A stretch of 64,000 nt of DNA from an uncultured Sphingomonadaceae bacterium. Lineage in GTDB: Bacteria > Pseudomonadota > Alphaproteobacteria > Sphingomonadales > Sphingomonadaceae. A program made the translations under genes and the position numbers. Of this stretch, positions 1 through 64,000 are shown one piece after another (the first letter of the stretch is position 1; each line of letters begins with the position of its first letter). The stretch spans positions 1 to 64,000 of the forward strand of contig CALLJS010000003.1 in the NCBI GenBank assembly GCA_938050045.1. The letters are read 5' to 3'. A model generated the notes under the pieces. It saw only the letters and a program-made list of their open reading frames with translations. It was not told the DNA's origin and ran no database searches.

Positions 1-1591
1 CATCCCATATGAACGGCACCCATTTGGCGTCGCGCGCGATAACCCCGATATTTGCTTTGTTACCTTTGTCACCGGACCGTGCCCATGCGAGATCAATCAG
101 CGGCACTTCGATCATCTCGTCGGTCGTTTTGGGCGCATCCGGCAGAACGGGCCGCTCAATTTCGGAGATATCCAGCAGAGACCCAATAGTATCATTATAG
201 CTTGAAACAGCGCCATCAACGTCCACGGATGCAGATAATTCTCCCTTTGGTGTGAGATATGAGAATAACCTGATAACCGGCGATGGCTTTGCGCGCGCAC
301 CAGAAAAACCGCTCAGTCCCGGCGGTGTAGCCAAGCCTTGACCGGCTATTTCTTTAAGCAATATGCCAATTGCTGCCGCCTCAGCGTGCTTGGCAGCAAT
401 TTTGACCACGACCTCGCGCAAATTCTGTGTGTTCGCAAATTCGCCAAACTGACTTTCCGTACCCATTATCTCGACACTGGTTTCACTAAATTCACCCAGA
501 TTGTGGCCGCGCAATATGACGTTGGCCCGGGCGAATGCCGCGTCACAATATTTCTGGGCTTTTCTCGCTGCATCAAAGCCATAGAAACTCAAATATGTGC
601 CGCCACGAAATCCATCCGAATAGGTCAAGCACGTCTTGTAACACTCCGGTGCCGGCAACCCTTTTGCCGCAGAAACATGCACCTTGTCTTCTCCAACTTG
701 GGTAATCTCAACCGCTGAAAAATCGCAGATAACATCAGGCAAAATATAGGCCTGTGGATCACCTATCTCATATAGCATTTGTTCCGAAACAGTGCCCACA
801 TTGATCACGCCGTCGCTATCGTCCGGCTTTGTGACCAGAAAACTGCCATCCGCCGATATTTCACCGATCGGATACCCGATATTTGAAATGTCACCGGCAT
901 CTTCCCAATCCGTAAAATTACCGCCAGTCGCCTGTGGACCACATTCCAATATATGCCCGGCCAAGCTGCCACTCGCCAAAAGGTCGAACTGATCGGTCCC
1001 CCATCCAAATTCATGGACGCAAGCACCCAATGTCACGGCGCTATCCACCACGCGGCCGGTGATAACAATATCCGCTCCCCGATCCAAAGCTTTCGCAATG
1101 GGGAATGCTCCCAGATAAGCGTTGATGCTGGCAATTTTTTCTTTTGCCGGGAATGATTCGCCGGTGAACATTTCGCGTGCTGCCTCGGCTGCGATTCTAT
1201 CAATATCCATCAACAGATTGTCGCCGGTGATCACCGCAACCTTCAGATTCAAGCCTAGTTCTTTAATGATCGACCGGGCGGCTTCACCGCAGGAAACAGG
1301 ATTTACCCCGCCGGCATTAGCGATCACCTTCACACCTTTTTCGGCAATCATTTTGGCATGCGGCTTCAAAACTGCACTGATGAAATCCGTGGCATATCCG
1401 GCATCGGGGTTCTTGGCATGCGCGCGCGCCATAATCGACATCGTGATTTCCGCCAGATAATCGTAGACCAGATAATCGATATTCGCGGTCAACAGCTGCG
1501 GCGTTGCCATTGCGCTTTCGCCCCAATATCCGCTGGCCCCGCCGATGCGGATGGTTTTATCGGTAACAGAGCTATTCGGCATTATTCGCAT
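1..1591 (-). CDS. AtuA-like (DUF1446) protein, 3' end outside the window
   Basis: One reading frame stays open from an ATG at 1591 to the window edge (about 530 codons, no stop), so the C-terminus is missing. The translation begins MRIMPNSSVT and soon shows the family features: IRIGGASGYWGES at the N-terminus, a NAGGVNP segment and a DIVITGRVVDSA segment. The last 30 residues in the window (LAWARSGDKGNKANIGVIAR region) match the small C-terminal AtuA-like ferredoxin-fold domain, so the full two-domain protein is probably present. Family members occur with acyclic terpene or branched acyl-CoA degradation genes; the reaction is not established. An upstream ATG at 1595 is out of frame and an internal ATG at 1582 is an alternative start. 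The gene looks GC-richer (about 50% by eye) than the genes to its right. Family call is good, function uncertain. Confidence 0.85.
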   Translation of the reverse strand, partial: MRIMPNSSVTDKTIRIGGASGYWGESAMATPQLLTANIDYLVYDYLAEITMSIMARAHAKNPDAGYATDFISAVLKPHAKMIAEKGVKVIANAGGVNPVSCGEAARSIIKELGLNLKVAVITGDNLLMDIDRIAAEAAREMFTGESFPAKEKIASINAYLGAFPIAKALDRGADIVITGRVVDSAVTLGACVHEFGWGTDQFDLLASGSLAGHILECGPQATGGNFTDWEDAGDISNIGYPIGEISADGSFLVTKPDDSDGVINVGTVSEQMLYEIGDPQAYILPDVICDFSAVEITQVGEDKVHVSAAKGLPAPECYKTCLTYSDGFRGGTYLSFYGFDAARKAQKYCDAAFARANVILRGHNLGEFSETSVEIMGTESQFGEFANTQNLREVVVKIAAKHAEAAAIGILLKEIAGQGLATPPGLSGFSGARAKPSPVIRLFSYLTPKGELSASVDVDGAVSSYNDTIGSLLDISEIERPVLPDAPKTTDEMIEVPLIDLAWARSGDKGNKANIGVIARDAKWVPFIWD

Positions 1592-1727
1592 TCATCGGGG
1601 AGTATCTCTTTGTTAGTAGGGATATGCGCAGAAGGAATACCCTTCCATCGCCGCTTGTCAATTGGATCAAGGCATAGGGAATGGTTTAAAGTCATCTCCA
1701 ATTAGCATGAATCCAAAGGCATAAAAG

Positions 1728-1804
1728 TGGTGCGCCCGACAGGATTCGAACCTGTGGCCCCCAGATTAGGAATCTGATGCTCTATCCAACTGAGCTATGG
1801 GCGC
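1728..1804 (-). tRNA. tRNA-Arg (anticodon CCT)
   Basis: Cloverleaf on the minus strand: acceptor GCGCCCA from 1804, D-arm AGCTCAGTTGGATAGAGC, anticodon arm with CCT in the loop CTCCTAATC region, T-arm ACAGG-TTCGAAT-CCTGT, discriminator A at 1731 and an encoded CCA at 1728-1730. The seventh acceptor pair is A-C, a mismatch; the other six are Watson-Crick. A run of T follows the CCA. This tRNA separates the GC-richer AtuA-like gene from the low-GC core genes; tRNA-Arg genes are common integration sites, but no duplicated 3' end was seen in the window. Confidence 0.95.
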
Positions 1805-1856
1805 AAGCGAGCTATCGCTAATCCGAACACCGCAAAGCGTCAATGAGAGATTTGAT

Positions 1857-2378
1857 TCAATTTTTCAGATCGGTCGGGATATAGGGCAGCGGCAGCGCAG
1901 CTATTTCAATGCCCTCTTCTTGCAATGCTTGTGCTTCTTTTTGCGTAGCATGGCCATGAATTTGCCTTTTATCGGCCTCTCCATAATATATCGACCGGGC
2001 TTCTTGGGAAAATTTATCACCAACCCAAACCGATTCCTTAAGCACCGCCTCTTGGACTTTTGCTAAGGCCGTAGAGGCTTTTTCAATTGCGGCTTCATCT
2101 TGCCTATGCACATGAATATCTGGCTTTTCAGTTTTCGGTAGCGCAGCAGATGATCCAGATTCTTTATGGAGCGCAGAATTTAAGTGTGGAGAGTTTATTT
2201 TTTTCTGATTAGCCTTAAGCCCTATATTGGGCGCCATAACAGATTTTTTAATATCCTCTGATCCGCAGATAGGACATTGTAGATGTTTTTCCTCTTTTTG
2301 CGATTCATAATCATGCGAAGATGAAAACCACCCCTCAAAGATATGGTTATGCCCGCAAATAAGGTCAAATATAATCAT
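1857..2378 (-). CDS. DUF1178 family zinc-ribbon-like protein
   Basis: Small protein of 173 aa starting MIIFDLICGHNHIFEGWF. It carries the family's early Cys8 and the CPIC pair (Cys35-Cys38) that suggest metal binding, a low-complexity middle, and a C-terminal helix-rich part containing a conserved ARSIYYGEAD segment. Function of the family is unknown. The start at 2378 is chosen because family members begin exactly there and it lies next to the grxC stop (2380-2382), implying translational coupling; a longer reading to 2492 would run through grxC. It is the last gene of the comF-grxC-DUF1178 unit and ends 53 bp before tRNA-Arg. Confidence 0.85.
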   Translation of the reverse strand: MIIFDLICGHNHIFEGWFSSSHDYESQKEEKHLQCPICGSEDIKKSVMAPNIGLKANQKKINSPHLNSALHKESGSSAALPKTEKPDIHVHRQDEAAIEKASTALAKVQEAVLKESVWVGDKFSQEARSIYYGEADKRQIHGHATQKEAQALQEEGIEIAALPLPYIPTDLKN

Positions 2379-2379
2379 C

Positions 2380-2637
2380 TTAGGCCTGTAACAAAGAATC
2401 CAATTTGCCCGCGCTATCGAGCGCGTAAATATCATCGCAACCGCCAATATGTTTATCATCGATAAAGATTTGCGGAACGGTGCGCGCTCCATTTGCCCGC
2501 TCTATCATCGCCTTTTTTAAGCGATCATTAAGCATGACATTATGCTCGGTATAATCGACACCCTTTTGCCTCAACAATGCTTTTGCACGCTGGCAGAATG
2601 GGCATGTAAAACTGCTGTAAATCTCAATATTGGCCAT
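2380..2637 (-). CDS. grxC: Glutaredoxin 3
   Basis: 85-aa monomeric glutaredoxin. The dithiol site is CPFC at residues 12-15, followed by the family's TVPQIFID (cis-Pro) and GG-C-DD segments that bind glutathione. It reduces protein disulfides and mixed disulfides with glutathione in the cytoplasm. The start at 2637 is preceded by AAGGAAATAATT, a good ribosome binding site; the longer frame to 2718 overlaps comF and lacks support. It lies between comF and the DUF1178 gene. In related bacteria a nitrilase-family gene often sits between grxC and DUF1178; here the two genes touch. Confidence 0.95.
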   Translation of the reverse strand: MANIEIYSSFTCPFCQRAKALLRQKGVDYTEHNVMLNDRLKKAMIERANGARTVPQIFIDDKHIGGCDDIYALDSAGKLDSLLQA

Positions 2638-2693
2638 AATTATTTCCTTTTTTCGAAGATGGTGACTAGGCCCTGCAAAGTCAATATAAAGGA

Positions 2694-3503
2694 TTATTTT
2701 ATTACGCGGGTCCAGCAATAAATAATCACTTTTGCGGCACCGGCCGACTTAAGCGTTTTAACGCAAGCGTCTGTTGTGGCACCGCTCGTATAAACATCAT
2801 CCACCAATATTATGTTTCGGCCTTTTATCTGCTGGGTATATTTGGGATTAAGAGCGAAAGCATTTTTTAATAATTTTTTGCGCTCTTTGCCGCTATTGCC
2901 CATTAATGGAGGCGTGCGTTTCACCCGCTTTAGCGCATCAACAATATGCTCTGGAGTGGCTATATTATTAATATCCCTATATGCTTTTATCATCGCATCC
3001 GCAATCAATGCCGATTGATTATAAGTGCGTTTCCAGAGCCTTGTCCAATGCAAGGGCACGGCAATCAACCAAATATCATCACCAATTCTATTACAATCGT
3101 CATACATAAACCTCTGCATATGATCTGCAATCAGCTTAGCAATCGCTATGCGGCCCGCATATTTAAGCTTTAGAATAACCTTGCTGGTGATAGCATCATA
3201 TATCAATGCGGCTCTTATCCCATCATGCAATGGCGGTTGGTCTAAACAATGGCCGCATTTTAATTGCTGACTATCCACGCCTTCCTCGACAAATTCAAAA
3301 GGGCGCGAACAGCTTATACACCATGGTGGTGTAAGAAATTTAAGCGCGCTCCAGCAAGAAAAACAAAAACCGCTGTGCTTCATCATATTGTTGGTCTGAT
3401 TATTGCGCACAATATCTCCGCAAGAAGGGCAACGCGGTGGCAATAATGTATCAATCGACAGATTTGCGGCACTAGATATGATTTGAGGAATAGAATATTG
3501 CAC
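2694..3503 (-). CDS. comF: ComF family amidophosphoribosyltransferase-like protein
   Basis: 269-aa protein with the ComF layout: an N-terminal double zinc ribbon (CPSCG near residue 24, C-FSCW, CISC, CGHC) and a C-terminal phosphoribosyltransferase fold with the PRPP-binding motif ILVDDVYTSGAT. In naturally competent bacteria ComF helps bring in single-stranded DNA; in others it is a conserved protein of uncertain role. First gene of the minus-strand comF-grxC-DUF1178 unit, divergent from the methyltransferase that starts 41 bp away, an arrangement seen across alphaproteobacteria. Confidence 0.9.
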   Translation of the reverse strand: MQYSIPQIISSAANLSIDTLLPPRCPSCGDIVRNNQTNNMMKHSGFCFSCWSALKFLTPPWCISCSRPFEFVEEGVDSQQLKCGHCLDQPPLHDGIRAALIYDAITSKVILKLKYAGRIAIAKLIADHMQRFMYDDCNRIGDDIWLIAVPLHWTRLWKRTYNQSALIADAMIKAYRDINNIATPEHIVDALKRVKRTPPLMGNSGKERKKLLKNAFALNPKYTQQIKGRNIILVDDVYTSGATTDACVKTLKSAGAAKVIIYCWTRVIK

Positions 3504-3544
3504 TATATCTTGTCGCGCCTATTTTTTGTCGGCACAAGGATTAA

Positions 3545-4405
3545 ATGCGTGAATCAAATCAAACACCACAAATATTTAATATGCTCAAAAGGCGGGCTAA
3601 ATTTAAACGGGCGGAAAATCGGTTGCTGCTTGCTGGAAAAAGTAGCTTTATTTGGGATCATATAGCAGCAGAATTTTGCGCGCGGTTAGCGGCAATCACG
3701 CGGCAATTTGATAATATTCTCATTACTGGCCCAATGACTCAATATGCCGATAAATTTATCCTTGCGGGCGATAATGCTATATCAAAAGATGCGCATATCA
3801 TCATAGAGCCCTATCAAAATGAAGATGATTTACAATATGATGCAGCGCAATTTGATGCCATTATAACGGGTGGTACATTGGATAGCGTCAATGATCTGCC
3901 TGGTGCTTTAATACAAATGCGACGCTTCCTTAAACCAGATGGTTTATTATTGGGCAGCATATTTGGCAGCGGGGCCTTATCTGTCCTCAAATCTATCATG
4001 ATGTTTGCTGATGGTGATGCCGTGCGCGCGCACATCCATCCACAAATAGATATTAGGACTATGGCTGATCTGCTGGTGCGGGCTGGGTTTAGTCTGCCCG
4101 TCGCTGATAGAGACAGTCTCATCATCCGATATACAAATTTATTTGATATGGTCGGCGATATTAGAGACCTTGGTCTAGGCAACAGCCTCTTCGCATATAC
4201 GCCTGCATATAATAGAGCCTCATTATATAGAGCCTTGGAAAAATGGAATGATTTGCAAGAAGAAGATGGCAAAGTATCCGAGCATTGCGAATTGATACAT
4301 TTTAATGGATGGGCGCCCTCACCCGATCAACCAAAACCAGCGAAGCGCGGAAGCGCGACAATGTCACTGGCCGATGCATTGAAATCTCATACAGATAAAT
4401 TATGA
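3545..4405 (+). CDS. BioC/NDUFAF5-like SAM-dependent methyltransferase
   Basis: 286-aa class I methyltransferase-like protein. Residues 1-12 are followed by MLKRRAKFKRAENRLL, typical of the alphaproteobacterial group near comF, then an acidic strand HIIIEP, the FDAIITGGTLDSVNDLP segment (motif IV region) and RFLKPDGLLLGSIFG. The glycine-rich SAM loop is weak (around ILITGPMTQYADK), so catalytic activity is not certain. Homologues resemble the mitochondrial complex I assembly factor NDUFAF5 and BioC; the substrate here is unknown. It is divergent from comF and convergent with the Nudix gene, whose stop is 20 bp downstream. Confidence 0.75.
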   Translation: MRESNQTPQIFNMLKRRAKFKRAENRLLLAGKSSFIWDHIAAEFCARLAAITRQFDNILITGPMTQYADKFILAGDNAISKDAHIIIEPYQNEDDLQYDAAQFDAIITGGTLDSVNDLPGALIQMRRFLKPDGLLLGSIFGSGALSVLKSIMMFADGDAVRAHIHPQIDIRTMADLLVRAGFSLPVADRDSLIIRYTNLFDMVGDIRDLGLGNSLFAYTPAYNRASLYRALEKWNDLQEEDGKVSEHCELIHFNGWAPSPDQPKPAKRGSATMSLADALKSHTDKL

Positions 4406-4424
4406 TGATAAGGAGCCACAGCAG

Positions 4425-4847
4425 CTAATGTCTATTGTTAAGGATTTTCTTCAAATTCGCCACAAGCGGTATATCCGCTGGCGGCATATCGAGTTTGGAG
4501 AGCATATCTAAATCAAACCAATCAAATTTTTGCTCTTCTTTTGCTATTATATCCCCATCCCATTTATCTGCGCTATAGAGCAATAACAGCAGATTTTTAT
4601 CCCCCAATGGTTCGCTGGCGAAACAAGTCGGCGTTAAATTTTGAGTCGATATGCCGATGTTAAGCTCTTCTTTAATCTCTCTTACCAAAGCATCCTCAGG
4701 TAATTCCCCTTCTTCCACCTTACCCCCGGGGAACTCCCACAATCCAGCCATAGACTTACCTAAAGGTCTGGTTTGCATCAATATTTTTTCATTTTGATCG
4801 ATAAGAGCAAGTGCCACCACAAATATAATAGTCGGTATTTTTTCCAT
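4425..4847 (-). CDS. mutT: MutT-type Nudix hydrolase (8-oxo-dGTP diphosphatase)
   Basis: 140-aa Nudix protein. The Nudix box spans residues 42-64 (GKVEEGE...REIKEEL), with Asn in place of the second glycine position, and the preceding LWEFPGGK segment is characteristic of MutT. MutT hydrolyses 8-oxo-dGTP in the cytoplasm and so prevents A:T to C:G mutations. Length fits MutT alone, without the thiamine-synthase-like fusion. It is a single gene convergent with the methyltransferase; its start ATG at 4847 follows a purine-rich AGAAGAAA stretch. Confidence 0.85.
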   Translation of the reverse strand: MEKIPTIIFVVALALIDQNEKILMQTRPLGKSMAGLWEFPGGKVEEGELPEDALVREIKEELNIGISTQNLTPTCFASEPLGDKNLLLLLYSADKWDGDIIAKEEQKFDWFDLDMLSKLDMPPADIPLVANLKKILNNRH

Positions 4848-4929
4848 TTTCTTCTCGCCCTTAAAGAATTTATTAATCTTTTTGTGGAATTAAGAGGCTG
4901 TTCGCAACCTGATTAGTTGGTGTAGATTA

Positions 4930-5103
4930 ATGTTAAAAAAATTGAAAAATATTTTTCTGTGTCAAGAGGGTGCGACGGCTATCGAATATGGTCTTATCAT
5001 TTCGCTAATCGTTGTTGCAATTGCTATGTCTGTTTCACAGGTAGCAGGAACTACAATTGAAATGTGGGGATTTATTTCCAATACGGTTACGAGCTCTGGA
5101 TAA
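4930..5103 (+). CDS. Flp/Fap-type pilin, copy 1
   Basis: 57-codon ORF, MLKKLKNIFL... with the Flp signature EGATAIEYGLI at residues 13-23. In Flp pilins the short charged leader is cut after the Gly before ATAIEY, leaving Glu5 and Tyr6 of the mature subunit, followed by a hydrophobic helix (LIISLIVVAIAMSVS) for membrane storage and fibre packing. It ends at TAA 5101-5103. A second pilin follows 108 bp downstream. No Tad secretion genes or prepilin peptidase lie in the window, so this is an orphan or remote pilin pair. Confidence 0.88.
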   Translation: MLKKLKNIFLCQEGATAIEYGLIISLIVVAIAMSVSQVAGTTIEMWGFISNTVTSSG

Positions 5104-5211
5104 TATTTCTGGATGTTAACTAATTAGTAGGAATTACTGAATATAAGATAATCGTCGTTAAATAATTATGCGGCATGGGTGTTTTAACAAATTGAACTAT
5201 GGAGACTTAAA

Positions 5212-5385
5212 ATGAAATTATTTTCAAAAATCATGAAAAACGAAGAAGGCGCAACGGCTATTGAATATGGTCTAATCGCTGCACTTATCGCTGTTGCTGC
5301 TGTGACTGCAATGAGCCAAGTTGGTGGCACATTGACAAACACCTTCACAAACGTTGACAATGCTATGAGCGCTGCTGAAGGTTAA
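5212..5385 (+). CDS. Flp/Fap-type pilin, copy 2
   Basis: 57-codon ORF, MKLFSKIMKN..., with EGATAIEYGLIAALIAV at residues 12-28, the canonical Flp processing site plus hydrophobic helix, then a polar C-terminus ending AMSAAEG. A GGAGACTTAAA ribosome binding site precedes the ATG. It has the more typical Flp sequence of the two copies and is followed by a strong rho-independent terminator, so it is probably the major subunit. The two copies share the EGATAIEYGLI core but differ elsewhere, suggesting an old duplication. Confidence 0.92.
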   Translation: MKLFSKIMKNEEGATAIEYGLIAALIAVAAVTAMSQVGGTLTNTFTNVDNAMSAAEG

Positions 5386-5406
5386 TAGCCTAACATATTA
5401 AAAATT

Positions 5407-5438
5407 GGGTGGTGACATATTGTCGCCGCCCTTTTTTT
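5407..5438 (+). terminator. Rho-independent terminator after the pilin pair
   Basis: GGGTGGTGACA, a TAT loop and TGTCGCCGCCC form an 11-bp stem (two G-U pairs), followed by seven T. It ends the pilin transcript 21 bp after the second pilin stop. Confidence 0.9.
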
Positions 5439-5488
5439 ATGTCTATAGATTTATTATTGCTCAATAAAATCCTAATCATCGGGACAAT

Positions 5489-5524
5489 GATTAATAATAT
5501 CGGGATTAATAATATCGGGATTAA
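5489..5524. repeat. 15-nt tandem duplication in the gap before the M48 gene
   Basis: GATTAATAATATCGG occurs twice head to tail (5489-5503, 5504-5518) followed by a partial third copy GATTAA. It lies between the pilin terminator and the 3' end of the M48 protease gene. Confidence 0.8.
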
Positions 5525-5536
5525 AATACCGTCCTA

Positions 5537-7033
5537 TCAATAGGTCACAATTTTCATGCGCGAACCAGCGGTTAATTCGCGTCTATTTGCCATTCCATTA
5601 AGCGCCATAAACCGCTCGCGTTTCAGCTTATCAAAAGCCATTCGATTTGAAAGGCTCTCGATAGTATCGCCTTTTTGCACCGTAACTACTCTAATTTTGC
5701 GCGGTTTAACAGCGGCAGCTTCGCTGGTGCTGATACGTCTAATGCTTTGATACATTAAATCAAATGGGCGAGCGCCCACTGGGTTAGTGGTCACAAAGTG
5801 AAAAGCTTGTGACTTAGAAAATTCATAGGCAAAAACAGTGACCTCAATATTACCCCTTTGCCCCTTCACTGTCGCTTTCGAAGTAAAGGCTGGAATCCCA
5901 TTGACCGATGTCGTTATAATATTACTATATTGTATAGTCTGCCCATCGCCTGCAACTGCTTTGAATGCAGCATCGATATAATTGGAGCGATTTCCAGTAT
6001 AAGCCAATGTGGTGAAAAATGCTTTTCCCCCGCTACCGCTGATTTGCACAGCCCGCGACCCATTTTGCATAGAATAGCCAGAGGGCGCACGAAATTGGAA
6101 GCGCAAATCGGGGTGGATAAAATCTTGGCCTTCCACAATACCCTGCTTCGGATCATCCCCATAGAGCATACCATCAATATTGGCCAAATGTCGATCCGCT
6201 CTGCGCACATTAGAGGCGCTGTAGCTTTGCCCTTCTTTTAAGGCACGCCGAACACGTTTCGCAGGCTCTGGATGGGTGCTTGCCCATGCAGGAATGGCTT
6301 GCGAGTCGCGCCCAGCCGCCATGGAATCGACATTCGTTGCCAAAGATAATGACAAAAGCATATCGGATAGCGCCGTTGGATCATATCCTGCTTTACTCAG
6401 ATAATGCACGCCCAAATCATCCGATTCTTCTTCTTGTTTACGCGAATAACCAAGGGTCAGTAAATTAGCGATTGTCCCAGAATATTGTTGTGCAAATCCG
6501 CCAAATAAACCAGCTAAACCGCCATTATCGCCCAATAAACCTCCTGCAACTTGCCCCAATATTCCCAATAAACCATTTCGCCGCGCTCTTTTTTGACGTT
6601 TTTTGCTATGGCGCGCTGCGACATGCCCCACTTCATGACCCAAAACGCCAGCCATTTCGGCCTCGCTATTGCATAAAGCCGTTAATTGTCGCGTGATATA
6701 AATATATCCGCCAGGAATAGCGAAGGCATTATGCACAGGAGAATTTAATAATGTGACCGTAAAATCTTGCTCGGCATTTCCCAAACCCGATTGCATAGCA
6801 ATATTTTTACCCACGCTCACCACATAAGGGGTTTGTGCCGTGTCCCATGCTCCGCCAAATTCTTGCAAAATTTGCGGATGAAACTCATCGCCTTGGGCTT
6901 TTTCTTTTGCCGTAATGGCTTGCGGAGCCAAATTGCTATTTTCTCTTGTTGCTTCTGCTGATGTTGCGCAACCACTGATGAGCGATATTGCAGAGCCGCC
7001 GATAAATAATTGAGTGAGTATATTTTTCTTCAT
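5537..7033 (-). CDS. M48-family metalloprotease lipoprotein with C-terminal LysM-like domain
   Basis: 498 aa. A lipoprotein signal (LISGC, acylated Cys22) exports it to the periplasm or outer membrane. The catalytic zinc site is HEVGH at residues 133-137, with EEESDDLG supplying the third ligand region. The middle is Gly-rich (GLLGDNGGLAGLFGG). The last 50 residues (VQKGDTIESLSNRM...LNG...GSRMKIV) look like a LysM domain for peptidoglycan. The architecture resembles BepA-like quality-control proteases of outer-membrane assembly, but with LysM instead of TPR. Start at 7033 is preferred to 7057 because it begins the signal peptide directly. Confidence 0.88.
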   Translation of the reverse strand: MKKNILTQLFIGGSAISLISGCATSAEATRENSNLAPQAITAKEKAQGDEFHPQILQEFGGAWDTAQTPYVVSVGKNIAMQSGLGNAEQDFTVTLLNSPVHNAFAIPGGYIYITRQLTALCNSEAEMAGVLGHEVGHVAARHSKKRQKRARRNGLLGILGQVAGGLLGDNGGLAGLFGGFAQQYSGTIANLLTLGYSRKQEEESDDLGVHYLSKAGYDPTALSDMLLSLSLATNVDSMAAGRDSQAIPAWASTHPEPAKRVRRALKEGQSYSASNVRRADRHLANIDGMLYGDDPKQGIVEGQDFIHPDLRFQFRAPSGYSMQNGSRAVQISGSGGKAFFTTLAYTGNRSNYIDAAFKAVAGDGQTIQYSNIITTSVNGIPAFTSKATVKGQRGNIEVTVFAYEFSKSQAFHFVTTNPVGARPFDLMYQSIRRISTSEAAAVKPRKIRVVTVQKGDTIESLSNRMAFDKLKRERFMALNGMANRRELTAGSRMKIVTY

Positions 7034-7169
7034 AATTAATGTCCCCGCTTTTGACAACTATCGAGATAGTTATATGAATAGCATGTTTACACTATTGCAT
7101 AAGGCAAATCAGATCCATTGATTGTAAAATCTTTACTCCACTTAAAAGCAGGAAATCACAGCATCACAC

Positions 7170-8117
7170 TCAGAGTGAGCCCAAAGTAAGATATTTTTCA
7201 GCGCGTGATTTTTTTAATTCGCTGGCACTCAGCGCTGATAATGAATCTAGGGCTTCAAAAATTTCTTTACCAACATTCGCGATGGCAAGCGATTTATTGC
7301 GATGCGCACCTCCAATCGGTTCCCCTACAATTTTATCAATCACGCCCAATTTCAGCAAATCCTGCGCTGTGACTTTCATTGCTTGCGCGGCATCAGCAGC
7401 CTTATCGGCTGTCCGCCATAAAATGGAGGCGCAACCTTCGGGGGATATGACCGAATATACGCTATGTTCCATCATTAACACGATATTTCCACTTGCGAGA
7501 GCAACGGCACCGCCGCTGCCGCCCTCGCCAACGATGCAAGACACCATTGGCACGCCAAGCTCTAAGCATTTTTGCGTTGAACGAGCGATGGCTTCGGCCT
7601 GCCCCCGCTCTTCGGCTTGCACGCCTGGAAATGCGCCTGATGTATCAACTAACGTCAAAACAGGCAGATTAAATTTATCGGCTAGCTCCATCAAACGAAT
7701 AGCTTTACGATAGCCTTCGGGTTTACCCATACCAAAATTATGCTTAATTCTGCTCTCGGTATCATCGCCTTTTTCATGGCCAATAACAACCAGACGCCGA
7801 TCGCCGATTCTGGCAAAACCACCAATAATAGCCTGATCGTCAGCAAAAGCCCTGTCCCCCGCCAGAGGGATAAATTCATCAAACATTATTTCCATAAAAT
7901 GCTTGAAATGCGGGCGTTCTGGATGCCGTGCTACTTGGGTTTTTTGCCAAGGGGTTAATTTTTTATAGGTATCGCTGATAAGTTTATCGGCTTTAACGCG
8001 CAATTTCAGCATATCCGAGTCAAGGTCAACGGGCGATTCATCGGCTGTTTTTTGCAAGTCTATAATCCGCGATTCTAGCTCTGCTATTGGTTTTTCAAAT
8101 TCCAGATAAAGTGTCAT
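7170..8117 (-). CDS. accA: Acetyl-CoA carboxylase carboxyltransferase subunit alpha
   Basis: 315 aa, full length for AccA. It has the N-terminal coiled region (LEFEKPIAELESRI), the RPHFKHFMEIMFDEF segment, and the crotonase-fold carboxyltransferase core with GGFARIGDR, DTSGAFPG, GEGGSGGA and the SPEGCASILWR motif. With AccD it moves the carboxyl group from biotin to acetyl-CoA, making malonyl-CoA for fatty acid synthesis in the cytoplasm. It follows xerD by 31 bp on the same strand, the common xerD-accA order in this group. Confidence 0.97.
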   Translation of the reverse strand: MTLYLEFEKPIAELESRIIDLQKTADESPVDLDSDMLKLRVKADKLISDTYKKLTPWQKTQVARHPERPHFKHFMEIMFDEFIPLAGDRAFADDQAIIGGFARIGDRRLVVIGHEKGDDTESRIKHNFGMGKPEGYRKAIRLMELADKFNLPVLTLVDTSGAFPGVQAEERGQAEAIARSTQKCLELGVPMVSCIVGEGGSGGAVALASGNIVLMMEHSVYSVISPEGCASILWRTADKAADAAQAMKVTAQDLLKLGVIDKIVGEPIGGAHRNKSLAIANVGKEIFEALDSLSALSASELKKSRAEKYLTLGSL

Positions 8118-8148
8118 AATATCCGATTAGAGACCAAATTTGATTTGG

Positions 8149-9060
8149 TCAACGCGCTAGCGTCTGTTTTGTAAGAGGATGGCGATTATTCACCAATTTG
8201 ATAAGCTGAGTAGCATCAACATGGGTATATATTTCGGTCGTTGATATATCGCTATGCCCCAACATAGTTTGCAATGCTCTCAAATTAGCCCCTCCAGCCA
8301 ATAAATGGGTTGCAAAAGCATGGCGTAAAACATGCGGGCTAAGCTTTGCTGGGTCTATTCCTGCATCCGATGCCAATTTCTTGATGATTTGATAAAGTCT
8401 AATTCGGCTAATATGCCCTTGCACCCCACTTTTGCTGGTTGGAAATAAATATAAGGCTTTATCGCTAACGCAAGCACGCCACTTTACCACGGCATGGCGC
8501 GCCCGATCGGAAATAGGAATCAATCGCTCTTTGCTCCCTTTTCCCTTTAATATGATATAAGGTTTATCTATCATCACAGCATTATATGGGATGGAGGCCA
8601 ATTCGCTGGCCCGCAAACCAGAACCATAGAGCAATTCAAGCACAGCCGCCAAACGATAATCATGGCGATGCACATTCTTTGAAGTAATTTTATTTTCAAC
8701 ATATTCAAAGAGTTGATCGACTTCATCTAGGCTTAAAACTTTCGGTAAGGCGCGTTTTTTTTGTGGCTTTGGTAAGACCGAAGAAGGATTATCAAAACGA
8801 ATTGATTCTTCTTCTAAAAATGCAAAAAACTGCCGCAACGCGGATGATTTACGCGCGACACTATTATCCCCTAAATCGCGCCAATGATGCGATAAATTAG
8901 CCAAAATTTCCGGTTTTGCTATGGCCAATTTTTGATCCAAAAAGCTGGATGCATCTTGCAAATCATTATCATAAGCGATGATAGTATTTGCAGCCAAACC
9001 GCGTTCAGCCGACAGCATTTCCAAAAATATCTGTATCAATTCGGAATCGCTTTGCCCCAT
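8149..9060 (-). CDS. xerD: Site-specific tyrosine recombinase XerD
   Basis: 303 aa. An N-terminal SAM-like core-binding domain (residues 1-100) is followed by the catalytic domain with all expected residues: Arg150 (GSGLRASEL), Lys174 (GKGSKERLIP), His243 and Arg246 (PHVLRHAFATHLL), His269 (LGHSDIS) and nucleophile Tyr278. With XerC it resolves chromosome dimers at dif. It is XerD-like rather than an integrase because of its length, context next to accA and lack of phage genes. Its ATG directly abuts the stop of the upstream 607-aa gene (9061). A XerC paralogue is at 34569. Confidence 0.93.
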   Translation of the reverse strand: MGQSDSELIQIFLEMLSAERGLAANTIIAYDNDLQDASSFLDQKLAIAKPEILANLSHHWRDLGDNSVARKSSALRQFFAFLEEESIRFDNPSSVLPKPQKKRALPKVLSLDEVDQLFEYVENKITSKNVHRHDYRLAAVLELLYGSGLRASELASIPYNAVMIDKPYIILKGKGSKERLIPISDRARHAVVKWRACVSDKALYLFPTSKSGVQGHISRIRLYQIIKKLASDAGIDPAKLSPHVLRHAFATHLLAGGANLRALQTMLGHSDISTTEIYTHVDATQLIKLVNNRHPLTKQTLAR

Positions 9061-10884
9061 TTAAGCGCGATCAATAGCCTCAGCCGCAATCATGCGAGCT
9101 TCGGCATTTAATCCCACGGCATCCAAGGCTTTGACAATATTATAGAGATGAAAAGCAGGTACTTTGCTCCAGCTATTCCCTTGTAAACCGGCGACTGACA
9201 ATAAAATTACAGCACCCTTATCATTTCTATTTATCGCATTATTTATCGATTTACTCCACGCGGTTTCTTTGAAAAGGCCCGCATCATATTGATCGGATAT
9301 TACCTGCACATTCTCATCTTCCAGCCGACCTAATCCAGCAGCGCCAGCAATGAGCATCGCTGTTTTCAACGCAGAGACGCTGTCATCTTGGCTATAGAAA
9401 TCATCAATATCAGAAGATGAAATGGAATCTTTAATATCAGTTCCAACCAAGATTTGCGCCCATGCAGGCGTACCAGCATCTGCAAATGCCCTCCATTTTT
9501 TGGCCTGCATATCCAGCCCTGCGGTCATCATAGATGATACTAATGCGTCAATATCATTACGCGCTAAATCAGATGGTGTTATTTGCGCTGCAGCCCGCGC
9601 AGTGAGAACGCGCATTGAATAACGTGACAATTCATTATCACGGCTATTCCATAGCGCGGTCATAGCCGAGATTCGGCCTTCTAAATCAGCCGTATAGGCG
9701 CGGTTGAGAAAATTGGTTAATTCTCTTATGCTGGCATTCGCATCGTCATCTTCATAGGCTGAAGCAAAAAGATCGACCATCGCCCTATTAGACAATGTAC
9801 CCGTTGCTGCTGCGGCATAAGAGGATAGAATGCGATCATTTACCGAAGTCATAGGGGCTAAAACTAACCAGCTTCTGACATGCCTGCCCGAAATATTATA
9901 GAAACGTTCGGGTGGTTTTACCCCCGTTGCAATCGACAGACCATGCCGCCACGCATTAAATCCTTTCACCCCTGCCCATTCTATTTTTACAGCGCGACGT
10001 CCATTCGTGCCTGCGCCAATGGCCTTTTCAGCCAATAGATAATCAACCCCCGTTGCCCATTGCCCACGACGCCCTTGATTGAGCAAGGATGTTGCTCGGC
10101 TTTGCTCCCCCGATAAGGACAAGCAAATAACACGCGACATTTTCCAGCTATTATCGTCGGTTTTCCGAGCGGCAGTATCGGCTAATGGGCAAAAACCTGC
10201 TAAATCTCCATTGGCCAAAAAGGTGGGCATTGCGACTTTGTAGAGCCTGTTTGAATATTGTCTGGCATCAACCTGTTGCACCAAAGATCGCGCATTCACT
10301 GACTCGCCCATACGCAAGAGAAGCCAAGACCTCTCTGCCACCCAATCGGCGCCATCTACATCGTTGGGAGCAAGCGTTTTACTCATCAACAATCGACGGG
10401 TCAAAATTGTCCCCCAACGCGAGATAAATGGGGCCTTGAGGCTTTTTATGAGTCGGGTCAAATATGCCCCATCGCGCTCTTTGAAAATAGATTGCTCGAA
10501 ACCACCTTGCCTCTCATTAATGACCCCTACAACGCCCAAAGATCGCTGTTTGGCGGCTGGTACAATATAGCGGGGTGCATCATCTGCATCTTCATCTGCA
10601 TCATTTTCTATTATATCGCGCTGTTTTGATGGATCATCAGACGCAATATTAGACTCGCTATCGCTCGGCTGTGATGGTGATGGACGCGAGGGCGGCGCGC
10701 TATCGGGCAGAGCGGTTGGTGATGGCGGGTTATTATTTGGGTTATCAGGCGTCTCAAGCGGCGGCGGCGCGGGCTCACCAAATCCTGGGGGCAATAATGA
10801 TTCGGGCGCGTCTTGCGATGCTGCAGGCAATGCAAATAATGTTCCAGCGGCTAATAATAAGCTATATTTATGGCTATGCTTCAT
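9061..10884 (-). CDS. Uncharacterised exported protein with Pro-rich linker
   Basis: 607 aa. The N-terminus is a signal peptide (MKHSHKYSLLLAAGTLFALPAAS, cleavage near AAS-QD). Residues 24-100 are a Pro/Ser/Asp-rich linker, then about 500 residues of predicted mostly helical, Ala-rich sequence with no motif I recognise; repeated short helical segments give it a tetratricopeptide-like look but no clear TPR can be claimed. It is probably periplasmic. It overlaps the upstream 72-aa membrane protein by ATGA and runs straight into xerD, so the three are likely co-transcribed. I do not know the function. Confidence 0.8.
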   Translation of the reverse strand: MKHSHKYSLLLAAGTLFALPAASQDAPESLLPPGFGEPAPPPLETPDNPNNNPPSPTALPDSAPPSRPSPSQPSDSESNIASDDPSKQRDIIENDADEDADDAPRYIVPAAKQRSLGVVGVINERQGGFEQSIFKERDGAYLTRLIKSLKAPFISRWGTILTRRLLMSKTLAPNDVDGADWVAERSWLLLRMGESVNARSLVQQVDARQYSNRLYKVAMPTFLANGDLAGFCPLADTAARKTDDNSWKMSRVICLSLSGEQSRATSLLNQGRRGQWATGVDYLLAEKAIGAGTNGRRAVKIEWAGVKGFNAWRHGLSIATGVKPPERFYNISGRHVRSWLVLAPMTSVNDRILSSYAAAATGTLSNRAMVDLFASAYEDDDANASIRELTNFLNRAYTADLEGRISAMTALWNSRDNELSRYSMRVLTARAAAQITPSDLARNDIDALVSSMMTAGLDMQAKKWRAFADAGTPAWAQILVGTDIKDSISSSDIDDFYSQDDSVSALKTAMLIAGAAGLGRLEDENVQVISDQYDAGLFKETAWSKSINNAINRNDKGAVILLSVAGLQGNSWSKVPAFHLYNIVKALDAVGLNAEARMIAAEAIDRA

Positions 10885-11099
10885 ATTGCGCCGGGGCCTT
10901 CGCGCTCTAAAGCTTCATCGGCCGCTTTTTTTGCATCAATTTCTTTTTGATATTGCTCGGGTAATTCCAGCGGTTTATCAACCAAACGCTGGGGTTTTTC
11001 GCGCCCCAACCATTCCAATAGAAACAAGGCCCCAATGATGATAACGGCCAAGATAATTATATATAAATATCCAGGAGGATTTTTTCTTCTGCGAACCAT
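10881..11099 (-). CDS. Small single-pass membrane protein
   Basis: 72 aa, MVRRRKNPPGYLYII..., with an Arg/Lys-rich N-terminus, one transmembrane helix (about residues 11-31) and a charged Glu/Lys-rich tail, consistent with N-in topology. No family recognised. The start at 11099 (ATG) is preferred over an in-frame TTG at 11126. The stop overlaps the next gene's ATG (ATGA at 10881-10884), so it is translationally coupled to the 607-aa exported protein and may work with it. It is divergent from aroK. Confidence 0.72.
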   Translation of the reverse strand: MVRRRKNPPGYLYIIILAVIIIGALFLLEWLGREKPQRLVDKPLELPEQYQKEIDAKKAADEALEREGPGAI

Positions 11100-11194
11100 T
11101 TTCTTGCTCAACCCTTTTTGCTTCAAAATAGTGTGAAGCTTAAACTGTTTATCTCTTTGCGCAATTGCTTAGCCGATATATAGAGCATATCGCA

Positions 11195-11758
11195 ATGAAA
11201 TCTATCAATCAAAAATCAAAGTCCGCTATAGAAAATGCAATTAAAGGCCTCAATGGCCAACCCATTCTCTTGGTTGGGATGATGGGTGTTGGTAAATCGA
11301 CGATTGGGAGGCGGCTTGCGGCAATACTCAACATGCCTTTTGCCGATGTTGACGATGAAATTATCATTTCCGCAAATATGGATATTAGTGATATTTTTGA
11401 AAATCATGGCGAAGATCATTTCCGAGAAGGCGAGCGAAAAGTCATTCAACGATTGATGGATGGGAAACAAAAAGTTATCGCAACGGGTGGCGGTGCATTT
11501 ATTAACGAACAAACGCGCGCGCTTATATTAAAACAATCCGTATCGATATGGCTTTATGCTGAACTTGATATATTGGTAAGCCGCGTCAATCGTAGAAATA
11601 ACAGGCCTTTATTGAAAAATGGAGACCCCAAAAAAATTATTTCTGAACTCAGTAAAATAAGAGACCCCATCTATGCGCTTGCCCAATATCATATTCGCAC
11701 GGATAACGCACCGCATAGCAAAACAGCGATAAATATAATAAAGGCATTATCAGTATGA
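11195..11758 (+). CDS. aroK: Shikimate kinase
   Basis: 187 aa. Walker A GMMGVGKST at residues 28-36, then DVDDEI (shikimate-binding Asp region), FRE-GER (the F-REGE shikimate motif), GGGAF and the lid segment RNNRPLL with the adenine-binding region after it. It phosphorylates shikimate at O3 using ATP in the aromatic amino acid pathway. Start: the frame extends to a TTG at 11165, but the ATG at 11195 is the likelier start. It overlaps aroB by ATGA at 11755-11758, the classic aroK-aroB pair. Confidence 0.95.
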   Translation: MKSINQKSKSAIENAIKGLNGQPILLVGMMGVGKSTIGRRLAAILNMPFADVDDEIIISANMDISDIFENHGEDHFREGERKVIQRLMDGKQKVIATGGGAFINEQTRALILKQSVSIWLYAELDILVSRVNRRNNRPLLKNGDPKKIISELSKIRDPIYALAQYHIRTDNAPHSKTAINIIKALSV

Positions 11759-12885
11759 CAGTATCGTACGAAACAGTGAAGGTTGCATTGGATGGCAATA
11801 GCTATGATATTTTAATTGGCGATGGCTTGATCGCGCAATGTGCCGCTATCATTAAAGATAAATCGCGCAACGGGAAATTCTTGCTGATTACCGATGAAAA
11901 TGTTGCCCAGCATGTCTTACCAAAGCTCAAAAATCATTTGGAAACGCACAATATAGCGTTAGAAATATTTACATTACCCGCTGGCGAAAAAGCAAAAAGC
12001 TGGGCCAATTTAGAACAAATTTGCGAGTGGTTGATAGAAAAAGGCGCAGAGCGTCAAGATCATATTATTGCTTTGGGCGGCGGGGTCGTGGGCGATATAA
12101 CAGGTTTTGCGGCCCACATTATCAAGCGCGGTTGTAATTTCATCCAAATACCCACCACTTTGTTGGCGCAAGTTGATAGCAGCGTCGGCGGCAAAACAGC
12201 GATTAACAGCAAAGCTGGCAAAAATTTAATCGGTGCCTTTCATCAACCTTCGCTCATATTGATTGATCCGATGCTATTGGACAGCCTGCCCCCGCGAGAG
12301 ATAGCCGCAGGATTTGCCGAAATTGTAAAATATGGTCTTATCCAGGATGCAGCTTTTTTTAATTGGTGCTGCATGGCAGTCGAAAAATTCTTCGCTGGCG
12401 ATTCTGCCACGCGCATCCATGCTATCACAACATCCATATCCACAAAAGCGGCCATAGTCGCTGCCGATGAACAAGAACGAAACGGTGCGAGAGCCTTGCT
12501 CAACTTGGGTCACACATTTGGCCATGCATTGGAGGCCGAAGCTGGTTTTGGTGATATATTATTGCACGGGGAAGGCGTTGCATTGGGCATGATATTGGCT
12601 TTCCGTTATTCTGAATCGTGCGGGTTATGCCCTGCTCATCAAGCCGATAAAATAGCGTCATTGCTGGCGAAAGCAAAATTACCGACACGCCTATCGGATT
12701 GCCCAATAGCTTGCGATGGGGCTAGTTTGATTGGCCATATGATGCACGATAAAAAAATGAACGCAGGAAAATTACCATTTTTATTAGCGCGCAATATTGG
12801 TCAGGCTTTTTTGGCCCATGATGTCGATATTGATAGCGTTAAAAAATTCTTAGATACGCGCATCGCCGAAGAGAAAAGCCTCTAA
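11755..12885 (+). CDS. aroB: 3-dehydroquinate synthase
   Basis: 376 aa, full length. NAD-binding GGGVVGD and GFAAHI-KRG, PTTLLAQVDSSVGGKTAIN, the metal ligands in the GLIQDAAFF/GHTFGHALEAEAGFG/HGEGVA segments. It converts DAHP to 3-dehydroquinate, the second step of the shikimate pathway. Start codon overlaps the aroK stop. The 3' end overlaps the last four bases of the convergent antiporter gene, with no room for a terminator between them. Confidence 0.97.
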   Translation: MTVSYETVKVALDGNSYDILIGDGLIAQCAAIIKDKSRNGKFLLITDENVAQHVLPKLKNHLETHNIALEIFTLPAGEKAKSWANLEQICEWLIEKGAERQDHIIALGGGVVGDITGFAAHIIKRGCNFIQIPTTLLAQVDSSVGGKTAINSKAGKNLIGAFHQPSLILIDPMLLDSLPPREIAAGFAEIVKYGLIQDAAFFNWCCMAVEKFFAGDSATRIHAITTSISTKAAIVAADEQERNGARALLNLGHTFGHALEAEAGFGDILLHGEGVALGMILAFRYSESCGLCPAHQADKIASLLAKAKLPTRLSDCPIACDGASLIGHMMHDKKMNAGKLPFLLARNIGQAFLAHDVDIDSVKKFLDTRIAEEKSL

Positions 12886-14672
12886 GACTGTGTATCATCA
12901 ACATTAAAGCTATCAGACATTATCGAACCAAAGCTGTGATTATGGCCCGTTTCTAGGCTTTTTTCAGAGAATTGAGCCTGTAATCGCAACCCATCACGCT
13001 TACGAAATTCACTAATAATCTTATCGCGCTTAGAGTCCTCAAACCCCAAATCGGCAAGCGTATCTTGGGCCATAGCAATGGACGATTCGAACATCTCTCT
13101 ATATGTTTTAATGTCAGCTTCATGCATTAATTCCATTTTCTGCCTGCGATCAAAACAGCGCACATAGAGGCGTAGATGCGGAAAAGTGTCGCGTATTGGA
13201 ATGAGAGCTTCCGAATCAATAGACCTGTCATCACCACAAAATAATATTGCAACGGCTTGCTGTGCCCCTGCTCTTCTGAGCAAATCTATGCGCGTCCCAT
13301 CTCCGTAAAAAACCTTACGACCAAATCTTCCGCTTATATCAATCTGATCGGGCTTTTGATCGATTAACGTTACCGAATATCCAGCCCCGCGCATTATTTG
13401 CGATGTCGTTTGACCAAAGCGTCCATGGCCAACGATGATAATACATCCTTGGGAAATCTCTTCATTCTCATCAATTTTGGTGAGCGAGATATTTTTCCAC
13501 ATAATATATTTTTGAGCAGCTATAATTAGGAACGGCGTGCTCGCCATAGATAGGGTAATGATCGCGCCAAAATAGCTTGCCGCTGCCGCCTCTATCAACA
13601 AAGCATTTTGCGCGGCCGCAAATAGTACAAACCCAAATTCACCGCCTTGCGATAAGAATAAAGCCATGACGATCGAAGATTGTTTGCTCATACCGCGCAG
13701 CCAACCAATAGAAAAAATGATGATGATTTTTATCGCAACCAACGCTATTGCCGATGCTATTATTTTGAAAGGATTATTAAAAATTACATTAATATCCAGT
13801 AACATACCTACCGCAAGGAAGAATAAACCGAGCAATATAGAACGGAACGGATCAATATCAGCTTCTAATTCGTGCCGATAAGGGGATTCTGCCAACATAA
13901 CCCCCGCGATAAATGCCCCTAGGGCTGCGGACAAACCAATAAGCTGCATTAAAGCTGCACTAGCACAAACCGTGAATAAGCCCGCTACGATGAACAATTC
14001 TCTCTCTGAAACATGGCCAATTAATTTGAGCAATGGCGTCAAAACATAGCGGCCAATAAGCACCAATGTTAATATTGACAAAGCAGCCAATAACAGCAAC
14101 ATCCAACCCGATACCGCACCAACGGGATCTGGCACGCGCGAAAAAGCTGCCACAATCGCCAATAATGGAACGATGGAAATGTCTTGAAATAACAGGATTG
14201 AAAATGATTTCGAACCATATTCGGTTTTCAATCGCCCATCGGATTGCAGCAAAGGCAAGACCTGCGCTGTCGATGATAGTGCCAACGGCAAGCCCAATAC
14301 CAATGCCGCTTGCCACGTGAAATTGGGATAAAAATATAAAATTAGTGCAAAAAGTGCTAATCCGCATAAAATGACCTGCAATGGCCCCAATATAAATATA
14401 TCACCTCGCGCTTGCCATAACCGTCTTGGAGATAATTCCAAGCCGACTAAAAATAGCAATAATACAATGCCAACTTCTGCAAAAGCGAGAATGGATTCGG
14501 CCTCTGATACGAAGCCCAGAACATGCGGGCCAACGATTATTCCTGCCACCAAATATCCCAGCACTGCGCCCAGGCCAATATATCGAAATATCAAGACAAA
14601 AAGCAGGCCTGCTCCCATTAAAATCGTTGCCATCACGAAAAATTGGATCATGAAGCTATGCGCATCTTCCAT
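12882..14672 (-). CDS. Kef-type CPA2 cation:proton antiporter with RCK (TrkA-N) domain
   Basis: 596 aa. About 12 hydrophobic helices (residues 1-385) of the Na+/H+ exchanger fold, including GALSSTAQVLPLL-like helix 5 and LSAALGAFIAGVML. Then a cytoplasmic TrkA-N/RCK domain beginning CIIIVGHGRFGQ (nucleotide-binding GxGxxG around residues 407-418) with GDGTRIDLL. Layout equals KefB/KefC, potassium efflux antiporters gated by glutathione adducts; gating residues cannot be confirmed here. It starts with an ATG overlapping the TAA of the upstream IscU-like gene (TAATG), so they are coupled, and converges on aroB. Confidence 0.9.
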   Translation of the reverse strand: MEDAHSFMIQFFVMATILMGAGLLFVLIFRYIGLGAVLGYLVAGIIVGPHVLGFVSEAESILAFAEVGIVLLLFLVGLELSPRRLWQARGDIFILGPLQVILCGLALFALILYFYPNFTWQAALVLGLPLALSSTAQVLPLLQSDGRLKTEYGSKSFSILLFQDISIVPLLAIVAAFSRVPDPVGAVSGWMLLLLAALSILTLVLIGRYVLTPLLKLIGHVSERELFIVAGLFTVCASAALMQLIGLSAALGAFIAGVMLAESPYRHELEADIDPFRSILLGLFFLAVGMLLDINVIFNNPFKIIASAIALVAIKIIIIFSIGWLRGMSKQSSIVMALFLSQGGEFGFVLFAAAQNALLIEAAAASYFGAIITLSMASTPFLIIAAQKYIMWKNISLTKIDENEEISQGCIIIVGHGRFGQTTSQIMRGAGYSVTLIDQKPDQIDISGRFGRKVFYGDGTRIDLLRRAGAQQAVAILFCGDDRSIDSEALIPIRDTFPHLRLYVRCFDRRQKMELMHEADIKTYREMFESSIAMAQDTLADLGFEDSKRDKIISEFRKRDGLRLQAQFSEKSLETGHNHSFGSIMSDSFNVDDTQS

Positions 14673-15109
14673 TATAAAGTTTCACTTTCCATTGCTTTTA
14701 AGAGAGCATCATAGGGCAATAAAATAGCAGAATGCCGAGCAGTATAACCCTTTGCTGCATCTAATATTTCCAATTTAGGACAGGCACTAATATCGCTATA
14801 ATGCCCTTGCAATCTTGATTTTAATGCTATTCGCATATCCATTATTCCAGCATAATCTTTGCCATACATATAATCGATGAGCAGCACAGCCGAGGCCTGC
14901 CCCATCGCGCAGCTATTCATATTAATTAACATTTCCAAGATGATACCATCGCGCAAGGCCACTTTAACCGAGGCGATGCTGCCGCATATATGAGACTTCA
15001 TCTCAGCAGTACCAACACTATAATCTCCAAGGTTATGAGAGAAAGTAGGATTATATTCTAGCTGCGATGCTAATCTTAAAATATCTCGGGTATAGAGCGT
15101 TTCAGACAT
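14672..15109 (-). CDS. IscU/NifU-N-like iron-sulfur scaffold family protein
   Basis: 145 aa from the ATG at 15109 (an in-frame GTG lies at 15115). It has the SufU/IscU fold segments: a Cys in SHICGSIAS, a second in MNSCAMGQASA, and a third in CPKLEILDAAKGYTARHSAILLPYDAL, matching the three-cysteine pattern of the iron-sulfur scaffold family, in a divergent alphaproteobacterial form. It may take part in Fe-S assembly or sulfur transfer; no other isc or suf genes are nearby. It sits between cvpA and the antiporter with near-overlapping ends. Confidence 0.8.
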   Translation of the reverse strand: MSETLYTRDILRLASQLEYNPTFSHNLGDYSVGTAEMKSHICGSIASVKVALRDGIILEMLINMNSCAMGQASAVLLIDYMYGKDYAGIMDMRIALKSRLQGHYSDISACPKLEILDAAKGYTARHSAILLPYDALLKAMESETL

Positions 15110-15121
15110 AATCACATATTA

Positions 15122-15676
15122 TCATAAATCTGGACTGCTTTCATCTTCTGTAATTTTATCATTTTCACTAATTTGTTCATTCAAAGCCGCTCTGCGTTCT
15201 TGAATGAAGCTAGAGAGCGCATTACCGCTGGCATTTAATATTGGGTAAGCGCGCGATTGAGTCAACCAGTCGGGCTTATCTTCGCCCCCCCATAAAGTTT
15301 CCATCGATAATATAAGCAGCAGATGCAGCAGTGTCGCTATGATGAGGCCTTTTAACGCCCCAAAACCAAAACCTAAGACCCGATCAATAGGGCCAAGAAC
15401 AGATTTTCTGCTTTTTTTCCCGATTGATTTGGCGATTTGTTTGCCCAAATAATATGTCATGATGGCGATGGATAAAAAGGCCAAAACCGCTGCCCCAGTG
15501 TCGGTGCCTATAGGTTCAATCAAAAAAGACGTGAACGGCCCATGCAAAAATCGGACAGCAAAAACCACCAATATCCAAGCAAAAATCGACAATGTTTCCT
15601 GAACAAAACCACGGACAAAACCAAAAACAGCGCCGCCACCAAGCAAAAATAATGTGATAATATCTATTACAGTCAT
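15122..15676 (-). CDS. cvpA: CvpA family membrane protein
   Basis: 184 aa with four predicted membrane helices: the first opens with VIDIITLFLLGGGAVFGFVRGF, the family hallmark (polar D then G-x-x-x-G-x-x-RG), and the IDRVLGFGFGALKGLIIATLLHLLL segment is typical too. The C-terminal 35 residues are acidic and cytoplasmic. CvpA is needed for colicin V production and for biofilm or envelope stress traits in Gammaproteobacteria; molecular role unsettled. It follows radA by 9 bp, a conserved radA-cvpA order. Confidence 0.88.
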   Translation of the reverse strand: MTVIDIITLFLLGGGAVFGFVRGFVQETLSIFAWILVVFAVRFLHGPFTSFLIEPIGTDTGAAVLAFLSIAIMTYYLGKQIAKSIGKKSRKSVLGPIDRVLGFGFGALKGLIIATLLHLLLILSMETLWGGEDKPDWLTQSRAYPILNASGNALSSFIQERRAALNEQISENDKITEDESSPDL

Positions 15677-15685
15677 TGCTCCTTG

Positions 15686-17050
15686 CTAATCACGGCCAAG
15701 CATATGGTCAACGAGATTGCGCAATGTTTTGAATTTTTGCTGTTTCATAGCTTTTATTTCGCTACCGCCATAAGGCATAAAGGCCTGTTCAAAACCCAGC
15801 TTTTCTGCTTCTTTTATCCGCAAAGCAGCATGGGCAACGGGGCGAACCTCCCCCGATAGAGCAATTTCACCAAATAAAATAGCATCCGATGGGATCGGCT
15901 TCTCTGCCAATGCCGAAATAAGCGCAGCAGCTACGGCTAAATCCGCCCCTGGATCGGAAACTTTATACCCACCCGCAATGTTCAAATATACTTCGCACGT
16001 GCTAAAGCTTAAACCACATCTGGCCTCTAATACAGCCAATATCATCGCTAACCGTCCGCTATCCCAGCCAACAACGGCGCGGCGCGGCGTAGCCCCTGAT
16101 GCTAAGCGCACGGTGAGCGCTTGTATCTCGATCAAAACAGGGCGTGTACCCTCTAGCGCAGGAAATACAGCACCGCCTGTGACATGATCTTCGCGGTTGG
16201 ATAAAAATAATGAACTTGGATTAGCAACTTCGGTAAGGCCTGTTTCCTCCATAGCGAATACGCCAATTTCATCGGTGCCGCCAAAGCGGTTTTTACTGGC
16301 GCGTAATATGCGATATTGGTGACTGCGCTCGCCTTCAAAGCTTAGCACCGTATCGACCATATGTTCCAAAACACGCGGCCCGGCTATACTGCCATCTTTG
16401 GTTACATGGCCCACCAATATTAATGCGCTAGCGCATTTTTTGGCAAAACGAATAAGCTCTTGCGCCGATGATCTGACTTGGCTGACCGTCCCTGGCGCGC
16501 CTTCGATTTGATCGCTATGCATGGTTTGGATAGAATCTATAACGATCAACGCAGGCGGTTCGCCATCGCTCAAGGTGGTCAATATATCGCGCACAGAAGT
16601 TGCAGCGGCTAAGCTGACAGGCGCATCACCCAAACCCAATCGGCGCGCGCGCAAGCGCACTTGATCGACGGCTTCTTCGCCCGAAATATAGGCTGTCTTC
16701 AATCCCTTATACGCCAAATTAGCAACAGTTTGCAGCAGCAATGTCGATTTGCCAATCCCAGGATCGCCGCCCAATAATATGGCGGAACCTGGTACCAGCC
16801 CACCGCCCAATGCACGGTCAAATTCATTAATATCTGTGCTGCATCTTTTGGGCAGCTCTATCGGGCTATCCAGAGCAACCAATTGAACGCTGCGCCCCCC
16901 AGTTTGCAGATCATGCTTTGCCGAGAATATAGTTACGCCCGCTTCTTCTTGCAGGCTATTCCATTGCCCACAATTATCGCACTGTCCTTGCCATCTAGGA
17001 GAAATATCCCCGCAATTTTGACATCGATATTTTTTCTTTGCCTTTGCCAT
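15686..17050 (-). CDS. radA: DNA repair protein RadA
   Basis: 454 aa. N-terminal zinc finger CQNCG-CDNCG (residues 9-29), RecA-like core with Walker A GGDPGIGKST, Walker B LIVIDSIQT, the RadA-specific KNRFGGTDEIG motif, and a C-terminal Lon-protease-like domain (LASGATPRRAVVGWD, SDPGADLAVAAAL). RadA is a DnaB-like branch-migration helicase that processes recombination intermediates. First gene of radA-cvpA-scaffold-antiporter on the minus strand; divergent from the patatin-like gene. Confidence 0.97.
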   Translation of the reverse strand: MAKAKKKYRCQNCGDISPRWQGQCDNCGQWNSLQEEAGVTIFSAKHDLQTGGRSVQLVALDSPIELPKRCSTDINEFDRALGGGLVPGSAILLGGDPGIGKSTLLLQTVANLAYKGLKTAYISGEEAVDQVRLRARRLGLGDAPVSLAAATSVRDILTTLSDGEPPALIVIDSIQTMHSDQIEGAPGTVSQVRSSAQELIRFAKKCASALILVGHVTKDGSIAGPRVLEHMVDTVLSFEGERSHQYRILRASKNRFGGTDEIGVFAMEETGLTEVANPSSLFLSNREDHVTGGAVFPALEGTRPVLIEIQALTVRLASGATPRRAVVGWDSGRLAMILAVLEARCGLSFSTCEVYLNIAGGYKVSDPGADLAVAAALISALAEKPIPSDAILFGEIALSGEVRPVAHAALRIKEAEKLGFEQAFMPYGGSEIKAMKQQKFKTLRNLVDHMLGRD

Positions 17051-17190
17051 ATATCATCCATATCCAAAGATTTATAATTATCAAGAACAAAATAAGAACG
17101 ATTACCAATAAATTGCTTAGTTCGTAATAATTTTTATTTTCTAGAAGAATATTTCTTTATCGGTTGATAATTGCTGATAAGGTGGTGAAT

Positions 17191-19551
17191 ATGACAGAAA
17201 AAGAGCTGCGATTATCTCTCATTTGCTATGGCGGCGTTAGCCTCACGGTTTATATGCATGGCGTTACCAAAGAAATTTGGCACATGCTGCGATCGAGCCG
17301 TTCTTTTCACGATGAAGATAATTCTTCTGATGGCAGCGAAAAAATTTACCAGCAAATATTACAGAATATAGAGCGCGATACGGGTATTAAATTGCGCATA
17401 ATAACAGATATTATTGCGGGTTCGAGCGCAGGCGGTATCAACGGTGTATTTTTATCCAAAGCCATCACAAGCGGCCAATCATTAGATCCATTGACGGATT
17501 TATGGCTTGATATGGCCGATGTCGATAAATTGCTTGATCCAGATGCACGGCCGCTCTCGCGTTTTTCAAAATTTTGGGCGACTCCTTTGGTGTGGTTGGC
17601 ATTACGCCGCAAGGGCGGAGCCGTTGAAAAATCAGTATCCAAAGATAGCCGCAATGAAGTTGCTCATAAATTATCAAAACTTATCAGAGCCCGCTGGTTT
17701 GCGCCTCCATTTGGCGGCGAGCAATTTACGGCTATGTTGCTCAATGCTATGGACAGTATGAAAAATGCACCCATGCGCACACCGCTCTTGCCCCCAGGCC
17801 AGCCGCTCGATCTATTTGTCACAGTGACCGACTTTTATGGCCATGATGAACGTTTACGTCTCAATAGCCCTGCAACAGTATCGGAAACCGAGCATCGCTT
17901 AACGCTGCATTTTGCTTCGTGCGATAGCAAAGAATGTGAAATACTGACCGATCAATTATCCAATGGTATAGAATTGGTATTCGCAGCCCGTTCTACAGCA
18001 AGCTTCCCAGGGGCTTTCCCGCCATTTACAGCGCGTGAATTAGAGACAGTGTTGGCGCGGCGCGGCGATACATGGCATAATAAAGTCAATTTTCTAAAAC
18101 GCACATTGCCCTATCATCATAAATTAGGAACAAGCGAAAATACGGTTTTAATTGATGGTTCGGTTCTCAATAATGCGCCATTTAAACAAGCCATTGGTGC
18201 ATTGCGTAACCGCCCAGCGCGGCGCGAAGTCGATAGACGCTTTGTCTATATTGACCCATCGCCAAGACAAGATGTGATAGAAGAAGAAATTATGGGCCGT
18301 AAATTACCTGGTTTTTTCTCTACTATTTTTGGGGCATCTTCGAATATTCCGCGCCAGCAACCTATCCGCGATAGCCTAGAGAATATTCAAGCGAAATCCG
18401 ATCGTATTTTGCGCATGCAAATTATTACCGATCATTTGAAGGTCGAGATTGAGAATAAGATTGAAGATATGCTCGGCAGCACCTTTCTATTGTCTCACCC
18501 TAATCCAGCGCGGATAGCAAAATGGCGCTTGGCAGCGCATCAAAAGAGCGGCATCGTATCAGGCATTAGCTTTGCCGCTTATGGTCATTTGAAAATTGCA
18601 GGCATTGTGGATGATATTATCATCTTGGCGAGACAGACGATACCATGCGCATCGCCAGACTTTTACAGCGAATTAAAAAGCAGCCTGTGGCGCGAATTAG
18701 AAAATCGCGGATTAGATATTATGACACCCAAAAAGGGGAGAGGAATCTCAAAAACGGCTTTTAGCTTTTTCAAAGACCATGATTTGCGCTTTCGGATAAG
18801 AAGGATGCGGTTTTTGGCACGGCATCTATCCAATGAAATAGAGAATAATGATGATTTTTCTGATGATGTCGCCGAAATCATGCACGATGCTATCTATGAT
18901 TGTCTTGCGCTCTATCTTGAAAGGGAAACATCGAATTTTCATGGCGATGAATTTACCGCCATCATAGAAAATGCGCATAATGACTCTTCCGCCTTGCTGA
19001 ATATATTGGCCGAAAAAAGAGGGTTAGAAGCATTGGATATACAATGCGATCAAATCTTATGCGATGCCATTGTGCAATTACCCAAATCCGCGCAGCGGAT
19101 CATGTTGCTCGGTTATATTGGTTATCCGCTTTATGACATTGCAACTTTACCTTTGTTGCAAGGCGAAGGGCTAGATGAATTTGACCCTATTAAGATCGAT
19201 CGTATCTCACCCGATGATGCATCCGCGATTAGAGCAGGCGGAGCTAGTGAAACTCTAAGAGGCACCGAATTTTATAATTTTGGGGCATTTTTCAGCCGAA
19301 AATATAGAGAGAATGACTATCTTTGGGGAAGGCTGCACGGTGCCGACAGGATGATTGATATAGTATTGTCAACATTATCGGTCGACCAAAGGCCTAGCCC
19401 AGAGACTATTTTGGGTTATAAGCGCGCGGCATTTCAAGCTATAATTGCAACCGAGGAAAAACGGCTTTTGCACATCAAACCCTTATTTAAGGAATTGCGC
19501 AAAGAAATTGCTGATATGAAAGTAAAAGAAAAAGAAACCGCTATGATTTGA
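17191..19551 (+). CDS. Large patatin-like phospholipase-family protein
   Basis: 786 aa. The N-terminus LRLSLICYGGVSLTVYMHGVTKEI has the glycine oxyanion segment of the bacterial 'patatin-related' family, with nucleophile Ser79 in GSSAGG and the partner Asp in VLIDGSVLNNAPF. Residues after about 420 are a helical extension, as in the long DUF3376-type members. Expected role is acyl-ester hydrolysis of membrane lipids, substrate unknown; no signal peptide is seen. Start at 17191 has AAGGTGGTGAAT upstream; an in-frame TTG at 17164 is less likely. It is convergent with the MBL gene, whose stop lies 2 bp beyond. Confidence 0.85.
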   Translation: MTEKELRLSLICYGGVSLTVYMHGVTKEIWHMLRSSRSFHDEDNSSDGSEKIYQQILQNIERDTGIKLRIITDIIAGSSAGGINGVFLSKAITSGQSLDPLTDLWLDMADVDKLLDPDARPLSRFSKFWATPLVWLALRRKGGAVEKSVSKDSRNEVAHKLSKLIRARWFAPPFGGEQFTAMLLNAMDSMKNAPMRTPLLPPGQPLDLFVTVTDFYGHDERLRLNSPATVSETEHRLTLHFASCDSKECEILTDQLSNGIELVFAARSTASFPGAFPPFTARELETVLARRGDTWHNKVNFLKRTLPYHHKLGTSENTVLIDGSVLNNAPFKQAIGALRNRPARREVDRRFVYIDPSPRQDVIEEEIMGRKLPGFFSTIFGASSNIPRQQPIRDSLENIQAKSDRILRMQIITDHLKVEIENKIEDMLGSTFLLSHPNPARIAKWRLAAHQKSGIVSGISFAAYGHLKIAGIVDDIIILARQTIPCASPDFYSELKSSLWRELENRGLDIMTPKKGRGISKTAFSFFKDHDLRFRIRRMRFLARHLSNEIENNDDFSDDVAEIMHDAIYDCLALYLERETSNFHGDEFTAIIENAHNDSSALLNILAEKRGLEALDIQCDQILCDAIVQLPKSAQRIMLLGYIGYPLYDIATLPLLQGEGLDEFDPIKIDRISPDDASAIRAGGASETLRGTEFYNFGAFFSRKYRENDYLWGRLHGADRMIDIVLSTLSVDQRPSPETILGYKRAAFQAIIATEEKRLLHIKPLFKELRKEIADMKVKEKETAMI

Positions 19552-19553
19552 TA

Positions 19554-20483
19554 TTAAAGGCTTTTATAAACAGCCTCAACAAATTTATCGCCTTTGATAA
19601 ATCCATTGGGATTGGTGTCATATTGCGCCGCTGGCTTTATCGCTTGCACTTCTTCGAGCGATTTGCCCAATTTTTTCGCAGCCCCCACTACGCCAATAAC
19701 TTCTTTCAGCATATCGCGATAGCCCATCAAATCTGCTTTTGTTGCCATTGGGCCATGGCCCGGGATAATTTGTGTTTCATCATTCGCCAAAGATAATGCT
19801 TTTTCGGCCGCTACTAAGAACCCTTTTGCATTACCGCCACTGCTTAAATCAATAAAAGGTAAGGTCACTTGGTTGAAATATAAATCCCCCATATGAATGA
19901 CATTAGCTTTTTTCCAATGGACGATAGAATCGCCATCGGTATGCCCCGTTGGTATATGAATGATGTGAATTTCATCGCCATTTAGGTGCATTTTCACGCC
20001 ATCGGCATAAGTAACGGCAGGCAGGGCTGTTTTGGGCGCGGGTGGGCGATTGCCGCGACCCGAAGTTTGCTCACCCAACATGCGCAGGCGCACATTATCA
20101 TGGGCCATTATCAATGCCCCAGCTTTACCAAAATTTTCATTGCCGCCGCTATGATCGCCATGCCAATGCGTATTAATGACATAATTTGCAGGGTCTGCGC
20201 CTAGAACCTTAATGGCGTTTTGGATTTTTTCTGATAGCGGTGCATATTGATCGTCAATCAAAATTGTGCCATCTTCACCATATGATACACCAATATTACC
20301 GCCCGATCCAAATAATATTGCAACGCCATCGGCCAGGATTTCGCTTTTAATTTCGACAGTGGCAAAACGATCGGCATTTTGAGCATTAATCTCGCTACTA
20401 CATGCATTTAATGCCAATGAAGAAACACTCAAAGCTAATATAGCCAAACTATATTTTGCATTTATTTTTATACTATATGGCAT
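19554..20483 (-). CDS. Periplasmic MBL-fold metallo-hydrolase lipoprotein
   Basis: 309 aa. Lipoprotein signal ending LNAC (Cys28). Metallo-beta-lactamase fold with HWHGDHSGG at residues 106-114, a later His in PTGHTDGDS, GDLYFN (Asp) and PGHGP (His), so both zinc sites look complete. It hydrolyses an unknown ester, thioester or lactam outside the cytoplasm; sequence does not indicate a true beta-lactamase. The start at 20483 is chosen to give a standard signal peptide rather than the 335-aa reading. Divergent from the oxidoreductase across a 200-bp gap that contains a spaced direct repeat. Confidence 0.85.
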   Translation of the reverse strand: MPYSIKINAKYSLAILALSVSSLALNACSSEINAQNADRFATVEIKSEILADGVAILFGSGGNIGVSYGEDGTILIDDQYAPLSEKIQNAIKVLGADPANYVINTHWHGDHSGGNENFGKAGALIMAHDNVRLRMLGEQTSGRGNRPPAPKTALPAVTYADGVKMHLNGDEIHIIHIPTGHTDGDSIVHWKKANVIHMGDLYFNQVTLPFIDLSSGGNAKGFLVAAEKALSLANDETQIIPGHGPMATKADLMGYRDMLKEVIGVVGAAKKLGKSLEEVQAIKPAAQYDTNPNGFIKGDKFVEAVYKSL

Positions 20484-20514
20484 GTTACTCAATCCTTTTA
20501 GTCCAAATGAAATG

Positions 20515-20559
20515 ATTGCAAATAAATCTAACAGGCTTTGCCCATATTGCAAATAAATC
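20515..20559. promoter_or_regulatory. Spaced direct repeat, candidate operator in divergent promoter region
   Basis: ATTGCAAATAAATC occurs at 20515-20528 and 20546-20559, exactly 31 bp apart start to start (about three helical turns), in the 200-bp gap between two divergent genes. Such phasing suits binding of a dimeric regulator, but no regulator gene is adjacent. Confidence 0.35.
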
Positions 20560-20683
20560 AAATAAATGGTGGTAATTTATGCTATGAGCCATTTATATGA
20601 ATGCGTGTTGCAACATAAATTGCGGCTATTATGATGCATAAGCAAAAGATTAAGAATCATCCATTTTCAATAGAGAGAATTTT

Positions 20684-22030
20684 ATGACTGAACGTTTCGA
20701 TATTATCATCATTGGTGCAGGCAATGCAGGTTTTGGAGTATCTGCCATTGCAAGCGACGCTGGAAAATCAATTGCATTTATCGAGGAATGGGATTTTGGT
20801 GGAACATGCCCCAATCGTGGTTGTACGCCCAAAAAAATATTGGTTGCTGCAGGAAATTTACTGCATGAAATCTCGCAAGCTGAGCAGCATGCTATAACAG
20901 CCAGCGCAGGAAAGCTAGATTGGAAACGATTAATCCAACGCAAGAATGATATGATCGATTTTATTCCTGGTGCCATGCAAGGCGTTGCCGAGAAACGTGG
21001 AACAATCTATCGTGGCGCTGCTAAATTTGTCGGGCCAAACAGCGTCGAAATTGATGGCACTATAATCGAAGCCGACAATATCGTCATTGCAACAGGGTCA
21101 AAACCAAGGCCGCTTCCTATAGAGGGGGCTGATTATATGATAACTTCTGACGATGTTTTATCCAACACCGATTTGCCCGATGACATCATCTTTATCGGCG
21201 GCGGCGTTATTGCTATGGAATTTAGCCATGTTTATGCACGCGCTGGTGTCACGGTAACCGTGTTAGAAGTCGCCCCGCAATTACTACCCAAAATTGATTG
21301 TGATGCTGTTGCTGCTATCCAAGCAGAATCTGAACGCTTGGGTATAACGATCAAAACCGCCGTCACCGTAAAGTCTATCCGCAAAGAGGGCGAACGTCTG
21401 ACGGTATCCTATGCGCACGATGGTGAAGACCATAGCGTGTCGGCATCCACGGTAGTCAATGGCGCAGGTAGGGTTGCAAATGTTGATACATTAGACCTAG
21501 ATGCGGCGGGCATAGACCATGATGGGAACAATATCGATGTGGATGATTATCTGCGCTCGGTTTCGAACCAATCGGTTTGGGTTGTTGGCGATGCGCTGGT
21601 TCGCTCTGCCCAACTATCCCCCGTTGCGACTTATGAAGGCCGTATTGTTGGTCATAATATTGTCAATGGGCCCAGCAAAAAACCAAATTACGATAACAGC
21701 CCCAGCGCCGTATTTACGATTCCTGCTCTTGCCACTGTTGGTTTAACAGAAGCACAAGCCAAAGAAGCCTATGATAATGTTAATGTCACCACTAGCGATA
21801 TGACGGGTTGGTTCTCTGCAAAGTCATATGCAGAAACTGTGGCTTGGTCTAAAATTATTACCGATAAAGACACCGACAAAATTCTTGGTGCGCACATCGT
21901 TGGACATAGAGGCGAAGAGCTGATTAATATTTTTGGGCTCGCCATGCAGCACGGTATTTCTGCCAGCGCATTAAAAGAATCCCCAATGGCTTATCCAACT
22001 TTTGCATCTGATGTTAAAAATATAATATAA
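20684..22030 (+). CDS. FAD-dependent pyridine nucleotide-disulfide oxidoreductase family protein
   Basis: 448 aa. FAD-binding GAGNAGFG at residues 11-18, redox CPNRGC (Cys42, Cys47), NAD(P)-binding IGGGVIAMEF, second FAD segment VWVVGDAL, and a C-terminal dimerisation domain. The usual active-site His-Pro-Thr near the C-terminus is replaced by YPT (AYPTFASDV), so it lacks the catalytic His of glutathione or lipoamide reductases. Substrate unknown; it belongs to the glutathione reductase/MerA-like group. A GAGAG ribosome binding site precedes the ATG. Convergent with dnaJ; a strong hairpin lies between them. Confidence 0.85.
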   Translation: MTERFDIIIIGAGNAGFGVSAIASDAGKSIAFIEEWDFGGTCPNRGCTPKKILVAAGNLLHEISQAEQHAITASAGKLDWKRLIQRKNDMIDFIPGAMQGVAEKRGTIYRGAAKFVGPNSVEIDGTIIEADNIVIATGSKPRPLPIEGADYMITSDDVLSNTDLPDDIIFIGGGVIAMEFSHVYARAGVTVTVLEVAPQLLPKIDCDAVAAIQAESERLGITIKTAVTVKSIRKEGERLTVSYAHDGEDHSVSASTVVNGAGRVANVDTLDLDAAGIDHDGNNIDVDDYLRSVSNQSVWVVGDALVRSAQLSPVATYEGRIVGHNIVNGPSKKPNYDNSPSAVFTIPALATVGLTEAQAKEAYDNVNVTTSDMTGWFSAKSYAETVAWSKIITDKDTDKILGAHIVGHRGEELINIFGLAMQHGISASALKESPMAYPTFASDVKNII

Positions 22031-22038
22031 ATCCAGCC

Positions 22039-22085
22039 TTATAGCGCGCTTATAAATTTATAATAACCATATAAGCGGGCTATAA
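22039..22085. terminator. Bidirectional hairpin terminator candidate
   Basis: TTATAGCGCGCTTATA (22039-22054) and TATAAGCGGGCTATAA (22070-22085) pair over 16 positions with one mismatch, loop 15 nt. It lies between the convergent oxidoreductase and dnaJ genes. The GC-poor stem ends lack long T-runs, so efficiency is uncertain. Confidence 0.6.
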
Positions 22086-22118
22086 TCAGCAAAGAGAAAT
22101 ATCCGAATAATAAGATAT

Positions 22119-23252
22119 TTAATCGGTCAAATCTTCCCAGGCTTCCTTGATTTTATCAAAAAACCCCTGAGAATTTGGCGTTTCCTTGCCCGTTTCAGTC
22201 TCTTGAAATTCGCGCAATAATTCTTTTTGTTTAGAGGTCAGGCTAGTGGGCGTTTCAACATCTATCTGCACGACCAAATCGCCTTTGCCGCGTCCTTGCA
22301 ACACGGGCATACCAGCACCACGCTTTTGCAATTGCTTGCCCGATTGGATACCCGCTGGAATAGAAATTTCATGCTCAACTCCATCCATACCTGGGATGGT
22401 GATAGAGCCGCCCAAAGCTGCTTTAGTAAAGCTAATCGGTGCTTGTGCGAATAATGTTGTGCCGTCGCGCTCAAAATATTTATGCCGTTTCACATGCAAG
22501 AATATATACAGATCGCCAGAGGGAGCGCCATTGGCCCCTGCTTCGCCTTTTGAGGCCAATCTGATGCGCGTGCCATCATCCACACCAGGGGGAATGTCCA
22601 CCTCTAATGTTTTTTGCTCATCCATGCGTCCATCGCCTTGGCATGTTCGGCATGGCTCTGCGATAACCTCACCGCGCCCTTGGCAAGAGGGACATGTGCG
22701 CTCTACGACAAAAAATCCTTGCTGCGCTCTAACTTTACCATGCCCCTGACAAGTTCCGCAACGTTTTACATCGCTGCCTGGCTGTGCCCCGCTGCCAGCA
22801 CAAGGGTCGCACATAACCGCAACATCAACTTTAATCTCTGTTGATTTACCGTGAAAGGCGTCCTCTAGAGTAATGTCCATGTCATAGCGCAGATCAGCGC
22901 CGCGCGCTGGGCCGCGCTGCCCCCCACCCATGCCGCCTTCACCAAAAAATTGGTTGAATATGTCAGAAAAATCGCCAAAGCCTTGATGAGCTGCGCCGCC
23001 GCCAGCATTACCCATGCTGCCATTTTCATAAGCTTCGCGGCCATAATGATCATAAGTCGCGCGCTTTTGCGGATCTTTCAGGCAGTCATAAGCTTGGCTT
23101 AATTCCTTAAACTTAGCTTCCGCCTCTGCATCACCAGGGTTTCGATCGGGATGGCATTGCATCGCCAATTTACGATAAGCAGATTTGAGTGACTTTTCGT
23201 CTGCGCTGCGATCAACACCCAATAATTCATAATAATCGGTGGTCGTGGCCAT
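22119..23252 (-). CDS. dnaJ: Chaperone DnaJ
   Basis: 377 aa, type I DnaJ. J-domain with HPD (MQCHPDRNPG), Gly-rich linker (GNAGGGAAHQGFGDF), four CxxCxGxG zinc repeats (CDPCAGSG, CGTCQGHG, CPSCQGRG, CRTCQGDG) and the C-terminal substrate-binding beta domains. It stimulates DnaK ATPase and delivers unfolded clients. Start at 23252 (MATTTDYYELLG) rather than the 389-codon reading. Downstream of dnaK by 99 bp, same strand. Confidence 0.97.
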   Translation of the reverse strand: MATTTDYYELLGVDRSADEKSLKSAYRKLAMQCHPDRNPGDAEAEAKFKELSQAYDCLKDPQKRATYDHYGREAYENGSMGNAGGGAAHQGFGDFSDIFNQFFGEGGMGGGQRGPARGADLRYDMDITLEDAFHGKSTEIKVDVAVMCDPCAGSGAQPGSDVKRCGTCQGHGKVRAQQGFFVVERTCPSCQGRGEVIAEPCRTCQGDGRMDEQKTLEVDIPPGVDDGTRIRLASKGEAGANGAPSGDLYIFLHVKRHKYFERDGTTLFAQAPISFTKAALGGSITIPGMDGVEHEISIPAGIQSGKQLQKRGAGMPVLQGRGKGDLVVQIDVETPTSLTSKQKELLREFQETETGKETPNSQGFFDKIKEAWEDLTD

Positions 23253-23351
23253 ATAGAATATATCCCTGTGACGCTCATCACCGCGCAATAAAACGCACTG
23301 TGATACGCTCCGTGAAAAATGGAAGCCCGCTGATTAAGGCAGGCCTATCAT

Positions 23352-25280
23352 TTATTTGCTGCCTTCTTGATTATCTTCATCCTCAACTTCGGAAAATTCA
23401 GCATCAACAACATCATCATCGCTAGCGTCTTGTGCCGCAGCATCGGCCGCTGCTGCATCGCCGCCGCCATTGGCTTGCTCTTGTTCATAAATGGCCTGAC
23501 CAAGCTTCATAGCAATTTGGGCTAATGCTTCGGATTTGGTTTTCATTTCCTCTGCATCGCCGCTTTCAATGGCGGTTTTGGTCTCCGCTAGAGCGGTTTC
23601 AATGTCGCCTTTCAAATCGGCTTCAATCTTGTCGCCATGCTCTTCTAATTGCTTCTCAGTAGAATGTACTAAGCTTTCTGCATTATTTTTGGATTCAGCA
23701 GCCTCGCGCCGTGCTTTATCTTCTTCGGCAAATTGTTCAGCATCTCGCACCATTTGATCAATATCAGTATCGGATAGCCCACCAGAAGCTTGGATTTTGA
23801 TTTGCTGCTCTTTACCAGTGCCTTTATCCTTAGCCGACACATTCACAATGCCATTGGCATCAATATCGAATGTCACTTCCACTTGCGGAACACCGCGCGG
23901 TGCGGGCGGAATACCGACCAGATCAAATTGACCCAGTAATTTATTATCCGCTGCCATCTCACGCTCGCCTTGCGACACACGAATGGTCACAGCATTTTGA
24001 TTATCTTCTGCGGTTGAATAAACTTGTGATTTTTTGGTTGGGATGGTGGTGTTACGGTCAATCATGCGGGTAAATACACCGCCCAAGGTTTCAATGCCCA
24101 GCGACAATGGCGTCACATCCAGCAAGAGAACATCTTTGACATCCCCCTGCAGCACGCCAGCTTGAATCGCTGCACCCATAGCAACAACTTCGTCAGGATT
24201 TACACCGGTATGCGGTTCTTTGCCAAAGAATTTCTCAACCGTTTCGCGCACTTTGGGCATACGGGTCATGCCGCCCACCAATACAACTTCGTCAATTTCA
24301 GAAGATGTTACGCTAGCATCTTTCAATGCTTTCTTACAAGGATCGAGCGTACGGTTAATCAATTCGCCAACCAATTTTTCCAAATCAGAACGTGTGATAT
24401 TTTTCACCAGATGCTTGGGGCCATTTTGGTCAGCCGTAATAAATGGCAAATTGACTTCGGTGCTTTGCGCAGACGACAGTTCAATTTTCGCTTTTTCAGC
24501 GGCTTCTTTCAAACGCTGCAATGCTAATTTATCTTGTGTTAGATCAATGCTCTCTGACTTTTTGAAATCATTGGCCAAAAATTCAACAATCTCATTATCG
24601 AAATCTTCACCGCCTAAAAATGTATCACCATTGGTAGATTTTACTTCGAAAACACCATCCCCCACTTCTAAGACCGAAATATCGAATGTGCCGCCGCCAA
24701 GATCATAAACCGCGATAGTTTTATTTTCATCTTTGTCCAAACCATAAGCCAGCGCTGCTGCTGTTGGCTCGTTAATGATACGCAAAACTTCTAAACCTGC
24801 GATTTTACCCGCATCTTTGGTAGCTTGACGCTGTGCATCGTTAAAATAAGCCGGAACCGTGATTACCGCTTGGGTGACTGTTTCGCCTAGATAGCTCTCG
24901 GCTGTTTCTTTCATTTTTTGTAAAGTGAATGCCGATATTTGCGCTGGCGAATATTTATCATCGCCAGCCTGTACCCAAGCATCGCCATTGCTGCCTTTGA
25001 CAATTTTATAAGGAACCAATTCCATATCTTTCTTTGTCAAGGGATCATCAAAACGGCGACCGATGAGACGCTTTACAGCAAAAACTGTATTTTCAGGATT
25101 GGTAACGGCCTGACGTTTCGCAGGTTGACCGATCAAACGTTCGCCATCTTTGGTGAATGCAACAATAGAAGGCGTTGTTCGCGCGCCCTCTGAATTTTCA
25201 ATAACCTTTGGTTTGCCGCCATCCATCACAGAAACGCAGCTATTGGTTGTTCCCAAATCAATACCAATGACTTTTGCCAT
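23352..25280 (-). CDS. dnaK: Chaperone DnaK (Hsp70)
   Basis: 642 aa, full length. Nucleotide-binding domain with [42 protein letters not shown] and [11 protein letters not shown]; substrate domain with [14 protein letters not shown]; Ala-rich lid and acidic C-terminus ([18 protein letters not shown]). Central ATP-driven chaperone with DnaJ and GrpE. The start follows AAGGATTTATAATT. An RpoH-type promoter lies about 80-110 bp upstream. Confidence 0.98.
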
Positions 25281-25357
25281 AATTATAAATCCTTAATTCA
25301 TAAATGTCTTCATTATAAAAGCAGATGCGATGGTTTTACTTTGTACATCCGCCATAT

Positions 25358-25388
25358 CCCATATTGGGGCAATGGCCGAATATTCAAT
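25358..25388 (-). promoter_or_regulatory. RpoH (sigma-32)-type promoter of dnaK
   Basis: On the minus strand, ATTG (25388-25385), a 17-bp spacer and CCAATATGGG (25367-25358) match the alphaproteobacterial heat-shock consensus CTTG-N17/18-CYTATNTNNG at most positions. Expected start of transcription is near 25350, leaving a leader of about 70 nt before dnaK. Confidence 0.6.
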
Positions 25389-25553
25389 GTCACACCCCTT
25401 TTGTGCCTAGGCGATATAGGCGTCATTTTTCAGAGCGCAAGGATTAGAAACCAAGGATGAGAAAAAAATATCAATTAATTATGTGAAAATCGGAATATAC
25501 GCCTATATTAAAAGGTATAAATAGCCCCATAGGATGAATCCAGAGGAATAATA

Positions 25554-26039
25554 ATGCAACGAAATTTTGGTCAATATATCACCGCGCTTTTGAGTATTTT
25601 CATTCTAACGCTCAGCGGTTGCGGTAAAACGCCGCAGCTCAATGTCAAAGACGCAGTTTTGATACTCTCGCCCGTTGATACCAATCCATCTGCTCTTTAT
25701 TTTTATGTCCAAGGCGGGCCAGAAGATGTAGTATTACGCAGTATATTATCACCATCGGTCATTCGCACTGAAATTCACAAAAGCTCCAAAAATGAGAGCG
25801 ATGGAACCCTGTCGATGGAAAAAATCAATGAAGTCGCTATTCCTGCGGGTGAAAAGGTAGAATTTAAGCGCGGCGGCTATCACGGCATGGTATGGGGCGC
25901 GAATTTAATAGCGCGTAAAACCGGTGAAATGGAAGTGCAATTCACATTTTCCAATGGTGACATCATCCGCGTGATGGCCGATGTCCAAGAATTAGATGGC
26001 AGCGCCCCAGATGAGCGCAAGGCATTGGGATTAAATTGA
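25554..26039 (+). CDS. PCu(A)C-type copper chaperone lipoprotein
   Basis: 161 aa. Lipoprotein signal with LSGC (Cys23). The copper site pattern of the PCuAC family is visible: His75 in EIHKSS, Met88 in LSMEKI, then His110-x-Met112 in GYHGMVWG, though the usual terminal HLML-type motif is altered. It would carry Cu(I) in the periplasm, for example to cytochrome oxidase, or be a divergent relative. AGAGGAATAAT precedes the ATG. It is followed 7 bp later by the HExxH gene, so they form an operon. Confidence 0.75.
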   Translation: MQRNFGQYITALLSIFILTLSGCGKTPQLNVKDAVLILSPVDTNPSALYFYVQGGPEDVVLRSILSPSVIRTEIHKSSKNESDGTLSMEKINEVAIPAGEKVEFKRGGYHGMVWGANLIARKTGEMEVQFTFSNGDIIRVMADVQELDGSAPDERKALGLN

Positions 26040-26046
26040 GCCCATA

Positions 26047-26511
26047 ATGTTTGGGCCACATCCAAGCGGCAGGCCATTAACGCAGCAAGAGCGCGCATTA
26101 ACACGCTCTATATTCAATGATGCCATTGATTATGACTCCGTGCGTATCCACAATCGCAAATGGTGGTGGTTTCAGCCGCGCAAGATAACTATGGCACCCG
26201 ATGGGCATCTGTGGTTTCATCCAAAGAATAATCTATTTTGTGATGATTTTTGTGAACGCGATATTAATTTGCAAGCCCTATTCATGCACGAAATGACGCA
26301 TGTCTGGCAACATCAATCTGGTATATTCCTGCCGCTGCGCCGCCATCCATTCTGCCGCTATGACTATAGCATAAAACCAGGCTGGAAATTAGAACATTAT
26401 GGTCTGGAACAGCAGGCTGAAATTGTGAAACATATATTTTTACTGCGCAGCGGTTATACATTTGCGGGTGCTCCGCCGATCGCCCATTATGATGGACTAT
26501 TACCGTTTTAA
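26047..26511 (+). CDS. Small HExxH-motif ('vgr-related') protein
   Basis: 154 aa without signal peptide. Contains HEMTHVWQHQ at residues 81-90, a zinc-metallopeptidase-like HExxH, preceded by DINLQALF and followed by EHYGLEQQAEIVKHIF, where a Glu could be the third ligand. Similar alphaproteobacterial proteins are annotated 'vgr-related', but no type VI secretion genes are here. Probably a small metallopeptidase-like protein of unknown substrate. Second gene after the PCuAC lipoprotein. Its stop overlaps the convergent MATE gene by 4 bp. Confidence 0.65.
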   Translation: MFGPHPSGRPLTQQERALTRSIFNDAIDYDSVRIHNRKWWWFQPRKITMAPDGHLWFHPKNNLFCDDFCERDINLQALFMHEMTHVWQHQSGIFLPLRRHPFCRYDYSIKPGWKLEHYGLEQQAEIVKHIFLLRSGYTFAGAPPIAHYDGLLPF

Positions 26512-27905
26512 TCTGGAATAAGACCTATTTTATCGCGCAGCATCCAGCGGGCCGTCATCAATATCGCGACTACGCCCAATCCACTGGCTAGGCCTATCCA
26601 AATGCCCAAACCTGCATAGCCATATTCAAACGCCAATAGACCCCCTACCCCAATGCCGACCACCCAATAGCCAAATAATGCAATCGCCATGGGAATGAAT
26701 GTATCATGCATTCCGCGCAGCATGCCAGCCGCCACCACTTGAATCCCATCGACAATTTGAAATAAAGCCGCAATCCCCAAAAACCCAACGGCCAGTGCCG
26801 CGACTTCGCCATTCTCTGGCAGGCTTGCATCAATGAATAGAGCGATAAGAGCATCGGGAAAAAATAGCATAATCAACGCCATGACGCTCATGAAGCTTGT
26901 TCCTAAGATCATAGCCGTCCAGCCTGCTCTTGCGATTGCATCGGGGTCGCGCTGGCCATAGGCTATGCCTACACGGACCGTCGCCGCCTGCCCTAGCCCC
27001 ATCGGCACCATGAAGCTCAAGGATGCAAGTTGCAGCGCAATCGCATGCGCTGCCAAAGATTCCGCGCCGAGCCATCCCATCAATATACCCGCAGCTCCAA
27101 ACACGCCGCCTTCTAACCCCATGGTGATGGCAATGGGCAAGCCCAATTTCCAAAGGGCAAAATAGCGCGGCCAATCGGCTCGCCAAAAACGGCCAAATAT
27201 TTTATAGCGTCTGAAATCTTTGTGCAAAATCACCACCAAAGATAATCCGCCAAACATGAGCATATTGGTCATAACGCTGCCGATACCTGCTCCGATGATA
27301 CCTAATTCTGGTGCGCCAAAATTTCCAAATATCAGCGCATAATTAAACAGAGCATTGGAAAAAACAGCTATGATACTAATGATTAAAGCCCAAATTGGTT
27401 TTTCCAAAGCCGATATGAAATTGCGCAGCACTATGAAGAATAAAAAAGGCAGCATCGACCAGATATAAGCCTTTAGATATAAACCAGCATTGGCAGCGAG
27501 ATCATCTTCCTGCCCAAAGAATAACAAAATAACCTCTGTATTCCACAGCAATATCCATATCGGTATAATAACCGAAACAGCCGCCCACAGGCTTTGCCGA
27601 AACGTGCGGCGTATATCGCGCACACTATGTTTCATACGGCCAATTTCAGAGGCCATCATCGGCGCACAAGCCGTCATCAAACCCATACAAAATATCGCGC
27701 AGGTCATCGCTAGATTAAAACCCAATGTAGCCGCGGCTAATTCACGCGCACCCAGCCATCCGAGCATCAAAACATCGGTTGCTCCAATAAGTGCTAAGGT
27801 CATATTCGAGATGATAAGCGGCCATGACAAAGAGGCCGTTGCGAACAATTCGTGCCGCCAAACGCGATTTTGCATATATGCAGCTTTAATATGCACCTCT
27901 GTCAT
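26508..27905 (-). CDS. MATE-family multidrug/Na+ efflux transporter
   Basis: 465 aa with about 12 membrane helices in two homologous halves. Typical MATE segments are SWPLIISNMTLALIGATDVLMLGWLG at the first helix, and PMGLGQAATVRVG in the second half. MATE pumps export cationic drugs or metabolites in exchange for Na+ or H+. Substrate cannot be told. The first ATG (27905) or the ATG at 27875 could be used. Confidence 0.92.
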   Translation of the reverse strand: MTEVHIKAAYMQNRVWRHELFATASLSWPLIISNMTLALIGATDVLMLGWLGARELAAATLGFNLAMTCAIFCMGLMTACAPMMASEIGRMKHSVRDIRRTFRQSLWAAVSVIIPIWILLWNTEVILLFFGQEDDLAANAGLYLKAYIWSMLPFLFFIVLRNFISALEKPIWALIISIIAVFSNALFNYALIFGNFGAPELGIIGAGIGSVMTNMLMFGGLSLVVILHKDFRRYKIFGRFWRADWPRYFALWKLGLPIAITMGLEGGVFGAAGILMGWLGAESLAAHAIALQLASLSFMVPMGLGQAATVRVGIAYGQRDPDAIARAGWTAMILGTSFMSVMALIMLFFPDALIALFIDASLPENGEVAALAVGFLGIAALFQIVDGIQVVAAGMLRGMHDTFIPMAIALFGYWVVGIGVGGLLAFEYGYAGLGIWIGLASGLGVVAILMTARWMLRDKIGLIPD

Positions 27906-28001
27906 GCCATGCGCTTAGGGTAATTCTCAGCAAACTACTATCCTTAATCCCACTTGATTAGCATCCATTATCGCGGCAAGAGGAAAGCAAGAGGTGACTA
28001 T

Positions 28002-28220
28002 ATGATAAGTGCATTGGGATTGATTGGCGGCCTAGCATTGCTGATTTATATGACGATTAAAGGCGTGAATATATTAATCGCGGGGCCCATGGCGGCTATC
28101 ATAGTAGCTCTCACGAGCGGTATTAGCCTCATACCGCCGCTCGCCGTTGAGGGCGCACCCGATTTTGCAATACCCACAAAATATAAAATACATAGCTTAA
28201 ATGATATAAATAAAATCTAA
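28002..28220 (+). pseudogene. GntP-family permease, N-terminal fragment
   Basis: An ATG at 28002 with AAGAGGTGACT upstream opens a frame whose first ~59 codons (MISALGLIGGLALLIYMTI..., GVNILIAGPMAAIIVALTSG) are the N-terminal helices of a GntP-type gluconate/organic acid permease. From about 28178 homology ends and the frame continues into AT-rich sequence, stopping at 28220. The C-terminal half resumes at about 28676. About 105 residues of the permease, including the next helices, are missing, so the transporter should be inactive. Confidence 0.8.
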
Positions 28221-28229
28221 ACTATGTAT
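28188..28229 (-). terminator. AT-rich hairpin, candidate terminator of the bacteriocin-like gene
   Basis: ATACATAGCTTA (28188-28199) and TAAACTATGTAT (28218-28229) form a 12-bp inverted repeat with one mismatch. Read on the minus strand it lies just past the stop of the peptide gene and is followed by TTTATATTTT, as an intrinsic terminator would be. Confidence 0.45.
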
Positions 28230-28264
28230 CTACTAAATAATAGGCTTATTAAATAAGTTAATAA

Positions 28265-28546
28265 TTAATACCAGATAGGAGCAAAATCTCCTGTTCTCTT
28301 AGCCTCAGCAGCCATCTTGCTATTAGTATCTATAGCAGCATTCCGAGTACCATTAAGTAATAAGGCCCCAGCTGTAGCGACAATAGAAGCGGCACCCGCA
28401 CTTCGAACTAAAGCACCAGCAATAGCACCAATTACCGTACCTTCAATAGCACTTATAGTTTTTTCTGCTTTCTTTTTTTCTTTTGACTTTTTTGTTTCAT
28501 GGCCGCCGTTAACCATTTCTAACTCTATACTACTTAAATCACGCAT
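28265..28546 (-). CDS. Bacteriocin-like peptide with double-glycine leader
   Basis: 93 aa. The N-terminus MRDLSSIELEMVNGG is a textbook double-glycine leader (LS-x-x-EL-x-x-VNGG), normally cut by a C39-peptidase ABC exporter. The predicted 78-aa mature part starts with a Lys/Glu-rich stretch and then a Gly/Ala-rich hydrophobic segment with GxxxGxxxG (GTVIGAIAGA), typical of pore-forming two-peptide bacteriocins, ending in GDFAPIWY. Start at 28546 is chosen because GGAG lies 6 nt before it; the upstream in-frame ATG (28558) has no ribosome binding site. It is antisense to and inside the broken permease gene, AT-rich, with its own promoter. No exporter, partner peptide or immunity gene is visible. 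Confidence 0.72.
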   Translation of the reverse strand: MRDLSSIELEMVNGGHETKKSKEKKKAEKTISAIEGTVIGAIAGALVRSAGAASIVATAGALLLNGTRNAAIDTNSKMAAEAKRTGDFAPIWY

Positions 28547-28573
28547 TATATTCTCCATACTAGAAATTTTATT

Positions 28574-28592
28574 AGCAAATTAATAATTTGCT
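28574..28592. promoter_or_regulatory. Perfect palindrome at the predicted transcription start of the peptide gene
   Basis: AGCAAATTA-A-TAATTTGCT: nine-bp arms around a single base, positioned just downstream of the predicted -10 box. Could be an operator or a 5' mRNA hairpin. Confidence 0.4.
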
Positions 28593-28596
28593 TTTC

Positions 28597-28626
28597 TTTA
28601 TTCAAACAACAACTAATAATTGTCAA
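28597..28626 (-). promoter_or_regulatory. Sigma-70-type promoter of the peptide gene
   Basis: Minus-strand TTGACA (28626-28621, perfect -35), an 18-bp spacer and AATAAA (28602-28597, four of six matches to TATAAT). Predicted leader to the ATG at 28546 is roughly 45 nt. Confidence 0.5.
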
Positions 28627-28675
28627 GTATCATATTTAGATTAATCAATAATACCTATTACATTACCAGTGTTCG

Positions 28676-29587
28676 ATATTTGCTGCTCTAGCCTTTGGAT
28701 CCGTCACCTTCACTATGACAAGCGCAGGATCACCCGAAATTCAAAATCTTATTCCGATGGAGCATTTGGGAACAACGGCATTTGCGGCATGGAAAATAAG
28801 CTTTGTGGTGGCCATAGCAATGGCGATAATCGGCTGTTATTGGATCAATTGGATGGTCAAACGCGCAGTATCACGCGGCGAGACATTTATCGCACGCGGC
28901 AGCGATGCCGCCCCCGCAGATTATTCAAAACTGCCCTCGCCATTGCTCTGTTTAATTCCATTAGCGGCCGTCTTGGGCTTATTCCTCTTGTTTCAATATC
29001 CGCAGAGCTTTGGCGCATTATCCAAAATATTACCCGCCGCAACATGGGACAAATGGGCCTTAGTTTTAGCACTCGGCACAGGCTCTCTACTTGCTATTTG
29101 GGTCGGCCGAGCAAAACTGCCTGAAATGCCCGAAGCCTTCTCTCGCGGAGCAAGCAGCGCGGTTATCGCTATCACCAATACCTGCGCTGTGGTTGGTTTT
29201 GGCGCAGTGGCCAAATTAACCCCTGCCTTTGGCCAAGCATTAGAGGCCGTGCAAAGCTTGCCAGGTGATCCGCTCATCGGTGCGGCCATCGCGGTGACGG
29301 TTATCGCGGGTTTAACGGGCAGCGCATCGGGGGGACAGACCATCGCCTTGCCTCTTATCGCGCCGCATTATTTGGATGCAGGTGCTAATGCAGAAGAATT
29401 GCACCGCACAGTGGCGATTGCATCGGGTGCGCTCGATAGCTTGCCGCATAATGGCTATGTGGTGACGACTATCAGAGCCGTATGCGGCGAAACGCACAAA
29501 GATGCTTATGGCGCAGTGGGCGCACTGACGGTTATATTGCCATTGGGCGGATTGGTTCTTGCATTGGCATTATTTGCGATCTTTTGA
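28676..29587 (+). pseudogene. GntP-family permease, C-terminal fragment
   Basis: Homology to GntP permeases resumes at about 28676 (IFAALAFGSVTFTMTSAGSPEIQN) and continues to the end of the family, with ITNTCAVVGFG, LTGSASGGQTIALPLIAPHYLD and ASGALDSLPHNGYVVTTIRA. Translation could restart at the ATG at 28715, giving 290 aa and about eight helices, but the N-terminal helices and the segment before 28676 are lost. It is intact after the break, so the replacement is probably recent. Confidence 0.8.
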
Positions 29588-29632
29588 TGGTGCGTTAAAT
29601 CTAAATTAAAACATTGCTCATACTCTAATTCT

Positions 29633-30118
29633 ATGAACGCACAGATAAAGATACATCATACATATTCTCAATCAGACGAGGATATAGGCCATATCTTTCG
29701 TGGAGAATATATTAATATATGCTCACAGGTAGAGGAATGGGCGATTAACGTTCTTCAAAACCCCAAAGTTACCACTTTACCAGAGAGTAAGCCCAAATTA
29801 CCTCATTTGTTCGGTAAAAAGCTCTCAGCAATTGAAAGTTTGATAGATAAGCGGCCTGAACTTTTCAAAAATGATAAATGCACAATAGAACTTATATCCG
29901 AGTTTAAATGCTATGCTGAATTACGATCAGATTTGGCACATGCAGTTATGAAGGTTTATTCTAAAAATAATGAAACTATATTTGTATTCACTAACTTTGG
30001 TCAAACAATAACACCCAAAATGCCAAAACGTTTCAGTATATCAATCAGCGAATGCCAGAAATTACTTAAATCTCTAAGACATCATGTTAAAAAAATAACC
30101 GATCAAAAGCTCAAATAG
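29633..30118 (+). CDS. AT-rich orphan protein with HEPN-like R-x4-H motif
   Basis: 161 aa, soluble, probably all-helical. It contains RSDLAH at residues 98-103, an R-x4-H arrangement like the catalytic motif of HEPN ribonucleases, preceded by helices with QVEEWAINVL and LFGKKLSAIESL. No other motif recognised. Codons are AT-rich compared with the neighbouring core genes, and no clear ribosome binding site precedes the ATG. It lies between the broken permease and grpE, in the same accessory stretch as the bacteriocin-like gene. No antitoxin-like partner (MNT) is adjacent. Function unknown. Confidence 0.65.
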   Translation: MNAQIKIHHTYSQSDEDIGHIFRGEYINICSQVEEWAINVLQNPKVTTLPESKPKLPHLFGKKLSAIESLIDKRPELFKNDKCTIELISEFKCYAELRSDLAHAVMKVYSKNNETIFVFTNFGQTITPKMPKRFSISISECQKLLKSLRHHVKKITDQKLK

Positions 30119-30121
30119 CAA

Positions 30122-30736
30122 TCAATCTGGTTTTTTGGCAACGCCTACAAAGGCTGGACGCAGCAAGCGGTCTTTAATCATATAACCCGATTGCATTTCT
30201 TGCACCACTGTCCCCGGCTCTTCATCGGCAGAGGGTATCTCGACCATCGCTTGATGTTGGTTCGGATCAAGCGGAAGCCCCATAGCGGCGATGCGCTTGA
30301 TGCCATGTTTACCAAAGACAGACTCTAGTTCGCGGCCCGTGGCTTCTATACCCGTGATAAGGCCTTTCCATTTTTCTTCATCTTTAATTTCATCGGGAAT
30401 GGCCTCTAGCGCGCGGCTTAGATTATCAGACACCGATAATATATCGCGCGCAAATCCTGTGGCCGCATAGGCCCGCGCATCTTGCGCATCTTTTTCGAGA
30501 CGGCGGCGTACATTTTGCGTTTCCGCTTGGGCATAGAGTATTTCTTGTTTCGCCGTTGCCAATTGATCGGTCAGCTTAGCAATCTCATCATCGCCATTAT
30601 CATCTGACATTAGATGATCGGGCACTCCTTCCAATTCAGCTTCTGCGGCATTATCCATCGGAGCTTTTTGTGCAGCTTGCGTTTGGATTTCTTCTGGAGC
30701 TTCATTCTCAAGATTATCTTTATCATCATGCATCAT
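30122..30736 (-). CDS. grpE: Nucleotide exchange factor GrpE
   Basis: 204 aa. Acidic, disordered N-terminus, long coiled coil (LATAKQEILYAQAETQNVRRRLEKD), and the C-terminal beta domain with GIKRIAAMGLPLDPNQHQAM and QSGYMIKDRLLRPAFVGVAK. It releases ADP from DnaK. It is downstream of hrcA by 47 bp on the same strand; dnaK-dnaJ lie about 5 kb away rather than adjacent. Confidence 0.96.
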   Translation of the reverse strand: MMHDDKDNLENEAPEEIQTQAAQKAPMDNAAEAELEGVPDHLMSDDNGDDEIAKLTDQLATAKQEILYAQAETQNVRRRLEKDAQDARAYAATGFARDILSVSDNLSRALEAIPDEIKDEEKWKGLITGIEATGRELESVFGKHGIKRIAAMGLPLDPNQHQAMVEIPSADEEPGTVVQEMQSGYMIKDRLLRPAFVGVAKKPD

Positions 30737-30783
30737 GTTAATATGTCTCTTATCGCTATATTTTCAATGCCCAAACTATCTGA

Positions 30784-31821
30784 TTATTTTGCTAATCGAG
30801 ACAAGGTTTGTGCCGTTAATTCTACCATGGGAACGATGCGAGCATAATTCAAGCGAGTCGGGCCAATTACCCCCACTACACCAACAATTTTTCCGCCTTC
30901 TTCCCGATATGGCGCTGCGATAACCGAGGAACCCGATAAAGAAAATAGATTATTTTCTGATCCGATAAATATTTTTGTCGATTGCGCTTCGCGCGCGCCA
31001 TCGACCAGCTTGGCAATCGCTTCTTTATTTTCCAAATCATCCAATAATTGGCGCATCAAACCTAAATCCGCATTGGCATTGTCATCCAACAAATTGGACT
31101 GGCCTTTGACGATCAAAACAGGCCGATCATTGGCATCATTAGACCATAGTATCAAACCTTTGCGCACAAGATCTGCGCTGACCTTGTCGAGCATAGCGCG
31201 TTCCGATGAAATTTCTTCATCGAGCCGCTTGATTGCATCTGATAAGGACATGCCCGATAAGCGTGCGCTGATATAATTGCCCGCTTCATGCAGCAAGCTG
31301 TCATTCATTTGCGGCGCAATAGCGATAACGCGATTTTCTATACTGCCATCGGTGCTGACCAACACTGCTAGGGCTTGCGCCATTGATAATCGAACGAAGT
31401 TAAATTGACTGACGATAATCTCTTTGCGCGGTACCATAACCAATCCCGCACAATCCGATAGACCCGATAATAAACTGCTCACTGCCATCAATGCTTCTTC
31501 TATCGGTCCCTCATGAGAAATCTGCGCTTCGATAGCGGCGCGTTCCTCTGCTGAGGGTTCATTGGCTTGCATCATACCATCGACAAATAATCTCAGGCCG
31601 CTATGCGTTGGGATGCGCCCTGCGCTAATATGGGGGGCAGCGAGCAAACCCGTTTGCTCCAAATCATGCATCACATTGCGAATAGAGGCTGGCGATAGAT
31701 TGAGCCCAGATACTTCTGATATAGTGCGCGAACCGACGGGTGAGCCGCTGTCTAAATAATTCTCTACCACAATCCGAAAAATATCGCGGGTACGCTCGTT
31801 CATATTGGTTATTTCATCCAT
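30784..31821 (-). CDS. hrcA: Heat-inducible transcription repressor HrcA
   Basis: 345 aa, full length. N-terminal winged helix ([27 protein letters not shown]), then the HrcA GAF-like core and C-terminal [35 protein letters not shown] segment. HrcA binds CIRCE (TTAGCACTC-N9-GAGTGCTAA) before groESL and sometimes dnaK or hrcA operons; no CIRCE is seen in this window. The first ATG (31821) has AGAGAGG upstream. Operon hrcA-grpE, divergent from rph. Confidence 0.96.
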   Translation of the reverse strand: [345 protein letters not shown]

Positions 31822-31916
31822 AGCCTCTCTTTATGCAATTATTCGGATAGATTCCAGCCTTGCGAAAAATTTACGCTCGTTTATGCAAACAGCATCATCA
31901 TTCAGGAGAATCACCC

Positions 31917-32636
31917 ATGCGACCATCTGGCCGTGCGCTCGATCAAATGCGCCCCATCACTATAGAAACAGGCTTCACTAAACATGCAGAAGGCTCTTGC
32001 CTGATTAGCTTTGGCGATACCCGCGTTTTATGCACCGCCAGCGTCGAAGAACGCCTACCGCCTTGGATGCGCGGCAGCGGCGAAGGTTGGGTCACGGGGG
32101 AATATAGTATGCTCCCGCGCTCCACCCACACGCGCAGCAATCGCGAAGCTGCACGCGGCAAACAATCGGGCCGCACCCAAGAAATTCAGCGCCTCATTGG
32201 CCGTTCTTTGCGCAGCGTTGTCGATCTTAAAAAACTGGGCGAACGTCAAATCACGCTCGATTGCGATGTCATCCAAGCCGATGGTGGAACGCGCACCGCA
32301 AGCATTACTGGTGCTTGGATTGCCTTGCGCCTTGCGGTTAATGGTCTGATGAAGCAAGGACTTGTCAATGTCGATCCGATTGAACAAAAAGTCGCGGCGA
32401 TTAGCTGCGGCATCTATAAAGGCAATCCTGTGCTTGATCTTGACTATGATGAAGATAGCAATGCAGGCGCCGATGCCAATTTCGTTTTGACCAGCAATGG
32501 TAATATTGCCGAAGCGCAAGCCACGGCCGAAGGTGAAACCTATGATGAAGAGGCATTATTGCGTTTGCTGCGTCTTGCCAAAATCGGGTGCAATCAAATA
32601 TTTGAAGAACAAGCAAAAGCAGTTAGCGCAGCATAA
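31917..32636 (+). CDS. rph: Ribonuclease PH
   Basis: 239 aa, full length for RNase PH. Contains [16 protein letters not shown], the phosphate-binding [31 protein letters not shown] region and [15 protein letters not shown]. It trims tRNA 3' ends using phosphate. The ATG at 31917 has AGGAGAATCACC upstream, so the longer reading from 31860 is rejected. rdgB starts on the base after its stop. Confidence 0.97.
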
Positions 32637-33323
32637 ATGACGCATCCCAAATTAGATCCCAGAAAATTAGAGTCCCGAAAATTAGATTTAGGCAAATTAG
32701 AACATCGCAAATTAGAGCCAGGCAAATTGGTCATCGCCAGCCATAATGCGGGCAAGGTGCGCGAAATTCGTGCCTTGCTCGAACCCTTTGGTATTGATCC
32801 TATCTCAGCGGGCGATCTTAACCTGCCCGAACCCGAGGAAACGGGAGAGACATTTGCCGAAAATGCACTGCTAAAAGCACAGGCTTGCGCCCAAGGATCG
32901 GGGCTGCCTGCTCTGGCGGATGATAGCGGTTTATGCGTTGCTGCCCTAGGCGATGCCCCTGGAGTATATACGGCCGATTGGGCGGAACGGCAACCTTATG
33001 AAGGCAAAGCGGGCCGCGATTGGTATATGGCTATGGGCAAAGTCGAGGGCAAATTGGCCGAGCAAGGCCCCAATGTTGATCGCAGCGCATATTTCATATG
33101 CACGCTTGCGCTTGCGTGGCCCGACGGTCATGCAGAAATTTTCGAGGGCCGCGTTCAAGGAACGCTTATCTGGCCACCGCGCGGGGCATTGGGTTTTGGC
33201 TATGATCCTGTGTTCAGCCCCGATGGTTATGAGCAGAGTTTTGCCGAATTAGACCCTGCCGATAAGCAGGCGATGAGCCATAGGGCCGATGCTTTTGATA
33301 AGCTAGTAGCGGCGGTATTTTAA
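32637..33323 (+). CDS. rdgB: dITP/XTP pyrophosphatase RdgB with repeat-expanded N-terminus
   Basis: 228 aa. The enzyme core starts at [15 protein letters not shown] (residue 30) and has [20 protein letters not shown] and FGYDPVF, the HAM1/RdgB motifs. It hydrolyses ITP, dITP and XTP to monophosphates. The first 29 residues are abnormal: five tandem 5-residue units of the form K-L-(D/E)-x-x-(R/G), encoded by a 15-nt repeat, precede the normal start. The only ATG is at 32637, directly after the rph stop; a TTG at 32727 is the only evident start near the core. Confidence 0.95.
32649..32738 (+). repeat. 15-nt tandem repeat inside rdgB
   Basis: AAATTAGA plus seven variable bases recurs with a period of 15 at 32649, 32664, 32679, 32694 and 32709; the sixth unit from 32724 is the native start of the enzyme. 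Frame is kept throughout. Confidence 0.9.
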
Positions 33324-33329
33324 CGGCGG

Positions 33330-34514
33330 ATGGCGCAACCGCTCGCCCTTTATGTCCATTGGCCATTTTGTCTGTCCAAATGCCCCTATTGTGATTTCAA
33401 CAGCCACGTTCGTGATAGGGTGGATATAGCGGCTTGGGAGGCGGCATTGCTTGCCGATATGGCCTATGAAGCCACTCTAAACCCCAACAGAAAATTAAGC
33501 AGCATATTCTTTGGCGGCGGAACACCATCGCTCATGCCGCCGCAATTAGTCGAGACATTAATAACCCAAGCCCAGGCGCATTGGGGGTTTGAAGATGGCA
33601 TAGAAATTACCTTAGAAGCCAATCCTTCATCGGTCGAAGCGGCCAATTTTGATGATTTATCGCGCGCTGGTATAAACCGTGTTTCCTTGGGACTTCAATC
33701 ACTTGACGATCAAACTTTAGAATTTTTAGGACGTGCGCATAGCGTATCAGAAGGATTGGCAGCGCTCGCTATTGCGCAAAAGGCTTTTGCCCGTACGAGC
33801 TTTGATCTTATCTATGCGCGCCCACATCAGAGCTTAGCAGCATGGGAAAGCGAATTACAGCGCGGCCTTAGTTTTGGGACAGACCATCTCTCGCTCTATC
33901 AATTAACCATTGAGCCTAGCACCCGATTTGAGACATTGGTACGCAATGGATCGCTTACCCCCGCTGATGACGATATTTGCGCCGATCTTTATGCAATGAC
34001 CGCAGAAATTACCGCTGCGGCAAATATGCCCTCTTATGAGATTAGCAATCATGCGCGAGAGGGGCAGCACAGCCGCCATAATCTGATCTATTGGCGTTAT
34101 CAAGATTATATCGGTATTGGTCCCGGAGCTCATGGCCGGCGCCCCAATAAAGAGCTTGCCCATGGGCAAAATAGCGCAGAGCATGGATATTCCTATGCCA
34201 CAGAAAGACATAAGAAACCTGAAAATTATCTATCGGCTACGCTGCGCAATGGCCATGGGATAAAGGCCGAAAATGCACTGGATGCGCAAACCCGCGCTAT
34301 AGAGGCTATCATGGTGGGACTGCGTCTTAGAGAAGGCATTAATCTTACTGTTATTACAAAGAAAACAAGACTTAATGAACAACAGATCATTGATCAAAAA
34401 GCTTTGGCTAAGCTCATTGATATGGGCTTTATGCGCCAAGAGCAATCCCGCATTATGATAACGCAAAAAGCAATGCCGTTGCTCGATGCAATCTTGCCGC
34501 AAATCATAGCGTAA
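33330..34514 (+). CDS. hemW: Radical SAM protein HemW (CPDH-like)
   Basis: 394 aa. The [4Fe-4S] cysteines are Cys14, Cys18 and Cys21 (CLSKCPYC), followed by FFGGGTPSL and ITLEANPSSVE. C-terminal HemN-type domain present. HemW is a heme chaperone or heme-trafficking protein often misannotated as coproporphyrinogen oxidase; it lacks the extra HemN N-terminal region. It follows rdgB by 6 bp; conserved order hrcA/rph-rdgB-hemW. Confidence 0.93.
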   Translation: MAQPLALYVHWPFCLSKCPYCDFNSHVRDRVDIAAWEAALLADMAYEATLNPNRKLSSIFFGGGTPSLMPPQLVETLITQAQAHWGFEDGIEITLEANPSSVEAANFDDLSRAGINRVSLGLQSLDDQTLEFLGRAHSVSEGLAALAIAQKAFARTSFDLIYARPHQSLAAWESELQRGLSFGTDHLSLYQLTIEPSTRFETLVRNGSLTPADDDICADLYAMTAEITAAANMPSYEISNHAREGQHSRHNLIYWRYQDYIGIGPGAHGRRPNKELAHGQNSAEHGYSYATERHKKPENYLSATLRNGHGIKAENALDAQTRAIEAIMVGLRLREGINLTVITKKTRLNEQQIIDQKALAKLIDMGFMRQEQSRIMITQKAMPLLDAILPQIIA

Positions 34515-34568
34515 AGTCTGAACAGTCTAAAACTTGAGCGTAGAGCCGCTCTCTGTTAGGCTTAGCCC

Positions 34569-35459
34569 ATGAGCGCATTACTAAAAGAATATCGCAGCTT
34601 TTTGGCTGATAATCGGCGCAAATCCGACCATACGGTGCGTGCGTATAGCACAGCAGCGCAGCGTTTTACCGATTTCCTAACCAACCATAATGGCAAGCTG
34701 TGCGATACAGAGATGCTTGGCACGATCAAATCTGCTGACATTCGTTCTTATCTAGCGATGCGGCGCAGCGAAGGGCTGACCAACCGCTCGACAGCGCGCG
34801 AATTATCTGCGATCAAAGCTTTTTTGCGCTTTGCATTAGGCGAAGATGCAGCCTTACCGATCATGCGCGCGCCCAAAATTGCGCAGAGCGTTCCGCGCCC
34901 TCTCAGCCCCGAAGATGCGGTTAATTTGGCCGATGATATTGCCCAAAGCGCGACCAAGGATTGGACAGGCGCGCGCGATTGGGCGGTGCTGCTCATGCTG
35001 TATGGCTGTGGACTACGGATTAGCGAAGCTACTGGATTAAAGGGCGATATATTACCGCTAGGCGAGAGCATCCGCGTGACCGGAAAGCGCGATAAGACTC
35101 GGATCATTCCCATCATCGACCCTGTCAAAAATGCGATAGAAAATTATATAGAATTATGCCCTTACGCCGTTGATCGCAATGCCCCTTTGTTTCGCGGGAC
35201 GCGGGGCGGCGCGCTCTCGCCCGCGCTCATCCGCCGCGCTGTGCAAGGGGCGAGAAAGCGTCTTGGGCTGCCCGATAATGCCACGCCGCATGCTCTGCGT
35301 CATAGCTTCGCCTCGCATTTGCTGGCGGGCGGTGCGGACTTGCGATCTTTGCAGGAATTGCTGGGCCATGCGAGCTTAAGCAGCACGCAAGTTTACACGG
35401 CGGTCGACACAGCGATGCTGCTCGATGAATATGAAAATGCGCATCCGCGCTCGGGTTGA
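34569..35459 (+). CDS. xerC: Site-specific tyrosine recombinase XerC
   Basis: 296 aa. SAM-like N-terminal domain, then catalytic Arg150 (GCGLRISEA), Lys173 (GKRDKTRIIP), His241 and Arg244 (PHALRHSFASHLL), His267 (LGHASLS) and Tyr276. Together with XerD (8149-9060) it resolves chromosome dimers. Assigned as XerC because the other copy has the XerD neighbourhood and because of the FLTNHNG/LSAIKAFLRF type N-terminus; the C/D labels are inference. It follows hemW by 54 bp. Confidence 0.9.
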   Translation: MSALLKEYRSFLADNRRKSDHTVRAYSTAAQRFTDFLTNHNGKLCDTEMLGTIKSADIRSYLAMRRSEGLTNRSTARELSAIKAFLRFALGEDAALPIMRAPKIAQSVPRPLSPEDAVNLADDIAQSATKDWTGARDWAVLLMLYGCGLRISEATGLKGDILPLGESIRVTGKRDKTRIIPIIDPVKNAIENYIELCPYAVDRNAPLFRGTRGGALSPALIRRAVQGARKRLGLPDNATPHALRHSFASHLLAGGADLRSLQELLGHASLSSTQVYTAVDTAMLLDEYENAHPRSG

Positions 35460-35823
35460 TTTGCTTTTCATGCATCGCTGATTTCGTCATCCTCAGCGCG
35501 CATCCACTATTCTAAACGCTCGCCCGTCATCCTAAATGCACGCCCGTCATGCTGAATTTATTTCAGGATACCCCATCCGCGCATATTATCATGCTAAAAC
35601 AAGTTCAGCATGATAAAAATTTAGGGGCTGATCTATAAGATTGATTATTGTTGGATTGGTTTGAGCCATATTTTGAGAGTTTTCAAGAGTTGATCTGGCG
35701 GTCCATAATTGAAACGCCATTCGCATTCCCGAAAAACGGGAATCCAGTCATTAAAAAGACTCATTATTCTCACTCGTCATTCCCGCGAAAGCGGGAATTC
35801 AGCACCGATAAAATTAAACGAAT
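35460..35823. repeat. Gene-free gap filled with palindromic intergenic repeats
   Basis: No coding region is seen. It holds (a) CGCCCGTCATCCTAAATGCA next to a related CGCCCGTCATGCTGAAT; (b) GTCATGCTGAATTTATTTCAG (from 35548) and, inverted, TAAAACAAGTTCAGCATGAT, which can pair; (c) two REP-like palindromes, CATTCCCGAAAAACGGGAATC (35724-35744) and GTCATTCCCGCGAAAGCGGGA (35776-35796). Such elements are common between convergent genes in Proteobacteria; here xerC and gshB converge and the hairpins may serve as terminators. Confidence 0.8.
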
Positions 35824-36774
35824 TTACCCCAATCTAGCAAGGCAAGCATCCCAAATCATGCCCGCGCTATCGCTGCCATTATAGACGTCAATGGCCACAA
35901 TACCCGTGGGCGATGTCACATTAATCTCGGTCAGCCATTGCCCGCCAATCACATCAATCCCAACAAATGTTAAGCCCTTGGCTTTGAGATCAGGGCCCAT
36001 CGCCGCGCAAATTTCTTTTTCGCGCGCGGTTAGCTCTGATTTTTCGGCATAACCGCCCTGCGCTAGGTTCGAACGAAACTCGCCTTGGCCTGGCTTGCGG
36101 TTAATTGCGCCCGCGACCACGCCATCGATTAGCACAATCCGTTTATCACCCTCGGATACTTCGGGCAAGAACGCCTGCACCATATGCGGCTCGCGCCATG
36201 TGCCGTTAAACACCTCTAATAAGGCGCTTAAATTGCTGCCATCTTCGGGAATAAGGAATATCGCTTTACCGCCATTGCCATGCAGCGGTTTTACAACAAT
36301 CTTGCCATATTTGGCCTGAAAGCTGCGCACTTCATCCAAATCGCGGGTGATGATTGTCGGTGGCATAAATTGCGCATAATCGAGAACATAGACTTTTTCG
36401 GGCGCATTGCGCACCGATACGGGGTCATTGACCACCAATGTTTCGCCTTTAAGCCGTTCGAGTAAATGCGTCGCGGTGATATAACCTACATCGAAGGGCG
36501 GGTCTTGGCGCATCATTACCACATCAATATCGCGGCCCAAATCAAGGCGGACGTCATCGCCAAAACGAAAATGATTGCCCTTAACGCGCTGTAAATCATG
36601 CACGCTGCGGGCTTTGGCAATGATACGGCCATCAACCAAAGAGAGCGTCTCTACATCATAATGATAAATCTCATAGCCGCGCTCTTGCGCCGATAGCATG
36701 AGCGCAAAACTACTGTCCCCCGCTATCCCAATATCTGCCATAGGGTCCATTTGCATTGCGATTTTGAGGGTCAT
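35824..36774 (-). CDS. gshB: Glutathione synthase
   Basis: 316 aa, standard GshB length. N-terminal KIAMQMDPMADIGIAGDSSFALML, ATP-grasp motifs VVKPLHGNGGKAIF and LTEINVTSPTGI, and the GGYAEKSELT segment. It joins glycine to gamma-glutamylcysteine using ATP. It follows yraN and rsmI on the minus strand, a conserved alphaproteobacterial order. Confidence 0.97.
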   Translation of the reverse strand: MTLKIAMQMDPMADIGIAGDSSFALMLSAQERGYEIYHYDVETLSLVDGRIIAKARSVHDLQRVKGNHFRFGDDVRLDLGRDIDVVMMRQDPPFDVGYITATHLLERLKGETLVVNDPVSVRNAPEKVYVLDYAQFMPPTIITRDLDEVRSFQAKYGKIVVKPLHGNGGKAIFLIPEDGSNLSALLEVFNGTWREPHMVQAFLPEVSEGDKRIVLIDGVVAGAINRKPGQGEFRSNLAQGGYAEKSELTAREKEICAAMGPDLKAKGLTFVGIDVIGGQWLTEINVTSPTGIVAIDVYNGSDSAGMIWDACLARLG

Positions 36775-36836
36775 AGCATCATCCTAAAGTAACATATATT
36801 CTTATGTAGGCGCAAAAACGCATCATGCAATATTAC

Positions 36837-37190
36837 TTATCCATCGTGATGCACATTCTTTAGATGGATGGGCCAAGACCAAGGCGCGATTAAGATTATA
36901 TCAAAGCGTTTATTGCCTGGATATTGATGCGCTATTGCATGGGCCGCCGCCACAACCCGCTTCATTTTATGGGCATTGATTGACTGCTCTAAATCACTGC
37001 TTTTGCTTCGTAATTTTACTTCTACAAAGACGGTGATGCCAAAACGATGCGCGATTATATCAATTTCTCCGCGCGGATTGCGCACCCGCTGCGCCAATAG
37101 ACGATAGCCTTGTAAGCGCAACCACCAAGCCGCTATTGTTTCAGCATGACGGCCCTTTTTTTCGGCTAATTTACGCTTATTCATCTGCAT
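36837..37190 (-). CDS. YraN/UPF0102 family endonuclease-like protein
   Basis: 117 aa. Family signature: GRHAETIAAWWLRLQGYRLLAQRVRNPRGEIDII and VFVEVKLRS, the E-x-D-x(n)-E-V-K pattern of the Holliday-junction-resolvase/restriction-endonuclease fold. Function undetermined. Start uncertain: ATG at 37190 or 37184 both overlap the end of rsmI (stop 37177-37179). Lies between rsmI and gshB. Confidence 0.9.
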   Translation of the reverse strand: MQMNKRKLAEKKGRHAETIAAWWLRLQGYRLLAQRVRNPRGEIDIIAHRFGITVFVEVKLRSKSSDLEQSINAHKMKRVVAAAHAIAHQYPGNKRFDIILIAPWSWPIHLKNVHHDG

Positions 37191-38043
37191 TTTGTACGGA
37201 TTTAATGACATTGGCGCGTGCATAAAGCTCTTTGCGGTCTAACCCAAAACGCCCCGCAATCTCAGCCGCCGCCTTGGACGCGGGTAAGCGCGATAAAGCT
37301 TCCATCAAAGCTGCATCCGCATCACCTTGCTCAAACGAATCAATATGGTGCGGCGGGCCAACAATGATACAAATTTCGCCTTTTGGTGATTCTGCGCCGT
37401 AAAAATCCAATAATTTAGATAATTTTCCGCACTGAGTTTCTTCGAATTTTTTGGTGATTTCACGGACAACCGCTGCATTTCTATCCCCCAAAACGGCCAA
37501 TAAATCGTCCAGACATTGGCGCAATCGTCGGCCACTTTCATAGAATATCAGCGTTGAATCCAGCACGATAAATTTCTGTAAAACATTCTGCCTAGCCTTT
37601 GTTTTAGAGGGCAAAAATCCCTCAAAAAAGAAACGATCTGTGGGTAATCCGCTTAATGTTAGCGCAGCAATAGCCGCGCTTGGCCCAGGCATAGTGGATA
37701 CAAAAACCCCCTGATTTCGGGCCTCTCGCACCAATTTATACCCCGGATCAGATATAAGCGGCGTCCCAGCATCGCTCACGAGGGCCACAATCCCATTGAC
37801 GGCTATGCCAAGCAATTCATCGCGCACTTTATCATTGCTATGATCGTGATAGGGGCGCATTTTTTTCTTTATGCCAAGGTGATACAATAGTTTACCCGTA
37901 ACCCTGCTATCCTCAACAGCAACGCAATCCGCCGCTTGCAGTATATCAATGGCCCGCTGTGACATATCTGCAAGGTTGCCGATAGGGGTCGCAACAATGT
38001 ATAGACCGTTCTCAAAATAATTATTTGGCGAGGATGATGTCAT
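37177..38043 (-). CDS. rsmI: 16S rRNA (cytidine1402-2'-O)-methyltransferase
   Basis: 288 aa. TP-methylase fold with LYIVATPIGNLADMSQRA, VEDSRVTGKLL, DAGTPLISDPGY and MPGPSAAIAALTLSGLPTDRFFFEGFLP. It methylates the 2'-OH of C1402 in the ribosomal P-site. Start at 38043 is chosen from family length; the longer reading would cover the divergent lipoprotein gene. The ATG overlaps the ATG of the divergent gene within one CATG (38041-38044). Confidence 0.96.
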   Translation of the reverse strand: MTSSSPNNYFENGLYIVATPIGNLADMSQRAIDILQAADCVAVEDSRVTGKLLYHLGIKKKMRPYHDHSNDKVRDELLGIAVNGIVALVSDAGTPLISDPGYKLVREARNQGVFVSTMPGPSAAIAALTLSGLPTDRFFFEGFLPSKTKARQNVLQKFIVLDSTLIFYESGRRLRQCLDDLLAVLGDRNAAVVREITKKFEETQCGKLSKLLDFYGAESPKGEICIIVGPPHHIDSFEQGDADAALMEALSRLPASKAAAEIAGRFGLDRKELYARANVIKSVQNADE

Positions 38044-39277
38044 GAATTTCACTATTGCAGCACAATCTGCAGAACAGCAAGGTTCTAACAATGTGCAGCG
38101 CATTTTGAATGATAATGAAGCTTGGAGATGGATTAAACGTAGCGCAGCAGCAGCAGGGTTAAGCTTTTTAGCAGCTTGTTCTACCCTTGTACCTAACACA
38201 GCGCCAACGAATGCGCCTCCCGCATCGACTACTAATGCGGCTATTAATGTTGTTGCGGCTGATAGCGATCGTCATCGCGTTGCATTATTATTACCCATTA
38301 GCGGCAAAGACGGCGATGTTGGACAAACGCTCGCAAATGCAACAACCTTGGCTTTGCTCGATACAAAATCCTCCAATATCCGCATGACCACCTATGACAC
38401 AGCGCTAGGCGTTCAAACAGCAGCGCAACAAGCTATTGCGGATGGAAATAAGCTCATTCTGGGCCCATTGCGCGGTGATAATGTTGTTGCGGTAGCAGGG
38501 ATTGCACGCCGTGCCAATGTGCCTATCATCAGCTTTTCCAATGATGTTAGCGCAGCAGGTGAAAATGTATTTCTGATGGGGCATTTGCCCAACCAATCTA
38601 TCAACCGCGTGATAAAATTTGCTAAAGAACGCGGCAAGACACGTTTTGCTGGATTAGTCCCTAAAAATGTATTTGGCCAGCGCGCGCTTTCTAACCTTAC
38701 CCGTTCTGTGTATGATGCAGGCGGCACTATGGTCACTATCCAAGAATATGATGGCAATAGCCGTTCCAGCATAGAGGCTGCTGCGCGTAAAATAATCAAT
38801 ATTGAAGATATTGATGCTGTCTTGATAGCCGATAGCGGTAAAAAGGCCGCGATTAGCGCAGCCTATTTGCGCGGCAATGGCGTGCAAAGCATACAAATTA
38901 TGGGTACGGATCGCTGGAATGTCGATAATAGTTTGGTAAGCAGCAGCGTCATGCGCGGGTCATGGTTTGCCAGCGTTGCTGATGGCCTATACCGTCAATA
39001 TGCCGCCAGCTATCGTTCGCGCTTTAACGCTACACCTTTGCGTCTATCAAGCCTTGGTTATGATTCGGTATTGTTGGTCGCGCGTGTTGCTCGTAATTGG
39101 CCTGTGGGCACCAATTTCCCAGTAGAGAGGCTTACCGATCCTGGCGGTTTCATTGGCATTGATGGTGCATTTCGGTTCATGCCCAATGGTTTGTCAGAGC
39201 GTATGTTAGAGGTGCAAGAAGTTCGCCAAGGACAATATGTCACTATTGATGCTGCGCCGCGCGCATTTGGTCAATAA
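38042..39277 (+). CDS. LpoA-like penicillin-binding protein activator lipoprotein
   Basis: 411 aa as opened at 38042. A lipobox LAAC (Cys46) is followed by a Pro/Thr/Asn-rich linker, then a periplasmic-binding-protein fold (RVALLLPISGKDGDVGQTLANATTLAL, GPLRGDNV, SFSNDVSAAGENVFLMG). The alphaproteobacterial LppC/LpoA family activates PBP1-type synthases; placement next to rsmI and yraN mirrors E. coli yraL-lpoA-yraN. The 45 residues before the Cys are long for a signal peptide; a TTG at 38105 would give a normal 24-residue signal (MNDNEAWRWIKRSAAAAG...), so the true start may be there. Confidence 0.87.
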   Translation: MNFTIAAQSAEQQGSNNVQRILNDNEAWRWIKRSAAAAGLSFLAACSTLVPNTAPTNAPPASTTNAAINVVAADSDRHRVALLLPISGKDGDVGQTLANATTLALLDTKSSNIRMTTYDTALGVQTAAQQAIADGNKLILGPLRGDNVVAVAGIARRANVPIISFSNDVSAAGENVFLMGHLPNQSINRVIKFAKERGKTRFAGLVPKNVFGQRALSNLTRSVYDAGGTMVTIQEYDGNSRSSIEAAARKIINIEDIDAVLIADSGKKAAISAAYLRGNGVQSIQIMGTDRWNVDNSLVSSSVMRGSWFASVADGLYRQYAASYRSRFNATPLRLSSLGYDSVLLVARVARNWPVGTNFPVERLTDPGGFIGIDGAFRFMPNGLSERMLEVQEVRQGQYVTIDAAPRAFGQ

Positions 39278-39338
39278 GATAATAGGCTGAATATAATAGT
39301 GCTGAATATCAATATAGCCTGTTCTTGAGGCGGCATCC

Positions 39339-39932
39339 TTATGCGCTAACGCCGCGTTCTTTACGCATCTTATTAAGCTTTTTCAGCACCATTTGACGCT
39401 TCAAGCGCGATAAATGGTCGATAAATAATATGCCTTCTAAATGATCCATTTCATGTTGCAAACATGTGGCCATCAGACCTTCCATCTCTTGTTCATGAAC
39501 TTTCCCGTCCAAATCCTGCCAACGCGCTCTTATCGTGGCTGGGCGTTCTACATCGGCGAATTGATCTGGCACAGAGAGGCAGCCCTCTTTATAGCCCGCC
39601 ATTGTATCAGACGGATCTAAAATTTCTGGGTTCACAAATATTAATGGGTTTTTCTCGAGCCCTTTTTCGTTGGGTTCTTTTTCATTGGGCTCTTTTTCGT
39701 TGGGCTCTTTTTCGTTGGGTTCTGGGCCTTCTGAAACTTCTTGTAAGTCAATGACCAATATGCGTTTAGGAACGCCCACTTGAATAGCCGCCAAGCCGAT
39801 GCCATTAGCGGCATACATCGTATCCGTCATATCCTCGACAAGCGTTTTGAGCGCATCGTCAAATTCTTCTACTGGGGTCGATACAGTTTTAAGACGTGCA
39901 TCGGGGACTTCTAATATTTGTAAAATAGCCAT
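39339..39932 (-). CDS. def: Peptide deformylase with EPNEK repeat insertion
   Basis: 197 aa. All three motifs are intact: GIGLAAIQVG (residues 44-53), EGCLSVP (Cys118) and HEMDHLEG (His160, Glu161, His164). It removes the formyl group from nascent proteins. Between the second and third beta strands (residues 71-90) it carries four perfect EPNEK repeats (15-nt units) that lengthen a surface loop beyond the usual ~175 aa. Start at 39932 (MAILQILEVPD) rather than the longer reading. Confidence 0.97.
   Translation of the reverse strand: MAILQILEVPDARLKTVSTPVEEFDDALKTLVEDMTDTMYAANGIGLAAIQVGVPKRILVIDLQEVSEGPEPNEKEPNEKEPNEKEPNEKGLEKNPLIFVNPEILDPSDTMAGYKEGCLSVPDQFADVERPATIRARWQDLDGKVHEQEMEGLMATCLQHEMDHLEGILFIDHLSRLKRQMVLKKLNKMRKERGVSA
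39662..39721. repeat. Four 15-nt tandem repeats inside def
   Basis: On the plus strand CTTTTTCGTTGGGTT, CTTTTTCATTGGGCT, CTTTTTCGTTGGGCT and CTTTTTCGTTGGGTT lie head to tail. Differences are silent (all read EPNEK on the coding strand). Confidence 0.95.
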
Positions 39933-40019
39933 AATCGCCAAATAGGGATTATTTAGCTGGCGGTCAACGCTACAAAGCGTCAAATATTTAATCGAGGAAA
40001 TCGAACAAATCGATTTTTT

Positions 40020-40481
40020 TCATGCTCTCAAATCTTTTGAAGACCCCAGGTTTATATAAGATGTAATGCTTTTTACCTGTGGTAAAGTACCCAAAGTATC
40101 AGAATGGAATGATTTATACGCTATTAAATCAGCTACCTCTACCCGCAAGAAATATTCAATCGCCCCCGTTACATCATGACATTCAATGACTTCTGGGGCA
40201 GCATCCATCGCCATTTCAAACGCCTGCGCATCTTTTTTGCTATGCCCAGACAGACCCACCATGACAAATATAACAGCACCAACCCCCAGCTTGCTGCGGT
40301 CAATAACAGCGCGATAGCCCGTAATTATCTTTTTGCGCTCTAATTCTTGCACACGCCGCAAGCAGGCCGATGGAGATAATCCAACCAAATTAGCCAATTC
40401 CACATTAGGGATTCGCGCATTATCTTCTAATGCACGCAATATTCCACGATCTATAGCATCAATTTCCATCATATATTGCAT
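40020..40481 (-). CDS. Lrp/AsnC-family transcriptional regulator
   Basis: 153 aa. N-terminal helix-turn-helix (IDAIDRGILRALEDNARIPNVELANLVGLSPSACLRRVQELE) and C-terminal RAM domain with LGVGAVIFVMVGL and EVIECHDVTGAIEYFLRVEVADL. Such regulators respond to amino acids. It is divergent from the indoleamine 2,3-dioxygenase gene across 95 bp and is its likely regulator. Several ATG codons near the start (40481, 40472, 40469) make the exact N-terminus uncertain. Confidence 0.93.
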   Translation of the reverse strand: MQYMMEIDAIDRGILRALEDNARIPNVELANLVGLSPSACLRRVQELERKKIITGYRAVIDRSKLGVGAVIFVMVGLSGHSKKDAQAFEMAMDAAPEVIECHDVTGAIEYFLRVEVADLIAYKSFHSDTLGTLPQVKSITSYINLGSSKDLRA

Positions 40482-40576
40482 AAATAGCTTATATTAAGAT
40501 GATATTGCAAGATATTTCCTTGGAAAATGATATAGTGAGCTATTGATAAATTATTACATAAGCAAGAGGGTTGAGA

Positions 40577-41755
40577 ATGACTATATTAGCATTAGAAAAT
40601 TATGACATGTCATCAGAAAGAGGCTTTTTATGTCATTATGATGCAAGCCAGATCAATTTTAATGATAAAATGCGCGAAGTTAGGGACATTGCATTAAATT
40701 TACCAAAAATAATAACTACAGGAAAAATTCGTGATTATTTGAATGATAATTTGCCCATACTCGACGTCAGCAGCGATTTTGATGGATTATCAGATGCCGA
40801 ATTGCGTATGGCAATGATCCATTATTCTTTCATGGTGCAATCTTATATTTGGGGCGAACCTAATCCACCCAATATTTTACCGGCTTGTTTGGCGCAGCCA
40901 ATCGTGGCTCTTTCTGATAAATTAGATCAACCACCGCTGATGACATATAGTGGCTATGTACTTGATAATTGGGCAAAGATAGATAAAAATAAACCAATTA
41001 ATCTTGATAATATCTATATGATACAAAATTTTTTAGCCGGCCAAGACGAGGCATGGTTCGTGCTTGTCCATGTAGCGATTGAGGCGCATGCAGGGGAAGT
41101 TTTAGCCTCTATGGGCCCAATCATCGAAGCAAGCCAGAATGATGACAGCGAAACGGTTCAAAATTTATTAGAAGCTAATGCGCTTCGATGGGCTGGTATC
41201 AATGCTATTTTTGATCGTATGCCAGAGAAATGTGACCCCTATATTTATTTTGAGCGCGTGCGTCCTTATATTCATGGCTGGAAAGATAACCCTGCTTTAC
41301 CCGATGGAATAATATATGAAGGGGTCGAACGCTATGGCAATAAAGCGCAAGCATTTCGCGGACAAACCGGATCACAATCCTCTATTGTTCCTTCGATGGA
41401 TGCTCTGTTATGCGTTGGCCATGCGGCCGATCCGCTTAGGGAATATTTGGATCAATTACATATGTACCGTTCGCCCAAACACCGCAAATTCATCGAAGAT
41501 ATCCGAGCAAAGAGCAAGTTACGGTCTTATGTAGAAAACGCGAATAATGTTGGGCTGACAGAGGCTTATAATTCAAATATTCAGGCCGTTGCTGATTTTA
41601 GGACGCGCCATCTCGAATATGCGGCAAGCTATATTAACAAACAGCAAAAACAAGCAGATGGGAATGATACGGATATTGGAACGGGCGGAACACCGTTTAT
41701 GCGCTATCTGAAAAAACATCGTGATGAGACATCTGCAAATCTAATAAAGGTTTGA
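40577..41755 (+). CDS. Indoleamine 2,3-dioxygenase
   Basis: 392 aa, heme dioxygenase of the IDO family. Recognised by RPYIHGW (residues 229-235), TGSQSSIVPSMDALLCVGHA (264-283), FRTRHLEYAASYI with proximal heme ligand His345, and GTGGTPFMRYLKKHRDET near the C-terminus. It opens the indole ring of tryptophan to N-formylkynurenine, first step of the kynurenine route. No kynurenine formamidase or other pathway gene follows (recR is convergent). The ATG at 40577 has AGAGGG upstream; an in-frame TTG at 40571 is less likely. Confidence 0.92.
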   Translation: MTILALENYDMSSERGFLCHYDASQINFNDKMREVRDIALNLPKIITTGKIRDYLNDNLPILDVSSDFDGLSDAELRMAMIHYSFMVQSYIWGEPNPPNILPACLAQPIVALSDKLDQPPLMTYSGYVLDNWAKIDKNKPINLDNIYMIQNFLAGQDEAWFVLVHVAIEAHAGEVLASMGPIIEASQNDDSETVQNLLEANALRWAGINAIFDRMPEKCDPYIYFERVRPYIHGWKDNPALPDGIIYEGVERYGNKAQAFRGQTGSQSSIVPSMDALLCVGHAADPLREYLDQLHMYRSPKHRKFIEDIRAKSKLRSYVENANNVGLTEAYNSNIQAVADFRTRHLEYAASYINKQQKQADGNDTDIGTGGTPFMRYLKKHRDETSANLIKV

Positions 41756-41767
41756 ACTTAAAATATT

Positions 41768-42361
41768 TTATACAGGACGACGGGCTCGCAAGGCTTGCGC
41801 TAATGTGCCCTCGTCCAAATAATCCAATTCTCCGCCTATGGGCAGTCCATGCGCCAATTGCGTTAATCGCACAGGGCTTTCTTCTAATCGTTCGGCGATA
41901 TAATGCGATGTCGCCTGCCCCTCTAGCGTCGCATTCATAGCAAGCACCACTTCATCAACCTCGCCGCTGCGCACCCGGTTTATCAGCTTATCAATATGTA
42001 AATCTTCGGGACGCACGCCATCGAGCGCCGATAATTTGCCGCCCAACACATGATATTTGCCCGCAAAAAGCCGTGATCTATCTAAGGCCCAAAGGTCAGA
42101 AACTTCCTCAACAACGCACAATGAACGCGCATCGCGCTTGCTATCGTTACAGATATGGCAGGGCGATATAGTGTCGATATTTGCGCATATAGAACAGGTC
42201 TTTAGATTCTCATTCACTGCGCCGAGTGCCGCCAACAAAGGTTGCAAAGCAGATTCGCGCTTTTTCATCAAATGTAGCACAACGCGCCGCGCCGAGCGCG
42301 GGCCAAGCCCAGGAAGACGAGATAATGATTGCGCCAATGCGTCTATTTCTTGCGAAGCCAT
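41768..42361 (-). CDS. recR: Recombination protein RecR
   Basis: 197 aa, full length. Helix-hairpin-helix ([20 protein letters not shown]), four-cysteine zinc finger ([16 protein letters not shown]), Toprim domain ([13 protein letters not shown]) and C-terminal Walker-like region ([27 protein letters not shown]). Acts with RecO/RecF in gap repair. Divergent from fmt; convergent with the dioxygenase gene 12 bp away. Confidence 0.97.
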
Positions 42362-42409
42362 GCTCGATTACCTAAAGCCTATTACAAACTTTTGCCAAGG
42401 GAAAATTAT

Positions 42410-43324
42410 ATGCGCATTGCTTTTATGGGAACACCTAATTTTGCTGTCCCTGCTCTGCGCGCTCTGCAGGCGGCGGGGCATGATATTGCCGCCGTCTATA
42501 CCCAGCCCCCGCGCCCTGCCAATCGCGGCAAAAAGCTTACCAAATCAGCGGTGCATAGTGCGGCTGAAGAATTGGGTTTAGCTGTTAAAACCCCGATAAA
42601 TTTCAAAGAAGAAAATGACCGTGATGAATTTGACGCCTTGGAGAGCGAGATTGCTATTGTTGCCGCTTATGGGCTGATTTTACCGCCCAGCATATTGGCT
42701 ATACCCAAGCATGGATGCCTTAATATACATGGCTCCTTATTACCCCGATGGCGCGGCGCAGCCCCCGTACAGCGTGCGATAGAAGCTGGCGATACAGAAA
42801 GCGGGGTCATGATTATGCAAATGGAATCGGGGCTCGACACAGGGCCCGTCCGCGCGACATCAAAAACCATTATCGCGCATAAAAATACCGCTGAATTGAC
42901 CGAAATATTGGCGCATATGGGTGCTAAATTGCTCGTGAGCGTTTTAGAGAATTTAGCCGCATATCCTGCCCTTACCCAAGCCGACGAAGGCGTTACTTAT
43001 GCGAAAAAAATCACCAAAGAAGAAGCCCGCATAGATTTTAGCCAAGCAGCGCAAATTATTGAGCGCAAAATTCGGGCTTATAATCCGATTCCTGGTGCTT
43101 TTTTTGAGCATGATAACATGCGCTATCGCATTCACAGCGCGCAGATTATCGACAAACAAGGCAGCAACGGCACAATCATAGATGAGCATATGACCATCGC
43201 TTGTGGCCATCAATCCATACGCCCCACCATCATCCAAAAAGCGGGAAAGCCAAAAATGACTTTAGATGAATTTTTGCGCGGTCATACATTTCCGACAGGC
43301 ACTCAGCTCGGCCTTAAAATATGA
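42410..43324 (+). CDS. fmt: Methionyl-tRNA formyltransferase
   Basis: 304 aa. [16 protein letters not shown] at the start, formyl-THF site [35 protein letters not shown] and C-terminal tRNA-binding domain. Start at 42410 with AAGGGAAAATTAT upstream; a longer reading overlaps recR. Its stop overlaps the truA start (ATGA). The usual def-fmt adjacency is broken; def is 2.5 kb away on the other strand. Confidence 0.97.
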
Positions 43325-44097
43325 AACGATATGCCATCTGCATAGAATTTCATGGTGCGCCCTTTATGGGTTGGCAACGCCAAAGCCATGGCCCAAGCGT
43401 GCAGCAGAGCATCGAAGAAGCCATATATGGTATCACCCAACAAGAAGTTGTGTTGCAAGGCGCAGGCCGCACCGATGCAGGCGTCCATGCTCAAGCTATG
43501 GTTGCCCATTTTGATTTGGATACAAAATTATCAGATTTCCGCCTGATCGAGGGTATCAATGCCAAATTAATCCAACACCCTATCGCATTATTGGATATTG
43601 CCACCGTTGCCGATGATTGGCATGCGCGCTTCTCCTGCCATGGTCGTTCTTATCGCTATCGTATTATCAACCGGCGCGCGCCTCTGACGCACGATAAGGG
43701 CCTGGCATGGCGCGTAGCCCGCACATTAGAGGTCGATGCTATGCATGAAGCCGCGCAATGCCTGATTGGTGTGCATGATTTTACCACATTTCGTAGCACC
43801 CAATGCCAATCCAAAAGCCCTATAAAATCACTTGATACGCTGAATGTTCGCCGTATTAATGCGCATGAAATATGGGTCGAGGCCGCTGCCATTTCATTTT
43901 TGCACCATCAAGTACGCTCGATGGTGGGGTGCCTAGCCGAAGTCGGCATGGGCAAATGGGATAAGTCTGATTTGCAAGCCGCATTGGAGGCCAAAGACCG
44001 CAACGCGCTAGCGCTCAATGCGCCGCCCGATGGTTTATATTTCATCGGTGCGCGCTATGCGGATGCCCCCTTTGCAATAAAGCCAGAGCAAATTTAA
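43321..44097 (+). CDS. truA: tRNA pseudouridine(38-40) synthase
   Basis: 258 aa. Catalytic Asp52 lies in [22 protein letters not shown] and [11 protein letters not shown] are the other family motifs. It modifies U38-U40 in tRNA anticodon arms. Coupled to fmt (ATGA overlap). Convergent with the amidotransferase gene, 22 bp gap. Confidence 0.97.
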
Positions 44098-44119
44098 TTG
44101 GCTATTATAAGGTCGGGCC

Positions 44120-46012
44120 TTAACCAAATATCTTTTGCACCGATTTTTCAAGCACCACTAATTGCCATAATGTACGGCTATTATCGCTCTTGCCGCCGAT
44201 ATGGTCTTCGGCCAATTTGCGCAGCCCATCTGCTTTGAACCAACCGCTTTGTTCCAATATGCTGCTGCTTGAAATGCTCCGCGCTGTCTCGGCTAATGGC
44301 CCACGAAACCATTGCGCTATAGGCGTTACAAAGCCCATTTTAGGGCGATATAATATGTCATCGGGCAAATATTTTTCAAGACTATGCTTCATCAAATATT
44401 TACCTTGTCCGCGCCGTACGCGCATATTTTCGGGAAGCTTTGCAGCAAATTCAACTAGATTATGATCCAACAAAGGCTCGCGCGCTTCTAAGCTCGCCCC
44501 CATGCTCGCGCGGTCAACTTTGGTCAAAATATCGCCAGGCAACCACATTTTCATATCCGCATATTGCGCTTGGTCGAGACCGCTTCTCGCAGGCGCATTT
44601 TGCATTAAATCATGCATATGGGCTTCGGATGAATACCCCTCTATACTGCGCAGCATTTTGGCAGAATATAACGCCATTCTGTGCGATGGCGATGTGACAC
44701 CCACGGCCTCGCTATAGCCTTCATAGCCTTCTCTCGCCAGCGATAGGAGCGTGGTTTTGGCACGCAGAGGGCGCGGTGCCCAATCCGCTTTTGGATAATA
44801 TTTGCCCAAGGTTCCAAATAATGAACCGCGCAAAGGCGATGGAAATAATGCTCTGATGCGCTCTTCTCCATGATGAAACACATGGCGGCGATACCCCGCC
44901 ATTGCTTCATCTGCACCATCACCCGACAACGCCACGGTCACATTTTCGCGCGCCAATTGGCATAAGCGGTAAGTCGGCAATGCAGACGCATCGGCAAATG
45001 GTTCATCATAAAGGTCGGTCAGTTGATCCAGCAAAGTATAATCATCCGATGCGACGGTTCGGCTGTGATGATTGGTTAAGAAACGATTGGCAATTTGATC
45101 TGCATATCCGCTTTCATCCAACTTGGCTTCGTTAAACCCTATCGAGCAGCTATTTACTGGATTAGTAGATAATTCGCTCATCAATGCGACCACTGCGCTG
45201 CTGTCTACACCGCCCGATAAAAATGCGCCCAAAGGCACGTCGGATACCATACGAGATTGCACCGCATCGCGCATTAAGCGCAATAATTCTTCTTGCAATT
45301 CAGCTTCACTGCCCGAGACGCGATCGGAAAAATCAACATCCCACCATTGTATTTCTTTGGGGATTTTCTTGCCTTGTTCAAGGAGCAGATAATGGCCTGC
45401 TGCTAATTTTTGAACAGACGATACAATAGAGGTATGATCGGGAACATAGCCAAAAGCGAGATAGTCATCAAGCGCATGTAAATTGGGTTCTTTGCGCAAT
45501 GCAGGATGCGCCAATAATGCCTTTAGCTCTGAACCAAATATGACACTACCATCGGATAATTGCGCATAAAATAGAGGCTTAACGCCCAAACGATCCCGCG
45601 CAATGAATAAGGATTTTTTACGCGCATCATACAGGGCGAAAGCAAACATGCCTTGGAAATGCTTTAAGCAATCAACGCCCCAATGGTCCCAACCATGCAA
45701 AATGACTTCGCTATCGCCATCGGTCAGAAATTGATAACCCGCATTTTGTAATATGGTGCGCAATTTTTTATAATTATAAATCTCGCCATTGAAACTAAGC
45801 ACGCGCTTTTCATCAGCAGAAGCCATAGGTTGCGGGCTTCCTTCGACATCAATGATAGACAATCGCCGATGCCCCAAACCAACGCCAGCCGCCGTCCATA
45901 CACCGCTGCCATCTGGGCCGCGATGCACCATGGGGTCGCACATGGTTTTAATGCGTTTGGGATCTACTGGCTTGGCCGTTTCCAAATGGAATATGCCTGC
46001 TATTGCGCACAT
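44120..46012 (-). CDS. XrtA-system asparagine-synthetase-like amidotransferase
   Basis: 630 aa. N-terminal class II glutaminase domain with nucleophile Cys2 (MCAIAGIF) and HRGPDGSG; C-terminal AMP-forming domain with pyrophosphate loop LSGGVDSSAV. This form is the amidotransferase found in exosortase A clusters, presumed to amidate a sugar or amino acid decorating the exopolysaccharide; substrate not known. Last gene of the minus-strand EPS operon, two bases after xrtA. Confidence 0.92.
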   Translation of the reverse strand: MCAIAGIFHLETAKPVDPKRIKTMCDPMVHRGPDGSGVWTAAGVGLGHRRLSIIDVEGSPQPMASADEKRVLSFNGEIYNYKKLRTILQNAGYQFLTDGDSEVILHGWDHWGVDCLKHFQGMFAFALYDARKKSLFIARDRLGVKPLFYAQLSDGSVIFGSELKALLAHPALRKEPNLHALDDYLAFGYVPDHTSIVSSVQKLAAGHYLLLEQGKKIPKEIQWWDVDFSDRVSGSEAELQEELLRLMRDAVQSRMVSDVPLGAFLSGGVDSSAVVALMSELSTNPVNSCSIGFNEAKLDESGYADQIANRFLTNHHSRTVASDDYTLLDQLTDLYDEPFADASALPTYRLCQLARENVTVALSGDGADEAMAGYRRHVFHHGEERIRALFPSPLRGSLFGTLGKYYPKADWAPRPLRAKTTLLSLAREGYEGYSEAVGVTSPSHRMALYSAKMLRSIEGYSSEAHMHDLMQNAPARSGLDQAQYADMKMWLPGDILTKVDRASMGASLEAREPLLDHNLVEFAAKLPENMRVRRGQGKYLMKHSLEKYLPDDILYRPKMGFVTPIAQWFRGPLAETARSISSSSILEQSGWFKADGLRKLAEDHIGGKSDNSRTLWQLVVLEKSVQKIFG

Positions 46013-46013
46013 A

Positions 46014-47558
46014 TTATTCGATACCCGCTGAGCGATCGGCTAGATCATCAATAGTGCCCAAATCCGTCAAAAATTTCTCCATATCCGCTTTTGTATCGAC
46101 TCCATCTTTATGCTCTGCCGATATAAGGACAGCAACAGATTGTTGATTGGACAGAGTCAATTTTGATAATAATGTCGCCAATTTGACTGTGAGAGCACTG
46201 CCCGTTGTAATTCCATTAACGCGGTAATAGCTATAAACATCGCGCGATACTGGGCCAGGCGCGGTAATGCGCTCTCCTTTTGCACCATTGGGCGCATCAA
46301 TATTTGCGCTCCATGACCAATCGCTGTCAGGGCCAATCGAACCTTGGCCAAAACCGATTAATTCGCGCCCCTCTTCTTGGCGGTCAAACACTATGATAGC
46401 CATGTCAATGATACGGCCCTGGCTATCTCTATATCTTTGCCCAACATTAAAATTAGAGCCAGCGAAATAAGGTTGCCAATCATAAAGCGGCTCATACGCT
46501 GTTTTTTCCCATCCCGAAATTTCAGGGGCAATCAATGCATCGGGTACCACCGATGATTTTGCCGCAATAGCGCTCGACCATAAAAATGGAATTATCATAA
46601 TCGCAGCGATCGATGATAATGCCTTATTTTTTGGCATTTCATATTTTGGCGTCCCTACCAATGCTGATGGGTCAAACGCGGCTTCATCGATATGCTTGTC
46701 AAACCAACGCCAGCCAATCGCCATAACCAGCAGCAAAACCAATGCAAAAAATATCCAACCATAGAATATATGGTCGAAACCAGCGGCAAATTCTATCCCA
46801 ATATGGTGCGCGATATATATCGTACCCCAAGCGCGTATTCCATTGGCAATAATGGGGGTGATGACGCATAAAATCATGAATGTTATTCTGCGTATCCAGC
46901 TTTTGAAACAAATATTTGATACCAAAGCACCATAAGCAATCATCGCGATCAAAAATTCAATACCAGAGCAAGCTTCGGCGACCCTGAAATAACCCGTTGG
47001 CGTTGTGATAAAGATACCATCTATATAGGCTGGAATATCCACAAGATTGAGCAAGAACATGCACATATCAGCCGTAATAGTCTGTAACCAAGGCACCAAT
47101 TCATCGCCAATTGGCACCATGAAAAATGCATAAAATAATGGAAATAATAAGCCCCTGCTGACATTATATCCCAAGATGGTAATTACCGCCCCTTGCAGCA
47201 GCATCACCAAAGCTAATTGCCGTGCTAATGCAACGCCCGCAAAATCTCCTAATAGCCAACCCACGCTGGCCACCATCATATAAATTAAGCCAGGCGCAAA
47301 ATAATGCGGTGTGATGACAATCACTTCTTCTTTGCGCCGCGCGACAAGCCATATCAAAATAGGTAGAATTAACAGGCAATGATTAAAAGTAGAGCTGTTC
47401 CACCATATCCCAACAATATCGCGAGCATCGGCAAAAAATAGCAATAATATCGCCGCCCAAATCGCACCAAGATACGTTAAATGCAATTTCCAACCCTGCG
47501 CATCTTTTGGAGCAGCGTCTTGCTTTTCTTGCCTAATAGTGATGGCCTTATCACTCAT
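46014..47558 (-). CDS. xrtA: Exosortase A fused to EpsI domain
   Basis: 514 aa. About eight N-terminal membrane helices with the transpeptidase-like triad Cys197 (EACSGIEFL), Arg242 (NGIRAWGT) and His263 (DHIFYGW). It cuts PEP-CTERM sorting signals on exported proteins. Residues ~300-514 form a periplasmic EpsI-like domain (ISGWEKTAY...YDWQPYF...VNGITTGSALTVKLATLL), the usual XrtA fusion in this order. Start overlaps the stop of the glycosyltransferase (ATGA). No PEP-CTERM protein is encoded in the window. Confidence 0.95.
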   Translation of the reverse strand: MSDKAITIRQEKQDAAPKDAQGWKLHLTYLGAIWAAILLLFFADARDIVGIWWNSSTFNHCLLILPILIWLVARRKEEVIVITPHYFAPGLIYMMVASVGWLLGDFAGVALARQLALVMLLQGAVITILGYNVSRGLLFPLFYAFFMVPIGDELVPWLQTITADMCMFLLNLVDIPAYIDGIFITTPTGYFRVAEACSGIEFLIAMIAYGALVSNICFKSWIRRITFMILCVITPIIANGIRAWGTIYIAHHIGIEFAAGFDHIFYGWIFFALVLLLVMAIGWRWFDKHIDEAAFDPSALVGTPKYEMPKNKALSSIAAIMIIPFLWSSAIAAKSSVVPDALIAPEISGWEKTAYEPLYDWQPYFAGSNFNVGQRYRDSQGRIIDMAIIVFDRQEEGRELIGFGQGSIGPDSDWSWSANIDAPNGAKGERITAPGPVSRDVYSYYRVNGITTGSALTVKLATLLSKLTLSNQQSVAVLISAEHKDGVDTKADMEKFLTDLGTIDDLADRSAGIE

Positions 47559-48781
47559 GCAGCATCCTCAATCTGCATGATAGCATCTAGCGAGGCTAAT
47601 TGCTCTTCCCAACTATAATGCTTGATAACATGCGCACGCGCCGCTTTGCCGATTTTCTTAGCCAGCGCACTATTGCCGAGCAGTTGATTAATATAAGCGG
47701 CTTCTTGTTTATAATCATCGGCAACATAGAAATGCTTTTCATGGTCTGCGGCAATTCCCGTTGCCGCAGCATTAGATGCAACAACAGCTTTCTGCATCGC
47801 CATTGCTTCGAGGACTTTATTTTGAATACCGCGCGCAATTTGCAATGGCGCTACCACCAAATCAGCGGCATCGATCCACCCTCTAATATCATCCACCGCG
47901 CCCGTGACCGTAACGCTATGATGAGAATTTAATGCCCATACTTCATCGCTGGGATTACGTCCAACAATAGCAAAATGGGCATTGGGATTAACAACACGCA
48001 CGCGCGGCAGTATTTTATCGACAAAATAGCACACAGCTTCGACATTTGGTCGATAATCCATCTGCCCTGTAAAAATCATTAGCGGATGCGATTGAACCTG
48101 CTCATCATCCAATTTTGCAAAGCTGGCTTTGGGATTAAAATAGTCCAAATCAATGCCATTACCCAATGATTTTATCGTATCAACCCCCAGCTTAGAGCGT
48201 TGTTGAAATAATTGAGCTTCGGCTGGACTAACAAACAAATTCATATCGGCACGGGCCGCTGTTACATGCTCAAAATCGGCCAACAACCTGCCTTCACGGG
48301 CATTAACCCAACGCATTGGACGCTGCAATAAAGAGGCATGCTCTTGGCCATAACTTTCAAACTTTGCGCTATCGACATCGACAAAATCCATCACAAAACG
48401 GCCCGAAAATGTGTCGGGTATAAATTGCGCAAGCTGCCCTGAAAAGACATAAATATGAGAGATATTATGTTGCGCTAACACTTTATTTACATAAGTTTGC
48501 ATAGCATCGGAGGCAAAGCTTGTCACCGATACAGCTTTGGTGAAGAGCAGTGCTTCTAAGCCTGATTTCCACTGCGCTTTGGCTCGCTTTTCAACATGAA
48601 CCGATGCGCAAATCGCTTGCAAATCTGCGGCAAAACTTGCATCTCTATCATCATCAGCAAAGGTCCCTATATGTACAGGAGCCATTTGCACTAAGCGTTT
48701 TAATATATGATGCGAACGAATTTTATCACCGCGATCCGGTGGCCATGGAATGCGGTGTGAGAGGAATAAAATCTCACCCAT
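47555..48781 (-). CDS. XrtA-system glycosyltransferase (GT4-like)
   Basis: 408 aa. Starts MGEILFLSHRIPWPPDRGDKI, the signature of the PEP-CTERM-associated sugar transferases, with a C-terminal GT-B nucleotide-sugar site (FTGQMDYRPNVEA, VGRNPS, VAPLQIARGIQNKVLEAMAM). It adds a sugar to the lipid-linked EPS precursor. Start 48781 shares a base with the upstream stop (TAATG). Confidence 0.92.
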   Translation of the reverse strand: MGEILFLSHRIPWPPDRGDKIRSHHILKRLVQMAPVHIGTFADDDRDASFAADLQAICASVHVEKRAKAQWKSGLEALLFTKAVSVTSFASDAMQTYVNKVLAQHNISHIYVFSGQLAQFIPDTFSGRFVMDFVDVDSAKFESYGQEHASLLQRPMRWVNAREGRLLADFEHVTAARADMNLFVSPAEAQLFQQRSKLGVDTIKSLGNGIDLDYFNPKASFAKLDDEQVQSHPLMIFTGQMDYRPNVEAVCYFVDKILPRVRVVNPNAHFAIVGRNPSDEVWALNSHHSVTVTGAVDDIRGWIDAADLVVAPLQIARGIQNKVLEAMAMQKAVVASNAAATGIAADHEKHFYVADDYKQEAAYINQLLGNSALAKKIGKAARAHVIKHYSWEEQLASLDAIMQIEDAA

Positions 48782-49854
48782 TAACCTATTCCTTTGGCAA
48801 TCCAAGGGCCCAATCTATTGGTTATACTCAAGGGTAATTTTTGCCATAATGAAATCTGTAATTTATATTTTGGGCTATTGGGGTCAATATCGCGAGCCTC
48901 GCTATTATCGGCTGTTCTCATAGCATAAGATAACGGCTCTGGTTCAAACCCCCAGTTTTTCTTATATACATAGGCACCCGATCCTGTTTTAGAACGGCCA
49001 AAATCAAAATGCGTGCAGCCACGGCGGCGCGCGTGATTCATAAGTTCATAATACATAATATCATTAGCGCGCAAAGCACGCGCTTGCCATATCCCCCCGC
49101 CCCAATAGGGCATTACAGCAGCTTTGTGATAGAGGCTCAATACGCTTGCGACGGGCTGGCTATCTTTGCAAACCGTCAAAATATCGGTATCTTCGCCAAA
49201 AGCACGAAACACGCCTTCTATAAGAGATTTTGGAAATACTGGCGTTCCCAAATTACGCACGCTTTGCGCATAAATATCATAATGCCAATCTATATCGCGC
49301 TGCTCTCGGCCAATATGAATTTCCAATTCATTCTTAAGCCCTTTGCGCACTTCCGCTCTTTGTTTGCGCGGGATAGCGAGCAATTCGGCGGCGTCATCTT
49401 TGGCCAATGCGCGCGCAAAATTGGCATGCGCACCTTGCTTAACTTGCCAAGCATCAGCCGGCAAAACACCACCGCGTAATTCAACTGTTGGACAGGAATG
49501 ACGCTGAGCATATTGCCATGCCATGTCAGCCAATCTGCTGACTGCGGTTGGGCTATCGGATAAAATTCCACCGCTGACTGAAAATCCTGATGACACTAAT
49601 GCACGTCCAAAAATTGGCGAATGCACGATGTGCAAAGGCAATACCCCTAATAAATCACCAGCCTTATTCTCAGCCAATAAATATAATGCTTCTTGGCCTG
49701 TTCCTTCGGCTGCTGCTATGACCCAATGCGGACGATGGAAAGGACTGCTATCGGTGCGCTGCATCAGCCAAGCATCGATGCGCGTTAATTCGAGAGGATC
49801 ATTAATATCGGCCTCTCGCACTGATATGCGCTGTTTTATGATTGGAGCGTTCAT
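48781..49854 (-). CDS. XrtA-system FemAB/GNAT-like transferase
   Basis: 357 aa. FemAB-type double GNAT fold: DINDPLELTRIDAWL and SPFHRPHWVIAAAEGTGQ at the N-terminus, later YWGGGIWQARALRANDIMYYELMNHARRRGCTHFDFGRSK. Family members are tied to exosortase clusters; likely aminoacyl or acyl transfer to polysaccharide. Start overlaps the deacetylase stop by ATGA. Confidence 0.9.
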   Translation of the reverse strand: MNAPIIKQRISVREADINDPLELTRIDAWLMQRTDSSPFHRPHWVIAAAEGTGQEALYLLAENKAGDLLGVLPLHIVHSPIFGRALVSSGFSVSGGILSDSPTAVSRLADMAWQYAQRHSCPTVELRGGVLPADAWQVKQGAHANFARALAKDDAAELLAIPRKQRAEVRKGLKNELEIHIGREQRDIDWHYDIYAQSVRNLGTPVFPKSLIEGVFRAFGEDTDILTVCKDSQPVASVLSLYHKAAVMPYWGGGIWQARALRANDIMYYELMNHARRRGCTHFDFGRSKTGSGAYVYKKNWGFEPEPLSYAMRTADNSEARDIDPNSPKYKLQISLWQKLPLSITNRLGPWIAKGIG

Positions 49855-50729
49855 GCAGCCCTCTTAACCTTGCTATTTTTGCGTTCCAGTTTCTCGCGCG
49901 CTACCATTTCATCCATGCGTTCCCATTCGAAATCACCGATTAATTTTTCTAATTTAGCCTCCATCACGGATAGCCGAGAATAATGGCGTAATTTCGATTT
50001 TAAGGGTGCATTTTTTACGCGAGGTTGATGGGGGTCAATTTCCCATGGATGGAAATAAATGATCGCAGGCTGCCCTTCATCATTATTAACTTGTTTGATA
50101 GCCCAATTTGAAAAAGCGTAAGGAAGCAAGCGAAAGAAACCGCCGCCGCCAGCCGCCAATCTCTTAGGCCCAAGCTGAGCAGTTGTTACTGGAATCTCTA
50201 AAAAATCATTGTCTTTTACAGGTTCATAGGCAAATCGCGGGGCATCGGGCCAACCATAATGATCGTGCTTGATTGGCGCGACGCTTGATGAATATTCATA
50301 GCCATGGTCTGCCAATATCGCGTGCGCCCATGGCGTTCTTGGGTCGATTGAGAAGCTTGGGGCGCGATAACCGCATATTTTTTCACCCGATAAATCCTCT
50401 AATATGGCGCGTGATTTTTTCAAATCAGCAGAAAATTGATCTGCCGTAAAAGTAAAAACACGATCATGAGCATAACCATGGCTAGCCACTTCATGCCCTT
50501 GCTCAACAATACGTTTAATCAATTTGGGGCACCGTTCAGCCACCCATCCTAAAATGAAAAAAGTCGCTTTTATATTGGTACGTTCAAATAGGGCCAAAAC
50601 AGCATCGCTATTTTGTTCAGCGCGCAGCTCTAGATTATTCCAATCATCGCGGTCGATAACTGTTTCAAATGCGCCGACTTGAAACCAATCTTCAATATCG
50701 ACTGAAATAGCATTTCGCATCGAACTCAC
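49851..50729 (-). CDS. XrtA-system polysaccharide deacetylase
   Basis: 292 aa. NodB homology domain with catalytic/metal motifs SVDIEDWFQ (Asp-Asp) and HEVASHGYAHDR (His-x3-His), followed by GYRAPSFSID, then a DUF3473-type C-terminus. It removes N-acetyl groups from the exopolysaccharide in the envelope; no signal peptide is visible, as is usual for this subfamily. Confidence 0.92.
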   Translation of the reverse strand: MSSMRNAISVDIEDWFQVGAFETVIDRDDWNNLELRAEQNSDAVLALFERTNIKATFFILGWVAERCPKLIKRIVEQGHEVASHGYAHDRVFTFTADQFSADLKKSRAILEDLSGEKICGYRAPSFSIDPRTPWAHAILADHGYEYSSSVAPIKHDHYGWPDAPRFAYEPVKDNDFLEIPVTTAQLGPKRLAAGGGGFFRLLPYAFSNWAIKQVNNDEGQPAIIYFHPWEIDPHQPRVKNAPLKSKLRHYSRLSVMEAKLEKLIGDFEWERMDEMVAREKLERKNSKVKRAA

Positions 50730-50779
50730 TCCACCAAATCAGCAGTTAATATAGTATTGCTCTGCTGCAATATTGCTTA

Positions 50780-51973
50780 TTAAGCCGCTTTATTACTGTG
50801 TTGCAACTCATCATTATTTTCCATCCACTGGATCATCATTGTCAATGTGTGACGCAAGGTAATATCATGTTCTGATAATTTTGCTTCTAACATATCCACA
50901 CGATCAAGCAATTTTTGATAATCATCTGCACTATTGTTTACATATTCTGGTTTGCCACCATAATAAGGCGACATAGGAGGGGTTTGGTCTTCTTTGCTTT
51001 GCTCACTTTCAATGGTTTCAGCGACATCACCAGCTTCGGCAATAGTCTCATCAGACTTTATCGCTTCGATCAAAGAATCGTCTCTAGCTTGTTGTTCATA
51101 CATGGCTTGCGGAATATCATGAGGGCCAGCTTTTGAAGATAAAGGTGCTTCATATTCAAATGGTTGACCCGCCATATCAGCAATTACTGCTCTAATCATA
51201 TCGCTATCAATGACATGTAATTCTTCCACAGCCCCCATGAGCAAAACGCGCTGCATCAATGTGTTTAATTGACGCGGAACGCCCTTTGTTTCTTCGAACA
51301 TTTCTTCAAAAGCATCATCATTAAAGCTTGGATTGCTATCCCAACCAGCACATTTCAAACGATGCTTAATATAAGGTTCTATTTCATCGCTATCCATCGG
51401 CTCTAAATGATGGGTCGCAATGATGCGTTGGCGCAATTGTTCTAATTGAGAGCTATTGTGTATCAAGTCTCTAAATTCGGGTTGCCCCAGGAGGAAAATT
51501 TGCAAAAGAGCCGTTGAACCCAGTTGAAAATTAGACAGCATTCGCAGCTCTTCTAAAGCATCAATAGAGAGATTTTGCGCTTCATCAACAACTAACAAAC
51601 AACGGCGTCCAGCTCTTGCTTCGCTATGCAAAAATTTCTCAATCGCATTTAATGTAGATGCTTTATCAAAGCCATCTACAGTAACCCCAAAACTATTAGC
51701 AGCCATTTTGATAAGATCATCGCCATCCAATTGACTGGTGACGATGGTAGATGCAGTCAATCTTGCTGTATCGATAGTGGCCATCAAATGGCTTACCAAT
51801 GTCGTTTTTCCAGCCCCAATATCGCCAGTTATAACAATAAAACCCTCACCTTGCGCAAGGCCATAACCCAAATAAGACAGAGCTTTGCGGTGCGTGACGC
51901 TTTCAAAATAAAATATGGGATCTGGTGTCAACTGAAATGGGCGACCTTCAAATCCATAAAATTGATCATACAT
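50780..51973 (-). CDS. XrtA-system ExeA-like AAA ATPase
   Basis: 397 aa. Walker A GDIGAGKTT at residues 50-58, Walker B CLLVVDEAQ, and ExeA-like N-terminus MYDQFYGFEGRPFQLTPDP. Residues 285-397 are an acidic linker and a predicted helix. Thought to energise or regulate EPS export; exact role unproven. Lies between the deacetylase and the outer-membrane protein gene. Confidence 0.92.
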   Translation of the reverse strand: MYDQFYGFEGRPFQLTPDPIFYFESVTHRKALSYLGYGLAQGEGFIVITGDIGAGKTTLVSHLMATIDTARLTASTIVTSQLDGDDLIKMAANSFGVTVDGFDKASTLNAIEKFLHSEARAGRRCLLVVDEAQNLSIDALEELRMLSNFQLGSTALLQIFLLGQPEFRDLIHNSSQLEQLRQRIIATHHLEPMDSDEIEPYIKHRLKCAGWDSNPSFNDDAFEEMFEETKGVPRQLNTLMQRVLLMGAVEELHVIDSDMIRAVIADMAGQPFEYEAPLSSKAGPHDIPQAMYEQQARDDSLIEAIKSDETIAEAGDVAETIESEQSKEDQTPPMSPYYGGKPEYVNNSADDYQKLLDRVDMLEAKLSEHDITLRHTLTMMIQWMENNDELQHSNKAA

Positions 51974-52014
51974 ATTATTTTTCCTGATTAACCAGTGCGA
52001 TAATTCAACTAAAA

Positions 52015-53772
52015 TTAGAAGCTATAGCGAAGACCCAGCAGAGCCGATGCCGTAACTGAATCGTCAAAGTCAGATTGTTCAATCGCATCAACACCAACCG
52101 CCGCAGTAGCAGATAGCCCCGCTATAATTTGACGGAAATATGCAGCGTTAAACCCATAGGTTGATACATTACCAGCACCAGCGATGCCGCTATCGTTGAG
52201 ATTATAATAAATATTGGTTTCAATATTCGATGAACGACCAAGGCTTCTGCCCAAAAATGCTGTTGCGAAATAATTTTCATCAACTGCACCATTTAATAGA
52301 GCCTGCGCGCCTACGTCAGATGCAAAGAAACGGCGTCTATTATAACCGCCGCCAACGCCAGCGTTCCAGCCGCCTAAACGCGTGCTCAACGTGGCATTAA
52401 CACCGCGTGAGCGGAAATTAGCCGATGCTGCAGTTTGCAATGCGCCATTGAAACAAGAACTGCCATCGCGCGAGAAAGCACAGCCACCAATATTACCTGA
52501 GAGCGGATTGCGGAAGCTATCAAATTGCGTGCCAATACTTTGCAAATTATCATTAATTAAACTGCCGAAACCGCTAACGCTATCAAATGCTGAGACATTA
52601 AATGAAGTCCTATCATTTGGCTGATAGCTTAGGCTGCCTGTATATGTATCGCTACCATAGCGCCGTCCATAGCGAGCTTCCACAGAAGTTCTGCGGCTTG
52701 GGCGCCACAATACGCCAGCATCCCAAATGATGCCATCTTCTTCTAATGTCACCAATCGAGGGGAGCCTTCATCTGTTTCCAAACGACCATTTGCATCAAT
52801 AATTGGATTGCCTGCACCATCGCGCAGCGCATCGCGCTCGCTCACCTGAACATCTTCATATCCAATGCCACCAACAGCGAAAAGAGTTGGCGACAGCGGA
52901 ACGGTTACATCGCCGCGTACATAAATATCGCGGTAACGTTGGTCGAGTTGATTACCATCTTCCTGCGTAAAACCGGCACCTAAAGCCCACCCAATAGGCA
53001 AGGCTCGGCCAGGCTGCTGACCCAATGAAAGATTTGCTGATTGGCTAAAGCTTTCGCTGAAAAAATCAATGGGGGTACCGCCGCCAGCCAATGCTCCTGT
53101 ATCGCCAGATTCAGAGCGCGTATAGCCAACCAAATATTGTGCATTAAAATCGACACCATTGATATTGGTTGAGACGGTTGGCCCAGCATAAGCTGAATAA
53201 ACTTGGGTCACATTGTCTTGATTGCCAACTTGGTTAAATGCGGTTGATCCACGGCTATCAATCCCGCTGCGCGTAGCAATTCCGCCAGCTTCGATGCTCA
53301 ATTCGCGGGTAACCCGGTAGTTACCGCGTGCTAAACCAGTAACAAAATCTTGGTCTTGTATGCCATCATCATAACCAAATAAGCGTTCATAGCGTACGTT
53401 AATTTGCCCCTGTGCGCGGCGTGTTTCTATTGACGCATCAGCACCAACGGCAACGCTGCTGTAAGTCAACACATCGCTGCTACCATCATTAAAGTCCGTG
53501 AAAGCAACCTGAGTTACTTCTACAAAAGGCGTGAACTGAGCCCTTGTGCGAGAGGGCGTTCGCGAGTCAGTGCTTGTGACATTATCATCAGATTCAATAT
53601 TTTGAAGATTATTAGAACCAGTGAAATCTTGCGAAAATTCGGATTGTAACTGTTGCGCAAATGCACTAGGGACGATCATCATTGATGCTCCGCATAGCAA
53701 TATTATTTTATAATTTTTGCAAGACTTTCCTGGCCCTTTTGGGCTTAATTTATATTGATTTTTCATTGTCAT
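52015..53772 (-). CDS. XrtA-system outer-membrane beta-barrel protein
   Basis: 585 aa with signal peptide (MIVPSAFA-QQL) after a basic N-terminus, and a C-terminal domain of alternating amphipathic strands ending in aromatic GLRYSF, the outer-membrane signature. Matches the beta-barrel protein regularly found in exosortase A clusters, possibly the EPS export pore. Start 53772 overlaps the kinase stop by ATGA; ATG at 53766 is an alternative. Confidence 0.85.
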   Translation of the reverse strand: MTMKNQYKLSPKGPGKSCKNYKIILLCGASMMIVPSAFAQQLQSEFSQDFTGSNNLQNIESDDNVTSTDSRTPSRTRAQFTPFVEVTQVAFTDFNDGSSDVLTYSSVAVGADASIETRRAQGQINVRYERLFGYDDGIQDQDFVTGLARGNYRVTRELSIEAGGIATRSGIDSRGSTAFNQVGNQDNVTQVYSAYAGPTVSTNINGVDFNAQYLVGYTRSESGDTGALAGGGTPIDFFSESFSQSANLSLGQQPGRALPIGWALGAGFTQEDGNQLDQRYRDIYVRGDVTVPLSPTLFAVGGIGYEDVQVSERDALRDGAGNPIIDANGRLETDEGSPRLVTLEEDGIIWDAGVLWRPSRRTSVEARYGRRYGSDTYTGSLSYQPNDRTSFNVSAFDSVSGFGSLINDNLQSIGTQFDSFRNPLSGNIGGCAFSRDGSSCFNGALQTAASANFRSRGVNATLSTRLGGWNAGVGGGYNRRRFFASDVGAQALLNGAVDENYFATAFLGRSLGRSSNIETNIYYNLNDSGIAGAGNVSTYGFNAAYFRQIIAGLSATAAVGVDAIEQSDFDDSVTASALLGLRYSF

Positions 53773-54887
53773 GCTCCATATCCATAATATGAGCCAAATT
53801 TTCGGCCTGAGGGAGAGAAATTTGCGCGATTAAGGAGCAGTTGCACATGGTCACAACCGCTTAGCAGATTGAGCGCGTCACGCAGTGCGCTATCTGTTGT
53901 TTTATCCGCATGGACGACCATTAAAGTCTGCCCAACATGTAATGCCAATACTGATGACGGCGACGCCGCAAGTGCTGGCGGTGAATCAAAGATGATAATT
54001 CTATTTGGATCATCTTTGGATAATTTATCAATAATTTTGGCGGTTCTTGCTGCTGCTAAATATTCAGTATCCTGATTAGATTGTGAGCCTGCTGGCAAAA
54101 CCGAGAGTCCATCAACATCGGTTGAAAGAACCATTTTATTAACGTCTAAACTTGGGTCAGCCAATGCATCCATTAATCCTGGGCCACCCTCTATATTGAG
54201 CGTTGATAATATGCTTGGTTTGGCAAAGTCGGCATCCACCAACAAAACGCGATTATCTTTTTCACTGGCCATCGATAATGCAAGATTAACAGAGGTATAA
54301 GTCTTACCCTCGTTCGGATTGGCCGAACAAATTAATATACGTTCACCATGCTCAACCGCCTCTACTCCTCTTCCGCCGCGTGCGGCCAAAAGCAATTGAC
54401 GTTTAACGATACGAAATTCTTCAGAAAGAGCCGTGACTGGCCCATTAGGAATGAGTAAATTATGGTCATTTAACCATTGCCGGTTAATTTTACGCACTTC
54501 ATCATTATTGTAAAAATCGTTTGATTCGGGTTGGACTAGGGGCGTCTTTGCAACAGGTTTAGCCGCAGCTAATCGCGCCTCTGAAGGTTCATTTTGTGCA
54601 ATCTGAGTAGCAGAAGTTTTTTCATTTACATTCGATTCAGAAAACTGACCTTGAGCAGATTTCGTTTTTGATACAGGTTGCGCCATAATATCAGAGGTGG
54701 ACTCAATGTCTTTATCAGCAACTGGTTTAGCATCCCTAGCACGCCCCATAGGATCGGCTGCTGGTTCATGTTTCGGCGATTTTTTTGCACCTTCTGGCCC
54801 GTTGCGCATGCTTTTTTCAAAGCCATAAAGATCGGAAGCTCTCTCCAGCAAAGATTGTGCTGATTTTAGTGATTTCTGTTTGTTCAT
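53769..54887 (-). CDS. XrtA-system tyrosine autokinase (BY-kinase)
   Basis: 372 aa. Walker A SANPNEGKT (188-196), Walker A' LLVDAD (215-220) and IIIFDSPPAL; ends in a tyrosine cluster (FGSYYGYGA) for autophosphorylation. Residues 30-140 form a low-complexity linker. It cycles phosphorylation to control EPS chain length, with the transmembrane partner encoded just upstream as a separate polypeptide. Confidence 0.93.
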   Translation of the reverse strand: MNKQKSLKSAQSLLERASDLYGFEKSMRNGPEGAKKSPKHEPAADPMGRARDAKPVADKDIESTSDIMAQPVSKTKSAQGQFSESNVNEKTSATQIAQNEPSEARLAAAKPVAKTPLVQPESNDFYNNDEVRKINRQWLNDHNLLIPNGPVTALSEEFRIVKRQLLLAARGGRGVEAVEHGERILICSANPNEGKTYTSVNLALSMASEKDNRVLLVDADFAKPSILSTLNIEGGPGLMDALADPSLDVNKMVLSTDVDGLSVLPAGSQSNQDTEYLAAARTAKIIDKLSKDDPNRIIIFDSPPALAASPSSVLALHVGQTLMVVHADKTTDSALRDALNLLSGCDHVQLLLNRANFSPSGRKFGSYYGYGA

Positions 54888-54888
54888 T

Positions 54889-56433
54889 TCAAGCCCCCAC
54901 TGCCGATACTAAGCCGCGTTGCGTAAATTCAACGATTAATAGCAGGGCAAATGCTCCCATTAAGGAGGCGGTGCCGCCAATCAGCAATTTCAAATTTTTG
55001 GTGCGTGCCATTTTTTGTTCAGGCGTCAACATCAGTGAAACAGTGCCAATAACCGGCAGCCCACTCGCACGCTCTAGCCGCGATGCAGTGGGAAAGCTTG
55101 TTTGCAAATGTCCCATAGCAAATGCTACTGCTACCCCTGCGCCAAGCCCAAAAAACAATACGATGGTTAGCAATAACGGACGATTGGGTGCGCTGGGAAC
55201 AGTTGATAATGATGGTTTATCAATGATACTAAATTTCACTGCATCTGTTTTTGATTCGACATTATTATCAAATTCAACAGCTCTGCGTTCGGCTAATGCA
55301 TTATCATATTCCACCTTAGCCGAATCAAATTCACGATTGATTGCTTCCATTTCAGAAGCAACGCCTGGTTCGAGTGCTTGTTTAGAAGATAATTGGCTCA
55401 ATTCAGATTGCAAAGCAGCTTTTCTAGTGCGAAGACCAGCAACTGTTGCACTCCGCTCAGCCCGCAAACTTTGTAATTGGCTATATGCAGGATTTGGTGT
55501 TCTAATCACAGATCTGCCGCTCGAAGCGCTGGGCTCTGCAGCAGCTTGAGTGCGAAGCGTTGCAATTTGTTTCTTCAATGAAACAACATCAGGATGCCTA
55601 TCGGTTAAACCACGCGAGCGGGCCTCGGCCAATGTTCCGCGCGCATTGGCCAATGCTGCGCCAGCACCGCCGCCGCCTGGCCCAGCAGGGTTAAAAGTCG
55701 GAGTATTGATCGTCGGCGATTCACTGGCAAGTTGCGCATTAAGGGCTACGAGAGCACTTTGCGCCGAGATTAGCTGCGTATCGATTTGATTTAATTCGTT
55801 GCGCGCACTTTCAATGCGTTGAGAGACAGAACCAACGCCCGGCAATAAACCCAAATTTTCTTGCTCAAACTTGATGCGTCTTTGTTCAACATCAGACAAA
55901 ATCTTTTGATTTTTGGCAACTTCCTCGTCCCAAAAACTGATCTTTTCAGCAATCGTACTGCGGTCTCCCGCAATATTCTCTTCTTGCATAATATCAATTA
56001 ATTTTTGAACAATATCGCGCGCCAGCATTGGGTCTGACTGGGTCACGCTTATATCATAAAAACTGTCTTCTACTAATTCAACATCGGTTTTCTTGCGCAA
56101 AGCTTCAACAGCGCCATCCATCTCTTTATCCGTGACGACACTAAGACCAAGATTTGTACCGCGAACCACTTTTTGCAAATTTTCGTAAGAACGAATTGTA
56201 TTGGGCAATTGCTCAATCTTTTTACGTTGTTCGTTAGAATTGATGCCCTGTTGGTTGCTGCTTATATTTTGAGTTTTCACATAGACGCGCGCTTCTGATT
56301 CATAGCTGGGTGGTTGCAATGAAACCGCAATCCATCCGAAGATGCAAATCAACCAAGCAATACCCAAAGCCAACCATCTGCGACTCCAGACGCTGAACAA
56401 AGCTATTTTAATTTCGTCATATAGATCATTCAT
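54889..56433 (-). CDS. XrtA-system chain-length determinant (Wzz family)
   Basis: 514 aa. N-terminal membrane helix (LALGIAWLICIFGWIAVSL), long coiled-coil periplasmic part and a C-terminal membrane helix pair (near PLLLTIVLFFGLGAGVAVAF and ASLMGAFALLLIV). The inner-membrane co-polymerase sets EPS length and anchors the kinase that follows it by one base. Confidence 0.93.
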   Translation of the reverse strand: MNDLYDEIKIALFSVWSRRWLALGIAWLICIFGWIAVSLQPPSYESEARVYVKTQNISSNQQGINSNEQRKKIEQLPNTIRSYENLQKVVRGTNLGLSVVTDKEMDGAVEALRKKTDVELVEDSFYDISVTQSDPMLARDIVQKLIDIMQEENIAGDRSTIAEKISFWDEEVAKNQKILSDVEQRRIKFEQENLGLLPGVGSVSQRIESARNELNQIDTQLISAQSALVALNAQLASESPTINTPTFNPAGPGGGGAGAALANARGTLAEARSRGLTDRHPDVVSLKKQIATLRTQAAAEPSASSGRSVIRTPNPAYSQLQSLRAERSATVAGLRTRKAALQSELSQLSSKQALEPGVASEMEAINREFDSAKVEYDNALAERRAVEFDNNVESKTDAVKFSIIDKPSLSTVPSAPNRPLLLTIVLFFGLGAGVAVAFAMGHLQTSFPTASRLERASGLPVIGTVSLMLTPEQKMARTKNLKLLIGGTASLMGAFALLLIVEFTQRGLVSAVGA

Positions 56434-56501
56434 GATGCATCATTTCTCATTAAAATCCTTGCGGTACGAATTTCCTGTTTATTACAGAAAGTTTGCAGAA
56501 G

Positions 56502-57134
56502 CTAAAAACTACTCGTCGGGATGATAATCACATCGCCAGGTTGCAATGGAATATTCGCTTGGTTGGAACCCCGTCTCAACAAATCATTAATACGCAATGC
56601 AAATTCTTGCTTTCGCCCCGTCGCACGATTAACGCGGATCAAAGTTGCTTTGTTTCCAGATGCAAATTCAGACAAACCACCAACGGCGATCATTGCATCA
56701 AGCAATGTCATATTTGCACGAAATGGGATGGCTGCTGGTTTCTCAGTAGCACCGATAACGCGAACTTGTTGAGGGCCGCCATCAAAATCTGTTACAATGA
56801 CTTGGACGATCGGGTCATTTATATATTCAGAAAGTTGGATCTTAATATCTTGAGCGAGCATTTCTGCGGTCTTACCAGCCGCTGGCAGATCGCTGATTAA
56901 AGGTGTGGTGATTCTGCCGTCTGGGCGAACACGAAATTTTCCACTCAATTCAGGATTACGCCAGACAAAAATTTCTAACTCATTCAATGGCCCAATGATA
57001 TATTCATCGGATGCGAGCGATGAATTGGCTATAGAGGGGGCTGGCGGTAAATTTCTACCAGAACCGCAACTGCTTAGCAGCAAGCTTGCGCAACCAAGAG
57101 CCAAAAAAGCTATATTTTTCCGTTTGTACGGCAT
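56502..57134 (-). CDS. XrtA-system polysaccharide export lipoprotein (Wza-like)
   Basis: 210 aa. Lipobox LLSSC (signal MPYKRKNIAFLALGCASLLLSSC), poly_export domain (YIIGPLNELEIFVWRNPELSGKFRVRPDGRITTPLI) and a SLBB segment near the C-terminus (GATEKPAAIPFRANMTLLDAM), ending in QPGDVIIIP. Short Wza-like form. First gene of the downstream EPS unit; a 174-bp gap separates it from the PLP decarboxylase gene. Confidence 0.93.
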   Translation of the reverse strand: MPYKRKNIAFLALGCASLLLSSCGSGRNLPPAPSIANSSLASDEYIIGPLNELEIFVWRNPELSGKFRVRPDGRITTPLISDLPAAGKTAEMLAQDIKIQLSEYINDPIVQVIVTDFDGGPQQVRVIGATEKPAAIPFRANMTLLDAMIAVGGLSEFASGNKATLIRVNRATGRKQEFALRINDLLRRGSNQANIPLQPGDVIIIPTSSF

Positions 57135-57308
57135 GTCATTAATTCCTTTACGCTACAGATTCGCACCCCCTTTACCTTTGTGTAGCGGGAGGCAATCTTA
57201 TAGTCACCTAAAACATTTGACCAAAAATGGTGAATATACCGTTAGGATTAATATTTTTTTAAAAAAAACTTTGTCCTTGTAAAACTAAAAATTAGACAAT
57301 ATGTTAAA
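57135..57308. promoter_or_regulatory. Gap upstream of the EPS export operon
   Basis: No ORF. Contains the IR GCTACA...TGTAGC (57151-57185 region) and the palindrome TTTTTTTAAAAAAA (from 57254). It is the likely promoter region of the export operon; no -35/-10 pair stands out clearly. Confidence 0.35.
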
Positions 57309-58550
57309 TTATATTAATATTTCAATAGCTTGTCCATGCCCTAAAAAATTTACAGGACTAGCAGAAGCACCATAGGCACCCGCACAAAATAAAATAATTG
57401 CATCGCCAATATATGTTTCGGGAAGTAAAACCTTGTCACCTAACATATCTAATGGCGTGCATAGACATCCAACAACAGTAACGACTTCACACTTATCTTC
57501 TTTATATCCCGATTTTTCAAAATCATGCGCCAGCGCCATCGGGTAATTGCGTCTGATGACAGTTCCAAAATTTCCGCTCGCCGCCAACTGATGATGCAAT
57601 CCACCATCAACAATTAAAAATGTCTCGCCATGGCTAATTTTCCGATCGACAATCGAGGTTACATATATACCAGCTTCGCCGACCAAATAGCGACCAAGTT
57701 CGATACAAAAATTTGTTTCTTTTAATATAGGAGGCAGATTAGATAAGATTTCTTCCATCGCCGCACCAATAATATTTATATCAATAGGTGTTTCTTTGGG
57801 GAAATAAGGTATACCAAAACCACCGCCCAAATTTATTGTTTCAGGAGCTATGCCAATTTCATTGGCCAAACGAGCCGCCACTTCAAAAGTCTTCGATTGC
57901 GTCTCAATAATCGCTTTTGTATTCAATGATTGGCTGCCAGCATAAATATGAAAACCACGCCAAATATTGCCGCTTTCGATAATCTTTTTAGCCGTGGGCG
58001 TTATTAAATCTTCGTCCATGCCAAATTGCTTGGCACCGCCGCCCATTTTCATACCCGAACCCTTCAAATCAAAGCTAGGGTTTACACGCAGCGCAGCCTT
58101 AGCTTTTATACCAAGCGATGCTGCAATTGCGATCATACGGTCAGCTTCGGTCGGCGATTCCACATTTAAGGTCACTCCGGCCTTAATGGCTTTTTCCAAT
58201 TCTGCATCGCGCTTCCCAGGGCCAGCAAAACTCATTTTATCAGGGTCAACGCCTGCTTCAATCGCCAGATCAAGCTCGCCGCCCGATGCTAAGTCAAAAC
58301 CATCAACAATAGTGCGCATATACTCTAAAACAGGCTTATAGCTATTCGCCTTCATCGCATAATGTATATCCAAAATATTGGGCATGGCATCGCGTAATTC
58401 AGCCATTTTTTTGGATAAAATATCGCGGCTATAGATAAAAAGCGGCGTGGAGCCGGCTTCTTCGATAATTGATTCGACGCTGCGCCCCGCAATCATAAGC
58501 TTAGCATCGCTTGCTTCATAATAGGGCGGATAAGGACCCATTTTTTTCAT
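57309..58550 (-). CDS. XrtA-system PLP-dependent amino-acid decarboxylase
   Basis: 413 aa. Fold type III (DAP/ornithine decarboxylase-like): PLP Lys67 in HYAMKANSYK, then GGELDLAIEAGVDP, HIYAGSQSLN, NLGGGFGIPYF, ELGRYLVGEAGIYVT and GCLCTPLDML. The amine product is unknown. Its ATG at 58550 sits 2 bp before the ligase stop. Confidence 0.93.
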   Translation of the reverse strand: MKKMGPYPPYYEASDAKLMIAGRSVESIIEEAGSTPLFIYSRDILSKKMAELRDAMPNILDIHYAMKANSYKPVLEYMRTIVDGFDLASGGELDLAIEAGVDPDKMSFAGPGKRDAELEKAIKAGVTLNVESPTEADRMIAIAASLGIKAKAALRVNPSFDLKGSGMKMGGGAKQFGMDEDLITPTAKKIIESGNIWRGFHIYAGSQSLNTKAIIETQSKTFEVAARLANEIGIAPETINLGGGFGIPYFPKETPIDINIIGAAMEEILSNLPPILKETNFCIELGRYLVGEAGIYVTSIVDRKISHGETFLIVDGGLHHQLAASGNFGTVIRRNYPMALAHDFEKSGYKEDKCEVVTVVGCLCTPLDMLGDKVLLPETYIGDAIILFCAGAYGASASPVNFLGHGQAIEILI

Positions 58551-58551
58551 A

Positions 58552-60123
58552 TCAAGCCTCTTTTTCTGTAGATGCGTATACATGAGTCTCTAATTGGCTT
58601 TTCAAGAGATTTCTGTCAATTTTGCCATTAGCATTCTTTGGGAATAGATTAATCCAAATTATATGTTTAGGTTGCATAAAATTGGGCAAAGCAGCTCGTA
58701 AGGCCTTTTTCAAATCATCACTATTGCTTGCATCTAATGCCGTTCTTACAAATAATATGATGGCTTCTCCAATACGTTCATCTTTTTGCCCCACAGCACA
58801 CGCCTCTGCTACATATCCGCTTGCAATTGCTGCTTCTTCGACTTCGCCAGGGCTAACGCGATTTCCAGACGTCTTTATCATCGCATCATCGCGGCCAACA
58901 AAATAGAGCAAGCCCTCTTCATCACGATAAACAGTATCCCCTGACCATGCAGCAATATTGTCATAACCCTCGCAAGAAGCATATTTTGAAAAATTGGGAG
59001 CAGCCTTAAAACGCACCGCGCTGCGCACAGGGTCTTGCCAATATCCTTTGGCCACCAATGGCCCAGCATGAACCAATTCGCCATATTCTCTTGGGGCTGC
59101 TGAACAGCCATCTGCATTCACCACCATAATCTCAGCGAATGGAATAGCCTTACCCATAGACATTGGATTGTCCTTTAATAATTTGGGCTCTAAAAATGTT
59201 GAACGAAATGCCTCGGTTAAACCATACATGGCATATATATCCGCACCTGAAAAGATTGCGCTCAAATCACGCACCAATGCCTCGCTCAATGCACCGCCGC
59301 TATTAGTAATGCGCTTGATGCTCTGAGCCGCCTCGCCCCATTCATATTCGCATAGCTGAACCCAAAGGGGCGGCACGGCAGCTAAAGTTGTAATGTCATG
59401 CTTGAGACAAGATTTAACCACGTCTTTTGGCGTTAAATAATCAAGCGGAATAACCGCTCCACCCGCATACCATGTTGAAAATAATTGATTTTGGCCATAA
59501 TCAAAGCTCAAGGGCAATACGGCCAATGTGCGATCATCCTCATCAAGTTTGAGATATTGCGCAACTGACACTGCACCAAGCCACAGATTTTTATGACTTA
59601 GCATCACCCCTTTTGGTTTGCCAGTAGAACCTGATGTATATAAAATAGCTGCAAGATCATCGTCCTTGCATTGGCTCGGCGGCAATAGATTAGGCGATTG
59701 CTGATTGAGAATATCCTCAATTATTTCTGCAACATCTCTCTCTTCATAAAAAGAAAAATCAGGCGCGATAGGCTCTATTGTGCTAAGACGCGCTGCATTG
59801 GCAATGAGCAGCTTTGCACCACTATCACCCATTATATAGTCAAGCTGTTGCGCTTTTAGGAGCGGATTAATAGGAACATAGATAAGGCCAGCACGGGCCG
59901 AAGCTAGAGGCATTATAGATGCTATCAACCCTTTCCCCATCCAAGAAGCAACACGGTCGCCTTTTTGTAAACCCTGGTCACGCAGCCAAAAAGAAAGCGC
60001 GGCGATACGGAGATTTAACATATTATAGGTATAAACCTGATTCTTAACTATCAAAGCATCATTATCATCCTGTCCAGTTAAGGTAAGATGGTCGATCGGG
60101 TATGATTTGATTTCAGTCGTCAT
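58552..60123 (-). CDS. XrtA-system AMP-forming acyl-CoA/amino-acid ligase
   Basis: 523 aa ANL-family enzyme. A3 LYTSGSTGKPKGVMLSH, A5 YGLTEAFRSTFL, A7-A8 GRDDAMIKTSGNRVSPGEVEE and catalytic-Lys region NANGKIDRNLL. It activates a carboxylic acid as adenylate and loads it onto CoA or, more likely here, the acyl carrier protein encoded in the divergent arm. Start 60123 (MTTEIK). First gene of the minus arm; 41 bp from the divergent GNAT gene. Confidence 0.93.
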   Translation of the reverse strand: MTTEIKSYPIDHLTLTGQDDNDALIVKNQVYTYNMLNLRIAALSFWLRDQGLQKGDRVASWMGKGLIASIMPLASARAGLIYVPINPLLKAQQLDYIMGDSGAKLLIANAARLSTIEPIAPDFSFYEERDVAEIIEDILNQQSPNLLPPSQCKDDDLAAILYTSGSTGKPKGVMLSHKNLWLGAVSVAQYLKLDEDDRTLAVLPLSFDYGQNQLFSTWYAGGAVIPLDYLTPKDVVKSCLKHDITTLAAVPPLWVQLCEYEWGEAAQSIKRITNSGGALSEALVRDLSAIFSGADIYAMYGLTEAFRSTFLEPKLLKDNPMSMGKAIPFAEIMVVNADGCSAAPREYGELVHAGPLVAKGYWQDPVRSAVRFKAAPNFSKYASCEGYDNIAAWSGDTVYRDEEGLLYFVGRDDAMIKTSGNRVSPGEVEEAAIASGYVAEACAVGQKDERIGEAIILFVRTALDASNSDDLKKALRAALPNFMQPKHIIWINLFPKNANGKIDRNLLKSQLETHVYASTEKEA

Positions 60124-60164
60124 ATCAAGCAATAGTTCGGTGTTACGTAAAAGGAATAGCTCTT

Positions 60165-61193
60165 ATGGCCGAAAAAAGTGAATATCACGATAATTTTCTC
60201 TCTGTACAAGTTACAGCGAGGGGAGGCCTTGATCGTGATACTCAGAAAAAATTGTTCGACAGGCTAGATTGGCTCGACAATTTGAAGCGATATGCCTTAA
60301 GCAACAGAGAATTAGCGATTATTTCTTCATCGATTAACGATGATATGGCATGGCTTCCTATGATGGTAAAAAAATATCGCCATTTAGAATCTCTGGCTAA
60401 TTGGTATAATTTTACATGGCGTCCCATATTTTGCGGTAATTATGACGAGGTCGCCAAATTATCATTGTTGCGTAATATCGCGGCATTGGCAAAAAAATCA
60501 GCCTATAGAATAAGCTTATCCCCCCTCCCTAATGAAGAAAATGAAGTCAAATTACTGACCTATGCTTTCAAACAAGCAGGCTGGATTGCCATTAAAGAAG
60601 CCGCAGATGTCAATCATATATTGCGCCTTAATGGACGAACATTTGACGATTATTGGTGCAAGAGACCTGGGCAATTACGCAGCACGGTTAAACGCAAATC
60701 TAAGAAAAATATCGTTTCCATCCGCATTGAAAAAGAATTTAACCCTGAAAGCTGGCAGGATTATGAACATGTCTATGCCAAAAGCTGGAAAACGGGCGAA
60801 GGCAATCCTGAATTTTTGCGCGCATTAGCCAAACAAGAGGCCGAAGCGGGGACCTTGCGTCTTGGATTAGCTTATATCGATGGGGTTTGCGTCGCAGCAC
60901 AATTTTGGACCGTTGAAAATGGCGAAGCACTGATACATAAATTAGCGCATGATGAGGCTTATATAAGCGCATCACCAGGCACATTGCTCAGCGCGGGATT
61001 ATTTCAACATGTCATTGATGTGGATCATGTTGATTTAATTGATTTTGGCACTGGCGATGACGCATATAAAGCTGATTGGATGGAAGAAATTCGCACACGC
61101 TATAGATTAGATTTTTTCCATCCTAATATTCCATTGTCTTGGCCTTATATCGCAAAACATTATCTCCTTAGACTTGCGAAGAGAAGAAAATGA
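60165..61193 (+). CDS. XrtA-system GNAT/FemAB-like acyltransferase
   Basis: 342 aa, GNAT fold of the CelD/BcsL type: DYWCKRPGQLRSTVKRKSKK, WQDYEHVYAKSWKTGEGNPEFLRAL and GVCVAAQFWTVENGEALIHKLAHDE. Likely transfers an acyl or aminoacyl group, perhaps from the carrier protein encoded next. First gene of the divergent arm. Confidence 0.88.
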   Translation: MAEKSEYHDNFLSVQVTARGGLDRDTQKKLFDRLDWLDNLKRYALSNRELAIISSSINDDMAWLPMMVKKYRHLESLANWYNFTWRPIFCGNYDEVAKLSLLRNIAALAKKSAYRISLSPLPNEENEVKLLTYAFKQAGWIAIKEAADVNHILRLNGRTFDDYWCKRPGQLRSTVKRKSKKNIVSIRIEKEFNPESWQDYEHVYAKSWKTGEGNPEFLRALAKQEAEAGTLRLGLAYIDGVCVAAQFWTVENGEALIHKLAHDEAYISASPGTLLSAGLFQHVIDVDHVDLIDFGTGDDAYKADWMEEIRTRYRLDFFHPNIPLSWPYIAKHYLLRLAKRRK

Positions 61194-61234
61194 GGCCATG
61201 GGTTTTATCACGAATGAAAATATAAGGAAATATA

Positions 61235-61516
61235 GTGTCGTCTAATCTCAACCATAGCGATAACCTTATGGAAGATAAGGTAAAATCCATCTTAAAAGAT
61301 ATTTTGGGTTTATCACAATCGCAAATTGATACGCTCAATTCTGATAGTGAATTATTTGGGGCTATTCCCGAATTAGATTCTATGGCGGTTGCGGGTCTTT
61401 TAACAGAGATGGAAGAAAGCCTCGACATCATGATAGATGATGATGATGTCGATGCTGAATTATTCGAAACCTTGGGTAGTTTGACCGCATTTGCAAAGGC
61501 AAAGGCAAATCAGTGA
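61235..61516 (+). CDS. XrtA-system acyl carrier protein
   Basis: 93 aa. Carrier motif PELDSMAV with phosphopantetheine Ser49. Acidic four-helix protein. A GTG start at 61235 is chosen because AAGGAAATATA precedes it; ATG at 61268 is an alternative. Partner for the ligase and the GNAT protein. Its stop overlaps the GTG start of the next gene (GTGA). Confidence 0.9.
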   Translation: MSSNLNHSDNLMEDKVKSILKDILGLSQSQIDTLNSDSELFGAIPELDSMAVAGLLTEMEESLDIMIDDDDVDAELFETLGSLTAFAKAKANQ

Positions 61517-62214
61517 ACGCCATACTGTTCTATGACAGTTATCAATATGCTGGAAATGAGGAATATATCCTCTCATCCAAACCCAATGATAGTGCAGCTT
61601 TTCACATCTTATTCAGCCCTCCACTATTTACTGAAATGAACAAAATGCGCCGAACCTTAGCAGAGGTTATGCGTTTGCTTTCAGGGTATAATATTAAATG
61701 CTCCATGCCCGATCTCCCGGGGTGTAATGACAGCCTTGCGCCTATTGATCGACAAAGCTTAGATGATTGGCAAGCCGCCATGCAGGCTTGCGCAGATCAA
61801 AAAGAGATAAGCCATATTGCATCCTTTAGAGGCGGCGGATTGATCGATTCTGTTGGAAAACCAATCTGGCGGCTGAACAGTGTTAAAGGCGCTCATTTGA
61901 TCAAAACTATGCTACGCGGTAAAGCCATAGCATTAAAAGAAGCAGGGCGAGACATTTCAATCGATCAATTACAATCCCAAGCCCTAAATGAGGGTATTGA
62001 ATTGGCGGGCTATGAATTAAGCGCAAAATTATTCGACCAACTATGCAAAGCTGAGCCTTATAGTGATGATTGTGTTACGCAACTCACATTAGGCCAAGAG
62101 TTAGAGGGCCAATGTATAGAGGGTTCACCGCTATGGTTGCGTTCAGAACCCGAATATGATGACATATTAGCGCAATCCATAGCGCAATCATTGCTAAAAT
62201 GGTGCCGCGCATGA
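61513..62214 (+). CDS. XrtA-system hydrolase 2-like protein
   Basis: 233 aa with a GTG start coupled to the carrier protein gene. Sequence begins AILFYDSYQYAGNEEYILSSKP and has FSPPLFTEMNKMRRTLAEVMRLLS, matching the exosortase-associated hydrolase group (alpha/beta-hydrolase-like), but the nucleophile elbow is degenerate (SFRGGGLID), with no Ser. It may be non-catalytic. Confidence 0.8.
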   Translation: MNAILFYDSYQYAGNEEYILSSKPNDSAAFHILFSPPLFTEMNKMRRTLAEVMRLLSGYNIKCSMPDLPGCNDSLAPIDRQSLDDWQAAMQACADQKEISHIASFRGGGLIDSVGKPIWRLNSVKGAHLIKTMLRGKAIALKEAGRDISIDQLQSQALNEGIELAGYELSAKLFDQLCKAEPYSDDCVTQLTLGQELEGQCIEGSPLWLRSEPEYDDILAQSIAQSLLKWCRA

Positions 62215-63059
62215 GAGAGCAAGTTTCATGGCATATTGGCGACGATCAAATTTTTGCCACCTTTGATAGTCCATCGGATAAAAACAGTCAGTCTGTGCTC
62301 CTCATAGTCAGCGGCGGTAATGAAATTCGCTCTGGCTCGCATAATAGTCACTCACAATTAGCGCAATATATGCGCGAACAAGGGCATTATGTTTTGCGCT
62401 TTGATCGGCGCGGTATAGGCGATAGCGACGGTGAGAATATAGGCTTTATGCAGAGCGGCGATGATATTTTATCTGCTATACAATATCTGCGCACGCGATT
62501 GGGCGCTAAAGCCAAGATAAGTGCATTTGGTAATTGTGATGCCGCCAGTTCATTACTATTAAATTTGGATATATTGAACCTGAACTCGCTTATCCTCTCA
62601 AATCCATGGACTTATGATAGCGTTTCGCACGAGGCTCAAGCAAATAATAAAGATGAAAACAAACCCTTTGCACCAAGCGCAACAGCGATAAAGGCGCGAT
62701 ATTGGGCGAGAATTAAAAACCCGCGCACTATAATAGATTTAGTCTCAGGAAAGATTGATTTAACAAAATTAATCAAAGGCTTAATCCATGTTTCTAAAAA
62801 AGAAAATTTAAGTGATTTAGCGCATAAACTCAATAACATATTATCTGATATTCAGTCGCCTGTTACTATATTAATTGCCGATAAAGATAGCACTGCGATG
62901 GCTTTTATGGGGGCCTATCATAGCAAAGCTTTCGCCAACGTCCGGAGCAACCCAAATATCAAAATTTTAACCTTAAAGAGCGCATCGCATAGCTTTGCCG
63001 ACGCGGCCTCTAAATCATGGCTCTATGAGAAATTATCATCATCATTATTAAACCAATGA
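62211..63059 (+). CDS. XrtA-system hydrolase 1 (alpha/beta hydrolase)
   Basis: 282 aa. Alpha/beta-hydrolase with HNSHSQLAQYMREQGHYVLRFDRRGIGDSDG and a nucleophile elbow GNCDAAS, Cys109 in place of Ser; acid in ADKDST and His in SASHSFAD complete the triad. Cys at this place is characteristic of the exosortase A group. Start at 62211 overlaps the upstream stop (ATGA). Last gene of the divergent arm. Confidence 0.9.
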   Translation: MREQVSWHIGDDQIFATFDSPSDKNSQSVLLIVSGGNEIRSGSHNSHSQLAQYMREQGHYVLRFDRRGIGDSDGENIGFMQSGDDILSAIQYLRTRLGAKAKISAFGNCDAASSLLLNLDILNLNSLILSNPWTYDSVSHEAQANNKDENKPFAPSATAIKARYWARIKNPRTIIDLVSGKIDLTKLIKGLIHVSKKENLSDLAHKLNNILSDIQSPVTILIADKDSTAMAFMGAYHSKAFANVRSNPNIKILTLKSASHSFADAASKSWLYEKLSSSLLNQ

Positions 63060-63292
63060 GATACTCTATTTTATTTCTTGTTCGCTGCCCTAATCAAAGC
63101 CCACATCATCTACTCGCTCCATTATATCTTAAGGTCTGGCTATCTTAATATCTGGGCTTAAAATATGGGTCTAGCGTTTGGGCCTATTAAATTTAACCAG
63201 CATGGTTTGCAGCGCATGGGCTATCTTATGCAATATTATTATAATCTGCATCGATAGAAAATTTGCTGTCGATAGTAAGATTTGTAATGCGT
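63060..63292. other. Gene-free gap before tRNA-Met
   Basis: No ORF or clear hairpin; a TCGATAG direct repeat (63251 and 63270 area) is the only structure seen. Confidence 0.4.
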
Positions 63293-63369
63293 TGGTAGCG
63301 GAGGAGGGACTTGAACCCCCGACACCGGGATTATGATTCCCGTGCTCTAACCACCTGAGCTACTCCGCC
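63293..63369 (-). tRNA. tRNA-Met (anticodon CAT)
   Basis: Minus-strand cloverleaf: acceptor GGCGGAG from 63369 paired with CTCCGCT (first pair G-U), D-arm AGCTCAGGTGGTTAGAGC, anticodon arm ACGGG-AATCATAA-TCCCGGT with CAT, T-arm GGGGGTTCAAGTCCCTC, discriminator A and encoded CCA at 63293-63295. The body resembles elongator tRNA-Met. It lacks the usual initiator features, but a tilS-modified tRNA-Ile2 cannot be fully excluded from sequence alone. Confidence 0.9.
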
Positions 63370-63480
63370 AACATGAACCGCCCAACGGGCGATTGCTATC
63401 TACTTACAATATCAGAATGGCGGCTATAAGCGGCTATTGTTTGTGGGTCAATACAACATATTGAAAATAGATTCGGTTAT

Positions 63481-63999
63481 TCAATATTGGAAACGCCACT
63501 GACCTATTTTTTCCCAAGGCCCCTCCATATAATAAAAAGCGGAAAGACCGATTATGGATAATGCAAAGGGCTCAAATTGGGCACTTAACGCTTCAAAACT
63601 TTGTTTTGCAATCTCTGCTTTCACCTTATTTTCTATGGTAATATGCAATCTCGGTTTTGATTGATCTTGCGCTATTAGCAGACTGGCAAAATTTTCCGCT
63701 ATCATAGAGCGCAATGCCATTAATTCGGGGCTATCGATATGAAATGCCGTGCCGCGCCCCAAATTGAGCAAACGATCTACTTGCGCATAAGGCGCGTCAT
63801 ATTCCCTTGTTAATCCAACGATATAACGTTTGATTTCTGGCCAATGCGCTGGCGGTAAATGATGGAATAATGTAATATGCGCATCCAGATAATTACGCTC
63901 AGGTGGGAAAAATTCACTGCGTAATTTATTAAAAAAACTCTGATCTTCCGATCCCATCATAGCCGTGATAATGATAGGCTCTGCCCGTGATATGGTCAT
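63481..63999 (-). CDS. 2'-5' RNA ligase/LigT-like 2H phosphoesterase
   Basis: 172 aa in the window. Two H-x-T motifs, HITLFHHL and RLHITIEN, about 80 residues apart, identify the 2H phosphoesterase fold. It opens or ligates 2'-5' or cyclic phosphodiesters in RNA; exact role unknown. The ATG at 63999 leaves only one base of the window upstream, so the true start may lie further right. Confidence 0.85.
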   Translation of the reverse strand: MTISRAEPIIITAMMGSEDQSFFNKLRSEFFPPERNYLDAHITLFHHLPPAHWPEIKRYIVGLTREYDAPYAQVDRLLNLGRGTAFHIDSPELMALRSMIAENFASLLIAQDQSKPRLHITIENKVKAEIAKQSFEALSAQFEPFALSIIGLSAFYYMEGPWEKIGQWRFQY

Positions 64000-64000
64000 A

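Follow-up and report, generated by a model that had tools for sequence, protein, structure and literature searches.

Double illegitimate recombination (DIR) is a known process. Homology-facilitated illegitimate recombination (HFIR) is reported to pair insertions with deletions of similar size, each averaging 1 kb, in competent bacteria; it has been reported from Acinetobacter baylyi, Streptococcus pneumoniae and Pseudomonas stutzeri, its joints in competent species mostly show 3–10 bp of microhomology, and three of four HFIR clones from E. coli conjugation were without it (PMC3240628). Short replaced segments, often intragenic, have been presented as a major class of microdiversity, with illegitimate recombination put forward as their origin (PMC2884548), and the same group later reported HFIR as an unlikely source of such segments in E. 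coli (PMC3240628). For class II microcins, precursors are described as having a core of 60–90 aa behind a leader of 15–18 aa that ends in GG or GA, and leaders of the double-glycine type are described as processed by a Peptidase_C39 domain (PMC10233263).

Here we analysed a broken permease gene carrying a candidate gene of this type within a 64-kb stretch of DNA (the window), which is part of an 81-kb contig (G000:C3) of a 28-contig draft genome of 2.42 Mb (completeness 99.28%, estimated contamination 1.37%). Three sister species of the same genus (G060, G011 and G022) have the permease at the matching locus, in each case as a single 451-aa frame with no interruption, and in all three it lies between a MatE gene and a gene that is presumably grpE, the latter at 30122–30736 (−) in the window. 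By blastn against each of the three sisters, the match ended at 28168 and restarted at 28682 every time, with edge-touching blocks 81.6–87.0% identical; other gap costs shift the right edge to 28691. A preliminary description of this DNA had proposed a GntP-type permease broken around ~0.5 kb of AT-rich DNA, with halves homologous up to sharp edges, and our comparison agrees while correcting the edges to these positions (Table 1). It had also weighed the arrangement against one in which relatives carry two intact genes, and none of the three sisters is organised in that way.

Table 1 Coordinates of the features at and around the broken permease, in positions of the window
Feature	Position	Strand	Basis
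MatE gene, left neighbour of permease	26508–27905	−	
5' remnant of GntP-like permease (codons 1–55 and two bases of codon 56)	28002–28168	+	Homology to G060, G011 and G022
Foreign-looking AT-rich segment, 513 bp	28169–28681	.	blastn edges, viewed base by base
Hairpin 3' of peptide gene, possible terminator	28188–28229	−	Inverted repeat and folding
Antisense ORF of 97 aa, probably starting at codon 5 (28546)	28265–28558	−	ORF list; sub-threshold Pfam and NCBIfam matches
GGAG, ribosome-binding-like, 6 nt before ATG of codon 5	28553–28556	−	Read from sequence
3' remnant of permease (codons 151–451 and stop), open, without frameshift	28682–29587	+	Homology to sister species

The 513 bp in the window stand for 283 bp in the sisters (L047:8018–8300), so a simple insertion is ruled out by the loss of permease DNA and the earlier view of a replacement holds. 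Permease residues 57–150 are gone, that is 94 residues by comparison with the sisters rather than the about 105 first estimated. The GC content of the segment is 31%, versus 45% for the whole window. As to whether the missing part lies nearby, another point weighed earlier, tblastn of the 94 lost residues in the 64-kb window returned chance matches only (best E 0.40; the same query gave E 2e-60 in G060 as a positive control), the best blastn match to the lost segment in the window was 15 bases long, and a whole-genome search with the C-terminal half of the permease matched at the locus of the break alone. Residues 57–150 show zero amino-acid differences among the three sisters, and because of this invariance their loss would very likely destroy permease function.

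The sister permease appears to be a distant GntP-like protein, since GntP (PF02447) is the best Pfam match of both intact sister proteins scanned, albeit with scores of 21.4 bits (G011) and 17.0 bits (G022) that fall under the cut-off of 22.5 bits; the same proteins are also far under NCBIfam cut-offs, and the copy in the window is broken. Searching PDB with the G011 permease gave 15 matches, every one of them to ribosomal protein eS19 and judged to be chance. Within the genus the permease is patchy: three of 25 genomes matched the search with its C-terminal half (the window's own genome, G011 and G022, in a set without G060), and it is missing from all nine further genus regions compared with the window by blastn, among which one (L052) stops at a contig end before grpE and another (L058) barely aligns, so that these two carry little weight.

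The flanks of the segment look native, since the remnants and the neighbouring genes have similar dS: between window and G060 it was 0.66 for the 3' remnant and 0.48 for the 5' remnant (with 42 synonymous sites only), and 0.55–1.04 for nine neighbouring genes. Over 300 compared codons the 3' remnant is without a stop or frameshift, and its dN/dS was 0.053 to G060, 0.043 to G022 and 0.085 to G011, while pairs of intact sisters range from 0.046 to 0.070. Where the three sisters agree, window-only codon changes number 21 synonymous and 0 non-synonymous, compared with 20 and 2 for G060-only changes. With G022 as outgroup, the window branch carries 12 non-synonymous changes and the G060 branch 11 (7.5 and 10 after removal of the region around the divergent G011 patch described below), where neutrality over the whole branch would predict some 190–220 (about 222). 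As the 3' remnant keeps this mark of purifying selection, the break looks recent, occupying a small part of the window branch, in line with the recent event first suggested. With G011 as outgroup the counts were 18 on the window branch versus 5 on the G060 branch (13 versus 5 minus the patch), and this excess, together with the window–G011 dN/dS of 0.085, above that of intact pairs, would allow a somewhat older break. An old pseudogene is disfavoured by the selection pattern, the counts with G011 as outgroup being the caveat.

The permease of G011 (L048) has a divergent patch at window-equivalent positions 28862–28981, with 24 and 27 differences per 60 bases from the window where G060 has 6 and 3. 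This is a sign of homologous exchange within the permease gene, making it a mosaic in this clade, and it lends some weight to the idea that the broken allele was born in an unsampled relative and imported with its flanks by ordinary homologous recombination. Against this, window–G060 identity runs at 0.81–0.92 per 150-base bin across 1.7 kb on the left and at 0.84–0.89 across 1 kb on the right with no visible tract boundary, and the neighbouring genes are similar in dS; we regard this origin as quite unlikely.

No target duplication was seen in a repeat search or in base-by-base views of the edges, as the preliminary description had noted, and the segment holds no transposase or integrase frame. 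There is also no clear terminal repeat: the best pair near the ends is a 13-nt inverted repeat of 77% identity, with one arm set back 10 bp from the left end and the other reaching exactly to the right end, and it is one among 25 inverted pairs listed for the AT-rich region. The combination of target duplication and terminal inverted repeats that marks transposons, insertion sequences and MITEs is thus not seen, and what is found at the locus is an insertion coupled to a resident deletion free of mobile-element hallmarks, the pattern of illegitimate replacement. The statement that no mechanism could be named for such an event needs revising, as insertion with deletion of the HFIR type has been described (PMC3240628, PMC2884548); the kind of event is already known and the mechanism is not new. 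With an intact permease in three sisters, no transposase or integrase frame and no target duplication, we favour, at a probability of about 0.58, a single illegitimate replacement of the HFIR/DIR type by a foreign fragment, with a microcin-like gene as stranded cargo. A short piece of foreign DNA, taken up by or transferred into a Sphingorhabdus-like cell, would have replaced the middle of the permease by illegitimate recombination, of either the double illegitimate kind or the homology-facilitated kind with its homologous portion no longer recognisable. The loss of 283 bp and gain of 513 bp would most simply have happened in one step, destroying the permease, and the fragment would happen to have brought a small microcin-like gene unit.

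Segment and G060 permease gene share no exact match of at least 10 bases, which weighs against the HFIR/DIR reading, as does the lack of a donor in the searches described below. On the right side no donor-derived anchor is seen, the first 60 of 900 bases having 3 of the 34 window-only differences; on the left, where 5 of 7 such differences fall in the last 57 of 167 bases, the numbers are too small for a judgement. It also counts against the HFIR/DIR reading that the segment holds one whole gene unit, which under this reading is a coincidence. ComEC and DprA are present in the genome; they are no proof of competence, because most control genomes match too (10 and 11 of 14, respectively). Ku-type end joining was rejected, since the genome is without Ku (among the control genomes only 1 of 14 matches). 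The same end result would come from two steps, in which the microcin-like unit was inserted and the adjoining 283 bp were deleted, or the reverse, and the edges do not separate one step from two. Two steps would, however, need two events within the short time allowed by the selection pattern, and one end of the deletion would have to coincide exactly with the edge of the segment, which leaves this course of events unlikely.

Within the segment, codon 5 is the likelier start of the antisense ORF because of the GGAG motif that stands before it, and this start gives a 15-aa leader, MRDLSSIELEMVNGG, with the length and ending of class II leaders, followed by a 78-aa core. GC3 is 24%. Family searches with the peptide gave Pfam matches to Bacteriocin_IIc (E 0.0013) and MccV (E 0.011) and NCBIfam matches to a CTB bacteriocin (E 0.002) and E492 microcin (E 0.17), each of which begins inside the leader and falls below cut-off; a further alignment to the MccV model, beginning at model position 1 (E 0.009), is also below its cut-off. 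Unrelated models (aldolase, prePAAR, OmpA-like) scored similarly on the peptide, and a loose leader pattern also matched four further short ORFs of the window. As all family matches are below cut-off and the leader pattern is unspecific, the assignment of the peptide as a class II microcin-like precursor is weak, a judgement rather than proof. PADLOC gave no match, PHROGs gave weak matches alone (best E 0.005), and an Rfam search gave one match, judged to be chance.

Downstream of the peptide gene, 28169–28264 (−) folds at −25.6 kcal/mol (z −5.6, equalled by 0 of 200 shuffles), while the opposite strand, given as 28160–28264, reaches −10.6 (z −1.7). This strand bias of the hairpin fits an RNA feature of the peptide gene; a scan for consensus terminators did not report it. 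Upstream of the gene there is a lone TTGACA, and sigma-70-like sites number 0 versus 2.8 expected in shuffles. The first account of a self-contained piece therefore stands for the antisense double-glycine-leader gene, the GGAG motif and the hairpin, and is not supported for the promoter.

Peptidase_C39 (PF03412) had 0 matches in the window's own genome, which is 99.28% complete, while 8 of 14 control genomes matched. In the genus, C39 is present in 17 of 45 genomes, G060 included, with 22 matches overall. The segment shows no evident immunity gene, as judged by anatomy only, since immunity genes are without conserved features; the only other ORF of at least 40 aa wholly inside the segment is an overlapping shadow frame at 28317–28583 (+). 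With no C39 exporter found in the genome and no immunity gene in the segment, the cell would probably neither process nor export the peptide, leaving the unit as stranded cargo; the simplest reading is of a microcin-like gene that has been parted from the rest of its system. Nine regions picked from the 22 C39 matches in 17 genomes were scanned, and in five of them (G060, G052, G015, G019 and G050) a plausible double-glycine peptide lies beside C39; no similarity in the core was seen by eye. One such region in G060 (L163, G060:C1 7785–12853) holds a C39 exporter, a membrane-fusion-like protein, a gene for a 111-aa double-glycine peptide and an integrase-like frame at 12167–12853, the membrane-fusion and integrase names being given by eye, and is likely a microcin island.

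Searches for a donor or for further copies gave no convincing relative. With the peptide as query, 8 of 45 genus genomes matched at E up to 0.1 (the window's own and seven others), and 5 of 385 genomes of the class at E up to 0.01 (own and four others). The seven genus matches (E 0.036–0.082, 30–35% identity over parts of the peptide) and the four class matches (E 1.3e-4 to 0.0075, 27–44% identity, inside frames of 347–601 aa) were judged to be chance. Using the segment DNA at E up to 1, matches were found in 22 of 45 genus genomes; besides the segment itself these are AT-rich stretches of ~16–41 nt (E values between 0.001 and 0.98, with five such stretches in the own genome), likewise judged to be chance, so that no second copy of the segment is seen in its own genome or in the 44 other genus genomes. 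Plasmids and phages gave no match, and pattern scans, which reach close relatives only, gave 597 matches in genome_contigs and 138 in IMG/VR viral contigs, none confirmed. We infer that the segment is foreign in origin from its low GC and GC3 and this lack of a convincing relative.

The lack of a relative would also suit an assembly chimera, in which DNA of another organism was joined into the permease gene of a 28-contig draft with some estimated contamination. A chimera would have to account for two independent clean joins inside an 81-kb contig and for a segment that is unrepeated in the assembly, and we hold it to be very improbable. The segment could instead be one of a family, so far undescribed, of small mobile cassettes with a single gene that take the place of part of their target, an idea that draws on its make-up as a tidy unit of leader gene, ribosome-binding motif and strand-specific hairpin. 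The single copy, the short AT-rich stretches that are the only other matches in the genus, the lack of a copy in plasmids, phages or IMG/VR, and a sole inverted pair near both ends that is short, imperfect and one of many make such a family very unlikely. By the same measure, the suggestion that small cargo is swapped as a repeated process is unsupported, because the segment was absent from any other site searched. It is extremely doubtful that an undescribed cassette family spreads microcin-like genes among Sphingomonadales through replacement of parts of resident genes, with hosts of C39 islands exporting the products in trans.

The window and G060 compare in 15 blocks from window position 1724 to 63047, and the within-gene replacements recognised are the permease break and the neighbouring gene at 29633–30118 only, with gene boundaries checked for part of the gaps. 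This neighbour (+, 161 aa) has a segment of 34% GC; in G060 and G011 its place is taken by a gene of similar length, and G022 is without DNA at this position. Its product is 24% identical over 107 aa to the G060 protein at the same spot, with conserved flanks and initial codons (MNAQ), which we read as another segment exchange, distinct from the first and 1 kb away from it. Further along, the 1.8 kb at 39971–41769 correspond to 75 bp in G060 and contain two genes, one at 40020–40481 (−) that we take to encode an AsnC/Lrp-type regulator and one at 40571–41755 (+) whose 394-aa product is, by its look, presumably an indoleamine 2,3-dioxygenase-type protein. At 35450–35825, short stretches match G060 at several nearby places, possibly as an intergenic repeat family.

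The above analyses point to a clean and recent natural case in which a foreign-looking gene unit has replaced part of a resident gene with no visible mobile element, the broken permease having been caught before decay. The orphan microcin-like gene is itself mildly interesting, as a double-glycine peptide for which no exporter was found illustrates that a leader motif by itself does not establish a functioning microcin system. Compared with class II microcins of the MccV type, the peptide shares a GG-ending leader and a core within the described size ranges, and it differs in having no C39 exporter in the genome, no adjacent immunity gene and no score above cut-off. The break shares with HFIR and double illegitimate recombination the foreign gain and resident loss at one site, on a scale of hundreds of bp to ~1 kb, and, like these processes in natural transformation, it shows no mobile element; it differs from the described HFIR cases in that no donor was found. 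With the 'dimorphic' microdiversity loci, as these are described in PMC2884548, it shares a short replaced intragenic segment in a conserved backbone. Unlike them, the present replacement is seen between species at 82–87% identity, its 513 bp go only slightly beyond the 20–500 bp class, and it carries a whole gene.
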